Made by a program: the position numbers and the translations under genes. A stretch of 64,000 bases of DNA. It comes from a bacterium (GTDB lineage: Bacteria; Hinthialibacterota; Hinthialibacteria; H5-UNCL2). How positions within the stretch are numbered: position 1 is the first letter of the stretch; every line of letters starts with the position of its first letter. The stretch is taken from contig JABTUV010000001.1 in NCBI GenBank assembly GCA_015075175.1, positions 930,001 through 994,000 of the forward strand, in the 5' to 3' direction. The notes under the pieces are model-generated. The model was not told where the DNA came from. It worked only from the letters and a program-made list of their open reading frames with translations, and made no database searches. Below, piece after piece: positions 1 through 64,000 of the stretch.

Positions 1-801
1 CACGTTGTAAGTGTCCAGGCGCAGATAGGGCGCGTTTTCGCAGATGCAACCCCCCTGAAAGTGGCTGGAGATCATGTTGACGGGGGCGGAGACGGCCACG
101 CGTTCGTCCACGGCGCAGAGAAGGAAGGTCTGGGTTCCGCCGCCCGAGGCCCCCGTGCAGGCGATGCGCGCCGCGTCCACCTCCGGCAGCGACAGGAGAA
201 ACTCCAGCGCGCAGATCGAGTTCCAGGTCTGCAACTGGCTGACCGTCAGCCCCCACAGCTCCTGCATCGGGCCGGTCGCGTCGTGGCGGATTTGGCGGCT
301 GTCGCCGAAACCGATCATGTCGTAAGTCAGAACGACGTAACCCTGCCGGGCGAAGTTGAAGGAGCGCGCCACGGCCACGTCCATCTGCAGGCGTCCGTCC
401 GGCCAATGGCCGTGCGGGCAGAGGATGGCCGGATGTTCTCCCGAGAGCTCGCGGGGACGATAGAGGTTGCAGGTGAGGAAGTAGCCGGGATGGGTCTCGA
501 GGAGGACCTTGTCGATGGTGAGGTCGGGGAGCTCGATGCGGCCGAAGACGCGCGGCTCAGCCGTTCCCCGCAGGGGTTCGGGCGAGAGCGCCAGGCTGGC
601 GCGCAGCGCGTTCTGCAACTCCTGCCGGCGGGCCTTCCAGTCGGCCAGGTCGGTTGGATGGCGGAAGAGGTTGGGCGACTCCTGATGCTTGATTTCGACC
701 CCGCGACGGTCCACGTCGGTTTCCCCCTCGGCGTAATTGAGACCGAATAGCAGGCCCAGGCCCGCGACCAGGAGCAGGTGGCGAAAGGCGCGGCTATTCA
801 C
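1..801 (-). CDS. Secreted alpha/beta hydrolase, acetyl-xylan-esterase-like (partial)
   Basis: The reading frame runs off the left edge, so 267 codons of the N-terminal part are present. A GTG at 801 follows GGGAGG at 6 bases; an ATG at 807 in the same frame touches the SD, so GTG is the better start. Residues 1-24 look like a signal peptide. The hydrolase core shows an oxyanion-type CPHGHW motif (about 128-133), LTYDMIGFGDS (about 158-168) and a nucleophile elbow G-A-S-G-G with Ser219. Families with this layout remove acetyl or other acyl groups from plant polysaccharides or act as dienelactone-type hydrolases; the substrate cannot be told. The acid and His of the triad lie outside the window. 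Confidence 0.8.
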   Translation of the reverse strand, partial: MNSRAFRHLLLVAGLGLLFGLNYAEGETDVDRRGVEIKHQESPNLFRHPTDLADWKARRQELQNALRASLALSPEPLRGTAEPRVFGRIELPDLTIDKVLLETHPGYFLTCNLYRPRELSGEHPAILCPHGHWPDGRLQMDVAVARSFNFARQGYVVLTYDMIGFGDSRQIRHDATGPMQELWGLTVSQLQTWNSICALEFLLSLPEVDAARIACTGASGGGTQTFLLCAVDERVAVSAPVNMISSHFQGGCICENAPYLRLDTYNV

Positions 802-907
802 GAGCATCCTCCCACGGCGGTCGTTGCGAGATTTTGAGATTGCCAGAAGCCCGCGCTTGTAGCAAGATGCAAGCTGGCCCTCGCCAGATTGCCCGGCAAG
901 GTTGCGT

Positions 908-1453
908 ATGCGAAACCGTCCGCCTGTGATGCCGCTCCGTGTCGTCGTGGACGCGAACGTGCTGGTTTCCGCGTGGATGCCCGCGCGTACCGAGCGAGGT
1001 CTGCGCGAGCAGAACCAGCCGGCCGCGGCGGTACTGTCGGCGCTGGAGTGCGGGCGTGCCCGGATGCTTTACAGCCGGGGCATCCGCGACGAATACCGCC
1101 GCATCCTGCATCATCGCCTCCTGCGTATTCCCCAGGGTGAAATCAATCAACGCTTGCGGCGCCTCCTGGAGCAGAGCGAGTACGTGCAGCCGCGAAACGC
1201 GCCGGAGGAGGTCGCGGCGCGGTTTTCCGACGCCGACGACCTGGTGTACCTGGAGACGGCGCTGGGAGGTGGAGCGGACTGCATCGTCACCAGCAACGGC
1301 TGCCATTTCTCCGCCAGCCCGGTGCGGGTGGTCGCGCCGGCGGAGCTGCCGCGAGTGCTCCCACCGGAGCCTGCCGAGCGCGAGTCGCTCCTTTCCCGCA
1401 GCCTGCGCTGGTGGCGGGGACTTTTTGCGCGCGGGCGGATGCAGGAAGAATAG
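908..1453 (+). CDS. PIN-domain putative toxin / endoribonuclease
   Basis: The 181-residue protein opens its domain with RVVVDANVLVSAW, the beta-strand and first metal-binding Asp of PIN nucleases of the COG1569 type, and has the later acidic cluster DADDLVYLETAL followed by ADCIVTSNG. These residues would bind Mg or Mn for RNA cleavage. ATG 908 has AAGG six bases upstream; a TTG at 902 and an ATG at 929 are other in-frame starts. Most PIN toxins are co-transcribed with a small antitoxin, but here the preceding gene is on the other strand and only about 100 bases separate them, so no partner is visible. The C-terminal 40 residues are Arg-rich and not part of the fold. It could be a solitary toxin or a housekeeping PIN protein. 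Confidence 0.75.
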   Translation: MRNRPPVMPLRVVVDANVLVSAWMPARTERGLREQNQPAAAVLSALECGRARMLYSRGIRDEYRRILHHRLLRIPQGEINQRLRRLLEQSEYVQPRNAPEEVAARFSDADDLVYLETALGGGADCIVTSNGCHFSASPVRVVAPAELPRVLPPEPAERESLLSRSLRWWRGLFARGRMQEE

Positions 1454-1659
1454 CCGCGACGGTTTGCGTCATGCCACCGATGTGATGTTCCGCAGCGTCG
1501 TGTGCATTCCCGCTGACTGCGGTGTATCATTCGCCAAGTCCGGCGAGATGACCAAGATTGGCGAAGTAGGCGTTTGACTGCGTCGAGTTCAAGCACGCGG
1601 CGTCCCGTTGCGTCCCGTTCTTCGGACAAGACTTCAGCAACCTGACTTCTCCTCCCCTT

Positions 1660-1686
1660 GAAACTTTCCCTCCCGCCGTGCGTTAA
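1660..1686 (+). promoter_or_regulatory. Likely ECF-type promoter of the sigma/anti-sigma pair
   Basis: GAAACTTT at 1660-1667 and CGTTA at 1681-1685 are spaced as in promoters read by ECF sigma factors (AAC in -35, CGT in -10). The element lies 40 bases upstream of an ECF sigma gene, which fits autoregulation. It is found by eye only. Confidence 0.5.
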
Positions 1687-1725
1687 TACTCCCAGGGAAC
1701 AACGCCGGGACAGGAAGGCGGCGGC

Positions 1726-2334
1726 TTGGACGCGGTATCCAGTGAGACCTTGATGCGCCGGTACGCGCAGGGGGACGAGGCGGCGTTCGCCCAGCTGGTC
1801 GAGCGCCATTACGCCTCCGTCTACCATTACATCCACCGCTTCTTCTCCGGGCGCGTGGACGCCGAGGACCTTGCCCAGGACGTGTTCCTGAAGGTCGTCC
1901 GCTCCGCCCGCCAGTATCGCGTGAAGGCCCGCTTTACCACCTGGCTGTTCCGCATCGCGCACAATACCTGCATCGACCACCACCGCCGCCAGTCGCGGCT
2001 GAAGGTGGTCTCGGCGGAGGCGGAGAACGAGGAGGGCGAAGTGGACAGTCTCCTGGAGCGGATGAGCGACGGCGCTCCGCCGGCCAGCCGGCGGGTCCTG
2101 TCGCGGGAACTCTTGTCGCTGGTGCAATCGGCGCTGCTGGAGTTGCCCGAGGAGCAGCGGACGGTTTTCGTCCTGCGCGAGGAGATGGGGCTTCCCTTCG
2201 AGGAGGTGGCGCGGGTGCTGGGCTGCAACGTGAACACCGCCAAGAGCCGTATGCGCTACGCCCTGGAGCGGCTGGCGGCGTCGCTGCGCCGCCGCGACGT
2301 GACCGAGGAGGTGTTGGCCGCCTATGCGCTGTAG
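1726..2334 (+). CDS. RNA polymerase sigma factor, ECF (sigma-70 family, RpoE-like)
   Basis: The 202-residue protein has the two ECF modules. Region 2 spans roughly residues 10-85, with DAEDLAQDVFLKV and the -10-reading segment FTTWLFRIAHNTCIDHHRR. Region 4 spans about 135-190, with LPEEQRTVFVLREEMGL and the helix-turn-helix FEEVARVLGCNVNTAKSRM that reads the -35 element. There is no region 3. The start is TTG 1726 with AGGAAGG eight bases upstream. Its end overlaps the start of a membrane anti-sigma gene by 11 bases, the usual coupling that keeps the two in balance. It probably directs an envelope or stress regulon from promoters like the one at 1660-1686. Confidence 0.93.
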   Translation: MDAVSSETLMRRYAQGDEAAFAQLVERHYASVYHYIHRFFSGRVDAEDLAQDVFLKVVRSARQYRVKARFTTWLFRIAHNTCIDHHRRQSRLKVVSAEAENEEGEVDSLLERMSDGAPPASRRVLSRELLSLVQSALLELPEEQRTVFVLREEMGLPFEEVARVLGCNVNTAKSRMRYALERLAASLRRRDVTEEVLAAYAL

Positions 2335-3748
2335 CCGCTGCCGGGACTACCTGGTGGGATACCTGTACGAGGAGTTGTCGCCGTCGCGACGGGCGCGGGT
2401 AGAGGCGCATTTGGAGGGGTGCGGCGGCTGCCGGCAGGCGCTGGCGGAGATGCGATTTGCGTTGTCGGCGGCGCGACAGGCGCCGCGGCCGACGCCGACG
2501 CGCGTACCCGTACAGAAGCTGGTCGCCGCCGCGCGCCAGGCGCGCGTCCCCGAGCCGAGCGGGTGGGAGCGCCTCTGGCGCGCGCCGGTCTGGGTGGGCG
2601 CGGTCGGCCTCCTCTTCGTCGGGTCCATGCTGTTGTTCCAATTCCAGCATCGGGACGCGGCGCTGCGGAGTCTCTCCGCGCCGCAGCCGTCGAGCCAGCC
2701 GGCCGTCGATCCACGCCTGAACCAGGAACGCGCGCGCCAGGCCGCCGAGGCAGAAGCGGAGGCCCCTGCCGCCCACATGCCCGAGCCGACGGCGCAAATC
2801 CGGAAGGACGAGGCCTCTATTGCAGAGTTGGGTCAGAAGGCGGCGGAAGCAGTTCGCGCGATGCAGGCGCCCGCCGCACCACCGCCGCCGGCCATGCGGG
2901 CCATGCGCCGCCCGCCGCCGGCGGCCGCGCCCGTCACGCGCCAGGAGACCGCGTTGCCGGAAAAATTGCGCCGGCAAGATCGCGAAGCGGTCCCGGAAGC
3001 CAAAGTCGTCGGCCAACCTGCGCCGCGCACCGTCGAGTTGCTGGACTCGAAAGACGAGCGTGAGGCGCAGACGTTGGGCGTGCAACTCGCGCCGGTTCGC
3101 CCTCCCGATCAACCGGACCTGACCGCGGCGTCCGAAAGGCTCACACGCGAGCACGACCTTTATTATCAGGTCATGGCCGCGCCTGACGCCGTGGAGCAGG
3201 CGACGCCGGTCGGCGTGGACCTGGCGTGGGCGGAGCGCGAGTGGTGGGTCGGGGCCGCGGCCCGCGAAGTTCTCGCGCGCGGCGTACAGACTCGACCCGC
3301 CTTGCCCGCGCGGGACGTCGGGGAGCGCCGGGCGGGTGCAGCCGGGCGAAGACTGCGGGCCGACGAGCCGGCTGATGCAGAGGCCGCTGCGGCGCATATC
3401 GACCGCGCGACGCCCGTGAACGTGGCTTATGCGTATCTCGCGATAGATCAGACGGCCCGAGCGGAAGTTCTTCACGCTTCGGCGCAAGCGCTGGCCCGCG
3501 CGGGACAGTCCGCTACCGCCGAGGCGCAGTATCGCCGTCTGATTCGGATGTACCCGCAATATCGATACTTGGGACACGTTTATACCGAGCTGGGTGACCT
3601 CTTGGCTCAAGAGGGGCGGCTGGAGGCGGCCTTGGAGGCGTACCAACACGCGCAAGCGATGCCTTCGAGTCGCAGTCTCACGACTTTGCCGGAAAAAATC
3701 CGCCGCGCAGAGGCCGAGCTGGCTACCCCTGCTGAACCCCGCGAGTAG
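2324..3748 (+). CDS. Membrane anti-sigma factor with zinc finger and TPR-like C-terminus
   Basis: Residues 1-40 form an anti-sigma zinc-finger (zf-HC2): Cys3/Cys6 and H29-x3-C33-x2-C36. A single membrane segment lies at about 89-106 (VWVGAVGLLFVGSMLLFQF). The remaining 365 residues, presumably periplasmic, begin with a Pro/Ala/Gln-rich low-complexity stretch and end with a helical TPR-like region (about 375-465: AQALARAGQSATAEAQYRRLI and similar). The gene starts inside the end of the sigma gene, so the pair is translationally coupled. The N-terminal finger would hold the sigma factor at the membrane until a signal sensed outside is passed on or the protein is cleaved. A TPR sensor tail is less common than a short periplasmic tail. 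No protease gene is nearby. Confidence 0.85.
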   Translation: MRCSRCRDYLVGYLYEELSPSRRARVEAHLEGCGGCRQALAEMRFALSAARQAPRPTPTRVPVQKLVAAARQARVPEPSGWERLWRAPVWVGAVGLLFVGSMLLFQFQHRDAALRSLSAPQPSSQPAVDPRLNQERARQAAEAEAEAPAAHMPEPTAQIRKDEASIAELGQKAAEAVRAMQAPAAPPPPAMRAMRRPPPAAAPVTRQETALPEKLRRQDREAVPEAKVVGQPAPRTVELLDSKDEREAQTLGVQLAPVRPPDQPDLTAASERLTREHDLYYQVMAAPDAVEQATPVGVDLAWAEREWWVGAAAREVLARGVQTRPALPARDVGERRAGAAGRRLRADEPADAEAAAAHIDRATPVNVAYAYLAIDQTARAEVLHASAQALARAGQSATAEAQYRRLIRMYPQYRYLGHVYTELGDLLAQEGRLEAALEAYQHAQAMPSSRSLTTLPEKIRRAEAELATPAEPRE

Positions 3749-3762
3749 CGCCTCAAGCGGTT

Positions 3763-3790
3763 GAAATCACTTCACTTGTTTTGTTAATAC
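3763..3790 (+). promoter_or_regulatory. Possible second ECF-type promoter (TPR gene)
   Basis: GAAATC at 3763 and GTTAATAC at 3783-3790 resemble the sigma gene's own promoter, which contains the same octamer GTTAATAC at 1682-1689. Spacing is two bases shorter. The rest of the 3749-4023 gap is AT-richer than its surroundings and holds a hairpin at 3947-3970 but no gene. Confidence 0.3.
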
Positions 3791-3946
3791 AATTGTCAGA
3801 GTCTCAATTATTTCAAGAGCTTAGGCTTGATTTTCCCTTGGTTGTGGGCTACCATTGAAGGTGTAAGGTCGTGCGTTTTTCCCTTTCCGGGGTAGAGGAA
3901 AGTTGACGCTCGCAAGGGGATGGCCTAGGCTTGGGTCGTGCTTTCC

Positions 3947-3970
3947 GCGCTCGGCGGGGGAACCGAGCGC
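3947..3970 (+). other. 5'-leader hairpin before the TPR gene
   Basis: GCGCTCGG (3947-3954) pairs perfectly with CCGAGCGC (3963-3970) around an 8-base G/A-rich loop, about 50 bases upstream of the start codon. It has no T run, so a role in mRNA stability or regulation is more likely than termination. Confidence 0.4.
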
Positions 3971-4023
3971 CGCGTTTCGTTCCTGCGACCATCGCGGACA
4001 TACTTGAGAGGAGACTGTCGCCT

Positions 4024-4971
4024 ATGGCGTGGTGCCAGTTGTTCTGCCATCTGGCGTTTTCGCTGTCGCTGACGACCGGCCTGGGTGGAAATCAGCAGCT
4101 CGACTTTCAGAGGGCGCTGATCGCGTTGGAACAGAGTTACGACTTCGAGGGCGCGGCCCAACTCTTTCAGTCCCTGCAAGACGAGCATCCCGGCAATAAT
4201 CAATACACGTTTTTCCTCGGCAAGGCGCAGTTTCGCCAAGGGCGGCTGGACGAGGCCATCGCGTGTTTCGAATCCTGCATTGCCGCCGAACCCGGCAACG
4301 CCATTTATCATCTCTGGGCGTCCAAGGCCTACGGGCGCAAGGTCTCGCGCCTTAACAACCAGGGTGCGGGCATGACGGAACTGATGCCGTGGGGCAAGAA
4401 AGTGAAGGCGGCGGTGGAAAAGGCGGTGGAACTGGATCCCAACAGCGTCGAGGCGCAAGTGGGTTACGCCGTCTTCCTGCGCGAGACGCCCGGGCTTTTC
4501 GGCGGCGATGTCAAGAAGGCGCGTCAGATTCTCACCCAGACGATCGCCGACCATCCCGACTGCCTGAACGCGCATTTCAGCCTGGCGGAGTTGTATCTCA
4601 AGAAGGATGAGGATTACGACGCGGCGTTGCGCGAGTACAAGTTCGTGGCCGATCATCTGGATGATTCCGTGGTCTGTTTCGAGGATCACGAATTGAGCGT
4701 CAAGGCGCTTTTGAACATGGGCTTCATTTACTACAAGCGCGACCGCGACCTGGCGCGCTGTGTGGAGCTGATCCGGCAGCACCTGGAACTCAAACCCAAT
4801 TCACAGATGGGCTACCTGACGCTGGGTGAAATCCTGGTGCAGGAGAAGCGGTGGGGCGAGGCGCGGGAGGCGCTGTCGCAGGCGCGCGAGATCGCCGAAG
4901 CGGACGATGCCGGCAAACTGAAGAAGAAAGCCGACGAGCTCCTGAAGGAAATCCGCAGGAAGGCCGGCTAG
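4024..4971 (+). CDS. Exported tetratricopeptide-repeat protein
   Basis: ATG 4024 is preceded by GAGAGGAG at a good distance and opens a signal-like sequence (MAWCQLFCHLAFSLSL), so it is preferred over an upstream in-frame ATG at 3931. The 315-residue product is built of TPR-type helical pairs, for example YDFEGAAQLFQSLQDEHPGN, QFRQGRLDEAIACFESCI and KRWGEAREALSQAREIAE. It has no catalytic motif. TPR proteins scaffold other proteins; here it follows the sigma/anti-sigma pair and a similar promoter-like motif, so it may belong to that regulon, but this is inference. The gene ends directly before a strong palindrome at 4975. Confidence 0.8.
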   Translation: MAWCQLFCHLAFSLSLTTGLGGNQQLDFQRALIALEQSYDFEGAAQLFQSLQDEHPGNNQYTFFLGKAQFRQGRLDEAIACFESCIAAEPGNAIYHLWASKAYGRKVSRLNNQGAGMTELMPWGKKVKAAVEKAVELDPNSVEAQVGYAVFLRETPGLFGGDVKKARQILTQTIADHPDCLNAHFSLAELYLKKDEDYDAALREYKFVADHLDDSVVCFEDHELSVKALLNMGFIYYKRDRDLARCVELIRQHLELKPNSQMGYLTLGEILVQEKRWGEAREALSQAREIAEADDAGKLKKKADELLKEIRRKAG

Positions 4972-4974
4972 GGC

Positions 4975-5002
4975 GTAGTTGCGCAGCACGCTGCGCAACT
5001 AC
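4975..5002 (+). terminator. Perfect 13-bp hairpin after the TPR gene
   Basis: GTAGTTGCGCAGC at 4975-4987 pairs without mismatch with GCTGCGCAACTAC at 4990-5002, a 2-base loop. It starts four bases after the stop codon. No T tract follows, so it may be a repeat-type palindrome used as terminator or mRNA stabiliser. Its core CGCAGCACGCTGCGCA returns at about 5079-5096, and a shorter piece at 5236. Confidence 0.6.
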
Positions 5003-5046
5003 GGCCTCGCATTATCCCCCGCCCCCCCCTTGTTAAGGGCCTCGAT

Positions 5047-5096
5047 GTGGACTGCGGCAGCTTGCTGCCGCGCGCAGCACGCTGCGCACTGGGTAC
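5047..5096. repeat. Palindromic intergenic repeats
   Basis: The 309-base gap 4972-5280 carries two adjacent palindromes: GCGGCAGCTTGCTGCCGC and CGCAGCACGCTGCG, the second a copy of the core at 4981-4994. They look like small dispersed palindromic repeats. No gene is seen in the gap; a promoter is proposed at 5150-5177. Confidence 0.5.
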
Positions 5097-5149
5097 GAAG
5101 AATTGCCCTGAAATCTCCCGGATCAACTCGTTCGGGCGCGAAACTTTTG

Positions 5150-5177
5150 TTGACGTCTCCAGCCGGTATGATACACT
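5150..5177 (+). promoter_or_regulatory. Sigma-70-type promoter of the 1,280-residue secreted protein
   Basis: TTGACG (5150-5155) and TACACT (5172-5177) are separated by 16 bases, close to consensus, 100 bases upstream of ATG 5281. TATGAT at 5167 overlaps the -10 region. Confidence 0.5.
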
Positions 5178-5280
5178 GAGATTGGCTCTACCCACTATTG
5201 TGCGCCGACGGCGCCAGGCTGTAAACTTGAACCTCTTGCTGCATTGCGCAGCATGAAACTTTCTTGTTGGAGGCAGGATC

Positions 5281-8200
5281 ATGTTTGGCAGACCCTTCGT
5301 TCGTCCGTTCGTGGCATCGTGGTTGCGCCGCCTTGGGAGGGAATTACCCCTGTTCTTGAGCGTCGTCATCTTTCTCTTGCCTGGTGTGGCCGTGTCTTCT
5401 GATTTCAGTGAAGTCACGGCCCTCCGCGACGCGCACACGCGCATCTTCGAAGTCAACCAGACGCGCACCTACCTCCACCCCGTCACGGGCCAGCCCACCA
5501 ACCTGGTCGACGACAGTCCCCGCCGAATCATCGCCAAGGGGACGGACATGAACTACCGCGACGAGGCCGGCCAATGGCAGGTAGTGGACACGACGGTTCG
5601 CCCATCCAGCGCGCCCGGCGCGCGCCTGGAAGCGACGCGACAACGGGCCAAACTCTACTTCTCGGATACCGGCAGCGACAAGATGAACGTCCGGCTCGAC
5701 CTGGGTGGCCGGGTACTGGAAACGGGGGTGCAATTGCTGGCGTACCTGGAGCCTGAAAGCGGGCGCCGCGCCATCATCGCGCGCGCGGCCGCGCGCGAGC
5801 CGTCGGCCACCGGAAACCGCGTGCTCTACTCCAACGTTTTCCCTGGCGTGGACGTGGAGTACATCAACAAGAATACCGTCCTCAAGCAGAACGTGATTCT
5901 CCGATCCGAGTGCGTATTGCCCGATCCGGCGCAATTGGGGATGGACGCGGCCTCCGCCCTGCTGGTGGTCGGGACAGAGCTCGATTACGCGCAGTTCGGC
6001 TGCAACCTGTTCGCGCAGCAGGCGGAGGGAGAGCTCGACATGAGCCGCGCCCTCGTGGCGGATGCCGCCGTGTTCTCGTTTCGCGCGCCCAACGATAAGC
6101 CAAGGGCGCGCTTCGCGCCCGGACGCGTCTGGGGCGCCGGCGGAGCAGGCGACACCGCCGTGCGCACGCGCGTCGAATGGGACGCCGGCAAGCCCTATCT
6201 GTTGGACGGCATTCCCTGCTCCAAAATGGCCGACATGCCCCGGCCCGGGGTGATCGACTATACCCTCGAACTCCACGCCTCCTCCGGCATGGACGAGGTG
6301 TGGGACCGCAACAATACCTGGTGGGTGTTGACGGAATACCAGGTCTCCGAAGGCAAGACGCTGGTGATCGAGCCGGGAACCGTGGTCAAGATCGGTACCA
6401 ATACGGGCGACGACGACGAGTGCATCCGGGTGATGGCCGGCGGCACGGTCCGGGCCGTGGGCGAGCCGCTCCTGCCCGTGTTTATCACCTCCTACCGGGA
6501 CGACGGGTACGGGGACGACCTGGACGGCAATCCCGGCCAGATGAGCGAAGCCGACCCCGCCCCGGGCGACTACCCGGCCGCCTTCAAAATCGAGCCGGTG
6601 TACGGCGGCAACGCCTCCCAGTTCAAAAACTGCCGCATCCGCTGGGCGGACACGGCCATCGTCATCAACGAGGTTTCCGTCGGTGCGATCCGGGGCAACG
6701 TTTTCAACAACTGCAACACGGCGGTGCAATTGTTGGATCCGGAGCAGGCTGACGGTTTCCCGGAGGCCGCGCTGACGAATAACCTGATCTACGAATGCGG
6801 GAACGGAATCGAGTTCGTGCCCACGGGCGACTACGCTCCGCAGTGCAGCCTGGGTCTGTATTTCAACACCTTCGAAGACCTCTCGGGCGCAGCCTTCGTT
6901 GCTACCGTGGACGAGGGATACGAGGGCTACCTGACGATTGTCGCCGAGAATAACGTAATCGCCAACGTGGCGCAGGGCTTCTCGGGTCCGGCCGGGCGCC
7001 TCGTGCTGATGTACCCCAGTCTGGATTACACGGGCTGGGCGCAGATCGGCGCCAACGACAAGTACGTGGGGGTGTTCGCGACTTCCAGCGGCTCCCACAC
7101 CCACGACCAGACCTACACCGGCGGTTCGCCGTTTGACACGGACAACCCGGCCAACGGCCGGCATTATTTGAAACAGGACACCAACATCTTCAAGGACAAG
7201 GGCAGCCCGTACTCCCTCTCCAATCACGGGCTGACGGGGACCACGACCAAGGCGCCGATCCACCTCGACTGCGGCGCCCAAGACAGCCACTTCGAGTGGG
7301 ACAAACAGTCCGTGGACGGCGACGCGCAGGACGCGGCGGACCTCGGTTATCATCATCCCCGAGTGGATTACATCATTGGCGTCAATACTACGCGCGTCAC
7401 CAACGAGGCCACCTATTATGACGAGGGCGACCCGCTGACGATCAAAAGGGGCGTCATTGTCGCCGTGTATCGTCCGGACTTCGAACAAAACCAACCCTAC
7501 TTCACCCGCCTGGCGTGCTTCGATAAACTGCAGGTCACCGACGTCCCGAACAAGTTGAGCGAGGGCCAGTTTGTTTACGACCGACAAGACGCAGTCCACG
7601 TTGACTCGTCGTATTACCTTGGAACCGGTTTCGTGCGCTATCGCTGGATCGGTAGCGGAGCGCCCGGCCCTTACACAGAAGCCGACGGCATCTGGATGCT
7701 GGGACACCACAACGAGCTCCGCGCCATGCTCCTGCGGCACTTGTTTGTCGGTATGGCGTTCATCGGCTGCGAACAACGCGAAACCGAGCACATCAAGGGG
7801 CTGATGTTCGAGCGCGGCGATCTCGGGATTTTCTGCAATGACTTGCCGTGGTTTTACGACCCGATTGACCCGCTCCCCAGTAACCTGCATACCATGTATA
7901 ACGCCTTCGTGAACCTGTCCGGAGCGGCATTGTGGATGAACACGGAGGAAATCGACCCCGGTTACTTCGTGACTTTCCACAATGAGACGGTCATCAACTG
8001 CTTGTGCGGTTATTTCATCGACGGCAATGAAGATTCGACCGTATGGCCTGGTCTGGGTACTTCCGACGTGAATATCGTGGTAAGCTGTCCGCTCGGCGGC
8101 ATTGTCGGGGCGGAAACGGAGGCGCCCGAGACGCAGCTCTTCTGGGTGGGCAAGAACGGCGTCGACTTCCAGACGCCGGAAAACCACGACTTTTATTGGA

Positions 8201-9123
8201 ACAACGGCACGGCGTCCAAAGTCGATCAGGACACCACCAATGTCACCTATATCGAGGGCGATTCCGGTTCCGTGAAGCACCGGCATGCGCTGCTGGTCAG
8301 CAAATCGGGGGCCGAACTGCCGGAGAAGGACCTGGAGAGCCTCTACCTCGCGCAGAACCTTGGAGAGGGCGAGGCTTCGCGCCTTCCGTTCCGGCTCAAG
8401 GGGGTTTACGACGACACCGACGTCATCACGGTGCCCGAGCACGGCAACAACAACTGGCCGACCGGCGATTTCCAGGTGCGCGTGTACAGCCTGGAGAAGT
8501 CCGCGGATTGGACCGCCAGTCCGGACTATCTGGCCTACGCGGTGATCTCCAACGGGGAGGCGACCGTGTACGGCCACAGTGGCACCATCACCGACGGCGA
8601 CCTGCTCGTCAAGGTCACGCGCTCTGGCGGCACGAAGGATGGGGATTGCACGGGAGGCTGCTGGTTCGACCTGAAGCTGCGCAATGAGACGGCGTTCAGC
8701 ATCTGTCTCAACGCGCAAGCCGTCGACGACATCGACGAAGATTCCTCGCTGTGTTTCTGGGTTTCAGAGGACGGCAGCACGTGGTACGCGGGCGAGACGA
8801 CGCCCACCACGCAAGCGTCCGACATGGTGACCTGCAACGCCCGCTTCGCCATGTGGTATCGGACGTCCATCGAGCCGGCTCCGCCGATTCTCGCCATGAG
8901 CGCCTTCGACGCCATCGGCGCGAATGCCGCAGTTGACGCATATCCCACCAAGTATGTTTACAATCCGCCCAATCCCAACCTCGGCGGTTGGAGCAACGGC
9001 ACGACGAGCCTGCATCTGGACGTTGATAACAACACTGATGATGACTATCTGCCCTATATTGTGCACCTGCTCGATGCCGGCTGGCACTATTACGGCTGGA
9101 ACTTCTTCGAGGTGCAGGAATGA
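5281..9123 (+). CDS. Large secreted protein with beta-helix-like middle, unknown function
   Basis: ATG 5281 has GGAGGCAGG upstream. Residues 22-38 form the hydrophobic core of a signal peptide (LPLFLSVVIFLLPGVAVSS). Residues about 40-250 are a globular N-terminal domain with a TYLHPVTGQP start that I do not recognise; a region around 340-620 contains right-handed beta-helix-type coils (NCRIRWADTAIVINEVSVG, GNVFNNCNTAVQL, TNNLIYECGNGIEF). A second helix-like stretch comes at about 840-960. No catalytic residues can be assigned. The stop overlaps the next gene's start (ATGA), so the two secreted proteins are translated together. It may be a surface adhesin or a polysaccharide-binding scaffold. 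The opposite strand has a long open frame here, which is a codon-bias shadow. Confidence 0.85.
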   Translation: MFGRPFVRPFVASWLRRLGRELPLFLSVVIFLLPGVAVSSDFSEVTALRDAHTRIFEVNQTRTYLHPVTGQPTNLVDDSPRRIIAKGTDMNYRDEAGQWQVVDTTVRPSSAPGARLEATRQRAKLYFSDTGSDKMNVRLDLGGRVLETGVQLLAYLEPESGRRAIIARAAAREPSATGNRVLYSNVFPGVDVEYINKNTVLKQNVILRSECVLPDPAQLGMDAASALLVVGTELDYAQFGCNLFAQQAEGELDMSRALVADAAVFSFRAPNDKPRARFAPGRVWGAGGAGDTAVRTRVEWDAGKPYLLDGIPCSKMADMPRPGVIDYTLELHASSGMDEVWDRNNTWWVLTEYQVSEGKTLVIEPGTVVKIGTNTGDDDECIRVMAGGTVRAVGEPLLPVFITSYRDDGYGDDLDGNPGQMSEADPAPGDYPAAFKIEPVYGGNASQFKNCRIRWADTAIVINEVSVGAIRGNVFNNCNTAVQLLDPEQADGFPEAALTNNLIYECGNGIEFVPTGDYAPQCSLGLYFNTFEDLSGAAFVATVDEGYEGYLTIVAENNVIANVAQGFSGPAGRLVLMYPSLDYTGWAQIGANDKYVGVFATSSGSHTHDQTYTGGSPFDTDNPANGRHYLKQDTNIFKDKGSPYSLSNHGLTGTTTKAPIHLDCGAQDSHFEWDKQSVDGDAQDAADLGYHHPRVDYIIGVNTTRVTNEATYYDEGDPLTIKRGVIVAVYRPDFEQNQPYFTRLACFDKLQVTDVPNKLSEGQFVYDRQDAVHVDSSYYLGTGFVRYRWIGSGAPGPYTEADGIWMLGHHNELRAMLLRHLFVGMAFIGCEQRETEHIKGLMFERGDLGIFCNDLPWFYDPIDPLPSNLHTMYNAFVNLSGAALWMNTEEIDPGYFVTFHNETVINCLCGYFIDGNEDSTVWPGLGTSDVNIVVSCPLGGIVGAETEAPETQLFWVGKNGVDFQTPENHDFYWNNGTASKVDQDTTNVTYIEGDSGSVKHRHALLVSKSGAELPEKDLESLYLAQNLGEGEASRLPFRLKGVYDDTDVITVPEHGNNNWPTGDFQVRVYSLEKSADWTASPDYLAYAVISNGEATVYGHSGTITDGDLLVKVTRSGGTKDGDCTGGCWFDLKLRNETAFSICLNAQAVDDIDEDSSLCFWVSEDGSTWYAGETTPTTQASDMVTCNARFAMWYRTSIEPAPPILAMSAFDAIGANAAVDAYPTKYVYNPPNPNLGGWSNGTTSLHLDVDNNTDDDYLPYIVHLLDAGWHYYGWNFFEVQE

Positions 9124-10490
9124 TGCGGGCGGTGGGATGTCCGCGAAGTGGGGGGCGCGCGCTGCGCGCCCCCCTGTCCTTCGCTTTCTGTTTCTTGTTG
9201 GCAATTCAGGCCTCGGGTGTGCCGGAAACACCCACGGCGACGCCCACCCCGACGGGTACATTGACGCCCATCCCTACCAATACTTACACGCCCACCAAGA
9301 CGCCGACGCACACCAAGACGCCCACGCCGCCCACGCCCACGCGGACTCCCACACCCACGCCGCGGCAGTGGACTTTCCGCGTTCCACAGGACTTCGCAAC
9401 CATTCAAGCGGCTATTGACGCGGCAACCCACTATGACAAGATCGTAGTCAGCCCCGGTCTCTACAAAGAGAACATTCGATATGAAGGGAAGCGCCTGTGG
9501 ATTGAATCTGAAAATCCTCGCGATTGGAACATTGTGAAATCAACCGTGATTGATGGGGACTTACGGGGCAGCGTCGTCACTTTGGATGGCACCGAAGCGG
9601 GCGATGCGCCGGATGGGAATACCGCTACCAGGTTGTGGGGATTCGACATCCGCAACGGTTCTGCGGAGAACGGGGGTGGGATAAACGGGAACGGCGCCGA
9701 GGCCTGGATCGGCTGGTGTATTATCCATGATAACTACGCCGCAATACGCGGTGGAGGCGTGGCGAATGTAAGCAACGTTCATGTTTGCCACATTTATGCA
9801 AATAGCGCGGCGGAGTACGGTGGTGGCGTGTATGCTTGCCACCGGCGCCTGTCGGTATGTCTCATTGTCGCCAATTCAGCCAATGTGGGTGGAGGTTGTT
9901 ATTCAATGGCGGCGATCGGGCGAACCACGGTAACCCGCAATATGGCCAATTCCCGCGCGGGAGGTGTCTTCAACTGCAACCAGCTCGACGGGAGCATTCT
10001 ATGGAACAATTTCGCGCCCGGACCGGGGCGCGACCTCTACACGTTCGGTACCACCGCGTTCGCCAACTGTGTGGGCGACTTGCAGGGTGGCTTCCTCTTT
10101 TTTTACTATCCGTGGTGGGGCGGGGATCCGTACTTCAGGGATCCCGACAATGGCGACTTCCACCTCCGCCCGGACTCGCCGCTCATTGACTGGAATCCAG
10201 CGATCTGGGGAGCGATTGTGGACCTCGACAACAATCCCGTACCGGTATACCGGCCTGAGTTGGGATATATCTTCCCACCTGGCATACAAGACCTCGGTTG
10301 CTATGAATACCAACCTCCCGGCGACGTGCGGCTCGACTACACGGTCAACCACCTGGACCTGTTCGACTTGGCGCTGCATTGGGGCGAAGAGCGCGCGGAG
10401 ATGGAGGGCGCATTGCGCGCCGACGTGGACAAGAGCGGCACGGTCGACGCCGCCGACCTGCTCATTCTCATCGAGGCGCTGTCGAAATGA
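9120..10490 (+). CDS. Secreted right-handed beta-helix protein with Thr-Pro linker and dockerin-like end
   Basis: The start ATG 9120 (or 9123) overlaps the previous stop. The 456-residue product has a signal peptide to about residue 33, a linker of TPT/TPTKTPTHTKT repeats (about 36-80), then a pectate-lyase-like beta-helix opened by FRVPQDFATIQAAIDAATH and KIVVSPGLYKENI, with Gly-rich coils (NGGGINGNG, RGGGVANVSNV, EYGGGVYACH). The C-terminal 50 residues include NHLDLFDLALHW and DVDKSGTVDAADLLILIEAL, a calcium-binding dockerin-type repeat pair. Proteins of this layout bind or cleave polysaccharides at the cell surface. A related, much larger protein lies at 54475-59028. Confidence 0.85.
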   Translation: MMRAVGCPRSGGRALRAPLSFAFCFLLAIQASGVPETPTATPTPTGTLTPIPTNTYTPTKTPTHTKTPTPPTPTRTPTPTPRQWTFRVPQDFATIQAAIDAATHYDKIVVSPGLYKENIRYEGKRLWIESENPRDWNIVKSTVIDGDLRGSVVTLDGTEAGDAPDGNTATRLWGFDIRNGSAENGGGINGNGAEAWIGWCIIHDNYAAIRGGGVANVSNVHVCHIYANSAAEYGGGVYACHRRLSVCLIVANSANVGGGCYSMAAIGRTTVTRNMANSRAGGVFNCNQLDGSILWNNFAPGPGRDLYTFGTTAFANCVGDLQGGFLFFYYPWWGGDPYFRDPDNGDFHLRPDSPLIDWNPAIWGAIVDLDNNPVPVYRPELGYIFPPGIQDLGCYEYQPPGDVRLDYTVNHLDLFDLALHWGEERAEMEGALRADVDKSGTVDAADLLILIEALSK

Positions 10491-10506
10491 ACACAACCGT
10501 GGGCGC

Positions 10507-10530
10507 CACCCTTTTGTACTCAAAAGGGTG
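10507..10530 (+). terminator. Perfect 10-bp hairpin after the secreted-protein pair
   Basis: CACCCTTTTG (10507-10516) pairs with CAAAAGGGTG (10521-10530) around TACT, 17 bases after the stop codon. No clear T run follows. It could terminate the 5281-10490 transcript. Confidence 0.5.
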
Positions 10531-10544
10531 CACGCGCCGCTAGC

Positions 10545-10656
10545 GAGCAGGCTGAAGCCTGCACTCCGCCTCGTCTCCCGGCGATGGTGGGTAAAACCCA
10601 CCCTACGGGGGCCGTTATACCGGCGGAGAGCAGGCTGAAGCCTGTACTCCGCGCAG
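10545..10656. repeat. Dispersed palindromic repeats (CAGGCTGAAGCCTG)
   Basis: The 286-base gap before the glycosidase carries two copies of GAGCAGGCTGAAGCCTG followed by [C/T]ACTCCGC, at about 10545 and 10628, separated by a short GTGGGT/ACCCAC palindrome. These are REP-like intergenic elements. Nothing coding is seen. Confidence 0.5.
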
Positions 10657-10776
10657 CGCGCCGTCAGGGACGCCTCGATCCTTCGACCAGCTCAGAACTC
10701 AGGGGAGCTGCGGGCGGTACAAACGCATGCCGTCAAACCCGTTATCCTGACTAAACCATCCCGCGTATCCCGTCCC

Positions 10777-13700
10777 CTACGGCAACCGAGCCTCCAGCGG
10801 GCCTAGGTCGCCGCTCCTGGCCGCCAGCCTGCCGTCGATGTACAGCCGAAACCCCTTCTCTATCCGGTCCTTCCCCCTTCCGTGCGTCCGCCCCTTGCTC
10901 CACGTGATCGACAGCTCGTGTCCGTGATAGGGGATCCCGTCCAGCCGGAACCAGCGGAGGGGCGAAGGAATCGGTCGCAGTCTGACCACGTCGTCGGTGG
11001 CCGGCTCCAACCCACCCAGGCAGCGGATTATCAGATCATTGTAGGTCGAGTGAAAGTAATCCCGACATCCGTAGGCGCGGCCCGTCTCGCCGTCGTAGTA
11101 TTCCTGGATCATCGGCTTCTCCAGATCGTCGTTCTCGAACTGGAGATGCGTGTAGCGGTCCATGAAGTCCCAGAAGATCTTCGGCGTGATGGCGTCCTGC
11201 CGATAGAGGCGCAGGGCGTTGGCCATCACGTTGGCGATGATGGAGTTGGCGTGGGGCCAGGTCGGACCGTTCCACATGCACCCGGTGATGCGCCCGCCTG
11301 GTCCGGGCCATTCCTGAATGTGCGGGCTGTAGGCCACGTTCTTCTTGGTCACGGTCGCCAACGGGAAGGGGTTCCAGAATTCATTGGGATCGACCAGGTA
11401 GCGCAAGGCGGCGGTATAATGCGGATGGTCGGGGGCCAGCAGCGTGTAGAAGGGATAGAAGCCCACGATTTCCCGGCACAGGGCCACGGCGGCGTCGGAC
11501 TCGCGGATGGAGTAGAAGAACTGGTCCTGCCGGTCCCACATCCAGAAGAGACACTGCTTCTGTATCCGGTCGGCGAGGGCGTTGAACTCGGCGGCGCGGG
11601 AGGCGTCGCCGAGTTCGGCGAAGGCCGCCGCCTTCGCGCTCGCGTTGCCGTAGTGATAGGCCACGTAGTCGGCCCGCTCCAGCTTCGCCTCATCCTTGGT
11701 GTTGTCGAAGCGATGGAAGTACCAGAACGACGGCTGCCACTCCATGCCCGTGTGCCAGTGGCTGGGGGGCGCCAGGAGAGCGTTGTTATTGGCGTCGCAC
11801 ACCTTCATGATGCCCAGCGTATCCGAGGCCATGGCGGGCGCAATTTCGGCTAGAAAGCGCTTGTCCGGATGCACCTGGTACGCATCCCACGTCGTACGAC
11901 TGATCCAGTGGGTGTAGAAGGAGTCGCGGCGGTGCACGATGCCGTCGCGGAACTCGCCGTTCTCGCCCGCCAGGCGGGCGTGATTGCGCACCTGGCCGAA
12001 AGCGTAGCGTGAATCGCGCAGCCAGCGCACTTCGTTCATGATGTGAGGCGAACTGTAACTGATCAGCCGCATGTAGTAGCGCAGCCCCTCGTAGAAGCAG
12101 GGGTCCTGGAGATAGCCGACGCCCGCCCGGCAGAGGCAATGGCGCGCTACAAACCAGCGATATTTCCAGAGCTTCTCCATGTAGGGATCGGAGCAAGTGA
12201 AAGTGGGCACGTTGTCGTCGAACCAGGCCTGATACTGGGCGCGATGGCGGGCGAAGGGGTCGGGTTGTGCCAGCCAGTCGGCCAGGCGCTCCTGGCATGT
12301 CGAGAATGAACCGCTCATGGCCAGCCCCGCGGTGAAGCGGACGGCTGAGTCGGGCGCCAGCGTGAACTTGAACAGCTTGCCGTGGTCGCCGTGGGTCCCG
12401 GCGACCTCCGCGCCACCCTCATCCACGAGGCGCCCATCCAGAAGGGCGAAGGTCTCCTCGCCGAAGAAGTCCCGTTGCGCGGCCCAGCGCGTGTCGTCGC
12501 GGTCGAATTGCTCCAGCGTGATCGCGGCCAATACGGGTGCGACGCGGGTGTCGGCTTTCTCAAAAACGATGCTCTTGAGCGCGCCCGGTTGTTTGAGCAG
12601 GAGAGAATGCAACAGGAAGGGACCGACGCGCCGCGACGCGGCGGCCCGCCCGTCCTGATCCCGAAAGTTCCGGCCCGCCACCAGCTCTTCGACCTCCTCA
12701 TGTCCGTCGGCGAAGACGATGCGATAACGCGCGAGGGTCGCTCCGCGCGTCGCCGAAGCCAGAAACCCGCCGGTCTGCCCGACGAAATGGACCTGTCCGA
12801 TCTCGCCCATCGAGTCGGGGACGGGGATTTCGATGCGGGCGGGAAGGGCCGCGGCGGGCGAGTTACGCGGGCCGCCTCGCAACGCAACCAGACTCTTGCG
12901 CCGGTTCGCGTGGGCGTCCAGGAGCTGATATGACACCCCCTCGGACTCGAATAGGCCGGGCTTGAACAGGAATCGCGGCGTGGCCGTGGCGTCAAACGGC
13001 GGCGCTCCCCTGCCTGGCTCCGGCGGCGTGAAGGCGCTGTCGGAGAGAAGGAACCCATCGAAATTGACGTTGTTATGGTGGCCTTGACAGGAGATGCGGA
13101 AGGTGTGGGTTCCCGCCTTGATGGCCGGAGTCGCCACGCACAGCATGATGAAGTCCTTGGGCCGGTCGCCCCAGCCGCCGGTGGAAGGGATGGCGACGTG
13201 GGCCAGCGTCTTGCCGTCCAGTTCCACGGTCCAGGTGGCGCTGTCAGCGGGCGCACGGGCGACGCGCATCCAGAGCATCGACTCGGGAAGGGCGGGCAGG
13301 TCCAGATCGTACTGGGCGAAGTGGCCGTCGTAGGTCCCGAAGTAGAAACCGAGGACTTCCCCGGCGGAGGCGGCGGCCTTGGTGTCGCGACCCTGGCTGC
13401 CTCGCTGTTTGTCCCAGTGTTCCGCCTCCCACCACAGGCTGTAGCGGGAGGAGGAGCGGGTCATGGCGCTGATGCGATCGCGGGGCGCGGGATCCAGATT
13501 GGCGACGCGCGAGAGATCGAGATGGTGCAGCACGCTGCCGGCGCGCCGATTGGCCAGTCCGCTGCCCAGTTCCAGCGTGAGGGTGCGCGCCTTCTTGTCC
13601 TGGTTGCGCAGAACCATCGTGGTCAGGGCCACGTCGTCGTCGGTGATGAACTTCCGCTCTTCGATGAGGAGATCGTTGTGGGTGCAGACGTATTCGAAGT

Positions 13701-14019
13701 GACTGGGGTACCAGACGGTGGAGCGGGAGGCGAGGGGCACGTCGCGTCCGTTTTCCAGCAGGCGCACGCGCACGGGATCGGTGACGTCCGTCCCATGATG
13801 CATGTAGCAGAAGCGACCGGACAGGCCGAGTCCTTCCTTGCGGACGTCGGTGTTCAGGCGCCGGCCGGTCGGACCGAGGGTGCCGTGGCGTTCATCGGCG
13901 CGACGCAGATCGTCCAGCGGCCAGGGATTTGTGCGGGGAGTCTGGGGCATGGCGAACACCTCCGGGAGGGTGGCGAGAAAGGTGATGCTGACGAAAGCGG
14001 CAAGGGCTGCGCGGGGCAT
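10777..14019 (-). CDS. Secreted six-hairpin glycoside hydrolase (MGH1/GH63-like barrel)
   Basis: The ATG at 14019 begins MPRAALAAFVSITFLATLPEVFA, a clean signal peptide after AAAGGCAGG; the frame is open further upstream to 14250, but that part lacks protein character. The 1,080-residue product has N-terminal beta-sandwich regions (about 30-560, including a carbohydrate-binding-like stretch near 220-340) and a C-terminal (alpha/alpha)6 barrel from about 600. The barrel contains YLQDPCFYEGLRYYMRLI, WHTGMEWQPSFWYFH and, at about 915, MWNGPTWPHANSI, which match the active-site loops of GH63/mannosylglycerate-hydrolase-like and related debranching-type enzymes. Retaining or inverting acid residues cannot be assigned by eye. 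It stands alone on the minus strand, so it is probably transcribed on its own. Substrate is unknown. Confidence 0.8.
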   Translation of the reverse strand: MPRAALAAFVSITFLATLPEVFAMPQTPRTNPWPLDDLRRADERHGTLGPTGRRLNTDVRKEGLGLSGRFCYMHHGTDVTDPVRVRLLENGRDVPLASRSTVWYPSHFEYVCTHNDLLIEERKFITDDDVALTTMVLRNQDKKARTLTLELGSGLANRRAGSVLHHLDLSRVANLDPAPRDRISAMTRSSSRYSLWWEAEHWDKQRGSQGRDTKAAASAGEVLGFYFGTYDGHFAQYDLDLPALPESMLWMRVARAPADSATWTVELDGKTLAHVAIPSTGGWGDRPKDFIMLCVATPAIKAGTHTFRISCQGHHNNVNFDGFLLSDSAFTPPEPGRGAPPFDATATPRFLFKPGLFESEGVSYQLLDAHANRRKSLVALRGGPRNSPAAALPARIEIPVPDSMGEIGQVHFVGQTGGFLASATRGATLARYRIVFADGHEEVEELVAGRNFRDQDGRAAASRRVGPFLLHSLLLKQPGALKSIVFEKADTRVAPVLAAITLEQFDRDDTRWAAQRDFFGEETFALLDGRLVDEGGAEVAGTHGDHGKLFKFTLAPDSAVRFTAGLAMSGSFSTCQERLADWLAQPDPFARHRAQYQAWFDDNVPTFTCSDPYMEKLWKYRWFVARHCLCRAGVGYLQDPCFYEGLRYYMRLISYSSPHIMNEVRWLRDSRYAFGQVRNHARLAGENGEFRDGIVHRRDSFYTHWISRTTWDAYQVHPDKRFLAEIAPAMASDTLGIMKVCDANNNALLAPPSHWHTGMEWQPSFWYFHRFDNTKDEAKLERADYVAYHYGNASAKAAAFAELGDASRAAEFNALADRIQKQCLFWMWDRQDQFFYSIRESDAAVALCREIVGFYPFYTLLAPDHPHYTAALRYLVDPNEFWNPFPLATVTKKNVAYSPHIQEWPGPGGRITGCMWNGPTWPHANSIIANVMANALRLYRQDAITPKIFWDFMDRYTHLQFENDDLEKPMIQEYYDGETGRAYGCRDYFHSTYNDLIIRCLGGLEPATDDVVRLRPIPSPLRWFRLDGIPYHGHELSITWSKGRTHGRGKDRIEKGFRLYIDGRLAARSGDLGPLEARLP

Positions 14020-14235
14020 GGAGACACCTGCCTTTCGGGGGTATGGAGCCGTTTGAGAGATGATTGACGGGATCGTGGAGTGGGTCAAGAGGCAAGAGAG
14101 GAGTCGACTGAGAGGCGGTCGACCGAGAGGGCTGAGGCGGCGGGGAGAGGGGACGGGTTTTGGGGCTTGCCAAGGGCGGGCAAAGCTGGTAGGAAAGGAC
14201 ATGCGCCGGAGGGTAGGTTCCGGCGGATGGTTTGT
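14020..14235. other. Gap between glycosidase start and tRNA-Arg
   Basis: The 216 bases hold purine-rich sequence with short repeats of GAGAGG and GTCGAC but no gene, hairpin or recognisable promoter other than what must drive the minus-strand glycosidase. Confidence 0.4.
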
Positions 14236-14309
<74 letters not shown>

Positions 14310-14470
14310 CTTGATAAATCAGCCACTTACGAGCTTTTTTCAACCCTGACCGGCGGCCTCTGGAAGCAAAATGGAAGCAACGGCTCCCCAGGAGCGGGTA
14401 AACTGTCAATTCTGTTCGGGGGCCGGTTATGCGTCTTCGGCGCAGTCGCTCCCGGGCGCGATCCGGTGGT

Positions 14471-14818
14471 TTACTCGTCCATCATCTTCGACTTGAACCG
14501 CGCCAGCATCTTCTCCGCCACCGGGCTCATCGGCCTGGGTTCTTCCCGCGTCTCCTCGCTCGGGGGCGCCACAATCTCCGCGTACACGATCTCCCTTGCG
14601 CGGTCGCGCTCGAACTTTCGGTTCACCGTCAGGTCTCCCATCAGTTGCATCGCTCGATCCCCCACGCTCTCCGGGTGGCTCCTGAGCCGCCCGCTCCGCA
14701 GCAGGCTCTCCAGGTACTGCGGATGCTCTTCCTCCAGGTGCGCCAGGTGGTCCCAGAACTCGTCTAGGTTGCGGAGATCGAACTCCTGAGCCTCCGCCTC
14801 GGACTCCTTCTCCGGCAT
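14471..14818 (-). CDS. Hypothetical protein, 115 residues
   Basis: The ATG at 14818 follows GAGAAGG and gives an acidic, helical protein (MPEKESEAEAQEFDLRNLDE) with a conserved-looking core LDEFWDHLAHLEEEHPQYLESLL and a Lys/Arg-rich end (MLARFKSKMMDE). No family is recognised. It sits between the tRNA and the IS21-type transposase on the same strand as the transposase, with a G/C palindrome at 14980-15000 between them. It could be cargo or a remnant of an element, or a native gene. Confidence 0.5.
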   Translation of the reverse strand: MPEKESEAEAQEFDLRNLDEFWDHLAHLEEEHPQYLESLLRSGRLRSHPESVGDRAMQLMGDLTVNRKFERDRAREIVYAEIVAPPSEETREEPRPMSPVAEKMLARFKSKMMDE

Positions 14819-14979
14819 CGCCCGTTCCCTTCTCCCCAGGCGAGTCCCCCGCATGGCCGGGGGCGTCCGACCTTGCCCAGGGCGTCGTTGAGTGCGAGCA
14901 CCAGCATAGCACCGGCCGCCGGGGAGGGAGGGTACCCCTTTTTTCTGGTGATGGGTCCCCTCTCGGCCAGAAATCTTTA

Positions 14980-15000
14980 CCAACCCCCGGGTGGGGTTGG
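14980..15000. terminator. CCAACCCC/GGGGTTGG hairpin
   Basis: An 8-bp perfect inverted repeat with a 5-base loop between the transposase remnant and the 115-residue gene. It could end transcripts from the IS21-type gene. Confidence 0.4.
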
Positions 15001-15061
15001 CTCAGAGGGGGGTGGTTACCCCGTATCTGGCGACACCACTTTTCGGATGGTGCAGATTCGC

Positions 15062-16980
15062 TCAGCCGCAGGGGCACATCCATGATAGGTACCTGTCAAG
15101 GGGAGAAAAGAGTCTCCCACGAGCTTTCGGCACTTGTCCGAATGCCTGTTTCTGATACGCTTTGCGTGCCGGTCCGGAGGATAGAGCACTGCTGGAGAGC
15201 AACTCGAGCGCCGCGGCCGGTGGATATACGGCGGGAGAGCTCGACCTGGTGTCGGGCTCTTTTGCTGATGGGCTCCCGTCGGCATCCCCGAAAGCGCAAA
15301 ACTCATGTTCGTTTGCTCCGTTGGTCTTACCTTCAATCCGCAGCGAGACCCGCACGATGCTTCCGTAGTCGGACAGGTTGCGGATGATGGGATGTTCCTC
15401 CATGAAGGGCGGCGATTCCTGCTTGGTGGGCCGCTTCATCAGGTACCGCAGGTCCCGCAGACGGAAGGCCCCGTGGGTGAGCGCCAGTTGGCAGGCCTGG
15501 TCGAGGGCCCGGGCCTTGTGCTTGCCGACCATGGCCAGCAGTCCCTGTAGGACCCGGATGCCTTGGATGCCACGCTCTTGGAGCATCGCCTCCGCCCAGC
15601 GGCCGGTACCCGGGCCGACCACTCGCGCCCGCCGCAATAGCGTCTCCGCTCCGCGCTCCACGGCGGAGATCTTCTCCGAAGCGATATGAGCCGGATGGGT
15701 GCTGAAGTGGCCCTTCTGTGCTTTGAGATGGACGGCGATCTGCTCCATGCGCCGGTTGAAGATGTGCACCATGCGGATGTCCCAACGCACCCAGACCTCC
15801 CGGCCCAAGCACTCGGGAGGCACGGAGTAGTAGGCCTTCTCCAGTTCCACGTGGGCATCGCGGTGGACGCAGCGCTGAGCCTCGTGGAAGAAGGGAAAGG
15901 GATCGGCGGGAAGCGGGAGCAAGACAGCCTGCTCGTGCTCTTCGAAGAGATGCTTCACCTGGCGGCGGGTCGTGCCATGAATGCGATGGTCGGCGACCTG
16001 CGTTTCCCAGTTGAGCAGATGGAGATTTTTTTCTTCCAGGCTGTGGAAGACATGTCCTTTGAGTCCGTTGTCGCGGACATATCCTACACCGCGCTCCACC
16101 TTACCCTTGTGGCGAGGCATATACGGTCGGGTGGGGAGCACGACGGTCCCATAGTGCCGGCAGAAGGCCTCCAGTTTTGGGTTCAGCTCGGGATCGAACC
16201 AGTCGGCTTTGCTGACTGCGGCGCGAAGGTTGTCGATGACCAGGGTCCTGACCACACCGCCAAAGTGACGGAAGGCATTTTCCAGGCCACGGATGAAGCC
16301 CTCCGTGGTCTGATGCCACATGGCTTCGCTGTAGCCTTTGCGGGAGTGGCTCAGGATTACTCGCAGCACGTGGGGATAGCGCCGGCGCCCCTGGGCGTCC
16401 AGCACGGGCGCTCCGCGGCCGAAATCCACCTGGGCTTCGTGGCCGGGCTCACACTCAGAAAGACCCAGCGTCCCGCGCGTCCAGATTACAGCGAGCCGAA
16501 ATCCACCTGGGCTTCGTGGCCGGGCTCACACTCCATGCGCCGGAAGGGCAGCGTGGAGTCCTTGCCCAGACGCCGCACGAAGCGCTTGACCGAGCAGTAG
16601 CTGGCGGTCAGACCCTGCTCGACGACCAGGTCCTGGTAGATCCGCTGGGCTGAAAGGCCCAAATCCAGCTTCTTCTGGATGACCTCGCGGAACGGCTCAC
16701 AGCGGCTTTGGGCGGCCGGATTCCCGGGGGGCACCTTGGCCGGTTTTGAACCTACCGCCGCCTCTGTCCCGGCGGTCACCTTGGCCGGTTTTGGTCCCTC
16801 CGTCGCGTCGGCCCCGAGGGTCACTTTGGCCGGTTTTGCCTCGTCACCAGCGAGTCTGACATACCGGGCGACCGTCTCCCGGTGCACATCCAGCTCTTGG
16901 GCGATCCGCCGATGCGACCACCCCCGCTGCGCCAGCGCCAAGATCGCCTGTTTCATTGCCATTTTGAGTTGGTTGGCCAT
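15062..16980 (-). pseudogene. istA: istA transposase, frameshifted
   Basis: From ATG 16980 the first 164 residues carry an N-terminal helix-turn-helix (RGWSHRRIAQELDVHRETVARY) and the start of the DDE domain, GHEAQVDFG, then stop at 16486. A second frame from 16429 continues with VDFG-type sequence, YSEAMWHQTTEGF, VIDNLRAAV, and the acidic-site region KGKVERGVGYVRD, to about HPIIRNLSDYG. The break is caused by a 77-base offset: a 39-base stretch encoding ECEPGHEAQVDFG occurs twice, at 16418-16456 and 16495-16533, with 38 unrelated bases between. Removing 77 bases restores one frame. The last 90 residues of the open frame, after about 15330, do not look like transposase. Confidence 0.8.
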
Positions 16981-17070
16981 CCAGCATCTCCCTTTTTGAG
17001 GAGATACTAAACGGCACCCCTTCCGCCCTCAAAATGGCCGGTTTTCAGGTGCCCCTACGTGGCCGGTTTT
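16738..17070. repeat. GGCCGGTTTT motif repeats of the IS21-type element
   Basis: GGCCGGTTTT occurs at 16738, 16783, 16828, 17036 and 17061. The first three are exactly 45 bases apart, inside istA, where they encode three in-frame copies of KPAKV plus a variable Gly/Ala spacer. The last two lie upstream of istA, in the position of transposase-binding end repeats. Confidence 0.75.
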
Positions 17071-17075
17071 GGGTG

Positions 17076-18540
17076 ACGCTGACATTCACGTGACCAAGCC
17101 CCTCCGATTCTTGCTGCAACCTGATCCGCGCAGTTCGACAGAGGTCATCTCATCCGTTCTCCCACTCATGGCGGCGGTCCCGCAGGGACACTTGCCTTTC
17201 GGCCAGGTCCATCTCTCGACGGACAGGGACCATCGTGTCAGTGAGAAGTCAGGGACCCAGAAGACTAGACCTGAACGCGCCCAATGAGCAACAGCTTTTG
17301 CGTTCTGACAGTAGCAACAAATGCGGCACGTGCTGCCCCCAAGGGACCCGTACCCCATCGAACCTACTCTCGCTCCCGGCTTAGCCCAGCGTTTCCAGTG
17401 CTGGAAACTCGCGCGGTCTGATCTCCGTCAGCTGCTGCAGGTACTCGACCACCCTCATAGAGCCCGGCCACGGATCGGTGCCAGTGCGAGTATGCCTGTT
17501 GCGAAACTGTTGGATATCCCTTGAACTGCCCATCTGCGCGTACTTTCTGCCCAACGGCGAGGAGACCTGCGCAGGCACTTCGTAGGTCGCCTGCAGAGCA
17601 GGGTTGCAGCGGTTCGTTCGGTTGAACTGGTAGCATCCGCGCAGTGAGTGGAATCTGGCAGTGGGAACCTTCCTGGTGGGCAACCAAAGATCTTCTCGAA
17701 CTGGCCCGGGGTCGAGTAATGGCATATACGCGGGCGCAGGTGTCCTCGTAGCGTCCTGGCGCGGCCCGCCGCGTGGCGTTGCTGAGCATGTTGCCCACCA
17801 GCCATCGTTTTGGCGCAATGTAGGTCGCTGCGGCAACCCAGGAAGGCGTCGATTTCCCTCGATAGTCACGCACCGCCGCAAGAAAATCTGGCGACAGTTT
17901 CAGGTCGCCGGTGGTAAATCGTCCCAAGGAGTTGATGTTGAGAGATCGTTTTTGCGTTGTGGCGGAGGGTGTCCCAACTGTCAGCTCCCGCCACCCGCCC
18001 GTCTCGTGGTGTTTTCGAGAGGCCGACGCGTGCGCCGCCATCGCCGCGGTAAGGCTGCCGGCCGCGTGGTGTTGAACTGCCAGATGTAGGTGCTCCCGGT
18101 CATCCCAGCAGCGGTTGTTGCTGGAGCGGCAATGTTTTGGATGTTTGGCGTTGCTGATGGTGGAGATGGCTCTGCGGTTGCCGACTGTTGTGGCGAAAGG
18201 CTGCCGACATGCACGTTGTGTGTGCAGGTGAAAGTGTACTGGATGGAGTTGATCGGCGGCGGTGGTCTGCATGGCGATGAAAGCATGCTTGAAGCGGGAT
18301 GGTGTTGGCGATGTTGCTGTTTCACGGTTTGGTGTGTTGCACTGCGCGACGATGGCGTGATTATGGAGGTTGGCTGCTGAGGAAGCCAGATGCGGCTGAC
18401 GGTGGGGTTTCGGAAGCGCGGTGATGAGCGGTTGGGGTGGTACTGGCGAGGCAGTAAAATGCGTTGTTGGTGCGGGAGGAGTTAGCGCTGCGGTATTTCG
18501 TGATGGTGGTGGTGATTGCATGGAGTGCGGTGGCGTTAAT
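17076..18540. other. No convincing gene; possible decayed CDS on the minus strand
   Basis: Minus-strand translation between about 17950 and 17380 has a protein-like patch (LSPDFLAAVRDYRGKSTP, YIAPKRWLVGNMLSNATRR) that continues only by changing frame, ending in WPGSMRVVEYLQQL. I do not recognise the family. From about 17950 rightwards the plus strand turns G/T-rich and merges with the eroded CRISPR repeats. The stretch resembles either old pseudogene DNA or poorly corrected sequence. Confidence 0.35.
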
Positions 18541-20043
18541 GTTTTGGCTTTTGCTTTCGTGTTTTTTCTTGAGGATTTTCGCATTTTCGCAACTGATGCG
18601 GGTGTTTTAATTTTGCCGGTGTTTTTTGAAGCGCCGGGGTTTAGTGGTGTTTTGTTCTTCATTTTCTGGTGGTTTTTTCTCCCATATCGACGGTTAAGCT
18701 TTCCAGCTGAGTAAAGTCCTTTGCTTTTGGCGGTGTTTTTTCCCGTGGTTTCCGGTGTGTGGCTGGGTACTGTTTTGCTTTTTCTGGTGTCTTTCTAGAC
18801 GCTGTGGTGGAAATCTTTGATGGCTTGTCGTTACTTTTGCCGGGGTGTTTTTCTACCACAGTGGTGATTTTTAAGTTTCGGTGTTTGCCTTTTCCGGTGT
18901 TTTTTTCCGGTCGAAATTAACACGGAGGTGAAGCGAAGATGAAGTTCCATTTTGCCGGGGTGTCCTTTCTTTCCGCCATAGAGGGTGCGGCGTGGTGTTT
19001 ATTATGTTTTGGCTTTTGCGGTGTTTTTTCGCTGGTATACCGTGGATGAGATGTGCGTTGGGTGTTTTGGTTTTTGCCGGTGTTTTTTCTGGTGTGGTGG
19101 TAGGGATGGTGTAGGGGTAGGAAGCCATTTTGCGGTGTTTTTTGCACCGCTAGGGGTAAGCGAAGTGTTTTGGTTTTGCTGTGTTTTTTTCCGCATGGTA
19201 TCAGCGGTATTTTTCGGTGTCCTTCTTTTCCGGGGTGTTTTTGTGTGCGACGTGGATGACGGAGGAAGCAATGTTTCCTCATTTTCGGGGTGTTTTTTTC
19301 TCGATTTTTAGCGCAGAGGGTGTGGGCTGATGGTCCTTTCATTTTGCCGGTGTTTTCTTGAGCGATGTTACGGTTCGCTGGGGCAATGGTAAAGTTTTCA
19401 TTTTGCTTTTTTCTGTGTTTTTTCTTGTGGATAGGGGTTGATTTGGGTTGTAGTCCTTCTCATTTTGCGTGTTTTTTGTTGTAAGAATTTTTATTTGGTG
19501 TGTTTTCCCTTTTTCTGGTGTTTTCTCATTTTATTTCCTACGTGAGAATCATTACCGTATCGCTGGCGCGTTAATCTTTTGGGTGTTCTTTTCTCTCATG
19601 TTGTTACGGAACATATTTGGCCTCGCGGCGTTCTACCTTTTGCTTGGGTGTTTTTCCTGAGTATACTGGTGAGGATATGCCGCTAAGGCAGCGCCCTAAT
19701 CCTATTTTTCTGTGTTTTTTCAGCCACGCACACATTCTGGCTTGAGAGTACTTCAGTATGTTTTAATTCCCTATTTTCTGGTGTCTTTTCTGTAATTGTC
19801 TGGTATAGGAGGAATAAGCGGTTTTTGGCTTTCTAATCCTCATTTTCCGGGTGTCCTTTTCTCCATTGTGTTTATCCAGGCGGCGAACTCGTGAGATTTC
19901 TAACTTCTCCATTTTCCGGGGTGTCCTTTCTCCTGAGCTAGACACGGATAGGGATATGGCGGAGCGGTTCTTCCTAATCCTCTACTTTCCGTGTCCTTTT
20001 CTTTGTCGAAGCGCGCTCACCGTTGGGCGATAGCGCATATATC
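18541..20043 (-). CRISPR. Eroded distal end of the CRISPR array
   Basis: Short echoes of the repeat, chiefly TTTTSCSGTGTTTTTTC on the plus strand, recur every 50-65 bases from about 18555 to 19500. Copies become readable again at about 19833, 19899 and 19975, with deletions and C-to-T changes. The spacing is shorter than the 72-77 bases of the intact part, so both repeats and spacers have lost bases. It is the leader-distal end by the orientation argued for the main array. Individual repeat borders cannot be given. Confidence 0.6.
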
Positions 20044-22838
20044 GTCCTAATCCCTCATTTTCCGGGGTGTCCTTTCTCCCTTCCCTTGCAGGAAGTCGGT
20101 CAGTCCGAGGAGGTCCCCAGTCCTAATCCCCTCATTTTCCGGGGTGTCCTTCTCCGGCTGGAGTAGGTGATCACTGCCGAGAATATCGTCCTAATCCTCT
20201 TACTTCTGGGTGTCCTTTCTCCGCCAGCCGCCACGCGGTATGGAGTATACCGCGGAAGACAGTCCTAATCCCCTCATTTTCCGGGGTGTCCTTTCTCCTA
20301 TCACGGGCAATGCGACCGTGGACGATGTGAGAGTCCTAATCCCCTCATTTTCCGGGGTGTCCTTTTCCTTAATCGTTCGTGAGATCAACCCGCATATTCG
20401 GGCGTGGCGTCCTAATCCCCTCATTTTCCGGGGTGTCCTTTCTCCTAGATACGGATCGGAGTATGGCGGAACGCTTTCGGTCCTAATCCCCTCATTTTCC
20501 GGGGTGTCCTTTCTCCCCGGCAGGCGGCGAACCTGCCGGATAGTGTGCCCGTTATCACGGGGGTCCTAATCCCCTCATTTTCCGGGGTGTCCTTTCTCCC
20601 GTTCCTGTCATTGATTATCGCGGCAAACGCTGGCGTCCTAATCCCCTCATTTTCCGGGGTGTCCTTTCTCCCCACGGCGGGCGCGCAGACCACTACTCAG
20701 TGCGTGTGGAGTCCTAATCCCCTCATTTTCCGGGGTGTCCTTTCTCCCTGGATTGGTACGAACAGCTTACCAACAGCCTCATCAGTAGTCCCAATCCCCC
20801 ATTTTCCGGGGTGTCCTTTCTCCCCCCTATGGGGACGCGCCTGAAGTATTGATCGCGCGCCCTGTCCTAATCCCCTCATTTTCCGGGGTGTCCTTTCTCC
20901 GCCGCTGTGCGGCAGAGGGGTTGGCGGAGTAGTCAATGGAGGTCCTAATCCCCTCATTTTCCGGGGTGTCCTTTCTCCCTCACTGATGCGAAGCTTAACG
21001 AGGTACCTACAACGTGTCCTAATCCCCTCATTTTCCGGGGTGTCCTTTCTCCACGACGTTCGCAATCGCGTCGTCTACGGCAACGTGCCACTGTCCTAAT
21101 CCCCTCATTTTCCGGGGTGTCCTTTCTCCTATGCGGCTTGGATTGATAAGGCCGTCATCATCATCGTCCTAATCCCCTCATTTTCCGGGGTGTCCTTTCT
21201 CCCGCGGTATTCTATAGCCAAACGAAAACTGGAGGAGGTAGGTCCTAATCCCCTCATTTTCCGGGGTGTCCTTTCTCCATAGCGCGCAATCTTACGATCA
21301 GGTCGGCGGAACGGTATAGTCCTAATCCCCTCATTTTCCGGGGTGTCCTTTCTCCGCAATCCTGCATAAAGATGGGAATGGACTTCTGCTCCGAGTCCTA
21401 ATCCCCTCATTTTCCGGGGTGTCCTTTCTCCATAAGCAGCTGAAGCAGTCTCCACCTCGTGCTGGAGTCCTAATCCCCTCATTTTCCGGGGTGTCCTTTC
21501 TCCAGTCCGAGAAAGCGGTGGAAAGGTGAGAAGGGGTTTCTAAGTCCTAATCCCCTCATTTTCCGGGGTGTCCTTTCTCCAGAAGGGCGATTTATGTTTG
21601 GAGAATGGCGCGCTTCCGTCCTAATCCCCTCATTTTCCGGGGTGTCCTTTCTCCACCCCAAGCGCAAGCGGGAAGACGCTGGTGGTGGCTTCGAGTCCTA
21701 ATCCCCTCATTTTCCGGGGTGTCCTTTCTCCCTGCCTCACGGGCAACGAAAGCGACGGGCTTGTTCTGGTCCTAATCCCCTCATTTTCCGGGGTGTCCTT
21801 TCTCCGACGGTGTGCAGGTCCTGAAGCGGGACGCAGTCGAGGACGTCCTAATCCCCTCATTTTCCGGGGTGTCCTTTCTCCGTACTGCCAAGGGCTAATT
21901 GCGACCGTCAACGAAAAATGGTCCTAATCCCCTCATTTTCCGGGGTGTCCTTTCTCCCGACCTCGTCGGCAGATCTTGGCAACGCGACCGTGACCGTCGT
22001 CCTAATCCCCTCATTTTCCGGGGTGTCCTTTCTCCTTCAAGACCTACATGCACCCCCAGCCGGCATGCGAGATGTCCTAATCCCCTCATTTTCCGGGGTG
22101 TCCTTTCTCCTTTAGCCTATCTCGTACTGGCTCTTGGTGCGCGTAATCTAGTCCTAATCCCCTCATTTTCCGGGGTGTCCTTTCTCCTCTCGTACTGGCT
22201 CTTGGTGCGCGTAAAAGGGGGCGCGGTCCTAATCCCCTCATTTTCCGGGGTGTCCTTTCTCCAAAACGTGATGACGGTGTGCAGGTTCTGAAGCAGGGCG
22301 TCCTAATCCCCTCATTTTCCGGGGTGTCCTTTCTCCTGACGTGGTAGCGTCCGGGGTGTTGAAGAGAGAGTCCTAATCCCCTCATTTTCCGGGGTGTCCT
22401 TTCTCCGCAGTCGATGACCTGAGCGCTCGCTGCGAAAGGGCTGTCCTAATCCCTCATTTTCCGAGTGTCCTTTCTCCCGAAATCGCTTGCATATCGCGTA
22501 CCGGCTCTTGGGTCCTAATCCCCTCATTTTCCGGGGTGTCCTTTCTCCCCGAAATCGCTTACAGCATATCGCGTACCGGCTCTTGGGTCCTAATCCCCTC
22601 ATTTTCCGGGGTGTCCTTTCTCCACTCTGAGTGGTGCTCTTCAGCACCCTGACGTGATGTCCTAATCCCCTCATTTTCCGGGGTGTCCTTTCTCCGAAAG
22701 CCCAGGGCTTTGAACCGTGACCGTCGGGGCGTCCTAATCCCCCATTTTCCGGGTGTCCTTCTCCACCTGGACTCAGCCGAACCAAGGGCGATCGCCCCCG
22801 CAGGTCCTAATCCTCATTTTCCGGGGTGTCCTTTCTCC
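20044..22838 (-). CRISPR. CRISPR array, about 38 repeats, type III-A
   Basis: A 37-base repeat, clean copy at 20262-20298, starting GTCCTAATCCCC and ending CCTTTCTCC on the plus strand, is repeated at intervals of about 69-83 bases. Starts include 20044, 20120, 20188, 20262, 20333, 20409, 20480 and so on to 22587, 22659, 22731 and 22804. Most copies are identical; those at 20044, 20120, 20188, 20788, 22443, 22731 and 22804 have one to four indels or substitutions, mostly in C or T runs. Spacers are 34-45 bases. Read on the minus strand the repeat forms a CCCC/GGGG hairpin and ends in ATTAGGAC, the position of the 8-base 5' handle of type III crRNAs, so transcription should run right to left from the cas side. 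Confidence 0.98.
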
Positions 22839-22989
22839 CGCGCGCCTCCCAAGTCCAGACGCAGCAACCGCTTAAGGCCTCGATTCGATAACCTCCCGAT
22901 TCCCGCTTTCCGGCTTCCGTTTGCCATGCCACCACCTCCCCTCTAGAACTCAACTTAAATACCGAAAATCCAATCGGTTATGCCGCATT
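22839..22989 (-). promoter_or_regulatory. Presumed CRISPR leader
   Basis: The 150 bases between the last repeat and the cas2-side hairpin should hold the leader and promoter if the array is read towards lower coordinates. It includes an AT-richer patch at 22948-22978. No sharp promoter motif is seen. Confidence 0.4.
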
Positions 22990-23030
22990 CTCTAACCTCC
23001 CCCGCTTTCTCCCACCTCCGGAGGTTAGAG
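22990..23030 (-). terminator. Inverted repeat after cas2
   Basis: CTCTAACCTCC (22990-23000) and GGAGGTTAGAG (23020-23030) are perfectly complementary, 11 bp with a 19-base loop, eight bases beyond the cas2 stop. It may end the cas transcript or form an anchor site for spacer integration factors. Confidence 0.5.
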
Positions 23031-23037
23031 GGCCGAC

Positions 23038-23322
23038 CTACACGATCACGTAGACCTCCACCTCGCCGCGTTCCCGGCCCCGCGGGCCAACGACCTCCAG
23101 CTTTTTCTCGCAGGCCAGGCAGAGCGGAATCGCCCGGATGCGGTCCTCTTGCTCTACCTCGACTTCGCCCAGCACCCGCGTCCACATCTCACGATAGCCG
23201 CCATCCGACAGGAAGAACTCGAACACGCTTTTCTGAATGCGGTCGCCGTACTCGCCGAGCAGGCGGGCCAGGCGTGTCCGCTGCTTGTCGTTGGCGATAT
23301 CGTAGCAGACGACGTAGCGCAT
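23038..23322 (-). CDS. cas2: CRISPR-associated endoribonuclease-like Cas2
   Basis: The 94-residue protein MRYVVCYDIANDKQRTRL... has the ferredoxin-like fold opening of Cas2 with Asp8, and VFEFFLSDGGYREMW in the middle, and ends VEVYVIV. This is the usual Cas2 length; a start at MRY, with GGAG eight bases upstream, is therefore chosen over an upstream in-frame ATG (23391) that would add an unrelated 23 residues. Cas2 dimers bridge two Cas1 dimers in the spacer integrase. It is the last gene of the operon and lies about 200 bases from the first repeat. Confidence 0.95.
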   Translation of the reverse strand: MRYVVCYDIANDKQRTRLARLLGEYGDRIQKSVFEFFLSDGGYREMWTRVLGEVEVEQEDRIRAIPLCLACEKKLEVVGPRGRERGEVEVYVIV

Positions 23323-23402
23323 TTCACCGCTCCAATCCGGGCAGCAGGGCTGCTCGTCGAAGTAGAAGTCCGTCAGGACTGTGTTCATATCCCTCACCCC
23401 AG

Positions 23403-23423
23403 CCCTCTCCCGGCGGGAGAGGG
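23403..23423. repeat. 9-bp perfect hairpin between cas1 and cas2
   Basis: CCCTCTCCC and GGGAGAGGG around GGC, next to CCCTCACCCCAG. It belongs to a common CCCTCTCCC-type intergenic repeat; a relative (CTCTCCCCGCGGGGAGAG) is at 59647-59664. It separates cas1 and cas2 by 104 bases, unusual inside an otherwise tight operon. Confidence 0.5.
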
Positions 23424-23426
23424 AGT

Positions 23427-24428
23427 TCAGACGACCGTCCGGTAGGGGACGTAAGCATGGCCGCGCAGGAGCGCGCGCGCCAGCGCTTCGGCCTGATGCC
23501 GGAGCAGTTGGCGGTAGCTGCACTTCCTGCCCATCCCGGCGTGCAGGACCTCGCGCTGCATGCGGCGCTCGTACTCAGTGAAGTAGGTCTTGCGTCCCCG
23601 GTCGGAGAGGCGAAAACCGCCGCCCTCCGTCTCGTGTTCGAAGTCGTCTTTCTCCAGCATCCGCAGGTTGACCAGGCGAAGCACGAAGGGATCGCAGAGC
23701 GCGGGGCGGAACTCCTCCAGGAGATCGAGCGCCAGCGAGGCGCGGCCGTAGGAAGGGGAGTGGAGGAAGCCCATCTGCGGGTCGAAGCCGAGCGAGGCGA
23801 CGGTGGCCTCGAGCTCGTTGCCCACCAGCGTATAGGTGAGCGAGAGCAGCGCGTTGATCTCGTTCTTGGGAGGGCGGATGCTGCGACGCTCAAAGCGCAG
23901 GTCGCAGCGGAGCATGCGGTCCCACTCGGCGAAGTAGAGGCGCGCGCCCACGCCCTCCAATCCCAGCAGGCGACCGATATCCGTCGCGCCCGAGGCCAGT
24001 TTCTCCACCTTTTCCAGCTTGCGGATCGCGGCTTCCAGGCCGGGGCTGCGATGGTTGTAGTAGTACTTTCGGAGCAGGTTGCGCGCGTTGCCGAGCTTGG
24101 CGCATACAAAAGTGCGCGCCAAGATCAGGCTGGAGGCGTCGTGCAGCGCCGTCTCGTACTGACGGAGGCGCAGATAGATATTTTTGGAAAACCGCGACAC
24201 GAGGCGACCGTGCAGGTCTCCCCGTCGGCTCAGAAAAGCGAAGTCCGCTCCCTGCCGGAGCAGGCGCGTGAACACGGCATGACTTGCCTGCACCGGCCCC
24301 ATGCAGACCACTGAGTCCACCCGCCGCAACGGCAGGTCGAGCAGGCAGTCGCTTTCATGCTCGACGCGGATGCGATCTCCCCGGATACGAAGGTGCGATC
24401 CGGCGCGCGAAACGTAGATCGAGGCCAT
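23427..24428 (-). CDS. cas1: CRISPR-associated integrase Cas1
   Basis: The 333-residue protein begins with the N-terminal beta domain (MASIYVSRAGSHLRIRGDRI) and has the metal-binding residues of Cas1: Glu158 in LLGLEGVGA, His223 in FLHSPSYGRASLALDLLEEF and the acidic cluster Asp235-Glu239. The KNEINALLSLTYTLV segment is typical of the family. With Cas2 it inserts new spacers at the leader. The gene starts 185 bases downstream of cas6, and this gap contains the diverged repeat copies described separately. No reverse transcriptase is fused or adjacent, so acquisition is expected to be from DNA. Confidence 0.97.
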   Translation of the reverse strand: MASIYVSRAGSHLRIRGDRIRVEHESDCLLDLPLRRVDSVVCMGPVQASHAVFTRLLRQGADFAFLSRRGDLHGRLVSRFSKNIYLRLRQYETALHDASSLILARTFVCAKLGNARNLLRKYYYNHRSPGLEAAIRKLEKVEKLASGATDIGRLLGLEGVGARLYFAEWDRMLRCDLRFERRSIRPPKNEINALLSLTYTLVGNELEATVASLGFDPQMGFLHSPSYGRASLALDLLEEFRPALCDPFVLRLVNLRMLEKDDFEHETEGGGFRLSDRGRKTYFTEYERRMQREVLHAGMGRKCSYRQLLRHQAEALARALLRGHAYVPYRTVV

Positions 24429-24442
24429 CCCTACTCTCCTGG

Positions 24443-24637
24443 TTCCCTAAGTCCCCTCCTACTCGGGAGGCGTCACTGTTGTATGTACCTGGGTTACCAT
24501 CATCCCCGCGTTCCCACCTCAGGCTAATCCCCACATCTTCGGGGCCGTCCTTGCCTCGGATCGTCGAAAATGGGACCGACATCAACTAACGGTCCTGGTT
24601 GGTCCAATCCGCTCATTCGCGGTGGCATCCTGCGATC
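24443..24637 (-). repeat. Cluster of diverged CRISPR-repeat-like units upstream of cas1
   Basis: Three units resembling the array repeat start at 24443, 24522 and 24602, about 79-80 bases apart. The middle one keeps CTAATCCCC, CAT, CGGGG and GTCCTT; the third keeps GTCC, AATCC, CTCATT and TCCT and overlaps the last codons of cas6; the first is the weakest. Their stems are CCTCC/GGAGG, CCCC/GGGG and CCGC/GCGG, while the array repeat has CCCC/GGGG, so the third shows a paired C:G to G:C swap. The segments between them (24481-24521 and about 24557-24601) would be spacer-like. Confidence 0.65.
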
Positions 24638-25662
24638 GGTGGAGATACGTTGAACATTGCGGACTCCGCTGGAATGCCGCAATCCCCTCCTTGCGGATGC
24701 CTCACCAGGTTCACGCGCCCCAGTCCCATGATGGCACCCTTGCCTACGTGCAGCTCCTCGGCGGCGCGCAGCAGGGCCGCCATCCCCGCATCCACCCCGT
24801 CCAGCCGCACATCGCCGACCAGGCCGCCCATGCCGATGCTCTGGCGCTGGCGGTTGGACCAGCGCTCCCAGGCATACCAGCGCACGTCCTCTTCCTGAGC
24901 CGCGCAGCCCGCCACTCCGGCAAAGAGCGGACGCAGGTCCAGTTCTTCCCAGGGCACCCCGGCGTGGTAGTGGAGGATCGCGCCGGCCCGTCGGGCCGCG
25001 GTCCGCAGGAACGCAGAGAGTTCGAAGCGGGTGAGCGGTTCGCCTTGCCGGTAGAGCCTCAGTGGCGTCCGCAGCCGCAGGAGCATCGGCCCTGCGGGTA
25101 GCGAGTCCAAAGGCAAGGGCGCGACCGCCGGAGCGCAGTCCCCCAGCGCGACTCTGTCTCGGTAGACCACCGTGCCGTCGGGAGCGGTCGCGTCCAACAT
25201 GCGGAAGGGGATGCGGTCCGCTCCCAGACCGCGGCGGGCAGCGCGATCCAGGGCGGTGCAAACAAAGGGCCAGAAACGGGCCGCCTGCCCGAAAAAGAGC
25301 AGCTCGCAGCGCAGCTCCTCGCCTGCCGCCAGGCTCCGAACGCCCCGGTCGGGGGGACGCACCACGAGCGGATGGGGGATGTCCTTTTGGGCACGAAGCT
25401 CCTGCTCATCCGCGGCGAAGGGGGTCTCAATCAGGCGTGTATAGATGCAGTCGCGCCGCAAGAGGCAGCTCCTGCACGGGGACTTCACCACGCACACCAT
25501 GCGCTTGAGTCCCATAGCCAGGGCGCCGCGTAACATGGACCCCAGGTAGCCAGGCAGGCGGGCGTCCGCTTCCGGAGCGAGCCGAGTGATCAACCTCAGC
25601 ATCGTAAGGCGGGCGAGGGAGGCGCGCGCCTGCTCGACGGTCCCGATGTTGGTCGTCGTCAT
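24613..25662 (-). CDS. cas6: CRISPR pre-crRNA endoribonuclease Cas6
   Basis: The 349-residue RAMP protein starts at ATG 25662, overlapping the csm4 stop as ATGA; an upstream in-frame ATG at 25689 is less likely. It has LPGYLGSMLRGALAMGLKR with a Cys cluster (CRSCLLRRDC) and IPHPLVVRPPDRG, which are typical of the Cas6 group found with type III systems, and the C-terminal Gly-rich loop HVGKGAIMGLGRVNL. Cas6 would cut the array transcript below the CCCC/GGGG hairpin, leaving the ATTAGGAC handle. His residues suited to catalysis are present (HYHAG) but I cannot assign the active site. It stands where csm5 would be expected. Confidence 0.9.
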   Translation of the reverse strand: MTTTNIGTVEQARASLARLTMLRLITRLAPEADARLPGYLGSMLRGALAMGLKRMVCVVKSPCRSCLLRRDCIYTRLIETPFAADEQELRAQKDIPHPLVVRPPDRGVRSLAAGEELRCELLFFGQAARFWPFVCTALDRAARRGLGADRIPFRMLDATAPDGTVVYRDRVALGDCAPAVAPLPLDSLPAGPMLLRLRTPLRLYRQGEPLTRFELSAFLRTAARRAGAILHYHAGVPWEELDLRPLFAGVAGCAAQEEDVRWYAWERWSNRQRQSIGMGGLVGDVRLDGVDAGMAALLRAAEELHVGKGAIMGLGRVNLVRHPQGGDCGIPAESAMFNVSPPIAGCHRE

Positions 25663-26588
25663 GTCCGGCCCGCCTCGTCCTCGTGCCATCGCATGGGCAG
25701 CGCCAACGCGTAGCCGGAGTGCACGGCCGCCGGGAAGCCCGGCGCCAGGCCTTCCAGCAGGCGGCCCAAGGCACAGACTCCTGGCTGATCCACTCGAAAG
25801 ACGCTTCCGGGCGTCAGTCGCAAGAGCGGTCGCTTGAAGGGATTCTCGAACACGCCCCGGCCCAGGCGGCCGTACTTGACATCGGTCTGCCAGAGGCCGT
25901 CGGTCGGGTCGGTCCGGGCGGGGACAAGGTGGGAGAGGGTCACGAGGGCGTTTGGGTTTTCTACTTCGCTTAACTCCCTCTCGGTTGTGAGTTCGCCGAC
26001 CTCAAAGTGGCCCATGCCGCTGTTGGCCTTGCGGCCATAGCCCGTATGCGAAAGCTCCACCAGCAACCGATGGGCGACCCTGGCGTCCGCTTCGGTCTTA
26101 GCCGCCAGGAAGATCGTCACGCGCCCGTCGGTGTCTTCCGGGTAGTGCCCGACGGTCTCGTGGAGCGAGCCTGGATCGCCGGTGTGGCCGGTTGTCCGGC
26201 TGATGCGCGCGTGCAGGACCGAGACCTCGGCGAAGCCCCTTTCCGCGACCAGTTGCCCGGGCAAGCCTCCCGCCTGGATGGCACGGAAGGAGGAGCGATC
26301 CACGTAGCGGCGCTGTTTGAGTTCCTTGAGCCGGCGGTAGAGCACCACGTCGAGCGGTCGCACGAGCGAAAGGCGAACGTTCAGTGGCAGCGGCAGCGAG
26401 TCGCCGGGAAGCCCATCGGAGAAGGCGAACGGCGGCGCGCCGGCGCGGAACGGTTCCAGGAACCGGCCCAGTTCCGCCTCGCCCTGCGACTCCAGGAGCG
26501 TCCAGCAGAGGCTGCCGAAGAGCGTGTCGGCCTGAAGCGGCGTCCCCACCGGCGACCGCAGCCGCAGGCCGATGCGAAAGAGCTGCAT
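25659..26588 (-). CDS. csm4: Type III-A effector subunit Csm4
   Basis: The 309-residue RAMP protein starts MQLFRIGLRLRSPVGTPLQADTLFGSLCW, the standard opening of Csm4, and has the second-RAMP signature YGRKANSGMGHFEV. Csm4 caps the 5' handle of the crRNA and joins Cas10 to the Csm3 filament. It starts 11 bases after the csm3 stop and overlaps cas6, so the operon is tightly coupled. Length is normal for the family. Confidence 0.94.
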   Translation of the reverse strand: MQLFRIGLRLRSPVGTPLQADTLFGSLCWTLLESQGEAELGRFLEPFRAGAPPFAFSDGLPGDSLPLPLNVRLSLVRPLDVVLYRRLKELKQRRYVDRSSFRAIQAGGLPGQLVAERGFAEVSVLHARISRTTGHTGDPGSLHETVGHYPEDTDGRVTIFLAAKTEADARVAHRLLVELSHTGYGRKANSGMGHFEVGELTTERELSEVENPNALVTLSHLVPARTDPTDGLWQTDVKYGRLGRGVFENPFKRPLLRLTPGSVFRVDQPGVCALGRLLEGLAPGFPAAVHSGYALALPMRWHEDEAGRT

Positions 26589-26598
26589 GGCAGGCCTC

Positions 26599-27243
26599 CT
26601 AGGCGTCGAACGACTGCTCGCGCTGATCCTTGAACGAGACCTTGCCGTAGCCTCGCGATCCGGAGGCGCCGAGGTAGTCGTGCTGCAACAGGTCCATGCC
26701 GCGCTTCAGGAGCGCCTTCATGGCCGCCTCGTCGTCGTTCTCATACACGCGGAGGACGATCTCGTAGTTGAACTCGGTCCCGGCGGGGATGCGCTCCGTG
26801 GTGCGCGGGCCCATGCTGGCGGCCTTGCCGGTACGACGGTCGATGGAGACCTCGCTCTTCTCCTCGGAGAAGAAGACGCCGCGTTCCGCCCGCGCTTTCT
26901 CCAGTGCGGCAATCGACTCGTCCGTCAGAGCAGTCCCGCACCAGGATGCGGGTAGTTTCTTTGCTCTGGCGGCGCTTCCGCAGCCGAACACCTTGCAGAT
27001 CATGCAGTTACCGCAATCACAGGGTACCCGCCTCGCTCGCTGAAACGTCCCTCCTGACTTCCAGCAGGGGCGAATCTTCCCCTTCAACGACGACCCCGGG
27101 ACATACGGCCTCTGGCTGATCGGATCACGGATGATCGGATTGTCGATGCCGCCGATCTCGATGTTGTCCTTGGAGGTACCAATGCGCAGCCCGTTCTCGC
27201 AACGGAATACCCCCGTGATCTTGAGATACTTCTTGAGCTTCAT
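26599..27243 (-). CDS. csm3: Type III-A backbone nuclease Csm3
   Basis: The 214-residue RAMP subunit has GGIDNPIIRDP, where Asp34 is the target-RNA cleaving residue in the family, then YVPGSSLKGKIR and, near the end, YLGASGSRGYGKVSF. A Cys motif CDCGNCMICKVFGC matches the zinc site seen in many Csm3 proteins. Several copies form the helical backbone and cut bound RNA every six bases. The gene lies 12 bases after csm2. All key residues are present. Confidence 0.96.
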   Translation of the reverse strand: MKLKKYLKITGVFRCENGLRIGTSKDNIEIGGIDNPIIRDPISQRPYVPGSSLKGKIRPCWKSGGTFQRARRVPCDCGNCMICKVFGCGSAARAKKLPASWCGTALTDESIAALEKARAERGVFFSEEKSEVSIDRRTGKAASMGPRTTERIPAGTEFNYEIVLRVYENDDEAAMKALLKRGMDLLQHDYLGASGSRGYGKVSFKDQREQSFDA

Positions 27244-27255
27244 CTTCGTCCTCCC

Positions 27256-27867
27256 TTATCGCCGTTCGCTCTTCTGCTTTACGTAAGCCACGACACTCTG
27301 AAAGTGCTGAACGAAACCACGGAAGCTCCGTTCATCCCTGAGCGCGCGGTCCGCGTGCACGTGGTGCGCGATGAAATCGCTGAAGCACTTCGCCACGATC
27401 CCGCGCTCTCGGCGGTACTCCACCGCAGGAAGGAGCTTGAAGAGTCCTTCCTTGACGCGCCCGAAATCATGCTCCATCGCGTACGACGTCTCAATTGCCT
27501 TCACCATGTTGAAGAACTTGCGCAGCGCGGTCGGGTTCATGCCGCTGCGGTTGATCTCCTCGGCGACTCGGCGCGCGGTCTCGATGAAGACTTCTTGCTT
27601 GAGGTGCTCGCCGTCGTAGTAGTCTGCGAGTTTCAGGTCGTTGGGGAGGCTGGCGCCCATGGCGTCGCCCTGTCCCCCGCCGTAGCCTCCTCTGTAGCCC
27701 CCGCCTCCACCGGGCGGGCCGCCGCCCTGGCCGCTCCGGCCACCACCATACCCACCGCCGCCGCCCCCACCGTGGCTCGGACGGGGCCCCTGAGGCCTGC
27801 CTCCCCTGGGCGTCGTATCCGGCGGCTTCCAGCCCGCCTTGTTGAGCGCATCCTTCATCTCATCCAT
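27256..27867 (-). CDS. csm2: Type III-A small subunit Csm2 with Gly-rich N-terminal extension
   Basis: ATG 27867, eight bases after GGAGG, gives 203 residues; its first bases overlap the cas10 end by 8. The C-terminal 130 residues are the helical Csm2 domain (MNPTALRKFFNMVKAIETSY, FSDFIAHHVHADRAL). Residues about 20-70 are almost all Gly, Tyr, Arg and Pro (GGGGGGGYGGGRSGQGGG), an RGG-like, probably disordered arm. Csm2 lines the target-RNA groove. The arm makes the protein longer than the usual 120-150 residues and could add RNA affinity. Confidence 0.93.
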   Translation of the reverse strand: MDEMKDALNKAGWKPPDTTPRGGRPQGPRPSHGGGGGGGYGGGRSGQGGGPPGGGGGYRGGYGGGQGDAMGASLPNDLKLADYYDGEHLKQEVFIETARRVAEEINRSGMNPTALRKFFNMVKAIETSYAMEHDFGRVKEGLFKLLPAVEYRRERGIVAKCFSDFIAHHVHADRALRDERSFRGFVQHFQSVVAYVKQKSERR

Positions 27868-30376
27868 CGTTTGCACCTCCTCGATTTCGATTCAGGCTGT
27901 ACGTGCTGATGTATTTCAAGCCGTCCCACGGCGCCTTGCGTTCCGAGCTGCGCCCCAGCGGCCACTCGTTCACGAGTCGCATGGCCCACTCAAACGCTGC
28001 GCCGTCGGATTGCGAGAGGTTGCGCTTCACGCTATAATGCAGATGGGGTAGGAAGATCAGGTGGTCTGTAACGCCGTCGTCGCGGTACTGATAGTAGCGC
28101 TTGGCGGACAGGAGCAACCGGCGAACGAGCTGCGTGGAGACCGTCTCCGCCTGCTGCCATTCGGCCAGGCGCTCCGCCTCGGCGTGGCAGCGATCCAGCT
28201 CCTTCCAGCGGAGCACATCATCAAAGGCCGCAAGCCGGTCCTTGCCAGCCCGCTTGGCCACCTTCAGGGCGTTCTCTGTCTGGTCGGCGATCATGAAGAC
28301 AGGAGTCCGCGCATGGGCCAATGTAAACCCTCCGGAGAGCGTGAGATCCGGGTTGCCGCCGCAGAACTGCCGAAAAGCTGCATGGAAGCCGCGCGCGAAA
28401 TTGAGGACCTCATGCCAGGGTCCGAGCAGAAACAGATCGTCGCCGCCCGAAAAGATGGTGTAGAGCAGCGGATGGCGCTCGGTCAGTTCCCGGTGCAACC
28501 AGCCGGCGAAGAAGAGGTCCAAATGCCTGGAAAAGGTAGCCAGGCGGGACAAGGTCCAGCCCGCCCCCGGCGGGGGTTCCTCCGCGGGCGAGGTTTTCGC
28601 CTTGAGCGCCTGCGACGTGTCCTTGAGACCGATGGACAAGACGAGCCCCAGGTTGTCCACGTCCAACTTCAGGACCCCGAGCACGTCCCGACCCTCGCCA
28701 TGCAGGGCCAGACAATTGAAGTAGAGCGGCGCACCGGCTTCGTGGCCTTCGCCCTCCTGCCGGCACGGACTGGACGGAGGGCAGTCAGGCACTCCGGGTA
28801 CCCCTGCCGCGGGAACATGGTTGGCGATCCACCGACGGTGGAAGGGAACCGCAGATGACGCCTGGATCGGAGCGTCGTTGAAGGCCAGAACACGCACGGC
28901 GTCCGTGGGGACGCTCTCCAGCGCGCGGTGCAACCGGAACGGCACTCCGACGAAGTGAAAAGCGTCCTCAGCATCGTCCTTGAGCCACGAGAGGTAACGC
29001 GCCCGGGGCAACTCACGGCCCAGCCGCCGATCCTGGGCGCATCCGTCGCACAAGCGGTCGCCATTTTCGGTGGTGCGCTCCTCCCCAGGGAACTTCCTGC
29101 ACACGGTACACACTCGGTCCTCGCCCTCGAAATGCCGCGGGAGAACGAATGCCTCCGGACGCCACGAGCCGGATTCGGTGAGCGCGGCACGCAAAGGACG
29201 GAGCTTGCGTCCTGCCAGCTCATCTTGGAGACGGATCATTGCGCCGGCAAATCTGCCCTTTAGAAAGTCGTTTCCTCGAAGCGGGAGAGTGGCAAGGTTC
29301 AAGGTCAGCTCCGCGTTCAGGTCCTGATGGAACCACCGCTCTATGCTCCTCGTGAGGTCGGCCAGCCGTTGCGCGGCGTCCGGCAGATTCGGCAAAAGCA
29401 GGTAGAACTTACCGCCGGCGGCAACCATTCGGTTGAAGTGAGGGAGCTGAAAGATCTCGAGGATTCTCCAAGCGGCGAAGTCCGACGCCATGCCGAGTAA
29501 GAAAGAGCGCGCACGCAGAGCTTTGGCCGTCCCGCGGCTGCTGACATTGGCAATATCAAAGATGTACCGCTGAATGCCCGACAGGTCCCCGACCACCAGC
29601 AGGAATCTCTGCGCCTCGCGGTCCCGGATACAGGCTGTGTCGTCCAGGGTCCCTTCAGCTTCATGGAACCGATACAGCGACGCCGCCAGGGCCGCGACCG
29701 CGCGGGAATGGTCGTAGAGAGAGGAGTCGGCAACATCGTCGATTGTGGAAGCGGGCACGCACCAGGTATACCGCTCCATAAGCGCGTCCAGGTAGGCAAG
29801 TGCGGCCGGGAACGACTCCGGCGAAGCGGCCGTAAGTTCCTTCTCGAAGGCGGACCACAGAGTCTTGTATCCCGGCACGAGAGATGAGTTCAGCTCGCCC
29901 CGCGGTACAGGGGAGAGACAGCCCAGTTCCGGCTGGAGTGGTTCCAGTCGAAAACCCAGGAGAGAAGGCGACCTGCCGTCCTGCAACACGATTTCAGTCA
30001 ATAGCGAGATCAGCGGAGTGCGCTTGTGGATGTCCCGAGAATAATCGACCTGCTCTCCCCGCTCGACTCCAGAGGCCAGACAGTCCGCCAAGGAGATCAT
30101 GCTCTGCAACGGGGTGGACGCATTATGGTGCCGGAAAGCGAGGGCCGAGGCACTTTCCTCAACGCCGGAAGGGCCAGGGAGAAAGCCTCTCGGCAGCACC
30201 TCCTCGAAGAACTGGTTGGTCCACTGGACGTGGAAGTGCGTCGGTCTCCCTTCCCGCGACGGACCTCCCACGGCCATCATCCGCTTGGACTGCTCAGAGA
30301 GGGGAACCTCGGCCCGTTGCAGAAGCTTACCAATGTCGTGAAGAAAGGAGCCTAATACGAGATGCTCGAACTGCAT
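27860..30376 (-). CDS. cas10: Cas10/Csm1, HD nuclease and cyclic-oligoadenylate synthase
   Basis: ATG 30376 is eight bases after GGAGG and gives 838 residues; an upstream in-frame ATG at 30406 lacks an SD. His13-Asp14 in FLHDIGKL form the N-terminal HD nuclease for single-stranded DNA. A zinc ribbon with paired CxxC (CTVCRK ... CDGC) sits in the middle, a first palm domain around DLSGIQRYIFDI, and the second palm carries the intact cyclase motif FSGGDDLF at about 644-647. Target RNA binding should thus trigger both DNA cutting and cOA synthesis. No CARF-domain effector (Csm6, Csx1, Can) is seen in this window, so the signal's receiver lies elsewhere or is missing. Confidence 0.97.
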   Translation of the reverse strand: MQFEHLVLGSFLHDIGKLLQRAEVPLSEQSKRMMAVGGPSREGRPTHFHVQWTNQFFEEVLPRGFLPGPSGVEESASALAFRHHNASTPLQSMISLADCLASGVERGEQVDYSRDIHKRTPLISLLTEIVLQDGRSPSLLGFRLEPLQPELGCLSPVPRGELNSSLVPGYKTLWSAFEKELTAASPESFPAALAYLDALMERYTWCVPASTIDDVADSSLYDHSRAVAALAASLYRFHEAEGTLDDTACIRDREAQRFLLVVGDLSGIQRYIFDIANVSSRGTAKALRARSFLLGMASDFAAWRILEIFQLPHFNRMVAAGGKFYLLLPNLPDAAQRLADLTRSIERWFHQDLNAELTLNLATLPLRGNDFLKGRFAGAMIRLQDELAGRKLRPLRAALTESGSWRPEAFVLPRHFEGEDRVCTVCRKFPGEERTTENGDRLCDGCAQDRRLGRELPRARYLSWLKDDAEDAFHFVGVPFRLHRALESVPTDAVRVLAFNDAPIQASSAVPFHRRWIANHVPAAGVPGVPDCPPSSPCRQEGEGHEAGAPLYFNCLALHGEGRDVLGVLKLDVDNLGLVLSIGLKDTSQALKAKTSPAEEPPPGAGWTLSRLATFSRHLDLFFAGWLHRELTERHPLLYTIFSGGDDLFLLGPWHEVLNFARGFHAAFRQFCGGNPDLTLSGGFTLAHARTPVFMIADQTENALKVAKRAGKDRLAAFDDVLRWKELDRCHAEAERLAEWQQAETVSTQLVRRLLLSAKRYYQYRDDGVTDHLIFLPHLHYSVKRNLSQSDGAAFEWAMRLVNEWPLGRSSERKAPWDGLKYISTYSLNRNRGGANDG

Positions 30377-30423
30377 GGCATCCCTCCAGGTGGCAACCAG
30401 ATCCAAGAATGGTCCTCAACCTA

Positions 30424-30439
30424 CCACGACCGAGCGTGG
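30424..30439. promoter_or_regulatory. Short palindrome upstream of cas10
   Basis: CCACG-ACCGAG-CGTGG lies 48-63 bases upstream of the cas10 start, the only dyad in the 66-base gap before the truncated pilin gene. It could be an operator; nothing else supports this. Confidence 0.25.
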
Positions 30440-30442
30440 CTG

Positions 30443-30727
30443 TTAAGTGAGATTCAAGCCCCGATGGACGCAAATGAGAGAGACCCCTTGTTCGGTGGGA
30501 TAACGGCCATACAGTTGTTCAAATAAGCCGAGTTGGGTCCTAAATTGGGCGATATCCGCCTGCGCCTTGGTGATGCGTGCCGTGGTAGTCATGCCGCCGA
30601 GGTTGGCCACGACCAACGTGGCCAGAATACCGATGATGATTACGACTAACATGATCTCCATCAACGTAAAGCCCGCCCCAGGGGCCTTCTGCAACCGCAA
30701 TCCCTCGCCAAACCACTTTGCGTTCAT
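30443..30727 (-). pseudogene. gspG: Type II secretion major pseudopilin GspG, 3' truncated
   Basis: The protein has the prepilin signal and methylation motif GAGFTLMEIMLVVIIIG and the GspG helix KAQADIAQFRTQLGLFEQLYGRYPTEQG. A normal GspG runs on for about 60 more residues after YPTxEQG; here the frame leaves the family at that point and ends 13 residues later, just before the cas10 promoter region. The CRISPR-Cas cassette or its flank therefore replaces the 3' half. The start overlaps the stop of the gene before it as ATGA. It is probably not functional. Confidence 0.75.
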
Positions 30728-31368
30728 GACGCTCCTCCAGTCGACTCCTGCTTGCCCTTCGGACCCCGCGCGTTGAGGGGCAGTGCTATGTTCGCGCGCC
30801 GCGCCCCGATCTCAATACTACCACACTCGAGGGTCAGGTTGATACCGGTCAAAACCTCTGAATCTTCCTCAACGTCATAAGACGGCGAAAGGACGAAGGA
30901 AGTTACCTGCTTCATGAGAAGCCCCGACGCCTCCGGTCCAACCGCCGCTTGTGGGCCCATGGGGGTCTTTGAGTAGCGAAGAGAGAATACACCATCTTCG
31001 AGCGGCACGACCTTGAATGCTACCAACAGCGCCTGCGCGGTCGCCGTCCAACGCTTGCCGTTATCGCCTTCGGGGACGCGCGCGAGCAAGCGATAGATGT
31101 GGCTGCCATCGGTGCTATCGACCGTCTCGGAGAACGGAGGAATTCCCGCGACGTTGTACGGCAGTAAGTTGGCCGCCGCCCAGCGGACCTCCTCGACCAC
31201 TTGGCGCGTCCCCTCCGCGTCTACGAGGTTGCGCTTCTACTCGTTGTGGGTCGCCACCACTTGCAGGAACGAGTCCACGCCGACCGCCCCGAGAATGGAC
31301 ACGATCAAGAGGGCCGTGATCAACTCCACCAACGTGAAACCCGAGCGTCTCACCCGCCGCATGTCCAT
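30724..31368 (-). pseudogene. Pseudopilin (GspJ-like) with an in-frame TAG
   Basis: From ATG 31368 the protein starts RRSGFTLVELITALLIVSIL, a prepilin N-terminus, and runs to TAG at 31237-31239. The same frame continues without shift (KRNLVDAEGTRQVVEEVRWA) to 30724, giving about 214 residues, the size of a GspJ-type minor pseudopilin. A single base change from TAC or TAT would account for the stop. It overlaps gspG by ATGA, so it belongs to the same secretion operon. Confidence 0.65.
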
Positions 31369-31567
31369 GTCTCCCCAGATCGCCGGTGCCAATTTGGCCA
31401 AACAGACAACGGCCTCTCGCGAATCCTGGCCCCAACTGACTTCGACTCTCACGCGAAAGACGGAGGGGAGCTCCGTCGCCGTCGTCTCGGTGCGCCAAGA
31501 GAAGCGTGACTGGGGCCCGAAGTCCCCATCCTCGACGCCCGCGACTAGGCTGGGTTTCGAGTAAACC
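31369..31567 (-). pseudogene. C-terminal piece of a minor pseudopilin (GspI-like)
   Basis: The 66 residues upstream of the GspJ-like start, in the same frame and with no stop between, include VFRVRVEVSWGQDSREAVVCLAKL, the beta-sheet end typical of GspI. The 5' part is lost where the IS3-like sequence begins at about 31568. The absence of a stop before the next gene is odd and suggests a frame error or a fusion. Confidence 0.5.
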
Positions 31568-31624
31568 GGCCCCGATTTTCTTGGACACAGAATTGGGGTA
31601 ATCTGAGGTACCAGGAGGTCGGCG

Positions 31625-31963
31625 ATGAAGAAGGAGAAGAGCGAGCAGAAGCAGGGAGCGTTGTTACCGGACCAGCGGTGGAGCTCGCGGCGGAAGCGCG
31701 AGGTGGTGTTGCGGCTGCTGCGGGGTGAACCGCTGGAGGCGGTGGGCCGGGAAGTGGGGGTGGAGACCTGCCGGCTGGAGAAGTGGCGGGAGCGGGCGCC
31801 GGAGGGCATCGACCTGGCGCTCAAGGACCGCACGGGGGATCCGCTGCAGACGGAACTGGACGCGGCCAAGCGGCACATCGGCGAGGTGTCCATGGAGAAT
31901 GAACTGCTGCGGCGCCAGTTGGACCAGTACCGCCCTTTCGGCCAGAGGAGATCGCGCAAGTGA
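31625..31963 (+). CDS. IS3-family transposase OrfA
   Basis: The 112-residue protein carries a helix-turn-helix (RRKREVVLRLLRGEPLEAVGREVGVETCRLEKWRE) and a leucine-zipper-like tail (MENELLRRQLDQ), the standard OrfA layout. GGAGG lies shortly upstream. Its stop overlaps the orfB start (AAGTGAG), where programmed frameshifting usually makes the OrfAB transposase. With orfB cut short it can only bind ends, not transpose. Confidence 0.85.
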   Translation: MKKEKSEQKQGALLPDQRWSSRRKREVVLRLLRGEPLEAVGREVGVETCRLEKWRERAPEGIDLALKDRTGDPLQTELDAAKRHIGEVSMENELLRRQLDQYRPFGQRRSRK

Positions 31964-32172
31964 GTCGGGAAGTCTCCCCGTCCACCGGGCAGGTCTACGG
32001 CGTGCAACGTGTCTGCGCGTCGGCGGGACTGGCGCGGTCTACCTACTATGCCCACCAACAACGGAACACCCAGCCCCAAGCACCCAAGCAACGTCGCGGG
32101 CCCAAGCCCCAGGTCAGCGACGAGCGCCTCTGGGACAGGGAACTGCCAACTTCCACAGAGCCTGCGGGATGA
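31960..32172 (+). pseudogene. IS3-family transposase OrfB, truncated
   Basis: Only about 70 residues remain: VCASAGLARSTYYAHQQ and QRRGPKPQVSDERLW match the N-terminal region of OrfB. The DDE integrase core is missing. Confidence 0.75.
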
Positions 32173-32475
32173 GCGGACAAGCTCGGGATCAAGGCTTCGC
32201 AAGGGGCATCGCCACGGCGAGAGTGAACCGGTAGGTAGCTTGTGAATGGGGGAGTGACGGTCCTCACCCCACCTGATCTACGAGCAGCGAAGTAATGGCT
32301 ACTCTTATCTTGCCTGACCCCTCATAAAGTTCTTGTTCTGCGGCTCGACACCGGAGTAGTCTTGCGGTAGTACCTCCAGGAGGAGCCATGCGCGGCAGCG
32401 TAGGGTCTCTTCGGAGACCGGTCCTATTGGACTGCAACTGAATGTGCAGCGCGGTCTTCTAATGTGAGCTAAACA
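32173..32475. other. Non-coding junction between IS remnant and defence locus
   Basis: The 303 bases hold no recognisable gene or RNA. A stretch with GTGAACCGGTAGGTAGCTTGTGAA near 32212 and a GGAGGAGCC near 32390 are the only notable patterns. The helicase start follows at 32476. Confidence 0.35.
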
Positions 32476-35400
32476 ATGGTCGAATCCAAAGACGATTTCC
32501 CTATCGGCCAGCGAGTCACCTTGCCGGGGCACTTCCCTGAGCCGGTCGTACTCGAATCGGTGCGCCCTATAGGTGCGACTTTCGAGTGTCGGGTACGGCT
32601 CCAGGATGGGACCCCCGAGGAGACCATCCTGTCGAAGGCCGAGGCGGAGGTCCTGATCGGCAGCTCCGAACACGCTGCTGCGCGTGTCGTCCCCGCCGAT
32701 GGCGAGCGTGTGCGGCTCCTCGTCGAGTCCGCGCGGATTCGCCTGGCCTACTCCCACGACAAGCATTTCGCGGTCAGCCTCTCCGGGATACGGACTCTGC
32801 CCCACCAGATCGAGGCCGTCTACCTTCGGATGCTCCCCCAGCCACGGCTCCGCTTCCTCCTGGCCGACGATCCGGGCGCTGGCAAGACCATCATGGCGGG
32901 TTTGCTCATCAAGGAGATGAAACTGCGTGAGGCCATCGAGCGAGTCCTGATTCTCTGCCCGGCTCCGCTCACGCCTCAGTGGCAGGACGAGATGCTACGG
33001 TGGTTTGGAGAGTCTTTCGACATCATCTTCGCCGCCGTGGACCAGCCTAACTCACCAATCCGTGCAGCAGCGAGCCGCCCAGGTAATCGCCTCGATTGAT
33101 TACGCCAAGCAGGACGACGTGCGGGAGCGTGTCTGGCAACAGCGGTGGGACCTCGTCATCATCGACGAGGCGCACAAGTGCAGCGCCTACACCAAGCGCT
33201 CCACGAAACGCGGAGACGAGGTTTCCAAGACGAAACGCTACCAGCTTGCCGAGCACCTGGCGTTGTGCGCCGACCACCTCTTGCTCTTGACCGCCACGCC
33301 ACACCACGGCGACGACGACCGCTTCGCCCATTTCGTGCGGCTGATAGACCCGGACCTTTTCCCGGAACCCCATCGCCTGGGCGAGCGTGCCACCGAGCTG
33401 CGCCGGGAAATCCTGCGCCTCGGACCGGAATGCCCGTGGGCGTTGCGGCGACTCAAGGAGGATTTAAAAGACGTATACGGCCGGAGGCTCTTCCCCGACC
33501 GCCACGCCCACACCGTCACCTTCCGCCTGAACTCCGAGGAGTACGACCTTTACAAAGCCGTCTCCGCGTTCATCAACCAGTTTCTGCCCCAGGCGACCGG
33601 ACGGAAGCAGAACAGCGTCGCCCTGGCGCGGACCGTCTTTCAACGTCGCCTCGCCAGCTCCACGATGGCTATCTACGAGTCCGTCCGCCGCAGGCTGGAG
33701 CGCCAGCAGGAGCTTCTCCGCGAGTTGGAGAGTCTCACCCCAAGCCAGTTCGCCAAGCGGGTGGCCCAGCTTCAAGGCCGCCTTGTGGACGTGGAGCAGG
33801 ACGAGGACGACCTGGACGACGAGGCGCGGGATCGCCTTATCGACGAGTTCACCGCCGCCCTGCAACTGGACCAGCTCCGGGCCGAGGTCGCCGCGCTACA
33901 GGACCTCGTCGCCCAAGCCCGTCGTGTGCGCGACCACGCTTCGGACTCCAAGCTGGCCGCGCTGCGGGAATGCCTGGAGCGGGCAGAGTTTCGGGAGCTG
34001 CAGGACGGCCGCGGCAAGCTCCTCATCTTCACCGAGCACTACGACACAGTGAAGTACCTCTGCGAGCAACTGGAGCGTTGGGGCTACACGACCTGCCGCA
34101 TTCATGGCAGCATGAACCCCCGCGAGCGCCAGCGCGCCCAAGAGGAGTTTCGCACCACCAAGCAGGTTTGCGTGGCGACCGAGGCGGCTGGCGAGGCATC
34201 AACCTCCACTCTGCCGCCTGATGATAAACTACGACCTCCCATGGAACCCGACGCGCCTGGAGCAACGCCTTGGCCGCATCCACCGCATCGGCCAGGAGCA
34301 CGAGGTCCACGCCTTCAACTTCGTCTCGTCCGAGTCCGAAGAGGGTCAGCCGATCATCGAGGGACGCATCCTGGAGCGGCTTTTGGAAAAGCTGGAGCAA
34401 ATGCGCGAAGTGCTTGCCGACCGCGTTTTCGACGTGATCGGCGAGGTGCTTGCCCTCAACGACGTGAACCTGCCGGAGATGCTGCGTGAGGCGGCGCACA
34501 ACACCGGCCGTGAGCAGGAGTACCTTGAGCGCATCGAGTCCATGGACCCGGCCAAGCTTCAGGAGTACGAGCGCGCGACCGGCATCGCTCTTGCCCGCGG
34601 CAACGTGGACTTTTCCGCCTTTGAGTCCAGCAACGCGGAGGCCGAAGAGCGTCGCCTCATGCCGCGCTACGTGGAAGACTTCTTCGTAACCGCGTGCCGC
34701 GAGATAGGCTTGCGCGTGGAGGCCCGTGCCGACGGTCTCTGGCGCATCGAGCACGTGCTGGCCGATCTTCGCTCCGACCGGCTGGCCGCGGTGCGACGTG
34801 TCGGCAAGCCTGAGGGTGAATACCGCAAGATCACCTTCAACAAGGCGGACCTGGAAAAAACCCAACACGGCGACGCCGTGCTTCTCGGGCCGGGCCACCC
34901 CCTCTATGCCGCCGTGGATGAGCGCCTCAATGAGCTCCTCTCCGGGCTGCTCGGCGGTGTCGCCGTTTACGTGGACGCGGCCAGCGAGGCGCCCTACCGC
35001 CTGCACTTCTTCGAGCTTTCCGTCAAGGGTTCCAACAGCAAGGGCGAACCACTCAACCTCCACGGCGAAGTGGTCGCCGTGCGGGAGGAGCTGGGAAGCG
35101 ACGGCGACGGCCGCTTCGCGGTAGTACCGGCGGACTGCCTGCTCGATCTTCCCGCGCACCCGGTGCCACCCCCGGAAATTGACCCGGTGGACTCTGCACC
35201 CCCGGCAGATTTCCTGAAGAGCACCTACCAGATGGAGTTGCGCGAGCGCTGCCAGGAGGAGCGCCGCCGCCACGTGGACACCTGCCGCGACTACCTGGAG
35301 AAGTCCTTCACGGCGCGTATCCGCAAGGCCGAGGACCGCGTGATGCAGCTCCAGACTCGCGTGCGCAAGGAACCGGACGTAGGCATTGCACTCAAGAGCG

Positions 35401-35990
35401 CCCAGAATGATTTGGAGGACCTGAAGCGTATCCGCAGGGAACGCATGGCGGGCCTCGACCGCCTGCTACTCGTCCGGCACGGCCCGGTCCGGCACATCGC
35501 CACGGCGCTGGTACTACCGTCTGATTCCGACGCCGACGGGCAACTGGCGAAACTGTTGGAGGACATCGACCCCGTCTTGCGCCGCAGGTGTGAGAAGGCC
35601 GCCGAAGACCTGGTGGTCGCCTACGAGGAGGCGCGAGGCTGGACGTGCGAGCGCGTCGGGCACCTGAAGATCGGTCCTGATGTGCGCAGCATGGCCGTGC
35701 GACGCGCAGACCGGCTACCGCGATCCCATCAAGGACTTGCGACGGATCGAGGTCAAGGCCGCCGACGCGGACAACCATCCGCCTTACGGTGAACGAATGG
35801 AACAAGGCGACGCAGATGGGGATTCCTACTGGCTCTACGTGGTCTGGGGACCCGCTGGACAAGCCAGACCCTGAGCCGTTGCGCATCCAGAATCCGGTCA
35901 CACCTCGACCACGCCAGCGGGAAGTCGTCGCGGCGAGGTATTTTGACATTCCGGCGGACGCCGTCGAGAACGCCCCTGAAGAAAGGTGTC
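32476..35990 (+). pseudogene. SNF2-family helicase with DUF3883-like end (DrmD-like), frameshifted
   Basis: Read through several frames the product is about 1,100 residues. Motifs in order: LLADDPGAGKTIMAGLLIKEM (ATP site, 32860s), DEAHKCSAYT (33170s), LLTATPHHGDDDRF (33290s), KLLIFTEHYDTVKYL (34015s) and LEQRLGRIHRIGQ (34250s), a complete SNF2 set. The C-terminus has RRIEVKA and, in another frame, NEWNKATQMG and SYWLYVVW, a DUF3883-type domain. Frame changes lie near 33050, 34185-34225, 35690 and 35760-35840. Helicases of this kind (COG0553, close to DISARM DrmD) pair with DNA methylases in defence islands. Each break fits loss or gain of one or two bases, so sequencing error is as possible as decay. 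Confidence 0.75.
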
Positions 35991-35996
35991 AATTGA

Positions 35997-37335
35997 TGGC
36001 GAAACAGTGGCATCGAGATACGCGACCCGGTTCACGTCTTTGTACGCATCACCCCGGCTGAGCGAGACTTAGTCAATTCACGCCCCTTCCAGCGCCTACG
36101 CCATATCCACCAACTGGCCCTTACGTATCTTGTCTATCCTGGTGCCACCCACAAGCGCTTTGAGCACAGTCTGGGCGTTATGGAATCATTCTCGCGCGTA
36201 TATGATGTCGTCACGAGCACGGACAACTTGCGGCAAGACGTCCGAGATTTGCCGGCGCGCAGGTCACCATGGTTTTGACCACGAATACTGAAAACGTGCC
36301 TTGCGGGTCGCAGCCCTGTGCCACGACCTCGGACACCTGCCGTTCTCCCATGCATCGGAGAAGCAGCTCCTCCCGGCAGGCTGGACACGCTAAGCCATTT
36401 CCAAGATCATCAGGGACCTCCTCAGATCACGCCCATCTTGAAGGACATGAAACTGATCCCGAGGACGTAATGAAGCTGGCCCTCGGCCCCAAAGACGCGG
36501 CGAAACGCCTGAGAACCCCATCCCGGAGCTCACCAGCTCGGAAACGCCCTGTCCGAGATCATCGTGGAGATGCCTTTGGCGTGGACCGAATGGACTACTT
36601 GCTGCGCGACTCCCTGCACGCAGGCGTGGCTTATGGGCGATTCGACCACTATCGGTTGATCGACACGCTGAGAATCTTGCCAGCGCCTCCCTCCGGGGAT
36701 GACAAGGTTTCCGAGCGGCCTCAATTAGGCGTTGAGGAAGGAGGGGTTCAGTCGTCAGAGGCCTGATGCTGGCAAGATACCTGATGTATTCGCAGGTGTA
36801 TTTTCACCACGTTAGGCGCATCTACGACATACATCTGATGGACTTCATGCGGGAATGGTTGCCGTCGGGACGCTTCGGGACGGACGTGGAGCAGCACCTT
36901 GCGATGACAGACAACGAGGTGACCGCAGGTTTTTTGAGCGCCGCCAGACATCCCACGGCAGCAGGGCACGAGGCCGCTTGTCGGCTTGTGGGACGCGACC
37001 ACTTCCGCAACATATACGAACGTAACCCTGACGACCTCAAGCTGAACCCGGAGGCCGGATCAGCAGTATACGAGGCGCTTAAAGAGCAGTTCGAGGAAGT
37101 TGATTTTCGACACGACAGTTACACGCAGAAGAGCGGCACGGAGGATTTCCCGGTTCTGATGCGCGACGACCGAGTTGCTTCTTCGGCGGCCGTATCCTCG
37201 GTGCTGAGCAGTCTGCCCGTTGTCTCCATTGATTACGTGTTTGCCGCGCGGAGTATCTTCGACAAAGCGAAGAAGTGGTTGAGCGAAAACCGTAAAGCGA
37301 TTATCACCCCCAAGGGAGAAGGCAATCATGGATAG
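35997..37335 (+). pseudogene. HD-domain phosphohydrolase (COG1078/YwfO-like), frameshifted
   Basis: The N-terminal signature EIRDPVHVFVRITPAERDL and RPFQRLRHIHQLALTYLVYPGATH is that of the YwfO/SAMHD1-like HD family, followed in another frame by ALCHDLGHLPFSHASEKQ with the metal-binding His-Asp, and FGVDRMDYLLRDSLHAGVAYG. The open stretch after 36766 (RRIYDIHLMDFMREWLP) ends at 37335. At least three frame changes (near 36008, 36250 and 36400-36580) break it. Family members hydrolyse nucleotides or dNTPs, a known way to starve phages. The stop overlaps the start of the next gene, a YwgA-like protein, the same pair of families as in Bacillus subtilis. Confidence 0.7.
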
Positions 37336-37888
37336 ACTACCGAAGGTCGCCATTCTGACCCGCCTTGCGCGCGAGCTGCGCGAACGCGGAAGCTGGTGTG
37401 GTGAGACGCACTTGCAGAAGGCCGTTTATCTGCTTCAGGAAATGCTCGGCGTTCCGTTGGGATTCTCCTACATCCTGTATCATCACGGCCCGTACTCATT
37501 CGATCTGGCCGACGAGATCACCGCGCTCCGAGCCGATGGGCTGATGGAACTGGAGCCCCAGGCGCCTCAATACGGCCCCAAGCTTCGTCCCAGTGAGCGG
37601 GCCGCTACACTTGAAGGGTTGTTTCCCAGGACGATGGGAACGTATGAACGGCATATTCGCTTTGTCGCCGACAAGTTGGGCCACATGGGGGTGGTGTCCC
37701 TGGAAAGACTGGCGACAGCCTTTTATGTCATGCAAGAGCTGCCCGATGCGGACTTGCCGCAACGAAGAGATAGATTGATTCGGCTCAAACCGCACATCAA
37801 ACAGGAATTTGCAGAGCAGGCGTTTCAAGAAGTGGAAGTAATGCAGCGTGAAGCCATGTCTTTGCCCCAGACTCCGGCGGCGCAATGA
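37328..37888 (+). CDS. YwgA-family protein
   Basis: The 186-residue protein is intact: RLARELRERGSWCGETHLQKAVYLLQEML and YILYHHGPYSFDLADEITAL are the two conserved blocks of the YwgA family, which is related to the Panacea/DUF4065 (SocA-type) domain found in antitoxins and defence loci. It overlaps the HD protein by 8 bases. The function is not known; the constant pairing with YwfO-like HD enzymes suggests it regulates or recruits them. It is one of few unbroken genes in this stretch. Confidence 0.7.
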   Translation: MDRLPKVAILTRLARELRERGSWCGETHLQKAVYLLQEMLGVPLGFSYILYHHGPYSFDLADEITALRADGLMELEPQAPQYGPKLRPSERAATLEGLFPRTMGTYERHIRFVADKLGHMGVVSLERLATAFYVMQELPDADLPQRRDRLIRLKPHIKQEFAEQAFQEVEVMQREAMSLPQTPAAQ

Positions 37889-38777
37889 AGGAGAGAACTG
37901 ACAGGGATTTGCGACAACATCGTTCCCGCTTCGGAGAGGACCTTCGCCCATGACCCACTCCCCCCGACTCATCGAGGACTACCTCCCCATCCAGGCCATC
38001 TCCGCCGAGGCGAGCCGGGAGAAGTCCGTGCGCAAGGGGCACATCTCCACCCTGCATCTCTGGTGGGCGCGGCGGCCGCTGGTCGCCTGCCGAGCGGCGG
38101 TGTATGGGGCGCTCGTGCCCGCCGACCGCTGGGTGGGCGAAGTCAGCCTCAAGCACCCGCCCGACGATCCCGAGAAGGCCGAGCGCGTCAAGAACGGCAA
38201 GAAGCTGGGCCTCAATCGGAAGGCGGCGGCCAAGTTCGTCACCGCCCTCTGCAAGTATCCCGGCGACAAGGCCGTCATCGGCCAAGCGGAGTCGCATATC
38301 CTTGAGGCGCACGCCGACCGCTTGACGGCGGAATTGCAGGACGCTGCGGCCGGCACGACGCCGGTCCCCGCGTGGGTCGAGGAGTTCAAGTTCACCGGCG
38401 CGCGCGTCACGGTAGACGACATCCGCGCCGGGCGCGCGCCCCGGCCGCGCGTGCTCGACATGTTCGCCGGTGGTGGCGCCATTCCGCTGGAGGCGCTGCG
38501 CCTCGGCTGCAGAAGCCTACGCGCTCGACCTCAACCCTGTTGCGCACATCATCGAACTGTGCACCCTCGTCTATCCGCAGAAGTACGGCAAGCCCGACCC
38601 CTACCGCGCGCGGGCATGACCGGTCCGCCGGCTTACGATCAGGCGGGCGCCTGATCCACCAGTCCACCTGGGGATTATGGACGAGGTCCGCTACTGGGGC
38701 AACTGGTACTGAAAAGTACGGGCGGAGATCGGCGACCCCGCCCATCCCCGACCCCGAAGCCGGCAAGCAGTCCAAGG

Positions 38778-39340
38778 CCGGTGGCACAGGCGGCCCGCCT
38801 GTGCAAGGCGATCTTTTCACCACGCGCCGAAACCCGCCCCACTGGGAGTTGGCCGGGCAGCACCTATTTCATCACCTACCGCTGCGTCCGCGGCGTGGTT
38901 CTGTCCGAAGAACAGCGCCTGCTTGTGCTCAGTAACTGGATACACTGGCACGGCAAGCGGTACTTGTTGCACGCCGCCGTGGTCATGCCCGATCACGTCC
39001 ACGTGCTCATCACTCCGAAGAGCAAGCCAGATAGCTCCTGCTTCTCCCTTGAGGAGATTCTGCATACCAACAAGAGTTACACCGCGCACGAGATCGCCAA
39101 GTCCGCCCGCCGACGGGGCAGCACTGGCAGGACGAGCGGTTCGACCGCATTGTCCGCACCGCCGAGCCTGATGAAAAGTGGAACTACATGGCGAACAACC
39201 CGGTGAAGCGGGAGTTGGTTGAGCGGCCGGAGGAGTATGCCTGGCCTTTACCAGAACCCCACGCTTGGGATGATGACAGCGCAGTGGCACAGCCGGCCCG
39301 GCCAGCAGGCAGGCACAGGCCGGCGGCCTGTGCCACCAGG
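38778..39340 (+). mobile_element. REP-RAYT element inside the methylase gene
   Basis: A perfect palindrome GCACAGGCGG-C-CCGCCTGTGC (38784-38804) lies left of a Y1 transposase and a double REP unit (about 39283-39336, including GGCACAGGCCGGCGGCCTGTGCC) lies right of it. REP units next to a RAYT transposase are the standard form of these elements. It interrupts the methylase between its SAM motif and its catalytic motif. Confidence 0.75.
38830..39262 (+). pseudogene. REP-associated tyrosine transposase (RAYT, IS200-like), frameshifted
   Basis: The main frame shows STYFITYRCVRGVV, HWHGKRYLLHAAVVMPDHVHVLITP with the HUH metal site (HVH) and SLEEILHTNKSYTAHEI with the likely catalytic Tyr. A frame change near 39115 leads to QDERFDRIVR-type sequence and the end MANNPVKRELVERPEEYAW in a third frame. 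RAYTs nick single-stranded DNA at REP hairpins. The N-terminal PPHWELAGSTYF is close to the family's PHWxxxGxTYFVT start. Confidence 0.75.
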
Positions 39341-40978
39341 CTACCTGACGCCCGTCGCCTACCTCTGGACGCGCACCGTCATGCAAGAACCCCGCGTGCG
39401 GGCGACCGTCCCATTGGCGCGCCAGACCTGGCTCTGCAAAGAAGGACCGCTACGTCGCGCCTCTGGCCGGTCCCCGACAAAGACCAAGCGCGTGCGCTCC
39501 AGGTCGTGGAGTCAAGCCAGCGAGAAGGGCCTGCGGCGATCCCGCAGCTGGCATCCAAGGGCGGCAATGCCACCCGCTCGTTTTGCGGAAGCGTCGCAGA
39601 TATCGACTATGTAAAAGACGAGGGGTGGGCTGGTCGCATGGGAACGCAGTTCATGGCTGCCGTTTGCATGCGCCCGAACCACCAGGGCAAGTTGTACCTT
39701 TCGGCCGCCGATTGTGGCGACTGCGTTCCATCTGACGAGAAAGTCAACACGCGGTTAGATTCCGTCTTAGAGCGCAGCAACCTTTCCTGCCCAGATGAGC
39801 CAATAGCCAATCTGCCAAAGGACTCCAAAGACAACACACTAGGGATCACCGTGCGTCCGTACGGTTTTCGATGCTTTTCTGACCTTTTTCTACCGCGTCA
39901 ACTGCTGTCACTGCTCACCACAACGTGGGGGGTACGAAAAGCGCTTCAAACATTGAAGAACGCTAGTGACGGCGACCGCGCAATAGCCGTAGTCACCTAC
40001 CTCGCATGTATCGTGGATCGCCTCGCTGATTTCAACTCGGCCCTTTGCGTTCATAATTACTTCGGCAGCAGTCGAATAGCACACACGTTTGGGCGTCAGG
40101 TCATCAACATGGTATGGGATTGCGCAGAGGCCAATCCCTTCCACGAGGGGAGCGGAGGATGGGGAGTTGATGCAATTACCGAGGCCCTGAGTTCTGGCGA
40201 CGCAGTTGCTCCAACCGCTGCCAACGTAAGGCGAGGGTCTGCGACACAGATCGATTTGCCCAGCGGACACCTTGACGCCGTTGTCACCGATCCACCCTAC
40301 TACGACAACGTGCCCTATGCTGACATCTCGGACTACTTCTACGTCTGGCTAAAACGGTCAATCGGCGACCTTTATCCAGAGCATTTTGCAATGGCTTGCA
40401 CTCCGAAGAGGGCAGAAGCCATCGCCGACGCTGGGCGCCATGGTGGCGATTGGCACCGCGCAAAGCGTAGCTACGAGAACATGATGCAAAGCGCGTTTGC
40501 ACGCATCCATCAGGCTTTGAAACCCCAAGGTTTGATCGGAATAGTCTACGCGCACAAGACGACGTTAGGATGGGCGACGCTCGTCGATGCTTTGCGCCGA
40601 GCCGGATTCACAGTATCCGAAGCTTGGCCTCTCGATACCGAGAAACCGGGAAGGCTGCGAGCCCAGGACTCTGCGGCCTTGGCCTCCAGCATTCTCCTTG
40701 TGGCCCGTAAGCGGGAAGGCACAAGTACCGCCGAATACGAGACAACGGTACGCCCGGAGTTGGAGACGGTAGTGCGCGAGCGGGTCAACACGCTGTGGGA
40801 AATGGGCATCTCCGGCGCGGACCTGTTGATCGCCTCCGTCGGCGCGGGGTTGCGCGCCTTCACCCGCTTCGCCCGCGTCGAGTACGCCAACGGCGAAGAG
40901 GTCCCCGCCGAGCGCTTCCTCTCCGAGGTCGAGACGGTAGTGCTGGAGACGATCCTGACCCGCCTCTCCAAAGAGGTG

Positions 40979-41088
40979 GTGGGACAGGCGGCAGTGGGAC
41001 AGGGGGCAGTGGGACAGGGGGCAGTGGGACAGGGGGCAGTGGGACAGGCGGCCCGCCTGTCAGCCCCATCTCAGGCCGGCGGCCTGAG
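40979..41088 (+). repeat. In-frame 15-bp tandem repeat and REP doublet
   Basis: Five 15-base units starting GTGGGACAGG (40979, 40994, 41009, 41024, 41039) encode VGQAA/VGQGA. The last unit is the left edge of a REP doublet: GACAGGCGGCCCGCCTGTC at 41043-41061 and CTCAGGCCGGCGGCCTGAG at 41070-41088. The whole stays in frame with the methylase. Confidence 0.85.
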
Positions 41089-41643
41089 CCACCTGGACCC
41101 GGCGACCCGCTTCTACCTCTTGTGGCGCTACACCTATCGCACCGGCGAGCTGGACGCGGGCGAGGCGATTGTCTTCGCCAATGGGACCCACGTGGAGCTG
41201 GACGGCCCCGGCTCGCTCAGCTACGGCGCCCGCGCCCTGGTGGCAAAGAAGAAGGCCAAGTACCGTCTCCTGGACTTCACGCAGCGCGGCGACGAGGAGC
41301 GGCTGGGCCTGCCTGACCGAGAGACCGGACAGCCGGCCCCGCTGGTGGACGCCTTGCACCGCGTGCTGTGGCTCATGGAACACGCGCCGCTGCGGCTGGC
41401 GGAGTACCTGGAGCAGTCGGGCGTGGACCGCGAGCAGTTGCGGCTGGTCGCCCAGGCGCTGGCCGGCCCGGTCCTCAAAGGCGGCGACCTGACCGGCTTT
41501 GCCCCGAGCGCCGAACTCTCCGCGCTTGCCAAGCTGACGGCCAACTGGAAGAGCGTGGTGGAAGAGGCTACACTGACACCCGGCGAACGCGAGGCGCGCC
41601 GGACGGGTCAGAAGACCTTCAGATTCGACCGGGAGTGAGGCGC

Positions 41644-41904
41644 ATGGGCGAGCATCGGGAGACTTCCGCGCCCTGGGCGGTCCCGCCGGAGAAGATCGAC
41701 GAAGCAGTGCGCCGCATCGTGGAGGCCCACGGCAAGGCTCTGCCTGAGCGCGTGGGTGACGTGACCCGACTGACGCCGTTTGCGACGGTGTTTCGTTACG
41801 ACGATCTGCCCCTGGCGGCGGCTGTCGAGCGGGTTGGCCTTTTGCCGCTGGTGCAAAGGCTGAGAGCATTTGTGGAAGAACAGATCGGAGACATCGCGCC
41901 ATGA
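41644..41904 (+). CDS. Small hypothetical protein of the methylase/ATPase locus
   Basis: The 86-residue protein (MGEHRETSAPWAVPPEKIDEAV...) starts five bases after the methylase stop and its stop overlaps the ATPase start as ATGA, so it is translated with both. It is helical, with FRYDDLPLAAAVERVGLLPLVQRLRAFVEEQ at the C-terminal half. A HEPN-like fold is possible but no RxxxxH motif is seen. I do not recognise the family. Its position suggests a subunit linking methylase and ATPase. Confidence 0.65.
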   Translation: MGEHRETSAPWAVPPEKIDEAVRRIVEAHGKALPERVGDVTRLTPFATVFRYDDLPLAAAVERVGLLPLVQRLRAFVEEQIGDIAP

Positions 41905-44721
41905 ACACGCTCAAACCCTGGATCGAAGTGGTCTCGCTCCACCCCGACGTAACCTCGGAGCACTTCTCCGAGGACATCTTCGCCCTGGACCTGGGGCCGC
42001 TGGCGGACGGCGATCCGCACGTGCCCGCCGTCTATCGCGACCCGGAGCAATTTTTCCGGGCGTCGTACCTCACCGCCGGCCTGCGTTCGCTCCTGGAGGA
42101 CGTGCTCTCGCGCCTTGCCGGGGGCAGCGGCAGCCGTGTCTTGAAACTGGTCACGCCGTTCGGCGGCGGCAAGTCGCATACGCTTGCGGCCCTGCTTCAC
42201 GCGGGCCGGAGCCGCAAAGCGCTCGACGTGATCCCCGAGGGCAAGACCCTGCCCAAGCCGCCGACCGCGCGATGGGCGGTGTTTGACGGGCAATTCTTCG
42301 ACGCGACTACCGGGCGGACGGTGGACGGCGTGCACATCCAGACGCTCTGGGGCTGGATTGCCTGGTCCCTGGGCGGACGGGAGGCATACGAGCTGGTCCG
42401 CGCCCAGGACGAAGCGCGGGTTGCGACCGGCGGCGACGTGATCCTCGCACTGCTCAAGAAGGGGCCAAACCTGATTCTCCTCGACGAGATGCTCCAGTAC
42501 CTCATCAGCGCGGGCGGCATCAAGATTCACGATACGACCTTACGCGACGAGACCATGACCTTTCTCCAGCGGCTCACCGTCACCGTGACCAACACGGACA
42601 ACACGGCGCTGGTGTTCTCGCTCCAGTCCAGCAAGCGCGAGTCGCTGGAGTACAGCAATCTGCTTCAGACTGTGGACCACCTGGCGTCGCGCAAGGATCA
42701 GCGGCGCGAGCCGGTCGAAAAGGACGAAGTGCTCGCGGTGATCCAGCGGCGGCTCTTGGCGAAGCTCCCGACAGCTGACGAGGCCACGCCGGCGGCGACG
42801 GCCTACCAGGAGATCGTGACCCAGATGCGCCGCGCCTACTCACGCAGCGGCGCGGAATCGCTGGAGGCCGAGGCGGATGGGATCGCCTTGCGGGACCGCA
42901 TCCGAGCGGCGTATCCCTTCCATCCCGCGCTGATCGACATCATGCGGGAGCGCTGGGCGGCGATCCCGGACTTCCAGCGTACCCGCGGGGCGCTGCGCTT
43001 CCTGGCCGCCTGCCTGCGCGCGACGCAACGTATGAACAAAAGCCGGGCGCTGCTCGGCCCGGGCGACGTTCCCATGCAGGACAATGAAGTGCGGCAAGCG
43101 TTTTTCAAGGAGGTCGGCCAGCAAGCGGACTTCCAGGCCGTCCTTGAACACGACCTCATTGGAGCCAATGCGCGGGCGCGACGCATTGATGACCGCCGCG
43201 CCAGAATATCCGGCCGAGGGCGCCAAGCGGCCGGCCACGCGGCTGGCGACGGCGATTCTCGCGTACTCCTTCGGCGGACTTCAGCGTGAAGGCGTCGGCA
43301 GAGCTGAGCGTATCCCGCCCGGCGTGACGGAGCCGGAGCTGCTCAACGCTTGCGTCGGCCCCGACCTGGACAGTACCACCGCGCTGGCGTGCCTGAAGGA
43401 GCTGAAGGAGCAGTGCCTCTATCTCCACTTCGACGGCGCGCGCTACTGCTTCAAAAAGGACCCCAATGTCACCTTGCTGGTGGAACAGGAAGCCGACATG
43501 GTGGCACGCGACGAGCGCACGGTTCGGCAGAAAATCCAGGAGATGCTGGAGGAGCGCCTGGACGGGGCGCGTGAGGCGATAGTATGGCCCGCGCAAAGCG
43601 GAGACATCACCGACAAGGAGGCGACGTTCTTCATCGCCTACCTGCCGCTGGAGTTCGCAGGCAAATCCAAGGCCATGCGGGAGACCCAGGCGCGCGAGCT
43701 TCTGGAGAAGTGCGGTGAGAAACCGCGCTCCTACCGCAACGGGCTGGCGCTGGCCATCCCCGCCGCCGAACAGGTCGAGATCCTCCGCCGCTCGGTGCGC
43801 TACCTCGTGGCGATTGAACGACTCTCGGGCAAGGCAAAGCAGTTGAACCTGACCGACGAGCAGCGGGGGCAGCTGCGCGAACGCGAGGCGACCGAGCGGG
43901 CGGCGGTGGAGTCTGCCTTCATGCGACTCTACCTGGAAGTCTGGTTCCCGCGAGCGGAAGAGGGCGGGATTGGCATAGACGCTGTTTCGCTTGGGGGCCG
44001 CTCGCTGCAAACAACCTTGGGCGACAAGAAGACGGCGCCCGTGCACAAGCGCGTCATGGAGCTGATTACCGAGGTCCAGAAGCGCGTCCACCGCAGCCTG
44101 ACGCCGGTGAAGCTCGTCGAGGGGTTCAACCTGGGTTGTGGGCCGTCCCCGAGACCTGGGATTGCGACCGCCAGTGTCGTGGAGGGCCTCTACTCGTTCC
44201 TGGGGTATCCGCGTCTGACCTCGCCTTCCGCGGTCGCGGAAACCGTCCGCAAGGGCGTGCAGGAAAAGCGGTTTGGCTACATCTCAGGTCCCATCCCGGA
44301 GTTGGGAGAAGACGGGAAGTACAAGGTCCCCCACACGCGAGTGCGGTTCGGGGTGTCCATGAGCGCGGACGAGGTGGACCTGGACTCCGGCTTTCTGATG
44401 ATCCCCGATGCGATCCCGCAGCCGCCGGCCATCGAAGCCCCACCACAACCGCCGGACGGTGAGACTCCGGCCGAACGGCCGGACACCGAACAGCCCCCGC
44501 AGCCCGAGCCGTCCCAGACTCCACACGGGGGGCAGCAGTGGTGGAATTGTCGTCAAGGTTGACCGCGACCAGCCTACACGGCCTGGAACGCCATCGGCAA
44601 CCTGACTGACATGGCCGGGAGGATCAGCGTGACGGTACGCGGTGAGTCGGAGGAAGGCTCTGACCGCAGCCGGCTGGAGAATGGAGTCCTGAGCCGCTGC
44701 GGGAAGCGGACTTGATCGAGT
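41901..44721 (+). pseudogene. DUF499/COG1483-type AAA ATPase, frameshifted
   Basis: ATG 41901 gives PWIEVVSLHPDVTSEHFSEDIFALDL, then a Walker A TPFGGGKSHT at residues 85-94 and a Walker B NLILLDEMLQY at about 190-200, with DNTALVFSLQSSKRESLEY, the DUF499 hallmarks. The first frame is lost near 43180; a second continues (ATRLATAILAYSFGGLQREG) to about 44540; the family's C-terminal sequence (AWNAIGNLTDMAGRISVTVRG, then DRSRLENGV) goes on in another frame to a stop near 44721. Three or more indels are therefore present. This ATPase is regularly found next to COG1743 methylases and is thought to power DNA recognition or restriction; no nuclease gene follows here. Confidence 0.75.
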
Positions 44722-45357
44722 AGGGAGACATGCCGACCTCGACAGTGATAAAGTTGAGGCCCCGTGGAATTGGTAATATGACTCGTAGACGCGCACGTTG
44801 GCCATCGCGGTGTCTTTGGCTATGCCTGCCTGGCGGCCCTTGCTAGCACTGTTGCTAGCGCAATTGCTAGGCAGGTTTGCCAGCAAGGATTAGCGAACCT
44901 ACGATACAAGCTTATATGGATACAAGCACTCAGCAGGTTCTCTCCACGCTACGCGATCCGTCGCACCTGACCCGGATATGCGACGAAAGTGGCGTCGGAA
45001 TGCTACGCGACGAGGGCTCTGGAGCAGGCGCAACTGGGCAATCCTGCAATCCCTCGCGGAAGGTCTCCGCGCGCGCGTAGGCGCGAGCGTGCGCGCGAGA
45101 TCTATGGAGCAGCGATACGCCGTCTAGGGGTAGGGGCGCGTCCAGCAGCACTCGCCTGCCGGCAGGGAACCCTGGGGACACGGAGATACGGCTCAAGGGC
45201 CGTTTGCGCCTGTCCCCAGATTCAGACAGGATTCTCGGCTTCCAAGCCCGTTCTGGCGGCCTGACTCGCATGGTACCGGCGGAGGGCCTCAACCGCCTTT
45301 GGAGGCGCCGAGCGTTTCTTGCCCTCCGCCGCCGGGCGGCGGCCCAATCGGAAGGGC
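44722..45357. other. Non-coding stretch before the IS66 element
   Basis: No gene is supported in these 636 bases. TTGCTAG occurs three times with a 12-base period at 44838-44868, and GC-rich short palindromes lie near 45055-45100. It may be remnant flank of the defence locus. Confidence 0.4.
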
Positions 45358-45479
45358 GTAACCGTCCGGTGAAGTACTTCCTGGGGAAGGCAGGGGGCTG
45401 GAGCGGTCGTGGCGCCAGCCGTCATGGAAGCCTGTCAGGTTGAAGATCTGAATCGTTGGCGAAAAGGGAGGCAAAAGAA

Positions 45480-47090
45480 GTCCTGGCGTCGCGGTCAGCT
45501 GTCGATGGTCACCTGTCGATGGGTTGGGCCGGGTGCGCCGCGACGGGAGCCCGTGGCGTCTCCGCGTGCCAATGGTTCGGCAAGAGTTCTTCAATGCGGC
45601 TCTGCAAGTGCTCCGGGATGCGCGCCAGCACGTCCCGCAGGTGGGCGAAGGGTTCCACCCACATATTGCTGGCAACTGGCGATCATGGTGTAGAGGATCG
45701 CCGCCCGCCGCCCACCTTCATCACTGCCTGCGAACAACCAATTTTTCCGTCCAAGCGCCACCTGCCGCAAGGCGCGTTCCGCCGCGTTGTTGTCGATCCC
45801 AGGTCCCCGTCCTCAGGTAGCGCCTGAGCGCCCGCCATTGACCCAGCGCGTAGCCGATGGCCTCGCCCATCGGACTCGCGGCAGCACCACTTGCGCCTGC
45901 TCTTTCAGCCAGGCATGCAAGTCGGAGAGGATCGCCCGCTCTCCTGTCGGCGTAACGCGCAGAGATCCGCAGGGACAGCCCATCTTCACGTCCCCGCTTT
46001 TCCACTTGGTAGAGGCGGCCGATATACGCCAGCGCCACCAGCGCCTGCCCCGGTCGCCGTCCTGCGCCTCATAGAACTTCCGGCGCGCATGCGCCCAGCA
46101 CCCCACTCAACGATCTCCCCGCCTGGTACAACCTCGTCGTAACCCGTATACGCATCCGCCTGCAGGTAGCCCTGGTAGCTATGCAAAACTTCATCGGCCC
46201 GTCCTGTTTTCGGTGGGCGTGAAGTCAAACACCGTATGCTCATGCTCCCCGTCCCCCACGTACACCTGCAGCCGCCCCTGGCGCGTCTTTGCTGGTTCCC
46301 GGCTCTGCACGGGACGGGGTGAGTCGTCCGTGCTGATCTTCCTGCCTTGCAGCACTTCTCGTCGCATCACGTCATACAGCGGCCGGAGCAACTGCGCGCC
46401 GGCCCCGTCGTGAAATCCGAGTATCGCTGCGGTCCTCGCGACAACCGATGCCATACTGTTGCATGATCGCCTCCTGGCGGTGCAAACGGCAGATGGTCGC
46501 AATATTTGCTGACCAACACGTGCGCCGCCAGACCTGACCGCAGACCTTTCAACCGGCTGCGCCGGCATGCACTGACCACCACGTTGCCCTGGCAGCGCTT
46601 GCAGGCATATTTGATCCTGCACGTGCTCGCGCACGATGAAGGAGGCGGGACGTACCCAACTGCCGCGTCACTTCTTCTGCCCATGCGCTCCAGCGGCGCG
46701 CCGCACTCTGGCACTTCGTACATGGCCTCTTGGGCAGCGCATACTCCACTTCGCTCGCGCGGCAGGCTTTCGGGCAGCGGATTACGACTGCCCGCTGCCG
46801 GAAGACTTCGCCGGTTTGTCCTGTTTGATGGCTTCCGCTTGTCGCGGCCTCTGCCTGCGGATTGGTTTCCACCTCTCCGTCGCGCATGGCCTCTGCGAAG
46901 GCGAACAGCAGTTGCCCAGGGGTACCTGCCTGACTTGCGCCTGAACTGGAGCGCTGCAGCGCCAACAGGTGCGAGGAGCCCTCCGATGCGCTGATCCTTC
47001 TCGCGCAGCCTGCGTCAGCAGATCGAGGATCATCTGCTGCAACAGCGCCAGGTCTTGGGGTAGGTTGTTCAGATCGAATCGCATGGTCAT
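45480..47090 (-). pseudogene. tnpC: IS66 transposase TnpC, multiple frameshifts
   Basis: Starting at MTMRFDLNNLPQDLALLQQM (47090), family sequence appears in changing frames: PECGAPLERMGRRSDA (zinc-finger), HTVFDFTPTENRTG, SYQGYLQADAYTGYDEV with the DDE-region YxGYxxxxADxYxGY pattern, VGCWAHARRKFYEA-type text at about 46090, LALAYIGRLYQVEK, and PMGEAIGYALGQWRALRRYL with NN/AER-region echoes. At least five frame changes occur. It cannot be active. Confidence 0.8.
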
Positions 47091-47252
47091 TTACAAAACG
47101 CACGAGCGGGAAAAGTCCGCAAAAGCTCTGCTGCGATGATTTTTTTTGCCGTGACGGCGATGCGTGATTGCGGCGTGCGGTTACGGTTGAATCATGCGCA
47201 GGCGATGACGGAGATTGAGGGACCGAAGCGGGCGGCGTACTGCGTGTTGCAA

Positions 47253-47558
47253 TTAGATTCCTTCCAAGAGCAGCGCGCCGCCTGGCGGCGTCGAGCCCGC
47301 ACGGAGGCGGTCGCGCCGGGGAAATGGAAGCCGGCCCTTCGATGCGCTTGTACCAGAGGCAGAAGCCGGAGCGATCCCAGTAGAGGATTTTGACGCGGTC
47401 CGCGCGCTTGTTGCCAAACACGAAGAGGTGGCTGCTGGAGAGGGGATCCTGTTGCAGCACGTCACGCGCCAGAGCGGCTTCAGACCGTCGAAGCCGCGCC
47501 GCATGTCGGTCGGCGCGGTGCACAGATAGATGCGCACGCTGGGCGGCAGACTCAACAT
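47253..47558 (-). pseudogene. tnpB: IS66 accessory protein TnpB, frameshifted
   Basis: MLSLPPSVRIYLCTAPTDMRRGFDGL is the exact TnpB (Orf2) opening; the following part (HLFVFGNKRADRVKILYWDRSGFCLWYKR) is found in another frame. The gene overlaps the tnpA end. Confidence 0.85.
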
Positions 47559-47559
47559 G

Positions 47560-48140
47560 GGGACGCCTCAAGACGGCGATCAGTTTCTGCAAGAGGGCGG
47601 CGGCGTCCCCGTGAATGCGGATACAGCGCCCTGAGGCGAGCACGACCTCCAGAGCGGCGGGGGGCCGACCACCGAGGCATGGGGCCGCGGAGAACGAAGG
47701 GCCAATCAACTGCACCGGGATGAAGGGTTTTTGTCTGTGTGCCTTGCAGGCAGGGCGGGTAGGACGCGCCCTCCCGCCTCGCCTCTCGTTCCGCTTTCCG
47801 ACTTGGTCCTCGCGCTTGAAATCGCCGCGGCGGACGGCGCGGCCTCTGTGCTGCTGCCAGGCTGCGCGGCCAGCCGTGCGCCGGCGTGCTTGCGCGCGCA
47901 GCACTGGTTGGGATGGGATGCGGTGGCTCGTTCGCGGTCGCGACGCGCCAATTCACACCGCCACCAACACAAGGACACCAGGGAAACCTTCTGTTGCTCG
48001 CAGAACTCCCGTTGCGTCAGCCGCTGGCTTCCCGGACGGCTGACGGCTGCCGCCAGCGCGCTTCACGCCCTCCTCTTCCACGCCTGGCCTTCTGCCGGCT
48101 CGCCGGTGGCCGGGTTCTGCGTTCTGCCTGCTCGTGCCAT
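47560..48140 (-). pseudogene. tnpA: IS66 accessory protein TnpA, frameshifted
   Basis: After MARAGRTQNPATGEPAEGQA (from 48140) the frame changes; EQQKVSLVSLCWWRCELARRDRE and, in a third frame, PFIPVQLIGPSFS and LEVVLASGRCIRIHGDAAALLQKLIAVLR match IS66 TnpA. It binds the element's ends in active relatives. Confidence 0.75.
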
Positions 48141-48212
48141 GGGTTTCACCCATGGCGCCCATCCTGATCCACCCTCCTCAGCTTGAGAAGATGCACTTCA
48201 CCGGACGGTTAC

Positions 48213-50011
48213 GGTTGTCGAGCTTGCGATTGCTATCAACGACGCATCCGACGTCGAGAGTTACCGCATTCAACTCGATTGGGACGACGCTGTACTGGAG
48301 TACGTGGCCGATAGCGCCACCCCCGAGGGTACTCTCGCGGCGCTCGGGTCGCTCTCCAGCGGAGCCCTATCCTCCGGGCCGGCAAGAGAACTCTATCACG
48401 CGGGAGATGAGGTCGACAACTCCGCCCTGGTGGCGGCATCATAACCCCGGAGGACTAACATTCCCCGTGGTAAACAAAATGGGGGCTGGACACTCAAGTC
48501 AAGGAAGCCTGTTACGGCTGCAACTGCGAATCAAGAGCGGAGTTACCCCAGGGGCGAGCTCGATCCTGGCCTTGACCGTCGAACTTAACGATGGTGCGAT
48601 ACCTGTCCAGGTCCAGAATGGTTCCGTGGCGGTAGGGTCCGGTCCAACGCCGACCTTCACAACCACGCCCACGCCGACGCCGACTCCAACCACGTCAATC
48701 AGCCCAACTTTCACGGGGACTCCGACGCCGACACTGCCACCGGGGCAAAGATCGATCAGTGCGCCTCTCTTGCAGGGACAACCGGGACAGATTCTTGACG
48801 TTGCGATCAATGTCAATGACGCGTCTGACGTTGAGAGTTACCGAATCCAGCTTGACTGGAACGGGGCAGTCTTGGAATACGTAGTCAATAGCGCCACCGT
48901 GACCGGGACGCTTGCGGCTGGTTTCACGCTCACGCCGAACCTTGCTACGCCGTCGCGTCTCATTGCGGTAGGGCGCGCCGGAACGGGGATGTCGCTGCCT
49001 CCAGCCAGTGGGAGTTTGTTGCATCTGCAGCTTAAGATCAGGGACAGTGCTGCGCCTGGCAGTAACTCTCCCTTGGCGTTGACTGTTGAACTCAATGACG
49101 GCGCGATCATGGCTCAGACTCAGAACGGGCAGGTGTCAGTCGGGGGTACCCCGGTTGTTGCCTTCTTCGTCTTGGACGACTACGGCGCGGTCCATACCGG
49201 CGGGGCCGCGAATCAGGTTCCGCTGACCGGCGACCCGTATTTCGGCTGGGACATCGCGCGGGGGTTGGAACTTGTGTTTGGTTCGCCAACTACCAACGAG
49301 GCCAAGACCGGCGTGTTGCTCGTGGATGGCTTCGGCGCGCTCCACACCTACAGCTGCAGGCGGCCGCCGCAGTCGTTCTACTTCGATCCGGTGCCGGGCG
49401 AGATCGCCGCCGACGTTGTTGTCTTCCAGGGACCTTCGCCGACCGGCCTCGGGGCAGCCGACGAGATCGGCGTCTTCGTGCTCGACCGGACCGGCAAGTT
49501 GTGGCCCGCCGGCATCGCGTCCTGGGACGTGGCCGCGCAGGGATCGATTACCCCTGCGCTCAACGGAAACACCATCCGCGCCGTCGACCTCACGCTCGCC
49601 GACAACTCCGGCACGCGCGGCTGGATTCTGGACAACATGGGCAAGGCGTATCCCTTCGGCGGCGCGGTCAATCCCAACTTCCAGCTTTCCACTCAAGACA
49701 ACTGGGTGGACTTCGAGCCGGTCGAAGGGCAGTTCGTCCGCATGGATGCATCCGGCAACCTGACGTGGAGCGGCACGCCGGTGGACGGCTGGGACCTGCC
49801 CATGGTGGATGGCGGACTGGCCATCGACTTGGAGGTTGAGCCCGGGCTAGGCCTGATCATGATCGACCGCTTTGGCGCGATCTACACATCGGGCAATGCG
49901 GTGAAGCCGGCGGCGGGCGAAGGTCCGCCGTACTTCGGCTTCGAGGCCGCGCGCTCCCTGGAGATCGGCCCGCCGCTTGGGGCCAACGTCAACAACCCGA
50001 CGGGGCAGTAG
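48213..50011 (+). pseudogene. Secreted cohesin-module protein, 5' end lost to IS66
   Basis: Immediately after the IS66 end the sequence reads VELAIAINDASDVESYRIQLDW, the start of a cohesin-type beta-sandwich, and changes frame near 48450. From there one frame runs to 50011: end of cohesin 1, a TPT-rich linker, cohesin 2 (GQILDVAINVNDASDVESYRIQL ... LHLQLKI), and a C-terminal part with five repeats of the type LDDYGAVHTGG, VDGFGALHTY, LDNMGKAYPFGG, MIDRFGAIYTSG, probably a beta-propeller. Cohesin modules dock to dockerins, and dockerin-like ends occur in two other secreted proteins of this window. Signal peptide and anything before cohesin 1 are missing. Confidence 0.75.
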
Positions 50012-50036
50012 GGCAGACTCTGAAAACAACCGCAAT

Positions 50037-50067
50037 GGGGGCAGGTGCGCACAAACCGCCTGCCCCC
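50037..50067 (+). terminator. 9-bp hairpin after the cohesin gene
   Basis: GGGGGCAGG (50037-50045) pairs with CCTGCCCCC (50059-50067), 25 bases after the stop, followed by a short T pair only. The 300 bases from here to 50367 hold no other feature that I can support. Confidence 0.55.
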
Positions 50068-50367
50068 CTTGAGGTTCTGAAGTTTCCGACGATATCTCCG
50101 GTGGCCTTCACACGTCAAACATCATCATGCGTTCAACTTTTGCAGACGGCCGCGAAGCGCCGGCGAGCGGTTTTCTCGCGCACCTCGGGATCGGGAATCG
50201 ATCCCCCTTCCCGAAGAGCCGCCGATGGGGCTGGTCCTCCGTTCCGCGCGGATTGGCTACGCTCATCCACGCTCCACTGCGGCCCAGCCCCATCGGTCCC
50301 CGGGACCCCGGCCGCCTGCCTCCGTCGTTCATCCTTCATCATCAAACCCCTCCCCGCCCTTCCACAC

Positions 50368-52084
50368 TAATTAGTTTCTGTTGCGGAAAGGGCTTTTGGC
50401 ACGGAAATGTGGAGCGCGGCGAACGGTTGACGCTTCGAGCATCGCTCGCAGAGACGGCGAAGGCCTGTCAGAGTAACATTTCGTACTGAGATCACAGCTG
50501 CATGCCCGATTTCGGGCAGACTCCTTCCCTCAACATTTCCGCAGTCCTTTTTCAGCCCGCCCTGGCGCCGGCGCAACCGCTACAGTCGCGTCAGCAGCAC
50601 CAGGTTGTGGCACAGCACCGCGCAGCCCACGCTGGCGGCGAAGTTCTTAAATCCCTTAAAAAGGCACCGATTCAGCTTGTAGGCCCGTTTTAACACTGAG
50701 ATCGAGCCCTCCGACCCCGCCCGGAATCGCTGTCCCGCCTTGAATCCCTCGCTCCTCTCCCGTGCCGTCTCCTCCTTGGTGCGGCGCCCCAGTTTGGCGA
50801 TCGAGACGGTCTTGATTTCCTCCCGCAGGCTCGCCAACTGCCCCGCGCTCCGGTAGAACCCCTTGTCCGCCGCCAGCACCTCCGGCAGACTCCCAAACAG
50901 GTTGCGGTGCGACTCCAGCGCCGGCGTCAAGAGCTCCCTGTCGTCCAGGTTCCTCTCCAGCACCTGGTAGTGTGTGATGAACTTCTCCCCGCTCTGCGAC
51001 AGCAGCACCTTGTGCCCGAACTCGATCGGTTTCCTGGCTTTGCCCCGCATCAACAACTCGGTGTGCGGCTCGAACAGGCTGAACACCTTCTCGTCGTTGG
51101 GGACCTGCTCCCCCAACAGCACCCGCCGCTCGGCTTGGTCGATGATCCGCTCCACCGTCGGCAGGTAGGTTTGTAACTCCTCGCAGGTCGCTTCCGCCAG
51201 AATCAGCGCCCCCGTGTCCCCTGCACGCCAGCCCGTGTTGGCCAGCAGTTCGACGACTTCGCGCCCGATGCCCGCGACCCAGCGCACGCGTTCAATCAGC
51301 ACGCGGTAGCGCGCCTTGACCCGCCGCTGGGTGGAGCGGCTGGTACTCTTGCCGTTGCGGGCCAGGAAGGTGTAGAGCCGCTTGGCCTTGCGCGTGTGGT
51401 AGCGATGCGCCAGCCCCAAGCCCGGCAGTCCCTTTTGCGCCCGCTTCAGGACTCTCGCCAGCACCCGGTAACTGTCCCACAAGAGCGAGGCGTCGGTCGG
51501 GAAGTGGATGTTGGTCTCGTAGGCGGTCGAGTCCATGCGCAACTTCCCTCCGCTGATCTTCTCCTGGTTCACCGCGAACTCGGCCAGCGCCTGGTTCATG
51601 GCCTCCAGCGTCCGGGCCGAGAGCGTGCCCATCGCCTTGCAGAGGAAGGTGTAGTCCATCATCGGGCGCGTCCCCAGCCCGACGAAGCCGCGCAGAAACT
51701 CGCTGGTATCGATGCGACTCACTGCCGCCCGGTAGGGCAGCTGCTCGACAAACATCACCACCAGCGCCCGCAAAATCTCCTCGCAACTGTAGGCTGCGCG
51801 GCGTCCCCGCCGGGAGGTGGACAACTTGCCCGCCCAGTCGCGGTGCGCCAGGCGCAGCAACTCCGGGTTGGCGGCCAACAGCGTGGCGATCCGCTCGTAC
51901 TTCTCCTGGTACTGCCGGACCACCTTTAAAGTTGACTTCCCGCCCCAGTTGAAGTACTGTTGCAGTGTGCTTTTCAAGCGCATGGCCTGCTCCTTTTCGG
52001 GGTTTTGGTCTCACAACATTTACCCTACAGGAGCAGGCCTTACTTTTGAATTCGATTCTGCTTTTCCGCAACAGGAACTAATTA
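50368..52084 (-). mobile_element. Insertion sequence with DDE transposase (ISNCY-like)
   Basis: TAATTAGTTTCTGTTGCGGAAA at 50368-50389 and its reverse complement at 52063-52084 (one mismatch) bracket a single intact transposase gene. The TAATTA at both outer ends may include the target duplication. This is the only apparently complete element in the window. Confidence 0.85.
50580..51983 (-). CDS. DDE transposase (ISNCY/IS1182-like)
   Basis: The 467-residue protein is intact. It has an N-terminal helical region (CEEILRALVVMFVEQLPYRAAVSRI), the first Asp in GGKLRMDSTAYETNIHFPTDASLLWDSY, a long insertion with TCEELQTYLPTVERIID, a second block FGHKVLLSQSGEKFITHYQVL, ADKGFYRSAGQ with the second Asp and a C-terminal RFRAGSEGSISVLKRAYKLNR carrying the Glu. 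The LRMDSTAYETNIHFPTD pattern is shared with IS1182/ISNCY-type transposases; the exact family is not certain. AGGAGCAGGCC lies upstream of the start. Confidence 0.88.
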   Translation of the reverse strand: MRLKSTLQQYFNWGGKSTLKVVRQYQEKYERIATLLAANPELLRLAHRDWAGKLSTSRRGRRAAYSCEEILRALVVMFVEQLPYRAAVSRIDTSEFLRGFVGLGTRPMMDYTFLCKAMGTLSARTLEAMNQALAEFAVNQEKISGGKLRMDSTAYETNIHFPTDASLLWDSYRVLARVLKRAQKGLPGLGLAHRYHTRKAKRLYTFLARNGKSTSRSTQRRVKARYRVLIERVRWVAGIGREVVELLANTGWRAGDTGALILAEATCEELQTYLPTVERIIDQAERRVLLGEQVPNDEKVFSLFEPHTELLMRGKARKPIEFGHKVLLSQSGEKFITHYQVLERNLDDRELLTPALESHRNLFGSLPEVLAADKGFYRSAGQLASLREEIKTVSIAKLGRRTKEETARERSEGFKAGQRFRAGSEGSISVLKRAYKLNRCLFKGFKNFAASVGCAVLCHNLVLLTRL

Positions 52085-52252
52085 CCGGCAGGGAACTGTC
52101 TCATCCACGTTGGCACAGAGGGAGTGCAACCCAAAAGGTCAAACCTCCCGGACGCACCAGCGGCGTTGGTAAAAGCCGTTGACGCTACTTGCGTGGAACA
52201 CGAACAGGACCGGAACGGCAGTGCTTACCGGACTTGTTTCCGTAGGTCCAAG

Positions 52253-52336
52253 TGCCGTGGGAGGGAAGCGAACCCTCACTCCCTTGCGGGAACCGGATTC
52301 TGCTTCCGGCGCGTTCCTCAGTTTCACTACGCAGGC
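52253..52336 (-). tRNA. tRNA-Leu-like relic (would-be anticodon CAG)
   Basis: Over 84 bases this matches the tRNA-Leu at 59510-59593 closely in the anticodon stem, long variable arm (TTCCCGCAAGGGAG) and T arm, but the acceptor stem is broken (only four of seven pairs), the D arm is altered, and the anticodon loop reads AGCAGAA with G instead of U33. It is most likely a pseudogene or the trace of a recombination at a tRNA-Leu(CAG) gene. It lies just right of the insertion sequence. Confidence 0.6.
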
Positions 52337-52437
52337 ACGACAGCTGGACCCATACGGTGATCCAAAGAAGGTTGTGAACCAGCATTCGTGGCATGGGCAT
52401 CTTGCCCATGCGCACGGGCAGGATGCCCGTGCCACGG

Positions 52438-53994
52438 CTACCTGTACCAGTGCGGATTCTCCCGCCAGTTCCAGTCCTTTTCGTAGCCGAACGCTTCCAC
52501 GCGCGGGCGGCGCTCGCGCAGGCGCACGCTGTAGATTCCCAACCGCTCGCCCCGCGAAATCGGGTTCTTCCCGACGCATTCCAGCCGGAAAACATAACGC
52601 CCCGGCTCCGGCCAGAAGTCCAGGAGATGGTCCTCCAACAGATGCGGCTTCTCGCTGTAAAGGTCGATCGGATCGCCCAGCTGGACGCCGTCCAGGCTTG
52701 GTTGGTAAAGGCCGTGATCCGGTCCGCGCGACAATTCGACAAGCAGCCGTAGCGGCTCCTTCTTCTGCACCGTGATGGGGATTTCGATCCAACCCTCACG
52801 CTGCGATTCCGGCGACAGGACGAGCTGCCCGCCCGCTTCCAGATATTCCGCGCCCTCGACCAGTTCGACCGCGCCCCTGCCGTGATGCTCATCCCCGATG
52901 TAATCCTTGGCCCAGGCGATGAAGCGGTCCAGGCAGGGCAGCTTGCGTTCCTCCGCCGTGTAGGTCGGCGCGAACTTCCTGCTCGGACTCCGCTGATACC
53001 AGAAAGCCACGCTGGAAAAGTCGTCCTGCCGCTCATTCCAGCTGTGCGCCTTGTTCTCCTTGTTCTCGTCCGGCGAAATCCATCCGTAAGTCTCGAACGT
53101 CACCTTGATGCTCTGGGAAAACAGGATGGGGTCCTCGATGTGCCAGCGATAGCTGCACGTCTCCTGGCCGATGATGCGCAGCGGATGATTAATGTGCGGC
53201 ACGCCGAAGTAGGGCGTCAGATGCTTGCGCAGGCCCCAGGCGGAGCAGAAGTAGTCCTCCGTGCCCGTGCCGCGGATGGAGGGGAACGACTCGCCGTCGA
53301 TGTAGATCAGCTCGTCGCCTTCGCCGAACCATGCCGGGCTGCGCGTGCGCACGCCCAGCACCGTCCCCACGTAACAGCCCTTGCCCTCCGTCTCAAGCAC
53401 CAGGTAGTCCTTGCCGCTCTCGGCGGGATACTCCTGCCGGTAGCGGGCGCAGAAATAGAGGGTGTTTTCGGGCAGCTCGGGAAGTTCGGTCCAGTCGATG
53501 TTGAAGTAGAGCTTGCGGATCGGCTTGTTGCTCTGATTGACCACCTCGATGCGGGCCGCCTTGCGGAAGGGCATCTGCCAGTAACAGTTGTAGCCGGCGC
53601 CGCCCCCGACCACGACCGGCAGGCTGATGACCTCCATGCGCTTGCCGAAGCAACTGGCGAAGAACTCGCCCACGGGGGCTTCCACGTCCGGCTCGGGCCG
53701 GCCGTCCCAGAACATGCGCAGGAGGATTTCCTGGTGGTTGGCGGCGCCGCTCTCCTGCGTCCAACGGTGCGGCTCATGCAGAAAAGTCAGCCAGATGTGG
53801 TTGATGACGCCCGGACCGGAAAGGTCGGCCAAAACGAAGGTCTGCCCGGGAGGGATCACGTCCTCGCGGTCGAAATTGTTGCTGATGTCGTCGTGCCGGT
53901 CGGGATAATAGACGCCGGAGGTAGCCCGGCGGCTGCGACCCTCTTGGTATTGCGTCAGTTTCCCGAGTCCGAGAAAGAAGGGAGATGCGGACAT
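52438..53994 (-). CDS. DUF2961 protein (GH172-type glycosidase)
   Basis: ATG 53994 has GGAGG eight bases upstream and gives 518 residues; the open frame further upstream lacks protein character. The family signature is clear: SGPGVINHIWLTF, the block DGRPEPDVEAPVGEFFASCFG, GYNCYWQMPFRKAARIEV, and GTGTEDYFCSAWG. DUF2961 is now glycoside hydrolase family 172, with enzymes acting on fructose or arabinofuranose glycosides as double jelly-roll trimers; the substrate here is unknown. There is no signal peptide, so it may act in the cytoplasm. An extra beta-sandwich is at about 400-500. Confidence 0.88.
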   Translation of the reverse strand: MSASPFFLGLGKLTQYQEGRSRRATSGVYYPDRHDDISNNFDREDVIPPGQTFVLADLSGPGVINHIWLTFLHEPHRWTQESGAANHQEILLRMFWDGRPEPDVEAPVGEFFASCFGKRMEVISLPVVVGGGAGYNCYWQMPFRKAARIEVVNQSNKPIRKLYFNIDWTELPELPENTLYFCARYRQEYPAESGKDYLVLETEGKGCYVGTVLGVRTRSPAWFGEGDELIYIDGESFPSIRGTGTEDYFCSAWGLRKHLTPYFGVPHINHPLRIIGQETCSYRWHIEDPILFSQSIKVTFETYGWISPDENKENKAHSWNERQDDFSSVAFWYQRSPSRKFAPTYTAEERKLPCLDRFIAWAKDYIGDEHHGRGAVELVEGAEYLEAGGQLVLSPESQREGWIEIPITVQKKEPLRLLVELSRGPDHGLYQPSLDGVQLGDPIDLYSEKPHLLEDHLLDFWPEPGRYVFRLECVGKNPISRGERLGIYSVRLRERRPRVEAFGYEKDWNWRENPHWYR

Positions 53995-54474
53995 GAAATG
54001 CGCCTCCAGTTGGATTGTGGGGGCGCATTCTCTATTCCGATCCGAAGGGGTGTCAATGCCTTTGCTGGGCGACAAGCCACGAGAACGGCCGAACCCGCCG
54101 AAATTTGCAGCCCAATACATGCGTGCTGGCGCCCCACATCCGCCAGCCCCGGCATCATCGCAGGTGCACCCCTTCGTACTCGCGCATTTCAGGCCGCGAA
54201 GTGGCCATGGCCGCCCGTGCACCAAAACCCACCGATTCGGATGGGATCTTGCCCGTAATACACGTTTGTCGCCCTACCGGCCAATTCAATCGTGTAATAA
54301 TTCACGACTCATGGCCAAGCTACCGTGTGGGTACGGCAGCGGCCAGAATCACCTTTCCCACCGGGGACAAAACGACGTTTTTTTTTCGTATAAAATCATT
54401 GGCCATCGTCGCACAAACGGGTGGCAGCCACTGAACAGGGTTGCGCCGCCGACTCTCTCTCGGGAGGAACGATC
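53995..54474. promoter_or_regulatory. Divergent promoter region
   Basis: This 480-base gap separates the minus-strand GH172-type gene from the plus-strand beta-helix gene. A T-rich run followed by TATAAAAT at 54390-54396 is a plausible -10 region for the plus-strand gene. No gene is seen. Confidence 0.35.
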
Positions 54475-57400
54475 ATGTACAGCCGTTCTTGCGGACACGC
54501 GGCAGGCCTGCTAGGTTTTCTAATCTGCCTCGGGTTCATGTCAGTTTCCACAGGTGCGGCGGTGGTTCGGACCGTCCCCGCGGAGTATCCGAGCATCCAA
54601 GCCGCCATTGATGCGGCCGCCGAGAGCGACGAGATCGTCGTCTCTCCCGGCGTTTATTACGAGAACATCCGCTTCCGCGGCGTGGACATCGCTGTTCGAT
54701 CGCAGAATCCGCTTGATCCCGCCGTGGTCGAACAGACCATCATCGACGGCAGCCGTTCGGGGCCGGTAGTCGTGTTTGGCGGCGGCGAATCACCGGCGGC
54801 GCTCCTGGCCGGACTCACCATCACGCATGGCTCAGCCGCCGAGGGAGGCGGCATCCAGGGCAATCTCTCGCTCGCCTCCATCGAGAACTGCCGTATCGTT
54901 GAGAACATCGCGGATTCGGGCGGCCTGTACTACGAAGAAGGCAATAACGGCAACGCGGGCGGCATCCTCAACCACCGAGGACGGATCGTCGGCTGCCTGA
55001 TCGCCGGTAATCGCGCGATGGGGCGCTATTCGCCCGTCCGCAACCAGCGCTCGGGCGGCAGCGGCGCCGCCCTGTACGAGTGTTCCGGCCTCATCGCGAA
55101 TAACACCATTGAGGGCAACGTAAGTAATGCCGGCGCCACCATTTGGGAATGCAGTGGACGCATCGAGGGAAACCTCATTGCCAACAATGTCGGTCATGGC
55201 ATCCAGGCGAACCCCGCGGGGGTGATCGTGAGAAACCGAATTCTCAACCACACCGGCCAGGCAATGACCGTGACCAAGGGTTTGGTGGTCGGCAACATCA
55301 TCAACGGCCTGGTTTCCGCGCGCGAGTCGCGCTTCCTGGCCAACACGGTCGCGGTTAACGCTCCGACCAGTTCCTATGCCATGGCGGCGAACACGTGCGA
55401 GATCAAGAATTGCATCATCTGGCGCAGTGCGACGGTGAACTCGACGGCGTTGCAGGTCGGCAAGCCCGAGTATCTCGGTATTGTCGAATACGACTTCATT
55501 GAAAAGTGGAATCACTCGCCGGAACACATCCTGATGCAGGAGGATCCGTTGCTCTTGGATCCGTGGCACGGCGATTTTCGCCTGCATCCGGACTCGCCGT
55601 GCATCGATGCGGGGACGGCGCTGGAGGGGATTGCCGGCGATCTGGCGGGAACGCTTGTGCCGCAAGGCCCGGCGTTTGACATCGGCGCCCTGGAGTATCA
55701 GGAGCGGCACGAACTCTGGCCCATGCAGCCGGCTAACCTCACGCCCGCCGATGGCGCCCAGCACATTCCGCTTGGCCCGACACTAACCGCGTCGCCGTTC
55801 GCTTCGCCCGTCGCCGGCGCCACGCACGCGGATAGTTGGTGGCAAGTGAGTCCTCTGCGGGACTTCTCGCGATTAATCTACAATCAACGGTGGGATTCCG
55901 CACATAAGACCACGCTCACCCTTCCCTCCGACCGTTTCGCCCTCAACACCACGTATTACTGGCGCGTGTCCTACCGGGATCAGTACGGCAATGCGGGCCG
56001 CTTTTCTGAACCAACGTCGTTTTACACCGGTCCGGTCGATGACGTGTTGCGGGTACCGCAGGACTGGCCGACCATCCAGGCGGCCATTGATGTGGCGGGC
56101 GATGGCGCCGAGGTTGTCGTCAGTCCCGGACGCTACCTGGAAAATATCAACCTGAAGGGCAAGATCATCGCCCTGCGATCGACCGATCCCGGAAACCCCG
56201 TTGTGGTCGCCGACACGATACTGGATGGCAGCCATTATGGCTCGGTCGTCACCTTTGCGGGGACGGAGACGCCCGCGTGCGTGCTCATGGGCTTCACCAT
56301 CACCAACGGCTTCTATTCGCGCGGCGGCGGCATCAACGGCAACAGCTGTCACGCCACCATCGCTTACAACGTGATTGAGGGCAACCTGACCTCGGGCACG
56401 CCGCCGCCGATTCCGCTTCCCGGTTGGGGAACGTCGGCATACGGCGGCGGTATTGCCTCGTGCGACGGCTTCATCCACCACAACATCATCCGTAACAATG
56501 GAACCGATGGCAAGGGTGGTGGGTTGGCGCTTTGCGACGGAGCGATCGAAAGCAATCGCATTGAAGGCAACTGGGCAGTCGGCGGTGGGGGGCTGGCCAA
56601 TTGCAACGGCGACATAACCGACAACGACATCGTGGAAAACCGGTCGACGCAAACCACGCCGCTGATGGGTGGGGGAGGCGCCATGTATTACTGCGGCGGC
56701 CGGATCGAGGGTAACCGCATTCTGCAAAACGCGGGTGGAATCTGGGGCGGCGGCCTGGCCTATTGTTCGGGAGTTATGATACACAACCTGGTCCAGTCCA
56801 ATCGGCTTACGGCCGCATCGGTCAAGCGCGGCGGCGGATTCTACGAATGCCACGGCGACATCATTGGCAACCTGATCGTCCGCAACGAGGCGGACGAGGG
56901 AGGAGGGGTGTATGGGTGCAACGGACGCATCGTCAACAACACCATTGTGGGCAACTCGTCCAACGACGTGACGGGCTGCACCGGCGCCATCGTCAACTGA
57001 ATTATCGGAGACATGTACTCTTACGAGAGTTCCATTCCACAATACTGCCTGTTACAGGTTTACAGGCATCCGGAAAATCTGGGGTCCGACTCTCGCCTCG
57101 GCGAAGCGCATTTCGTCAATGCGACGGGCGGAGACTACCATCTTCTGCCGGATTCGCCGGCCATCAACGCGGGCACGTCGATCGCACTGGCGACGACCGA
57201 CCTGGACGGCCGCGCGCTTCCGCTGGAGGGCGCGTGGGACATGGGCGCGTATGAGTTTGATCCCGCCGAATGGGGCGGCCGTCCGGCCGCGCCGCAGAAT
57301 CTGTTGCCGCGCGATGGAACCACCGGTCTTGCGCTTAACGTTGCGTTGACAGCCTCAGCGTTCATTCCGCCCACCGGCGGCGTTTACCACGCCGCCAGCC

Positions 57401-59028
57401 GCTGGCAGGTCAGCAAGCGCGCCGATTTCTCCCAGCTGCGCCTGGACAGCGGAGCAGACCCACAGCATTTGACCAGTCTGCCGTTAACCGGCCAGGTTCT
57501 CGGCCACGACAGCAGCTATTACTGGAGGGTGTCGTACCTGACGGATCGCGGCGTGGCAAGCCCGTGGTCGGCGGCCACTTCCTTTTCCACCGCGCCTACC
57601 ACCGCCATTCACGTTCCGGCGGACTATGCCAGTATTCAAGCGGCCATCGACGCGGCCGCGATGGGGACCGAGATCGTCGTATCGCCCGGCACTTACTATG
57701 AGAACCTCCAGATGCGCGGTAAGGAGATATTGCTGCATTCCCTTGATCCCGGCAATGCAACCGTGGTTGCCGGCACCATCATTGACGGCAGCCGGATGGG
57801 GCCGGTCGTCACTTTCGTGGGGACGGAAGACGAGAGCACCGTCGTGGCGGGCTTCACCATTCGCAATGGTCTCGCTTACAACGGCGCGGCTATTGCCGGC
57901 AATCGGTGCCGGGCGCAGCTGCGCTTCAATGTGATTGAGGACCATGTTGTGTCCGGCTACACTTCGCCGTCTACTGTCCATCGATGCAACGGTATCATTG
58001 AGGGGAACACGCTGCGGCGCAATGGCGACCCAGCGTGGATATTTGGCAGCACGCTCAGTGAATGCGACGGCGTCATTCGAGGCAACAGGATCGAGTCGAA
58101 CTTCGCGATTGGTATTGCCTTTGCCCACGGCTTGATTGAACGAAACTTCATTATCGATAACGGGGAGAGCGGTCTGCGCGGATGCGAGGCGGTCATTCAA
58201 TACAACGTCATCGCGCGAAATCAATCCAGGGACCGCTGCGGCGGACTGGCCTATTGCGGGGGGACGCTGCAATACAATTTGATCGCGGACAACGTTGGAC
58301 CCGTCGCAGGCGGCGTTTACGACTTTGAGGGAACCATCGCTTACAATCGCGTCGTGGGCAATCAGGGCAGCGACGGTGGGGGCATCTCGGTTGTGGAGAC
58401 GGGCAGCATCGTCGGCAACCTGATTGCCGGCAATCGGGGAACCCGTGGCGGTGGGTTGTACTTCTGCAACGTGCCGTGCTACAACAACACCATCGTCAAC
58501 AACGTCGCCACGGACATCGGGGCGGCGGCCTTCAACTCGACCGCTTCCTGGGCCAACAACATCTTCTGGGGCAACGTGTCTCCACGTTCGCCGATGCACT
58601 TCGGCGCCACACTGACGTACTCACTGATCCAGGACGGCGCCTACAACGTCGGAGTCGGATGCATTCAGGGCGACCCTCAATTCGTGGATGCCGCGCATGG
58701 CGACTACCATCTCTTGCCCGGCTCACCGTGCGTCAACGCGGGCACGAGCATCGCATCGGTTACAGCCGACCTGGACGGGGTCTTGCGCCCCGTCGGCGCG
58801 ACTTGGGACATCGGCGCCTACGAGTGCCAGAATCCTCCATCACCCAGGCCGGTCCCGGCCGCGGCCTACGATCTGAACAGTGACGGTAACGTGGACGGTC
58901 TGGACTTGATGATGCTCTTGGAGCATTACCACACCGCCCAGAAACCGATGGATATGGACAACAGCGGCCGCATTGACTGCATGGACCTGATCATCTTTTC
59001 GCAACATTGGCGCGCGCCGTCCCGTTGA
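54475..59028 (+). CDS. Giant secreted beta-helix protein with dockerin end, one in-frame TGA
   Basis: ATG 54475 follows GGGAGGAAC and opens a signal peptide (residues 7-30). Three pectate-lyase-like beta-helix domains each begin with VP.xYxSIQAAIDAA and xEIVVSPGxYYENI (54570, 56050 and 57610), with Gly-rich coils such as AEGGGIQGNLS and YGGGIASCDGF and Ig/fibronectin-like modules between them (about 55730-56030 and 57290-57600). The last 60 residues form a dockerin-type EF-hand pair, DLNSDGNVDGLDLMMLLEHY and DMDNSGRIDCMDLIIFSQHW. At codon 842 (56998-57000) a TGA interrupts VN-IIGDMYSYES without frame change, where relatives have a Cys or Trp. Read through, the protein has 1,517 codons. A restart at 57013 is possible but lacks a signal peptide. 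Confidence 0.85.
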
Positions 59029-59509
59029 ACCCGCCTGCAAGCATGACGCCGCGCGCGTTTCCGATGAAGTTGCGGCGTGCATGGTGCGTGAGGTCTGGCC
59101 GGTGCGCATGGACCCGATCGCAATGATTCTTCGCTCCAACATCGGGCGCGAGCAGCGGGCGGGGTATCCGGCGCTCACGGTCGAAGCGTGCCTTATCGGG
59201 CAATGAGACGGGCCAAAATGCGCTTCGCGCTGGTACTCGGTGTGCTGGACGGCAAACACGCCTCCAGCGGGACGCCGATTGACCGACTCAAGAGCGCACT
59301 CAATCGGCTGGGCCGGACGCATGGTTTCCGATGCGTGGAAATGCGGCCGTTAGAGCCGGGCGACGCGCGCACCGGCGGCCTTGCCGTTTCCGGGGCGTCC
59401 GGCATCGGCAAACGGGTTTTGACCGGGGTGTGGGACAGGCGAGGGACAGATTGGCGGGCCACAACATTCCGAACCGGACTCGTAAAACGCAAGTCTAGTA
59501 ACTTCAAAG
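59029..59509 (+). other. Gap with a weak ORF candidate
   Basis: A frame from ATG 59203 (MRRAKMRFALVLGVLDGKHASS) stays open through the tRNA-Leu to 59748, so at most its first 100 residues could be real. A short upstream patch (VREVWPVRMDPIAMILRSNIG) also looks protein-like in another frame. Neither is recognised. They may be remains of one decayed gene. Confidence 0.3.
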
Positions 59510-59593
59510 TGCCGGGGGAGGGAATCGAACCCTCACTCCCTTGCGGGAACCGGATTTTGAGTCCGGCGCGTCTGCCAGTTTCACCACCCCGGC
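59510..59593 (-). tRNA. tRNA-Leu (anticodon CAA)
   Basis: An 84-base class II tRNA: acceptor GCCGGGG/CCCCGGC, D arm with GAAACTGGCAGAC, anticodon stem CCGGA/TCCGG with loop CTCAAAA giving CAA, long variable arm TTCCCGCAAGGGAG, and T arm GAGGGTTCGATTCCCTC. Discriminator A; CCA is not encoded. Confidence 0.96.
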
Positions 59594-59646
59594 ACGGTGG
59601 TCACAAACATAAAGTTATCCTCCGAGGGCTGTCAACCGCGATTCTG

Positions 59647-59664
59647 CTCTCCCCGCGGGGAGAG
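59647..59664. repeat. Perfect palindrome CTCTCCCCGCGGGGAGAG
   Basis: Intergenic 18-base palindrome with a related GGGAGAGAGC patch at 59685-59697, similar to the element between cas1 and cas2. Confidence 0.5.
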
Positions 59665-59799
59665 GTGAAATCCCCTCCTCCCTTTCGGGAGAGAGCAAGA
59701 GCACCTTTTAGGCGGCCTTTACAGCCTATGGCCAACCGTGTAAACTAAAAACCACAGAGCGCTTGCGGGCGCCGTCTGTACGATTGTCCGAGGTGTGGC

Positions 59800-61240
59800 G
59801 TGAAGTCCGTTCGGCTGGCCATCGTCAATGCACCGACTCCCGATGGCTCCGTCTTCATGAAGGAGCTGGGCCGCTGCGGGCGTCGCAGCGCCGGCGGCGA
59901 GCGCTGGCCGCAGACGGGCCTCGCCCACTTGGCCGCCGTGGGTAGGACCGCCGGTTGTGAAGTCCTGCTTTACGACCCCATGGCCGAAGCTGTTCCGTTT
60001 CACGCGGCCGCCAGGCACATCTCCAGTTGGCAGCCCGACCTCACGCTGCTCCACGCCTCCACGCCTACCTTCGTCGGCGACGCCCGCTTCGCCGCCGCAC
60101 TCAAAGAGCTAAACGCGGGCCTGGTCGCCCTCATCGGCTACCATCCCACCGTCATGCCGCAGGCCTGCGTCGATCAGAGTGTGGCCGATTTCGTCTTTGT
60201 CGGCGAAGTGGAAGTCCCATTGATGGACCTGCTTGCGCGCATGAACGCGGGGGCGAAACGCGATGAACTGGTTGAGCCGGCCATTCACGGCATCCTCTGG
60301 CGCGGACAGACGCTTCCCCCAGCCATGCTGGAGCCGCGCCTCGTGGACAACCTCGACCAACTCCCTTTGCCCGTAAGGGACGGTCTTCCCCTGCGCCGCT
60401 ACGTCATGCCGTTTTTCGGTCGCGAGCCTTTTACCACCGTCATCCCTACGCGCGGTTGTCCCTTGCCGGCGCACTTTCTGCCGCGCCGGCGCCGTCTGGG
60501 GCGAGACTACCCGCGCCCGCAGCGTCCCCCATATCATGGAGGAGATTTTGGCCCTGCGCCGAAACGCAGGCATCCGCAACGTGGTCTTCATGACCGATAC
60601 CTTCACCGTCAACCGCAAGTGGGTGCGCGATCTGTGCGCCGCCATCAGGAAAGACGCGCCCGACCTGCGCTGGATGTGCAACAGCCGCGTGGACCTGGTC
60701 GAGCGCGACCTCCTCTCCGAAATGGCCCGCTCCGGCTGCAAACTCATTTCCTACGGCATCGAGTCCGGCGATCCCGACATCCTCGCCAGTACCCGCAAGA
60801 ACATCACGCTCCAGCAGGCTGAGGAAGCGATCCGCGTCTCCAAAGAGGCCGGCATCACCTTCTTCGCCTATTTCATCGTCGGCCTTCCCGGCGAAAACTG
60901 GGACACCATCCGTCGCACCATCGATTTCGCCGTTCGCACCGATCCCGACTATGCCCTCTTTCATATTGCGACTCCCTTTCCCGGCACGACGCTCTTCGAG
61001 CAGGCGGCGGAGCGCGGGCTGATTCTCAACCAGGACTGGACGACCTACGACGAGGAAAAGGGCGGGGCCATGCGGACCGAATATCTCTCCGCCGAGGAGA
61101 TCGTACGGGCGCGCAAGCTGGCCATGCGCCGCTTTTACTTCCGCCCCTCCCGCGTCCTGCGGGAACTGGGACGCATCCGCAGCCTCTCCGATCTGCGCAG
61201 CCGCCTCACCGCCGGCCTGCATATCCTGGCCAGCTCTTAG
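59800..61240 (+). pseudogene. B12-binding radical SAM protein, frameshifted at the cluster motif
   Basis: From ATG 59800 the N-terminal 190 residues form a B12-binding-type Rossmann domain (VRLAIVNAPTPDG, QTGLAHLAAVG, TLLHASTPTFVGD, DFVFVGEVEVPLMDLL). The radical SAM part begins FTTVIPTRGCP, then the frame changes at about 60465, exactly at the CxxxCxxC [4Fe-4S] motif, and continues as TFCRAGAVWGETTRARS, ISYGIESGDPDIL, FFAYFIVGLPGENWDTI and PFPGTTLFEQAAERG to 61240. As sequenced the middle Cys of the motif is also missing. Such proteins do methylations or rearrangements in lipid, hopanoid or cofactor paths. One or two wrong bases would explain the break, so an intact gene is possible. Confidence 0.75.
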
Positions 61241-61254
61241 CCACGGTTCGGTTC

Positions 61255-61460
61255 TGTCATTCGTTTGGCCTGTCATTTCGAGCGCCATCTGTCATTTCGA
61301 CCGCCATCTGTCATTTCCACCGCCATCTGTCATTTCGACCGAAGGGAGAAATCCAGCGCATAGATGGTTCTCTCTCCTCGCGGGGTAAGATTTCTCCCTG
61401 CGGTCGAAATGACAGAGCGGTTTGGGTCGAATTGACAGGGCGGTTTCGGTCGAAATGACA
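61255..61460. repeat. TGTCATTTCGACC repeats, direct and inverted
   Basis: GCCATCTGTCATTTCGACC-like units stand four times in tandem at about 61265-61340, and GGTCGAAATGACAG-like units face them at about 61400-61460; between them GGGAGAAATC and GATTTCTCCC are inverted. It forms a long potential stem and resembles a widespread bacterial intergenic repeat built on TGTCATTTCGACCGAAGGGA. Confidence 0.7.
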
Positions 61461-61495
61461 GGGAGTTGGATGGCTGATTCGCCCTGCGGTCAAAG

Positions 61496-61523
61496 TTGAC
61501 ATCCCGGTAGTTTGGACTATCAT
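61496..61523 (+). promoter_or_regulatory. Sigma-70-type promoter of the matrixin/aroE pair
   Basis: TTGACA (61496-61501) and TATCAT (61518-61523) with a 16-base spacer, 73 bases before the GTG start of the protease gene. Confidence 0.6.
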
Positions 61524-61596
61524 TCAGACATGCCTTGATTTGCGTGCAACCCATGACAGAGGCGTATGATTCAAAGGGGCGAGGACAGGGACTGGG

Positions 61597-63105
61597 GTGT
61601 CACTACGGCGACGGCTCGTTTTTATTCTAATTTGTTGCGTTTTGTCCTCAACCTCACGCGTCGAGGGCTACGCGCATTTCTGGGACTTGCGTAACGGCGA
61701 CCTCTCCGTCGCCAAGTGGCGCACCCCCTTTCCCATGCCCTACCGCTTGGGCTTGATCGGAACCGACGACATCGCCGGAACCCGCGAGTGGGAGATCATC
61801 CACGAGTCTTTTCAGGTCTGGCAGTCCTGCCCTGACCTCTCGGTTTCGTTCGCCTATGCGGGGACGACCGACGCTACCGATGTGGCCTATGATGGGCAGA
61901 ATTCCGTCATATTTGTAGACAACTTGGGCGAGGGCTATCTGGCCGCCACGACCGTGACGGCGCTGGTGCGCGTGATCAACGGCAGCACCGTGCTTGAGAT
62001 CGTGGACGCGGACCTACGCATCAACGATTCCGCCAGCGTCCAGTTTCTGGACGGTCCCTCGGAGTCGTGGAATCGGGTCAGCCTGAAGGGCGTGGTGGTG
62101 CACGAGATCGGGCACATGCTGGGCTTGCACCACACCATGGCGCGCGAGGCGACCATGTGGTGGTTGACGCGGGTGGGACAAGAGACGCTGGACACGGACG
62201 ACATCGCGGGCATGGCGGCGCTCTACCCGGCTCCCGCCCAACCGGTGCAAACGGCGACCATCGAGGGGACGGTCCGCATCCGCCGACAGGACGATACGGT
62301 CGAGCCGTATTTCGGCGGCAACGTGCTGGCCGTCAACTGCCACACAGGCAAGGCGGTGGCGGCGGACATCAGCCGCACCTGGCAGGACCCCGGCCGGCAC
62401 GGGCGCTACCGCATCCAGGGTCTGCCGCCCGGCGTTTACGCCGTCTATTGCGAAAAGACGCGCAGCCAGTTCCTCTCGGGCGGGCCTCTGCTGCAGCCGG
62501 GCGGGGAAGTGAGTACTTATTACGCATCCATTCCCTTTCCCCTGTTCTCACCACGCTGCCTGGGCGACGGAACCTCCGATCCGCGCGCCGGACAAGTCGT
62601 CACTCTCTCCGCCGGCCAAACTCTCCTCAACGCCGACATCGAAATCGTCGAGGGCGCGACCGACGTGTTCGACCTGCCGCCCGGAAACGACACGCCGCAG
62701 TATGCCGTCGAAATCGGCGACGGATCGGCCGTCGCCTCCTTCATCAAGAACAGTGTCGACGTGGACTACTTCACTTTCAACATCGACCGTCCCTGCATGG
62801 TCTACCTTACCGTCGAATGCGCCCAATCCCGCTTTACCGACGACGTCTGGGAAGCCGTCGAGGAACCCGACCTGTACATGACGCTCTATGCTGACGACGG
62901 CGAGACCGTCCTTGCCCAGAGCGACGATCACTGGTTCAGCGATCCCTATCTCTACTTTCGGGTGCGGCGGCCGGGCCGTTTTTACCTCAAGCTGGCGGAC
63001 AAGAGCGGCAACAACGTGTTCGACGTGGACTACCTGTTGTGCCTGTCGACCACGGGGGGAGGCCCCAGCGGCGTGCCTCTGGAGGAGTGGCAACACTATG
63101 ATTGA
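61597..63105 (+). CDS. Secreted matrixin-type zinc metalloprotease
   Basis: The GTG start at 61597 gives a signal peptide (LVFILICCVLSSTSRVEG). The catalytic domain, residues about 25-215, has the metzincin zinc motif with His169, Glu170, His173 and His179 (VVVHEIGHMLGLHHTM), followed by a Met-turn candidate in GMAALYP. Downstream are a carboxypeptidase-regulatory/SdrD-like beta domain (about 225-300) and a PPC-type beta-sandwich (about 385-490: VDVDYFTFNID, RFYLKLADKSGNN). Such proteins cut extracellular proteins. The stop overlaps the aroE start by 8 bases, an odd partner for a protease and probably chance compaction. Confidence 0.9.
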   Translation: MSLRRRLVFILICCVLSSTSRVEGYAHFWDLRNGDLSVAKWRTPFPMPYRLGLIGTDDIAGTREWEIIHESFQVWQSCPDLSVSFAYAGTTDATDVAYDGQNSVIFVDNLGEGYLAATTVTALVRVINGSTVLEIVDADLRINDSASVQFLDGPSESWNRVSLKGVVVHEIGHMLGLHHTMAREATMWWLTRVGQETLDTDDIAGMAALYPAPAQPVQTATIEGTVRIRRQDDTVEPYFGGNVLAVNCHTGKAVAADISRTWQDPGRHGRYRIQGLPPGVYAVYCEKTRSQFLSGGPLLQPGGEVSTYYASIPFPLFSPRCLGDGTSDPRAGQVVTLSAGQTLLNADIEIVEGATDVFDLPPGNDTPQYAVEIGDGSAVASFIKNSVDVDYFTFNIDRPCMVYLTVECAQSRFTDDVWEAVEEPDLYMTLYADDGETVLAQSDDHWFSDPYLYFRVRRPGRFYLKLADKSGNNVFDVDYLLCLSTTGGGPSGVPLEEWQHYD

Positions 63106-63961
63106 CCGGATCGACGCGCGTACCCGGGTATGCGCGGTCATCGGCAACCCGATCTACCATTCGCTTTCGCCCGCCATCCACAACGCCGGCTACCGGGCGC
63201 TGGACCTGCCCTTCGTCTACGTCGCGTTTCAGGTCGAGGACGTCGCTGCCGCCGTCGCCGGCATGAGGGGCCTGTCGCTGGCCGGACTCTCCGTGACCAT
63301 CCCCCACAAGACGTCCGTCATCCCCCATCTGGACGGATTGGACGCGGTCGCCGAGAAACTGGGCAGCGTCAACACGGTTTACTGGAAGGACGGAAAGTTG
63401 TGGGGGACGAGCAGCGACGGCTACGGAGCTCTGCGGGCGCTGGAGTCCGGCGCCATCGACGTGACGGGCAGGAAGATCGTGTTCCTGGGCGCGGGCGGGG
63501 TGGCGCGCGCCATCGGTTTCACGCTCGCCCTGGAGCGGCCGCTGCGCGAGATGGTGTTCCTGGAGGCGGTCCAACCCGAGCTGGCGCGGGCGCTCTGCGC
63601 CGAGCTGGGCGCCCGGACTCCTGCCCGCGCGCGTTCCCGGCCCCTGGACCCCGGCAGCCTGGAACTCGAACTGCGCGACGCCGACGTGCTCGTCCAGTGC
63701 ACCCCCGTGGGCATGACGCCCAAGGTCGGCGAGACGCTCGTCCCCAGGAATCTGCTCCATCCCGGCCTGGCGGTGTTTGACACCGTCTACACTCCGGCCT
63801 TGACCCGCCTCATGCAGGAGGCCGAGGTCGCCGGCTGTCCGCTGGCCTACGGACGCGAGATGTTCCTCTATCAGGCCGCCATCCAGTTCGAGCTTTTCAC
63901 CGGCCGCTCCGCCCCGCTGGAGGCCATGCGGGAGGCCCTGGACGCCGCGCTGGCCGGTTGA
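63098..63961 (+). CDS. aroE: Shikimate dehydrogenase
   Basis: The 287-residue enzyme reduces 3-dehydroshikimate to shikimate with NADPH. ATG 63098 follows GGAGGAG; the open frame continues upstream but inside the protease gene. Shikimate-binding residues are visible: Ser22 and Ser24 in NPIYHSLSPAIHN, the catalytic Lys71 in SVTIPHKTSV, Asn92 in SVNTVYW and Asp107 in SSDGYGA. The nucleotide loop GAGGVARAIG is at 131-140 and the C-terminal YGREMFLYQAAIQFELFTG is typical. All key residues are kept, and the length is normal. Confidence 0.96.
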   Translation: MIDRIDARTRVCAVIGNPIYHSLSPAIHNAGYRALDLPFVYVAFQVEDVAAAVAGMRGLSLAGLSVTIPHKTSVIPHLDGLDAVAEKLGSVNTVYWKDGKLWGTSSDGYGALRALESGAIDVTGRKIVFLGAGGVARAIGFTLALERPLREMVFLEAVQPELARALCAELGARTPARARSRPLDPGSLELELRDADVLVQCTPVGMTPKVGETLVPRNLLHPGLAVFDTVYTPALTRLMQEAEVAGCPLAYGREMFLYQAAIQFELFTGRSAPLEAMREALDAALAG

Positions 63962-63969
63962 CTTCGGAA

Positions 63970-64000
63970 ATGAACGGCCCTCAACCCAATCTGGTCCTGA
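63970..64000 (+). CDS. Possible start of the next gene (partial)
   Basis: ATG 63970 lies eight bases after the aroE stop and opens MNGPQPNLVL up to the window edge. No clear SD is seen and ten codons are too few to identify it. Confidence 0.25.
   Translation, partial: MNGPQPNLVL

Follow-up and report, generated by a model that had tools for sequence, protein, structure and literature searches.

CreTA and CreR combine degenerated CRISPR repeats, located off the array but near cas genes, with partial complementarity to endogenous sequence (PMC9458426, PMC12737573). These elements belong to type I systems, with CreR also reported for type V-A (review PMC12737573), and have a cas or toxin promoter as their site of action. 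In the scaRNA of Francisella novicida (PMC9458426, PMC6990116), too, a degenerated repeat is joined to a guide, which is complementary to surface (lipoprotein) genes of the host; it operates in type II, with Cas9, and its match lies in a 5' untranslated region. Mutated repeats next to self-matching spacers were recorded in the survey of Stern et al. 2010, as it is cited in PMC6990116. Finally, Staphylococcus aureus survivors of type III-A self-targeting lose the target, the spacer or the cas function (PMC5687920).

We analyzed a stretch of 64,000 nucleotides of a bacterial genome, hereafter called the window, that carries a type III-A operon with repeat-like sequence between cas6 and cas1.

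The type III-A locus and its diverged repeat units

The operon lies on the minus strand in the order cas10/csm1, csm2, csm3, csm4, cas6, cas1 and cas2. Downstream of cas2 come a leader region and then the main array, which points away from cas2 and whose units are mostly spaced by 68-83 nt. Among the operon proteins searched, none was recognised as csm5, and no such gene lies between csm4 and cas6. Cas10 retains its HD and GGDD motifs, and both the main array and the effector look intact. The features needed here are the following.

24613..25689, minus strand: cas6 (PF10040)
24674..24712, minus strand: u4, probable fourth unit and the weakest, in the 3' end of cas6 (shuffle p 0.026)
24601..24637, minus strand: u3, degenerate repeat (local score 28, shuffle p 0.0002)
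24522..24559, minus strand: u2, degenerate repeat, the best preserved (local score 38, reached by 0 of 5000 shuffles; p < 0.0002)
24443..24480, minus strand: u1, degenerate repeat (local score 26, shuffle p 0.008)
23427..24428, minus strand: cas1 (PF01867, TIGR00287)
19831..22838, minus strand: main CRISPR array, repeat on the crRNA strand GGAGAAAGGACACCCCGGAAAATGAGGGGATTAGGAC

The gap between the end of cas6 (24613) and the start of cas1 (24428) measures 184 nt. In it lie three copies of the array repeat that have diverged, all on the minus (crRNA) strand and oriented like the main array. The first-pass annotation had proposed exactly such units, with spacer-length segments, within the cas operon, and our scores bear this out: the three best in the gap (38, 28 and 26) exceed the maxima of 300 dinucleotide shuffles (30.5, 24 and 18.5) and also beat 300 random windows. 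Unit u1 adjoins the ribosome-binding site of cas1, and u3 overlaps the final codons of cas6, whose stop codon it contains. The fourth unit is in phase with the others and its AATGAGGGGATT core matches at 11 of 12 positions. As read from the sequence, the CCCC anchors stand 76, 80 and 75 nt apart, which resembles the spacing of the main array, and the units have diverged from the array repeat by roughly 22-35%. Three clear cognate repeats and a weak fourth at array spacing are what an array remnant should display. Since u4 directly follows the conserved end of cas6, there is insufficient space for a leader beside the first repeat, which argues for a remnant and not a live array. An Rfam search returned no relevant family. 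An alternative ancestral repeat shared by all four units was also considered, and was not significant (P 0.08-0.16).

The first-pass annotation had further described a compensated stem and proposed that selection keeps it. The double change itself is real: u2 retains the original CCCC/GGGG stem and u3, a single unit, shows the matched double change to CCGC/GCGG. Units u1 and u4 pair in a shifted register only (CCTCC/GGAGG in u1). The proposed selection does not follow, however, because the folding energies of the units are ordinary compared with dinucleotide shuffles (p 0.11-0.51) and, when neutral decay is simulated to 20-30% divergence, all four pairs survive in two or more of the four units in 12-34% of runs. 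The stems are thus within neutral expectation, and neutral decay accounts for them. More suggestive than the stem is a difference between the repeat halves, with 84% identity in the half comprising the crRNA handle and the 3' arm of the stem versus 62% in the other. Neutral simulations reach this split in 0.1-0.2% of cases (P 0.001-0.002), for a division that was chosen post hoc, after seeing the data. The better-kept half is the same as among active repeats of related systems.

Several irregularities surround the main array. At its far end (window 17600-20200) we found about 20 further units, progressively more degenerate, in which the changes among aligned units are one-sided on the plus strand (38 C>T and 10 G>T, with numerous C and G deletions) and the period falls from 76 to about 55. 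A GC/AT skew of up to +0.45/-0.58 extends past the array end. This trailer is either a poorly resolved long-read stretch or a case of strand-specific decay. At the leader end (22443-22838), several repeats lack single homopolymer bases, with CCC for CCCC; these gaps resemble errors of the consensus more than a biological feature. A DDE transposase/integrase of the Mu-C type (PF22483, PF00665) lies at 15062-16429, a few kb off the array end. Elsewhere in the window, an SNF2-type helicase (33005-35792) is split into two overlapping frames with Helicase_C cut between them, suggesting a frameshift, in the sequence or in the gene.

Self-matching segments and their surface-protein targets

Between the units lie three spacer-like segments, two of which match a family of genes that is also represented in the window.

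24481..24521, minus strand: segment 1, core 24489-24511 antisense to surface-protein family codons for DLGYHHPRVDY
24560..24600, minus strand: segment 2, with 24556-24595 antisense to the QIVEKGTDINYR codons of the same family
24638..24673, minus strand: segment 3, translated within the Cas6 tail
5281..9123, plus strand: window copy of the beta-helix surface-protein family (PF13229 just under the cut-off)

The family comprises seven copies encoding long right-handed beta-helix proteins that are probably secreted. The 13 other genomes of the class lack it. A second gene follows several of the copies (window 5281-10670 and loci L071-L076) and, in the window, has a dockerin domain. Five copies have conserved 5' and 3' ends and a diverged middle. 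Two are frame-broken and the assembly has a rated completeness of 84%, so that the sequence may contain local errors.

When the gap was used as query against its own genome, segment 2 matched four other sites (on contigs C2 and C48, and twice on C45) at 89-94% over 33-40 nt, with genome-wide E values of 4e-6 to 4e-7. The matches of segment 1 are shorter: three sites (C49, C48 and the window copy) at about 90% over 23-25 nt, with E 0.1-0.2. Against the family alone, the observed score was reached by none of 2000 shuffles for segment 2 and by one of 2000 for segment 1. Segment 3 had no self-match and scored under most shuffles. Segments 1 and 2 have the defining property of self-targeting spacers: both match their own genome outside the array, segment 1 more weakly, and neither is 100% identical to its targets. 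A type III guide has to be antisense to its target mRNA, and in all good matches of the two segments the crRNA strand is complementary to the family mRNA. The target site of segment 2 is near the N-terminus and that of segment 1 some 1.8 kb downstream. The family copies differ in sequence, and the spacers fit its invariant motifs best.

Of 40 main-array spacers, none matches its own genome comparably, so that self-matching concerns two of the three segments in the gap versus none of 40 (exact probability about 0.003). We also asked whether the two segments were pieces of one inserted pseudogene. This origin was rejected because the corresponding family sites are about 1.8 kb apart and their order is reversed in the gap.

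The segments had been put forward in the first-pass annotation as candidate guides. Their endogenous matches support the general idea, but the target is the seven-copy family, antisense at two sites, and not a promoter; we detected no complementarity above chance to the cas10, cas1 or array promoters. A tiny toxin gene is likewise unsupported: every open reading frame listed overlaps cas6 or cas1 or lies antisense to one of them, leaving no convincing small ORF in the gap for a CreTA-type toxin gene beside the guide, though an RNA toxin may be hidden there.

The cas6-cas1 junction in related genomes

Two others among the 14 genomes of the class share the operon cas10, csm2, csm3, csm4, cas6 and cas1. 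In G005 (MAG Bin_79R; Cas1 53% identical), there is an 8-base overlap of cas6 with cas1, without repeat units between them, and the array comes after cas2. In G011 (MAG SURF_12, QZKN01000065; loci L030 and L038), on the other hand, a full array of more than 25 regular repeats, with a repeat that ends in GATGAGGGGATTGAGAC, occupies the space between these two genes and is oriented as in the window. The repeats of all three genomes have in common a GATGAGGGGATT-type 3' half. Neither the G005 nor the G011 array contains a spacer that matches its own genome in a way comparable to segments 1 and 2; for G011, such matches are at chance level. The trailer of the G011 array (L030 7700-8130) displays an inverted-repeat sequence, CCCCTCTTCCGTCCCCCCAAGCTTGGGGGGAAACAGGGGGG, several times in or beside its last degenerate units.

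Wider comparisons were also made. A first scan of genome contigs with Cas1 as the sole query gave no match. Among 30 cas6 loci with short flanks, including those of the window, G005 and G011, few have an adjacent cas1, and in two of them cas6 is followed by an array. A cas6-cas1 gap of similar size in G333 (L090) contains no repeat-like units by eye.

Relatives lacking the units had been named in the first-pass annotation as evidence against its reading. This objection carries only halfway: G005 lacks them, and G011 has a complete array at the site. Together, the two cases speak more for the relic of an array inside the operon than for a conserved regulator, and the gap of the window would be the ruins either of a G011-type array at this site or of an independent one.

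The end of Cas6 fits with this comparison. In the alignment, about 30 residues at the C-terminus of the window protein are missing from the Cas6 of both relatives, and this extra tail is encoded by u4, segment 3 and u3 (24613-24706). Decayed repeats of the protein's own CRISPR system thus code for its tail. Because u4 starts directly past the last Cas6 residues common to the relatives, nearly all the space up to the start of cas1 consists of array remains.

Decayed array or regulator

We propose that the gap is, on balance, a decayed intra-operon type III-A mini-array with self-matching spacers, and that it probably represents an autoimmune memory that has been inactivated. Together with the end of cas6, the gap would be what is left of a small array of four units and three spacer-like segments, running in the direction of the cas operon and placed where G011 retains its full array. 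Two spacers would have been taken from the multi-copy surface-protein genes of the organism, or at least match them, antisense to their mRNA. Harm is to be expected when type III interference is directed at a self transcript that is expressed, and self-targeting through the Csm complex would presumably have been costly. The mini-array is no longer maintained, as reflected by the lack of room for a leader, repeats that drifted by roughly 22-35% and cas6 translation that enters the array. We infer that leader loss and repeat decay ended the self-targeting.

Observations that support a decayed mini-array are the repeat homology and array-like period, the full array at the G011 site, the antisense self-matches to one family with none comparable in the main, G011 and G005 arrays, the start of u4 directly after the shared Cas6 residues, and stems within neutral expectation. 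The S. aureus survivors (PMC5687920) and, as far as its citation in PMC6990116 goes, the mutated-repeat survey argue for the inactivated autoimmune memory. Three points speak against a decayed relic: simple decay does not predict the 84% versus 62% split, segment 2 is only about 10% off its targets, which is below the repeat drift, and both spacers that survive are oriented as a functional guide would be. If the gap is only a relic, it provides a clear case of a type III self-matching array that loses its repeats while the main array stays intact, as well as an example of cas6 gaining a tail from decayed repeats.

A less likely hypothesis, which we would regard as rather doubtful, is that the gap encodes a domesticated III-A crRNA-like regulator. 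It would be co-transcribed with the operon, Cas6 would cut the diverged units, and Csm loaded with guides 1 and 2 would bind and destroy the family mRNAs. Two guides with partial complementarity, both antisense to one endogenous family, would suit such a role, as would the better-kept stem and handle half (a post hoc observation), the retained HD and GGDD motifs of Cas10, and the fact that CreTA, CreR and scaRNA are all characterized by ectopic repeats that have degenerated (PMC9458426, PMC12737573). However, the unit stems are no more stable than shuffles, the match of segment 1 spans 23-25 nt only, and the element is known from one genome and is missing in G005. The target family, for its part, was found in no other genome of the class. 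Moreover, target recognition by type III normally triggers Cas10, so that activation would be expected upon recognition of an expressed self transcript; mismatches could perhaps damp this response. If the element is functional, regulation by ectopic repeats, described for types I, II and V, would reach type III as well, and a type III system would silence an endogenous gene family, raising the question of how the Cas10 response is held back.

We find it improbable that the array decayed after ordinary immunity, with spacers acquired from a mobile element or virus carrying a relative of the surface-protein gene and self-matching as a side effect. Spacers that fit invariant motifs best, among copies that differ, would be expected if the source was a homologue. 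Yet no relative of the family was found in viral contigs or plasmids, the gap has no convincing match in phages, and the organism's own copies are the closest matches. Very improbable, finally, is that repeat hairpins were kept as Cas6 processing sites separating the effector mRNA from the cas1-cas2 mRNA, with irrelevant spacers: the location between effector and adaptation genes and the better-conserved handle half would agree with it, but the stems are no more stable than shuffles, G005 has no such site and the two self-matches are left unexplained.

Returning to the decayed mini-array, its closest counterpart is the III-A array of G011, which has the same position and orientation and a related repeat; the latter is full and regular with chance-level self-matches, whereas the window remnant is decayed and self-matching. 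As in the cases of Stern et al. 2010, as related in PMC6990116, host-matching spacers are accompanied by diverged adjacent repeats. The remnant differs from what is related there by two spacers directed to one multi-copy family, partial identity, a III-A operon and a main array that stays intact. With CreTA and CreR it shares degenerated repeats off the array near cas genes and partial endogenous complementarity. It does not qualify as a CreR since no cas promoter is matched above chance and the effector is III-A instead of type I or V-A; its matches are within surface-protein coding sequence. With the scaRNA of F. novicida it has in common a degenerated repeat combined with partial complementarity to endogenous surface genes, here in a III-A system and at internal coding sites.
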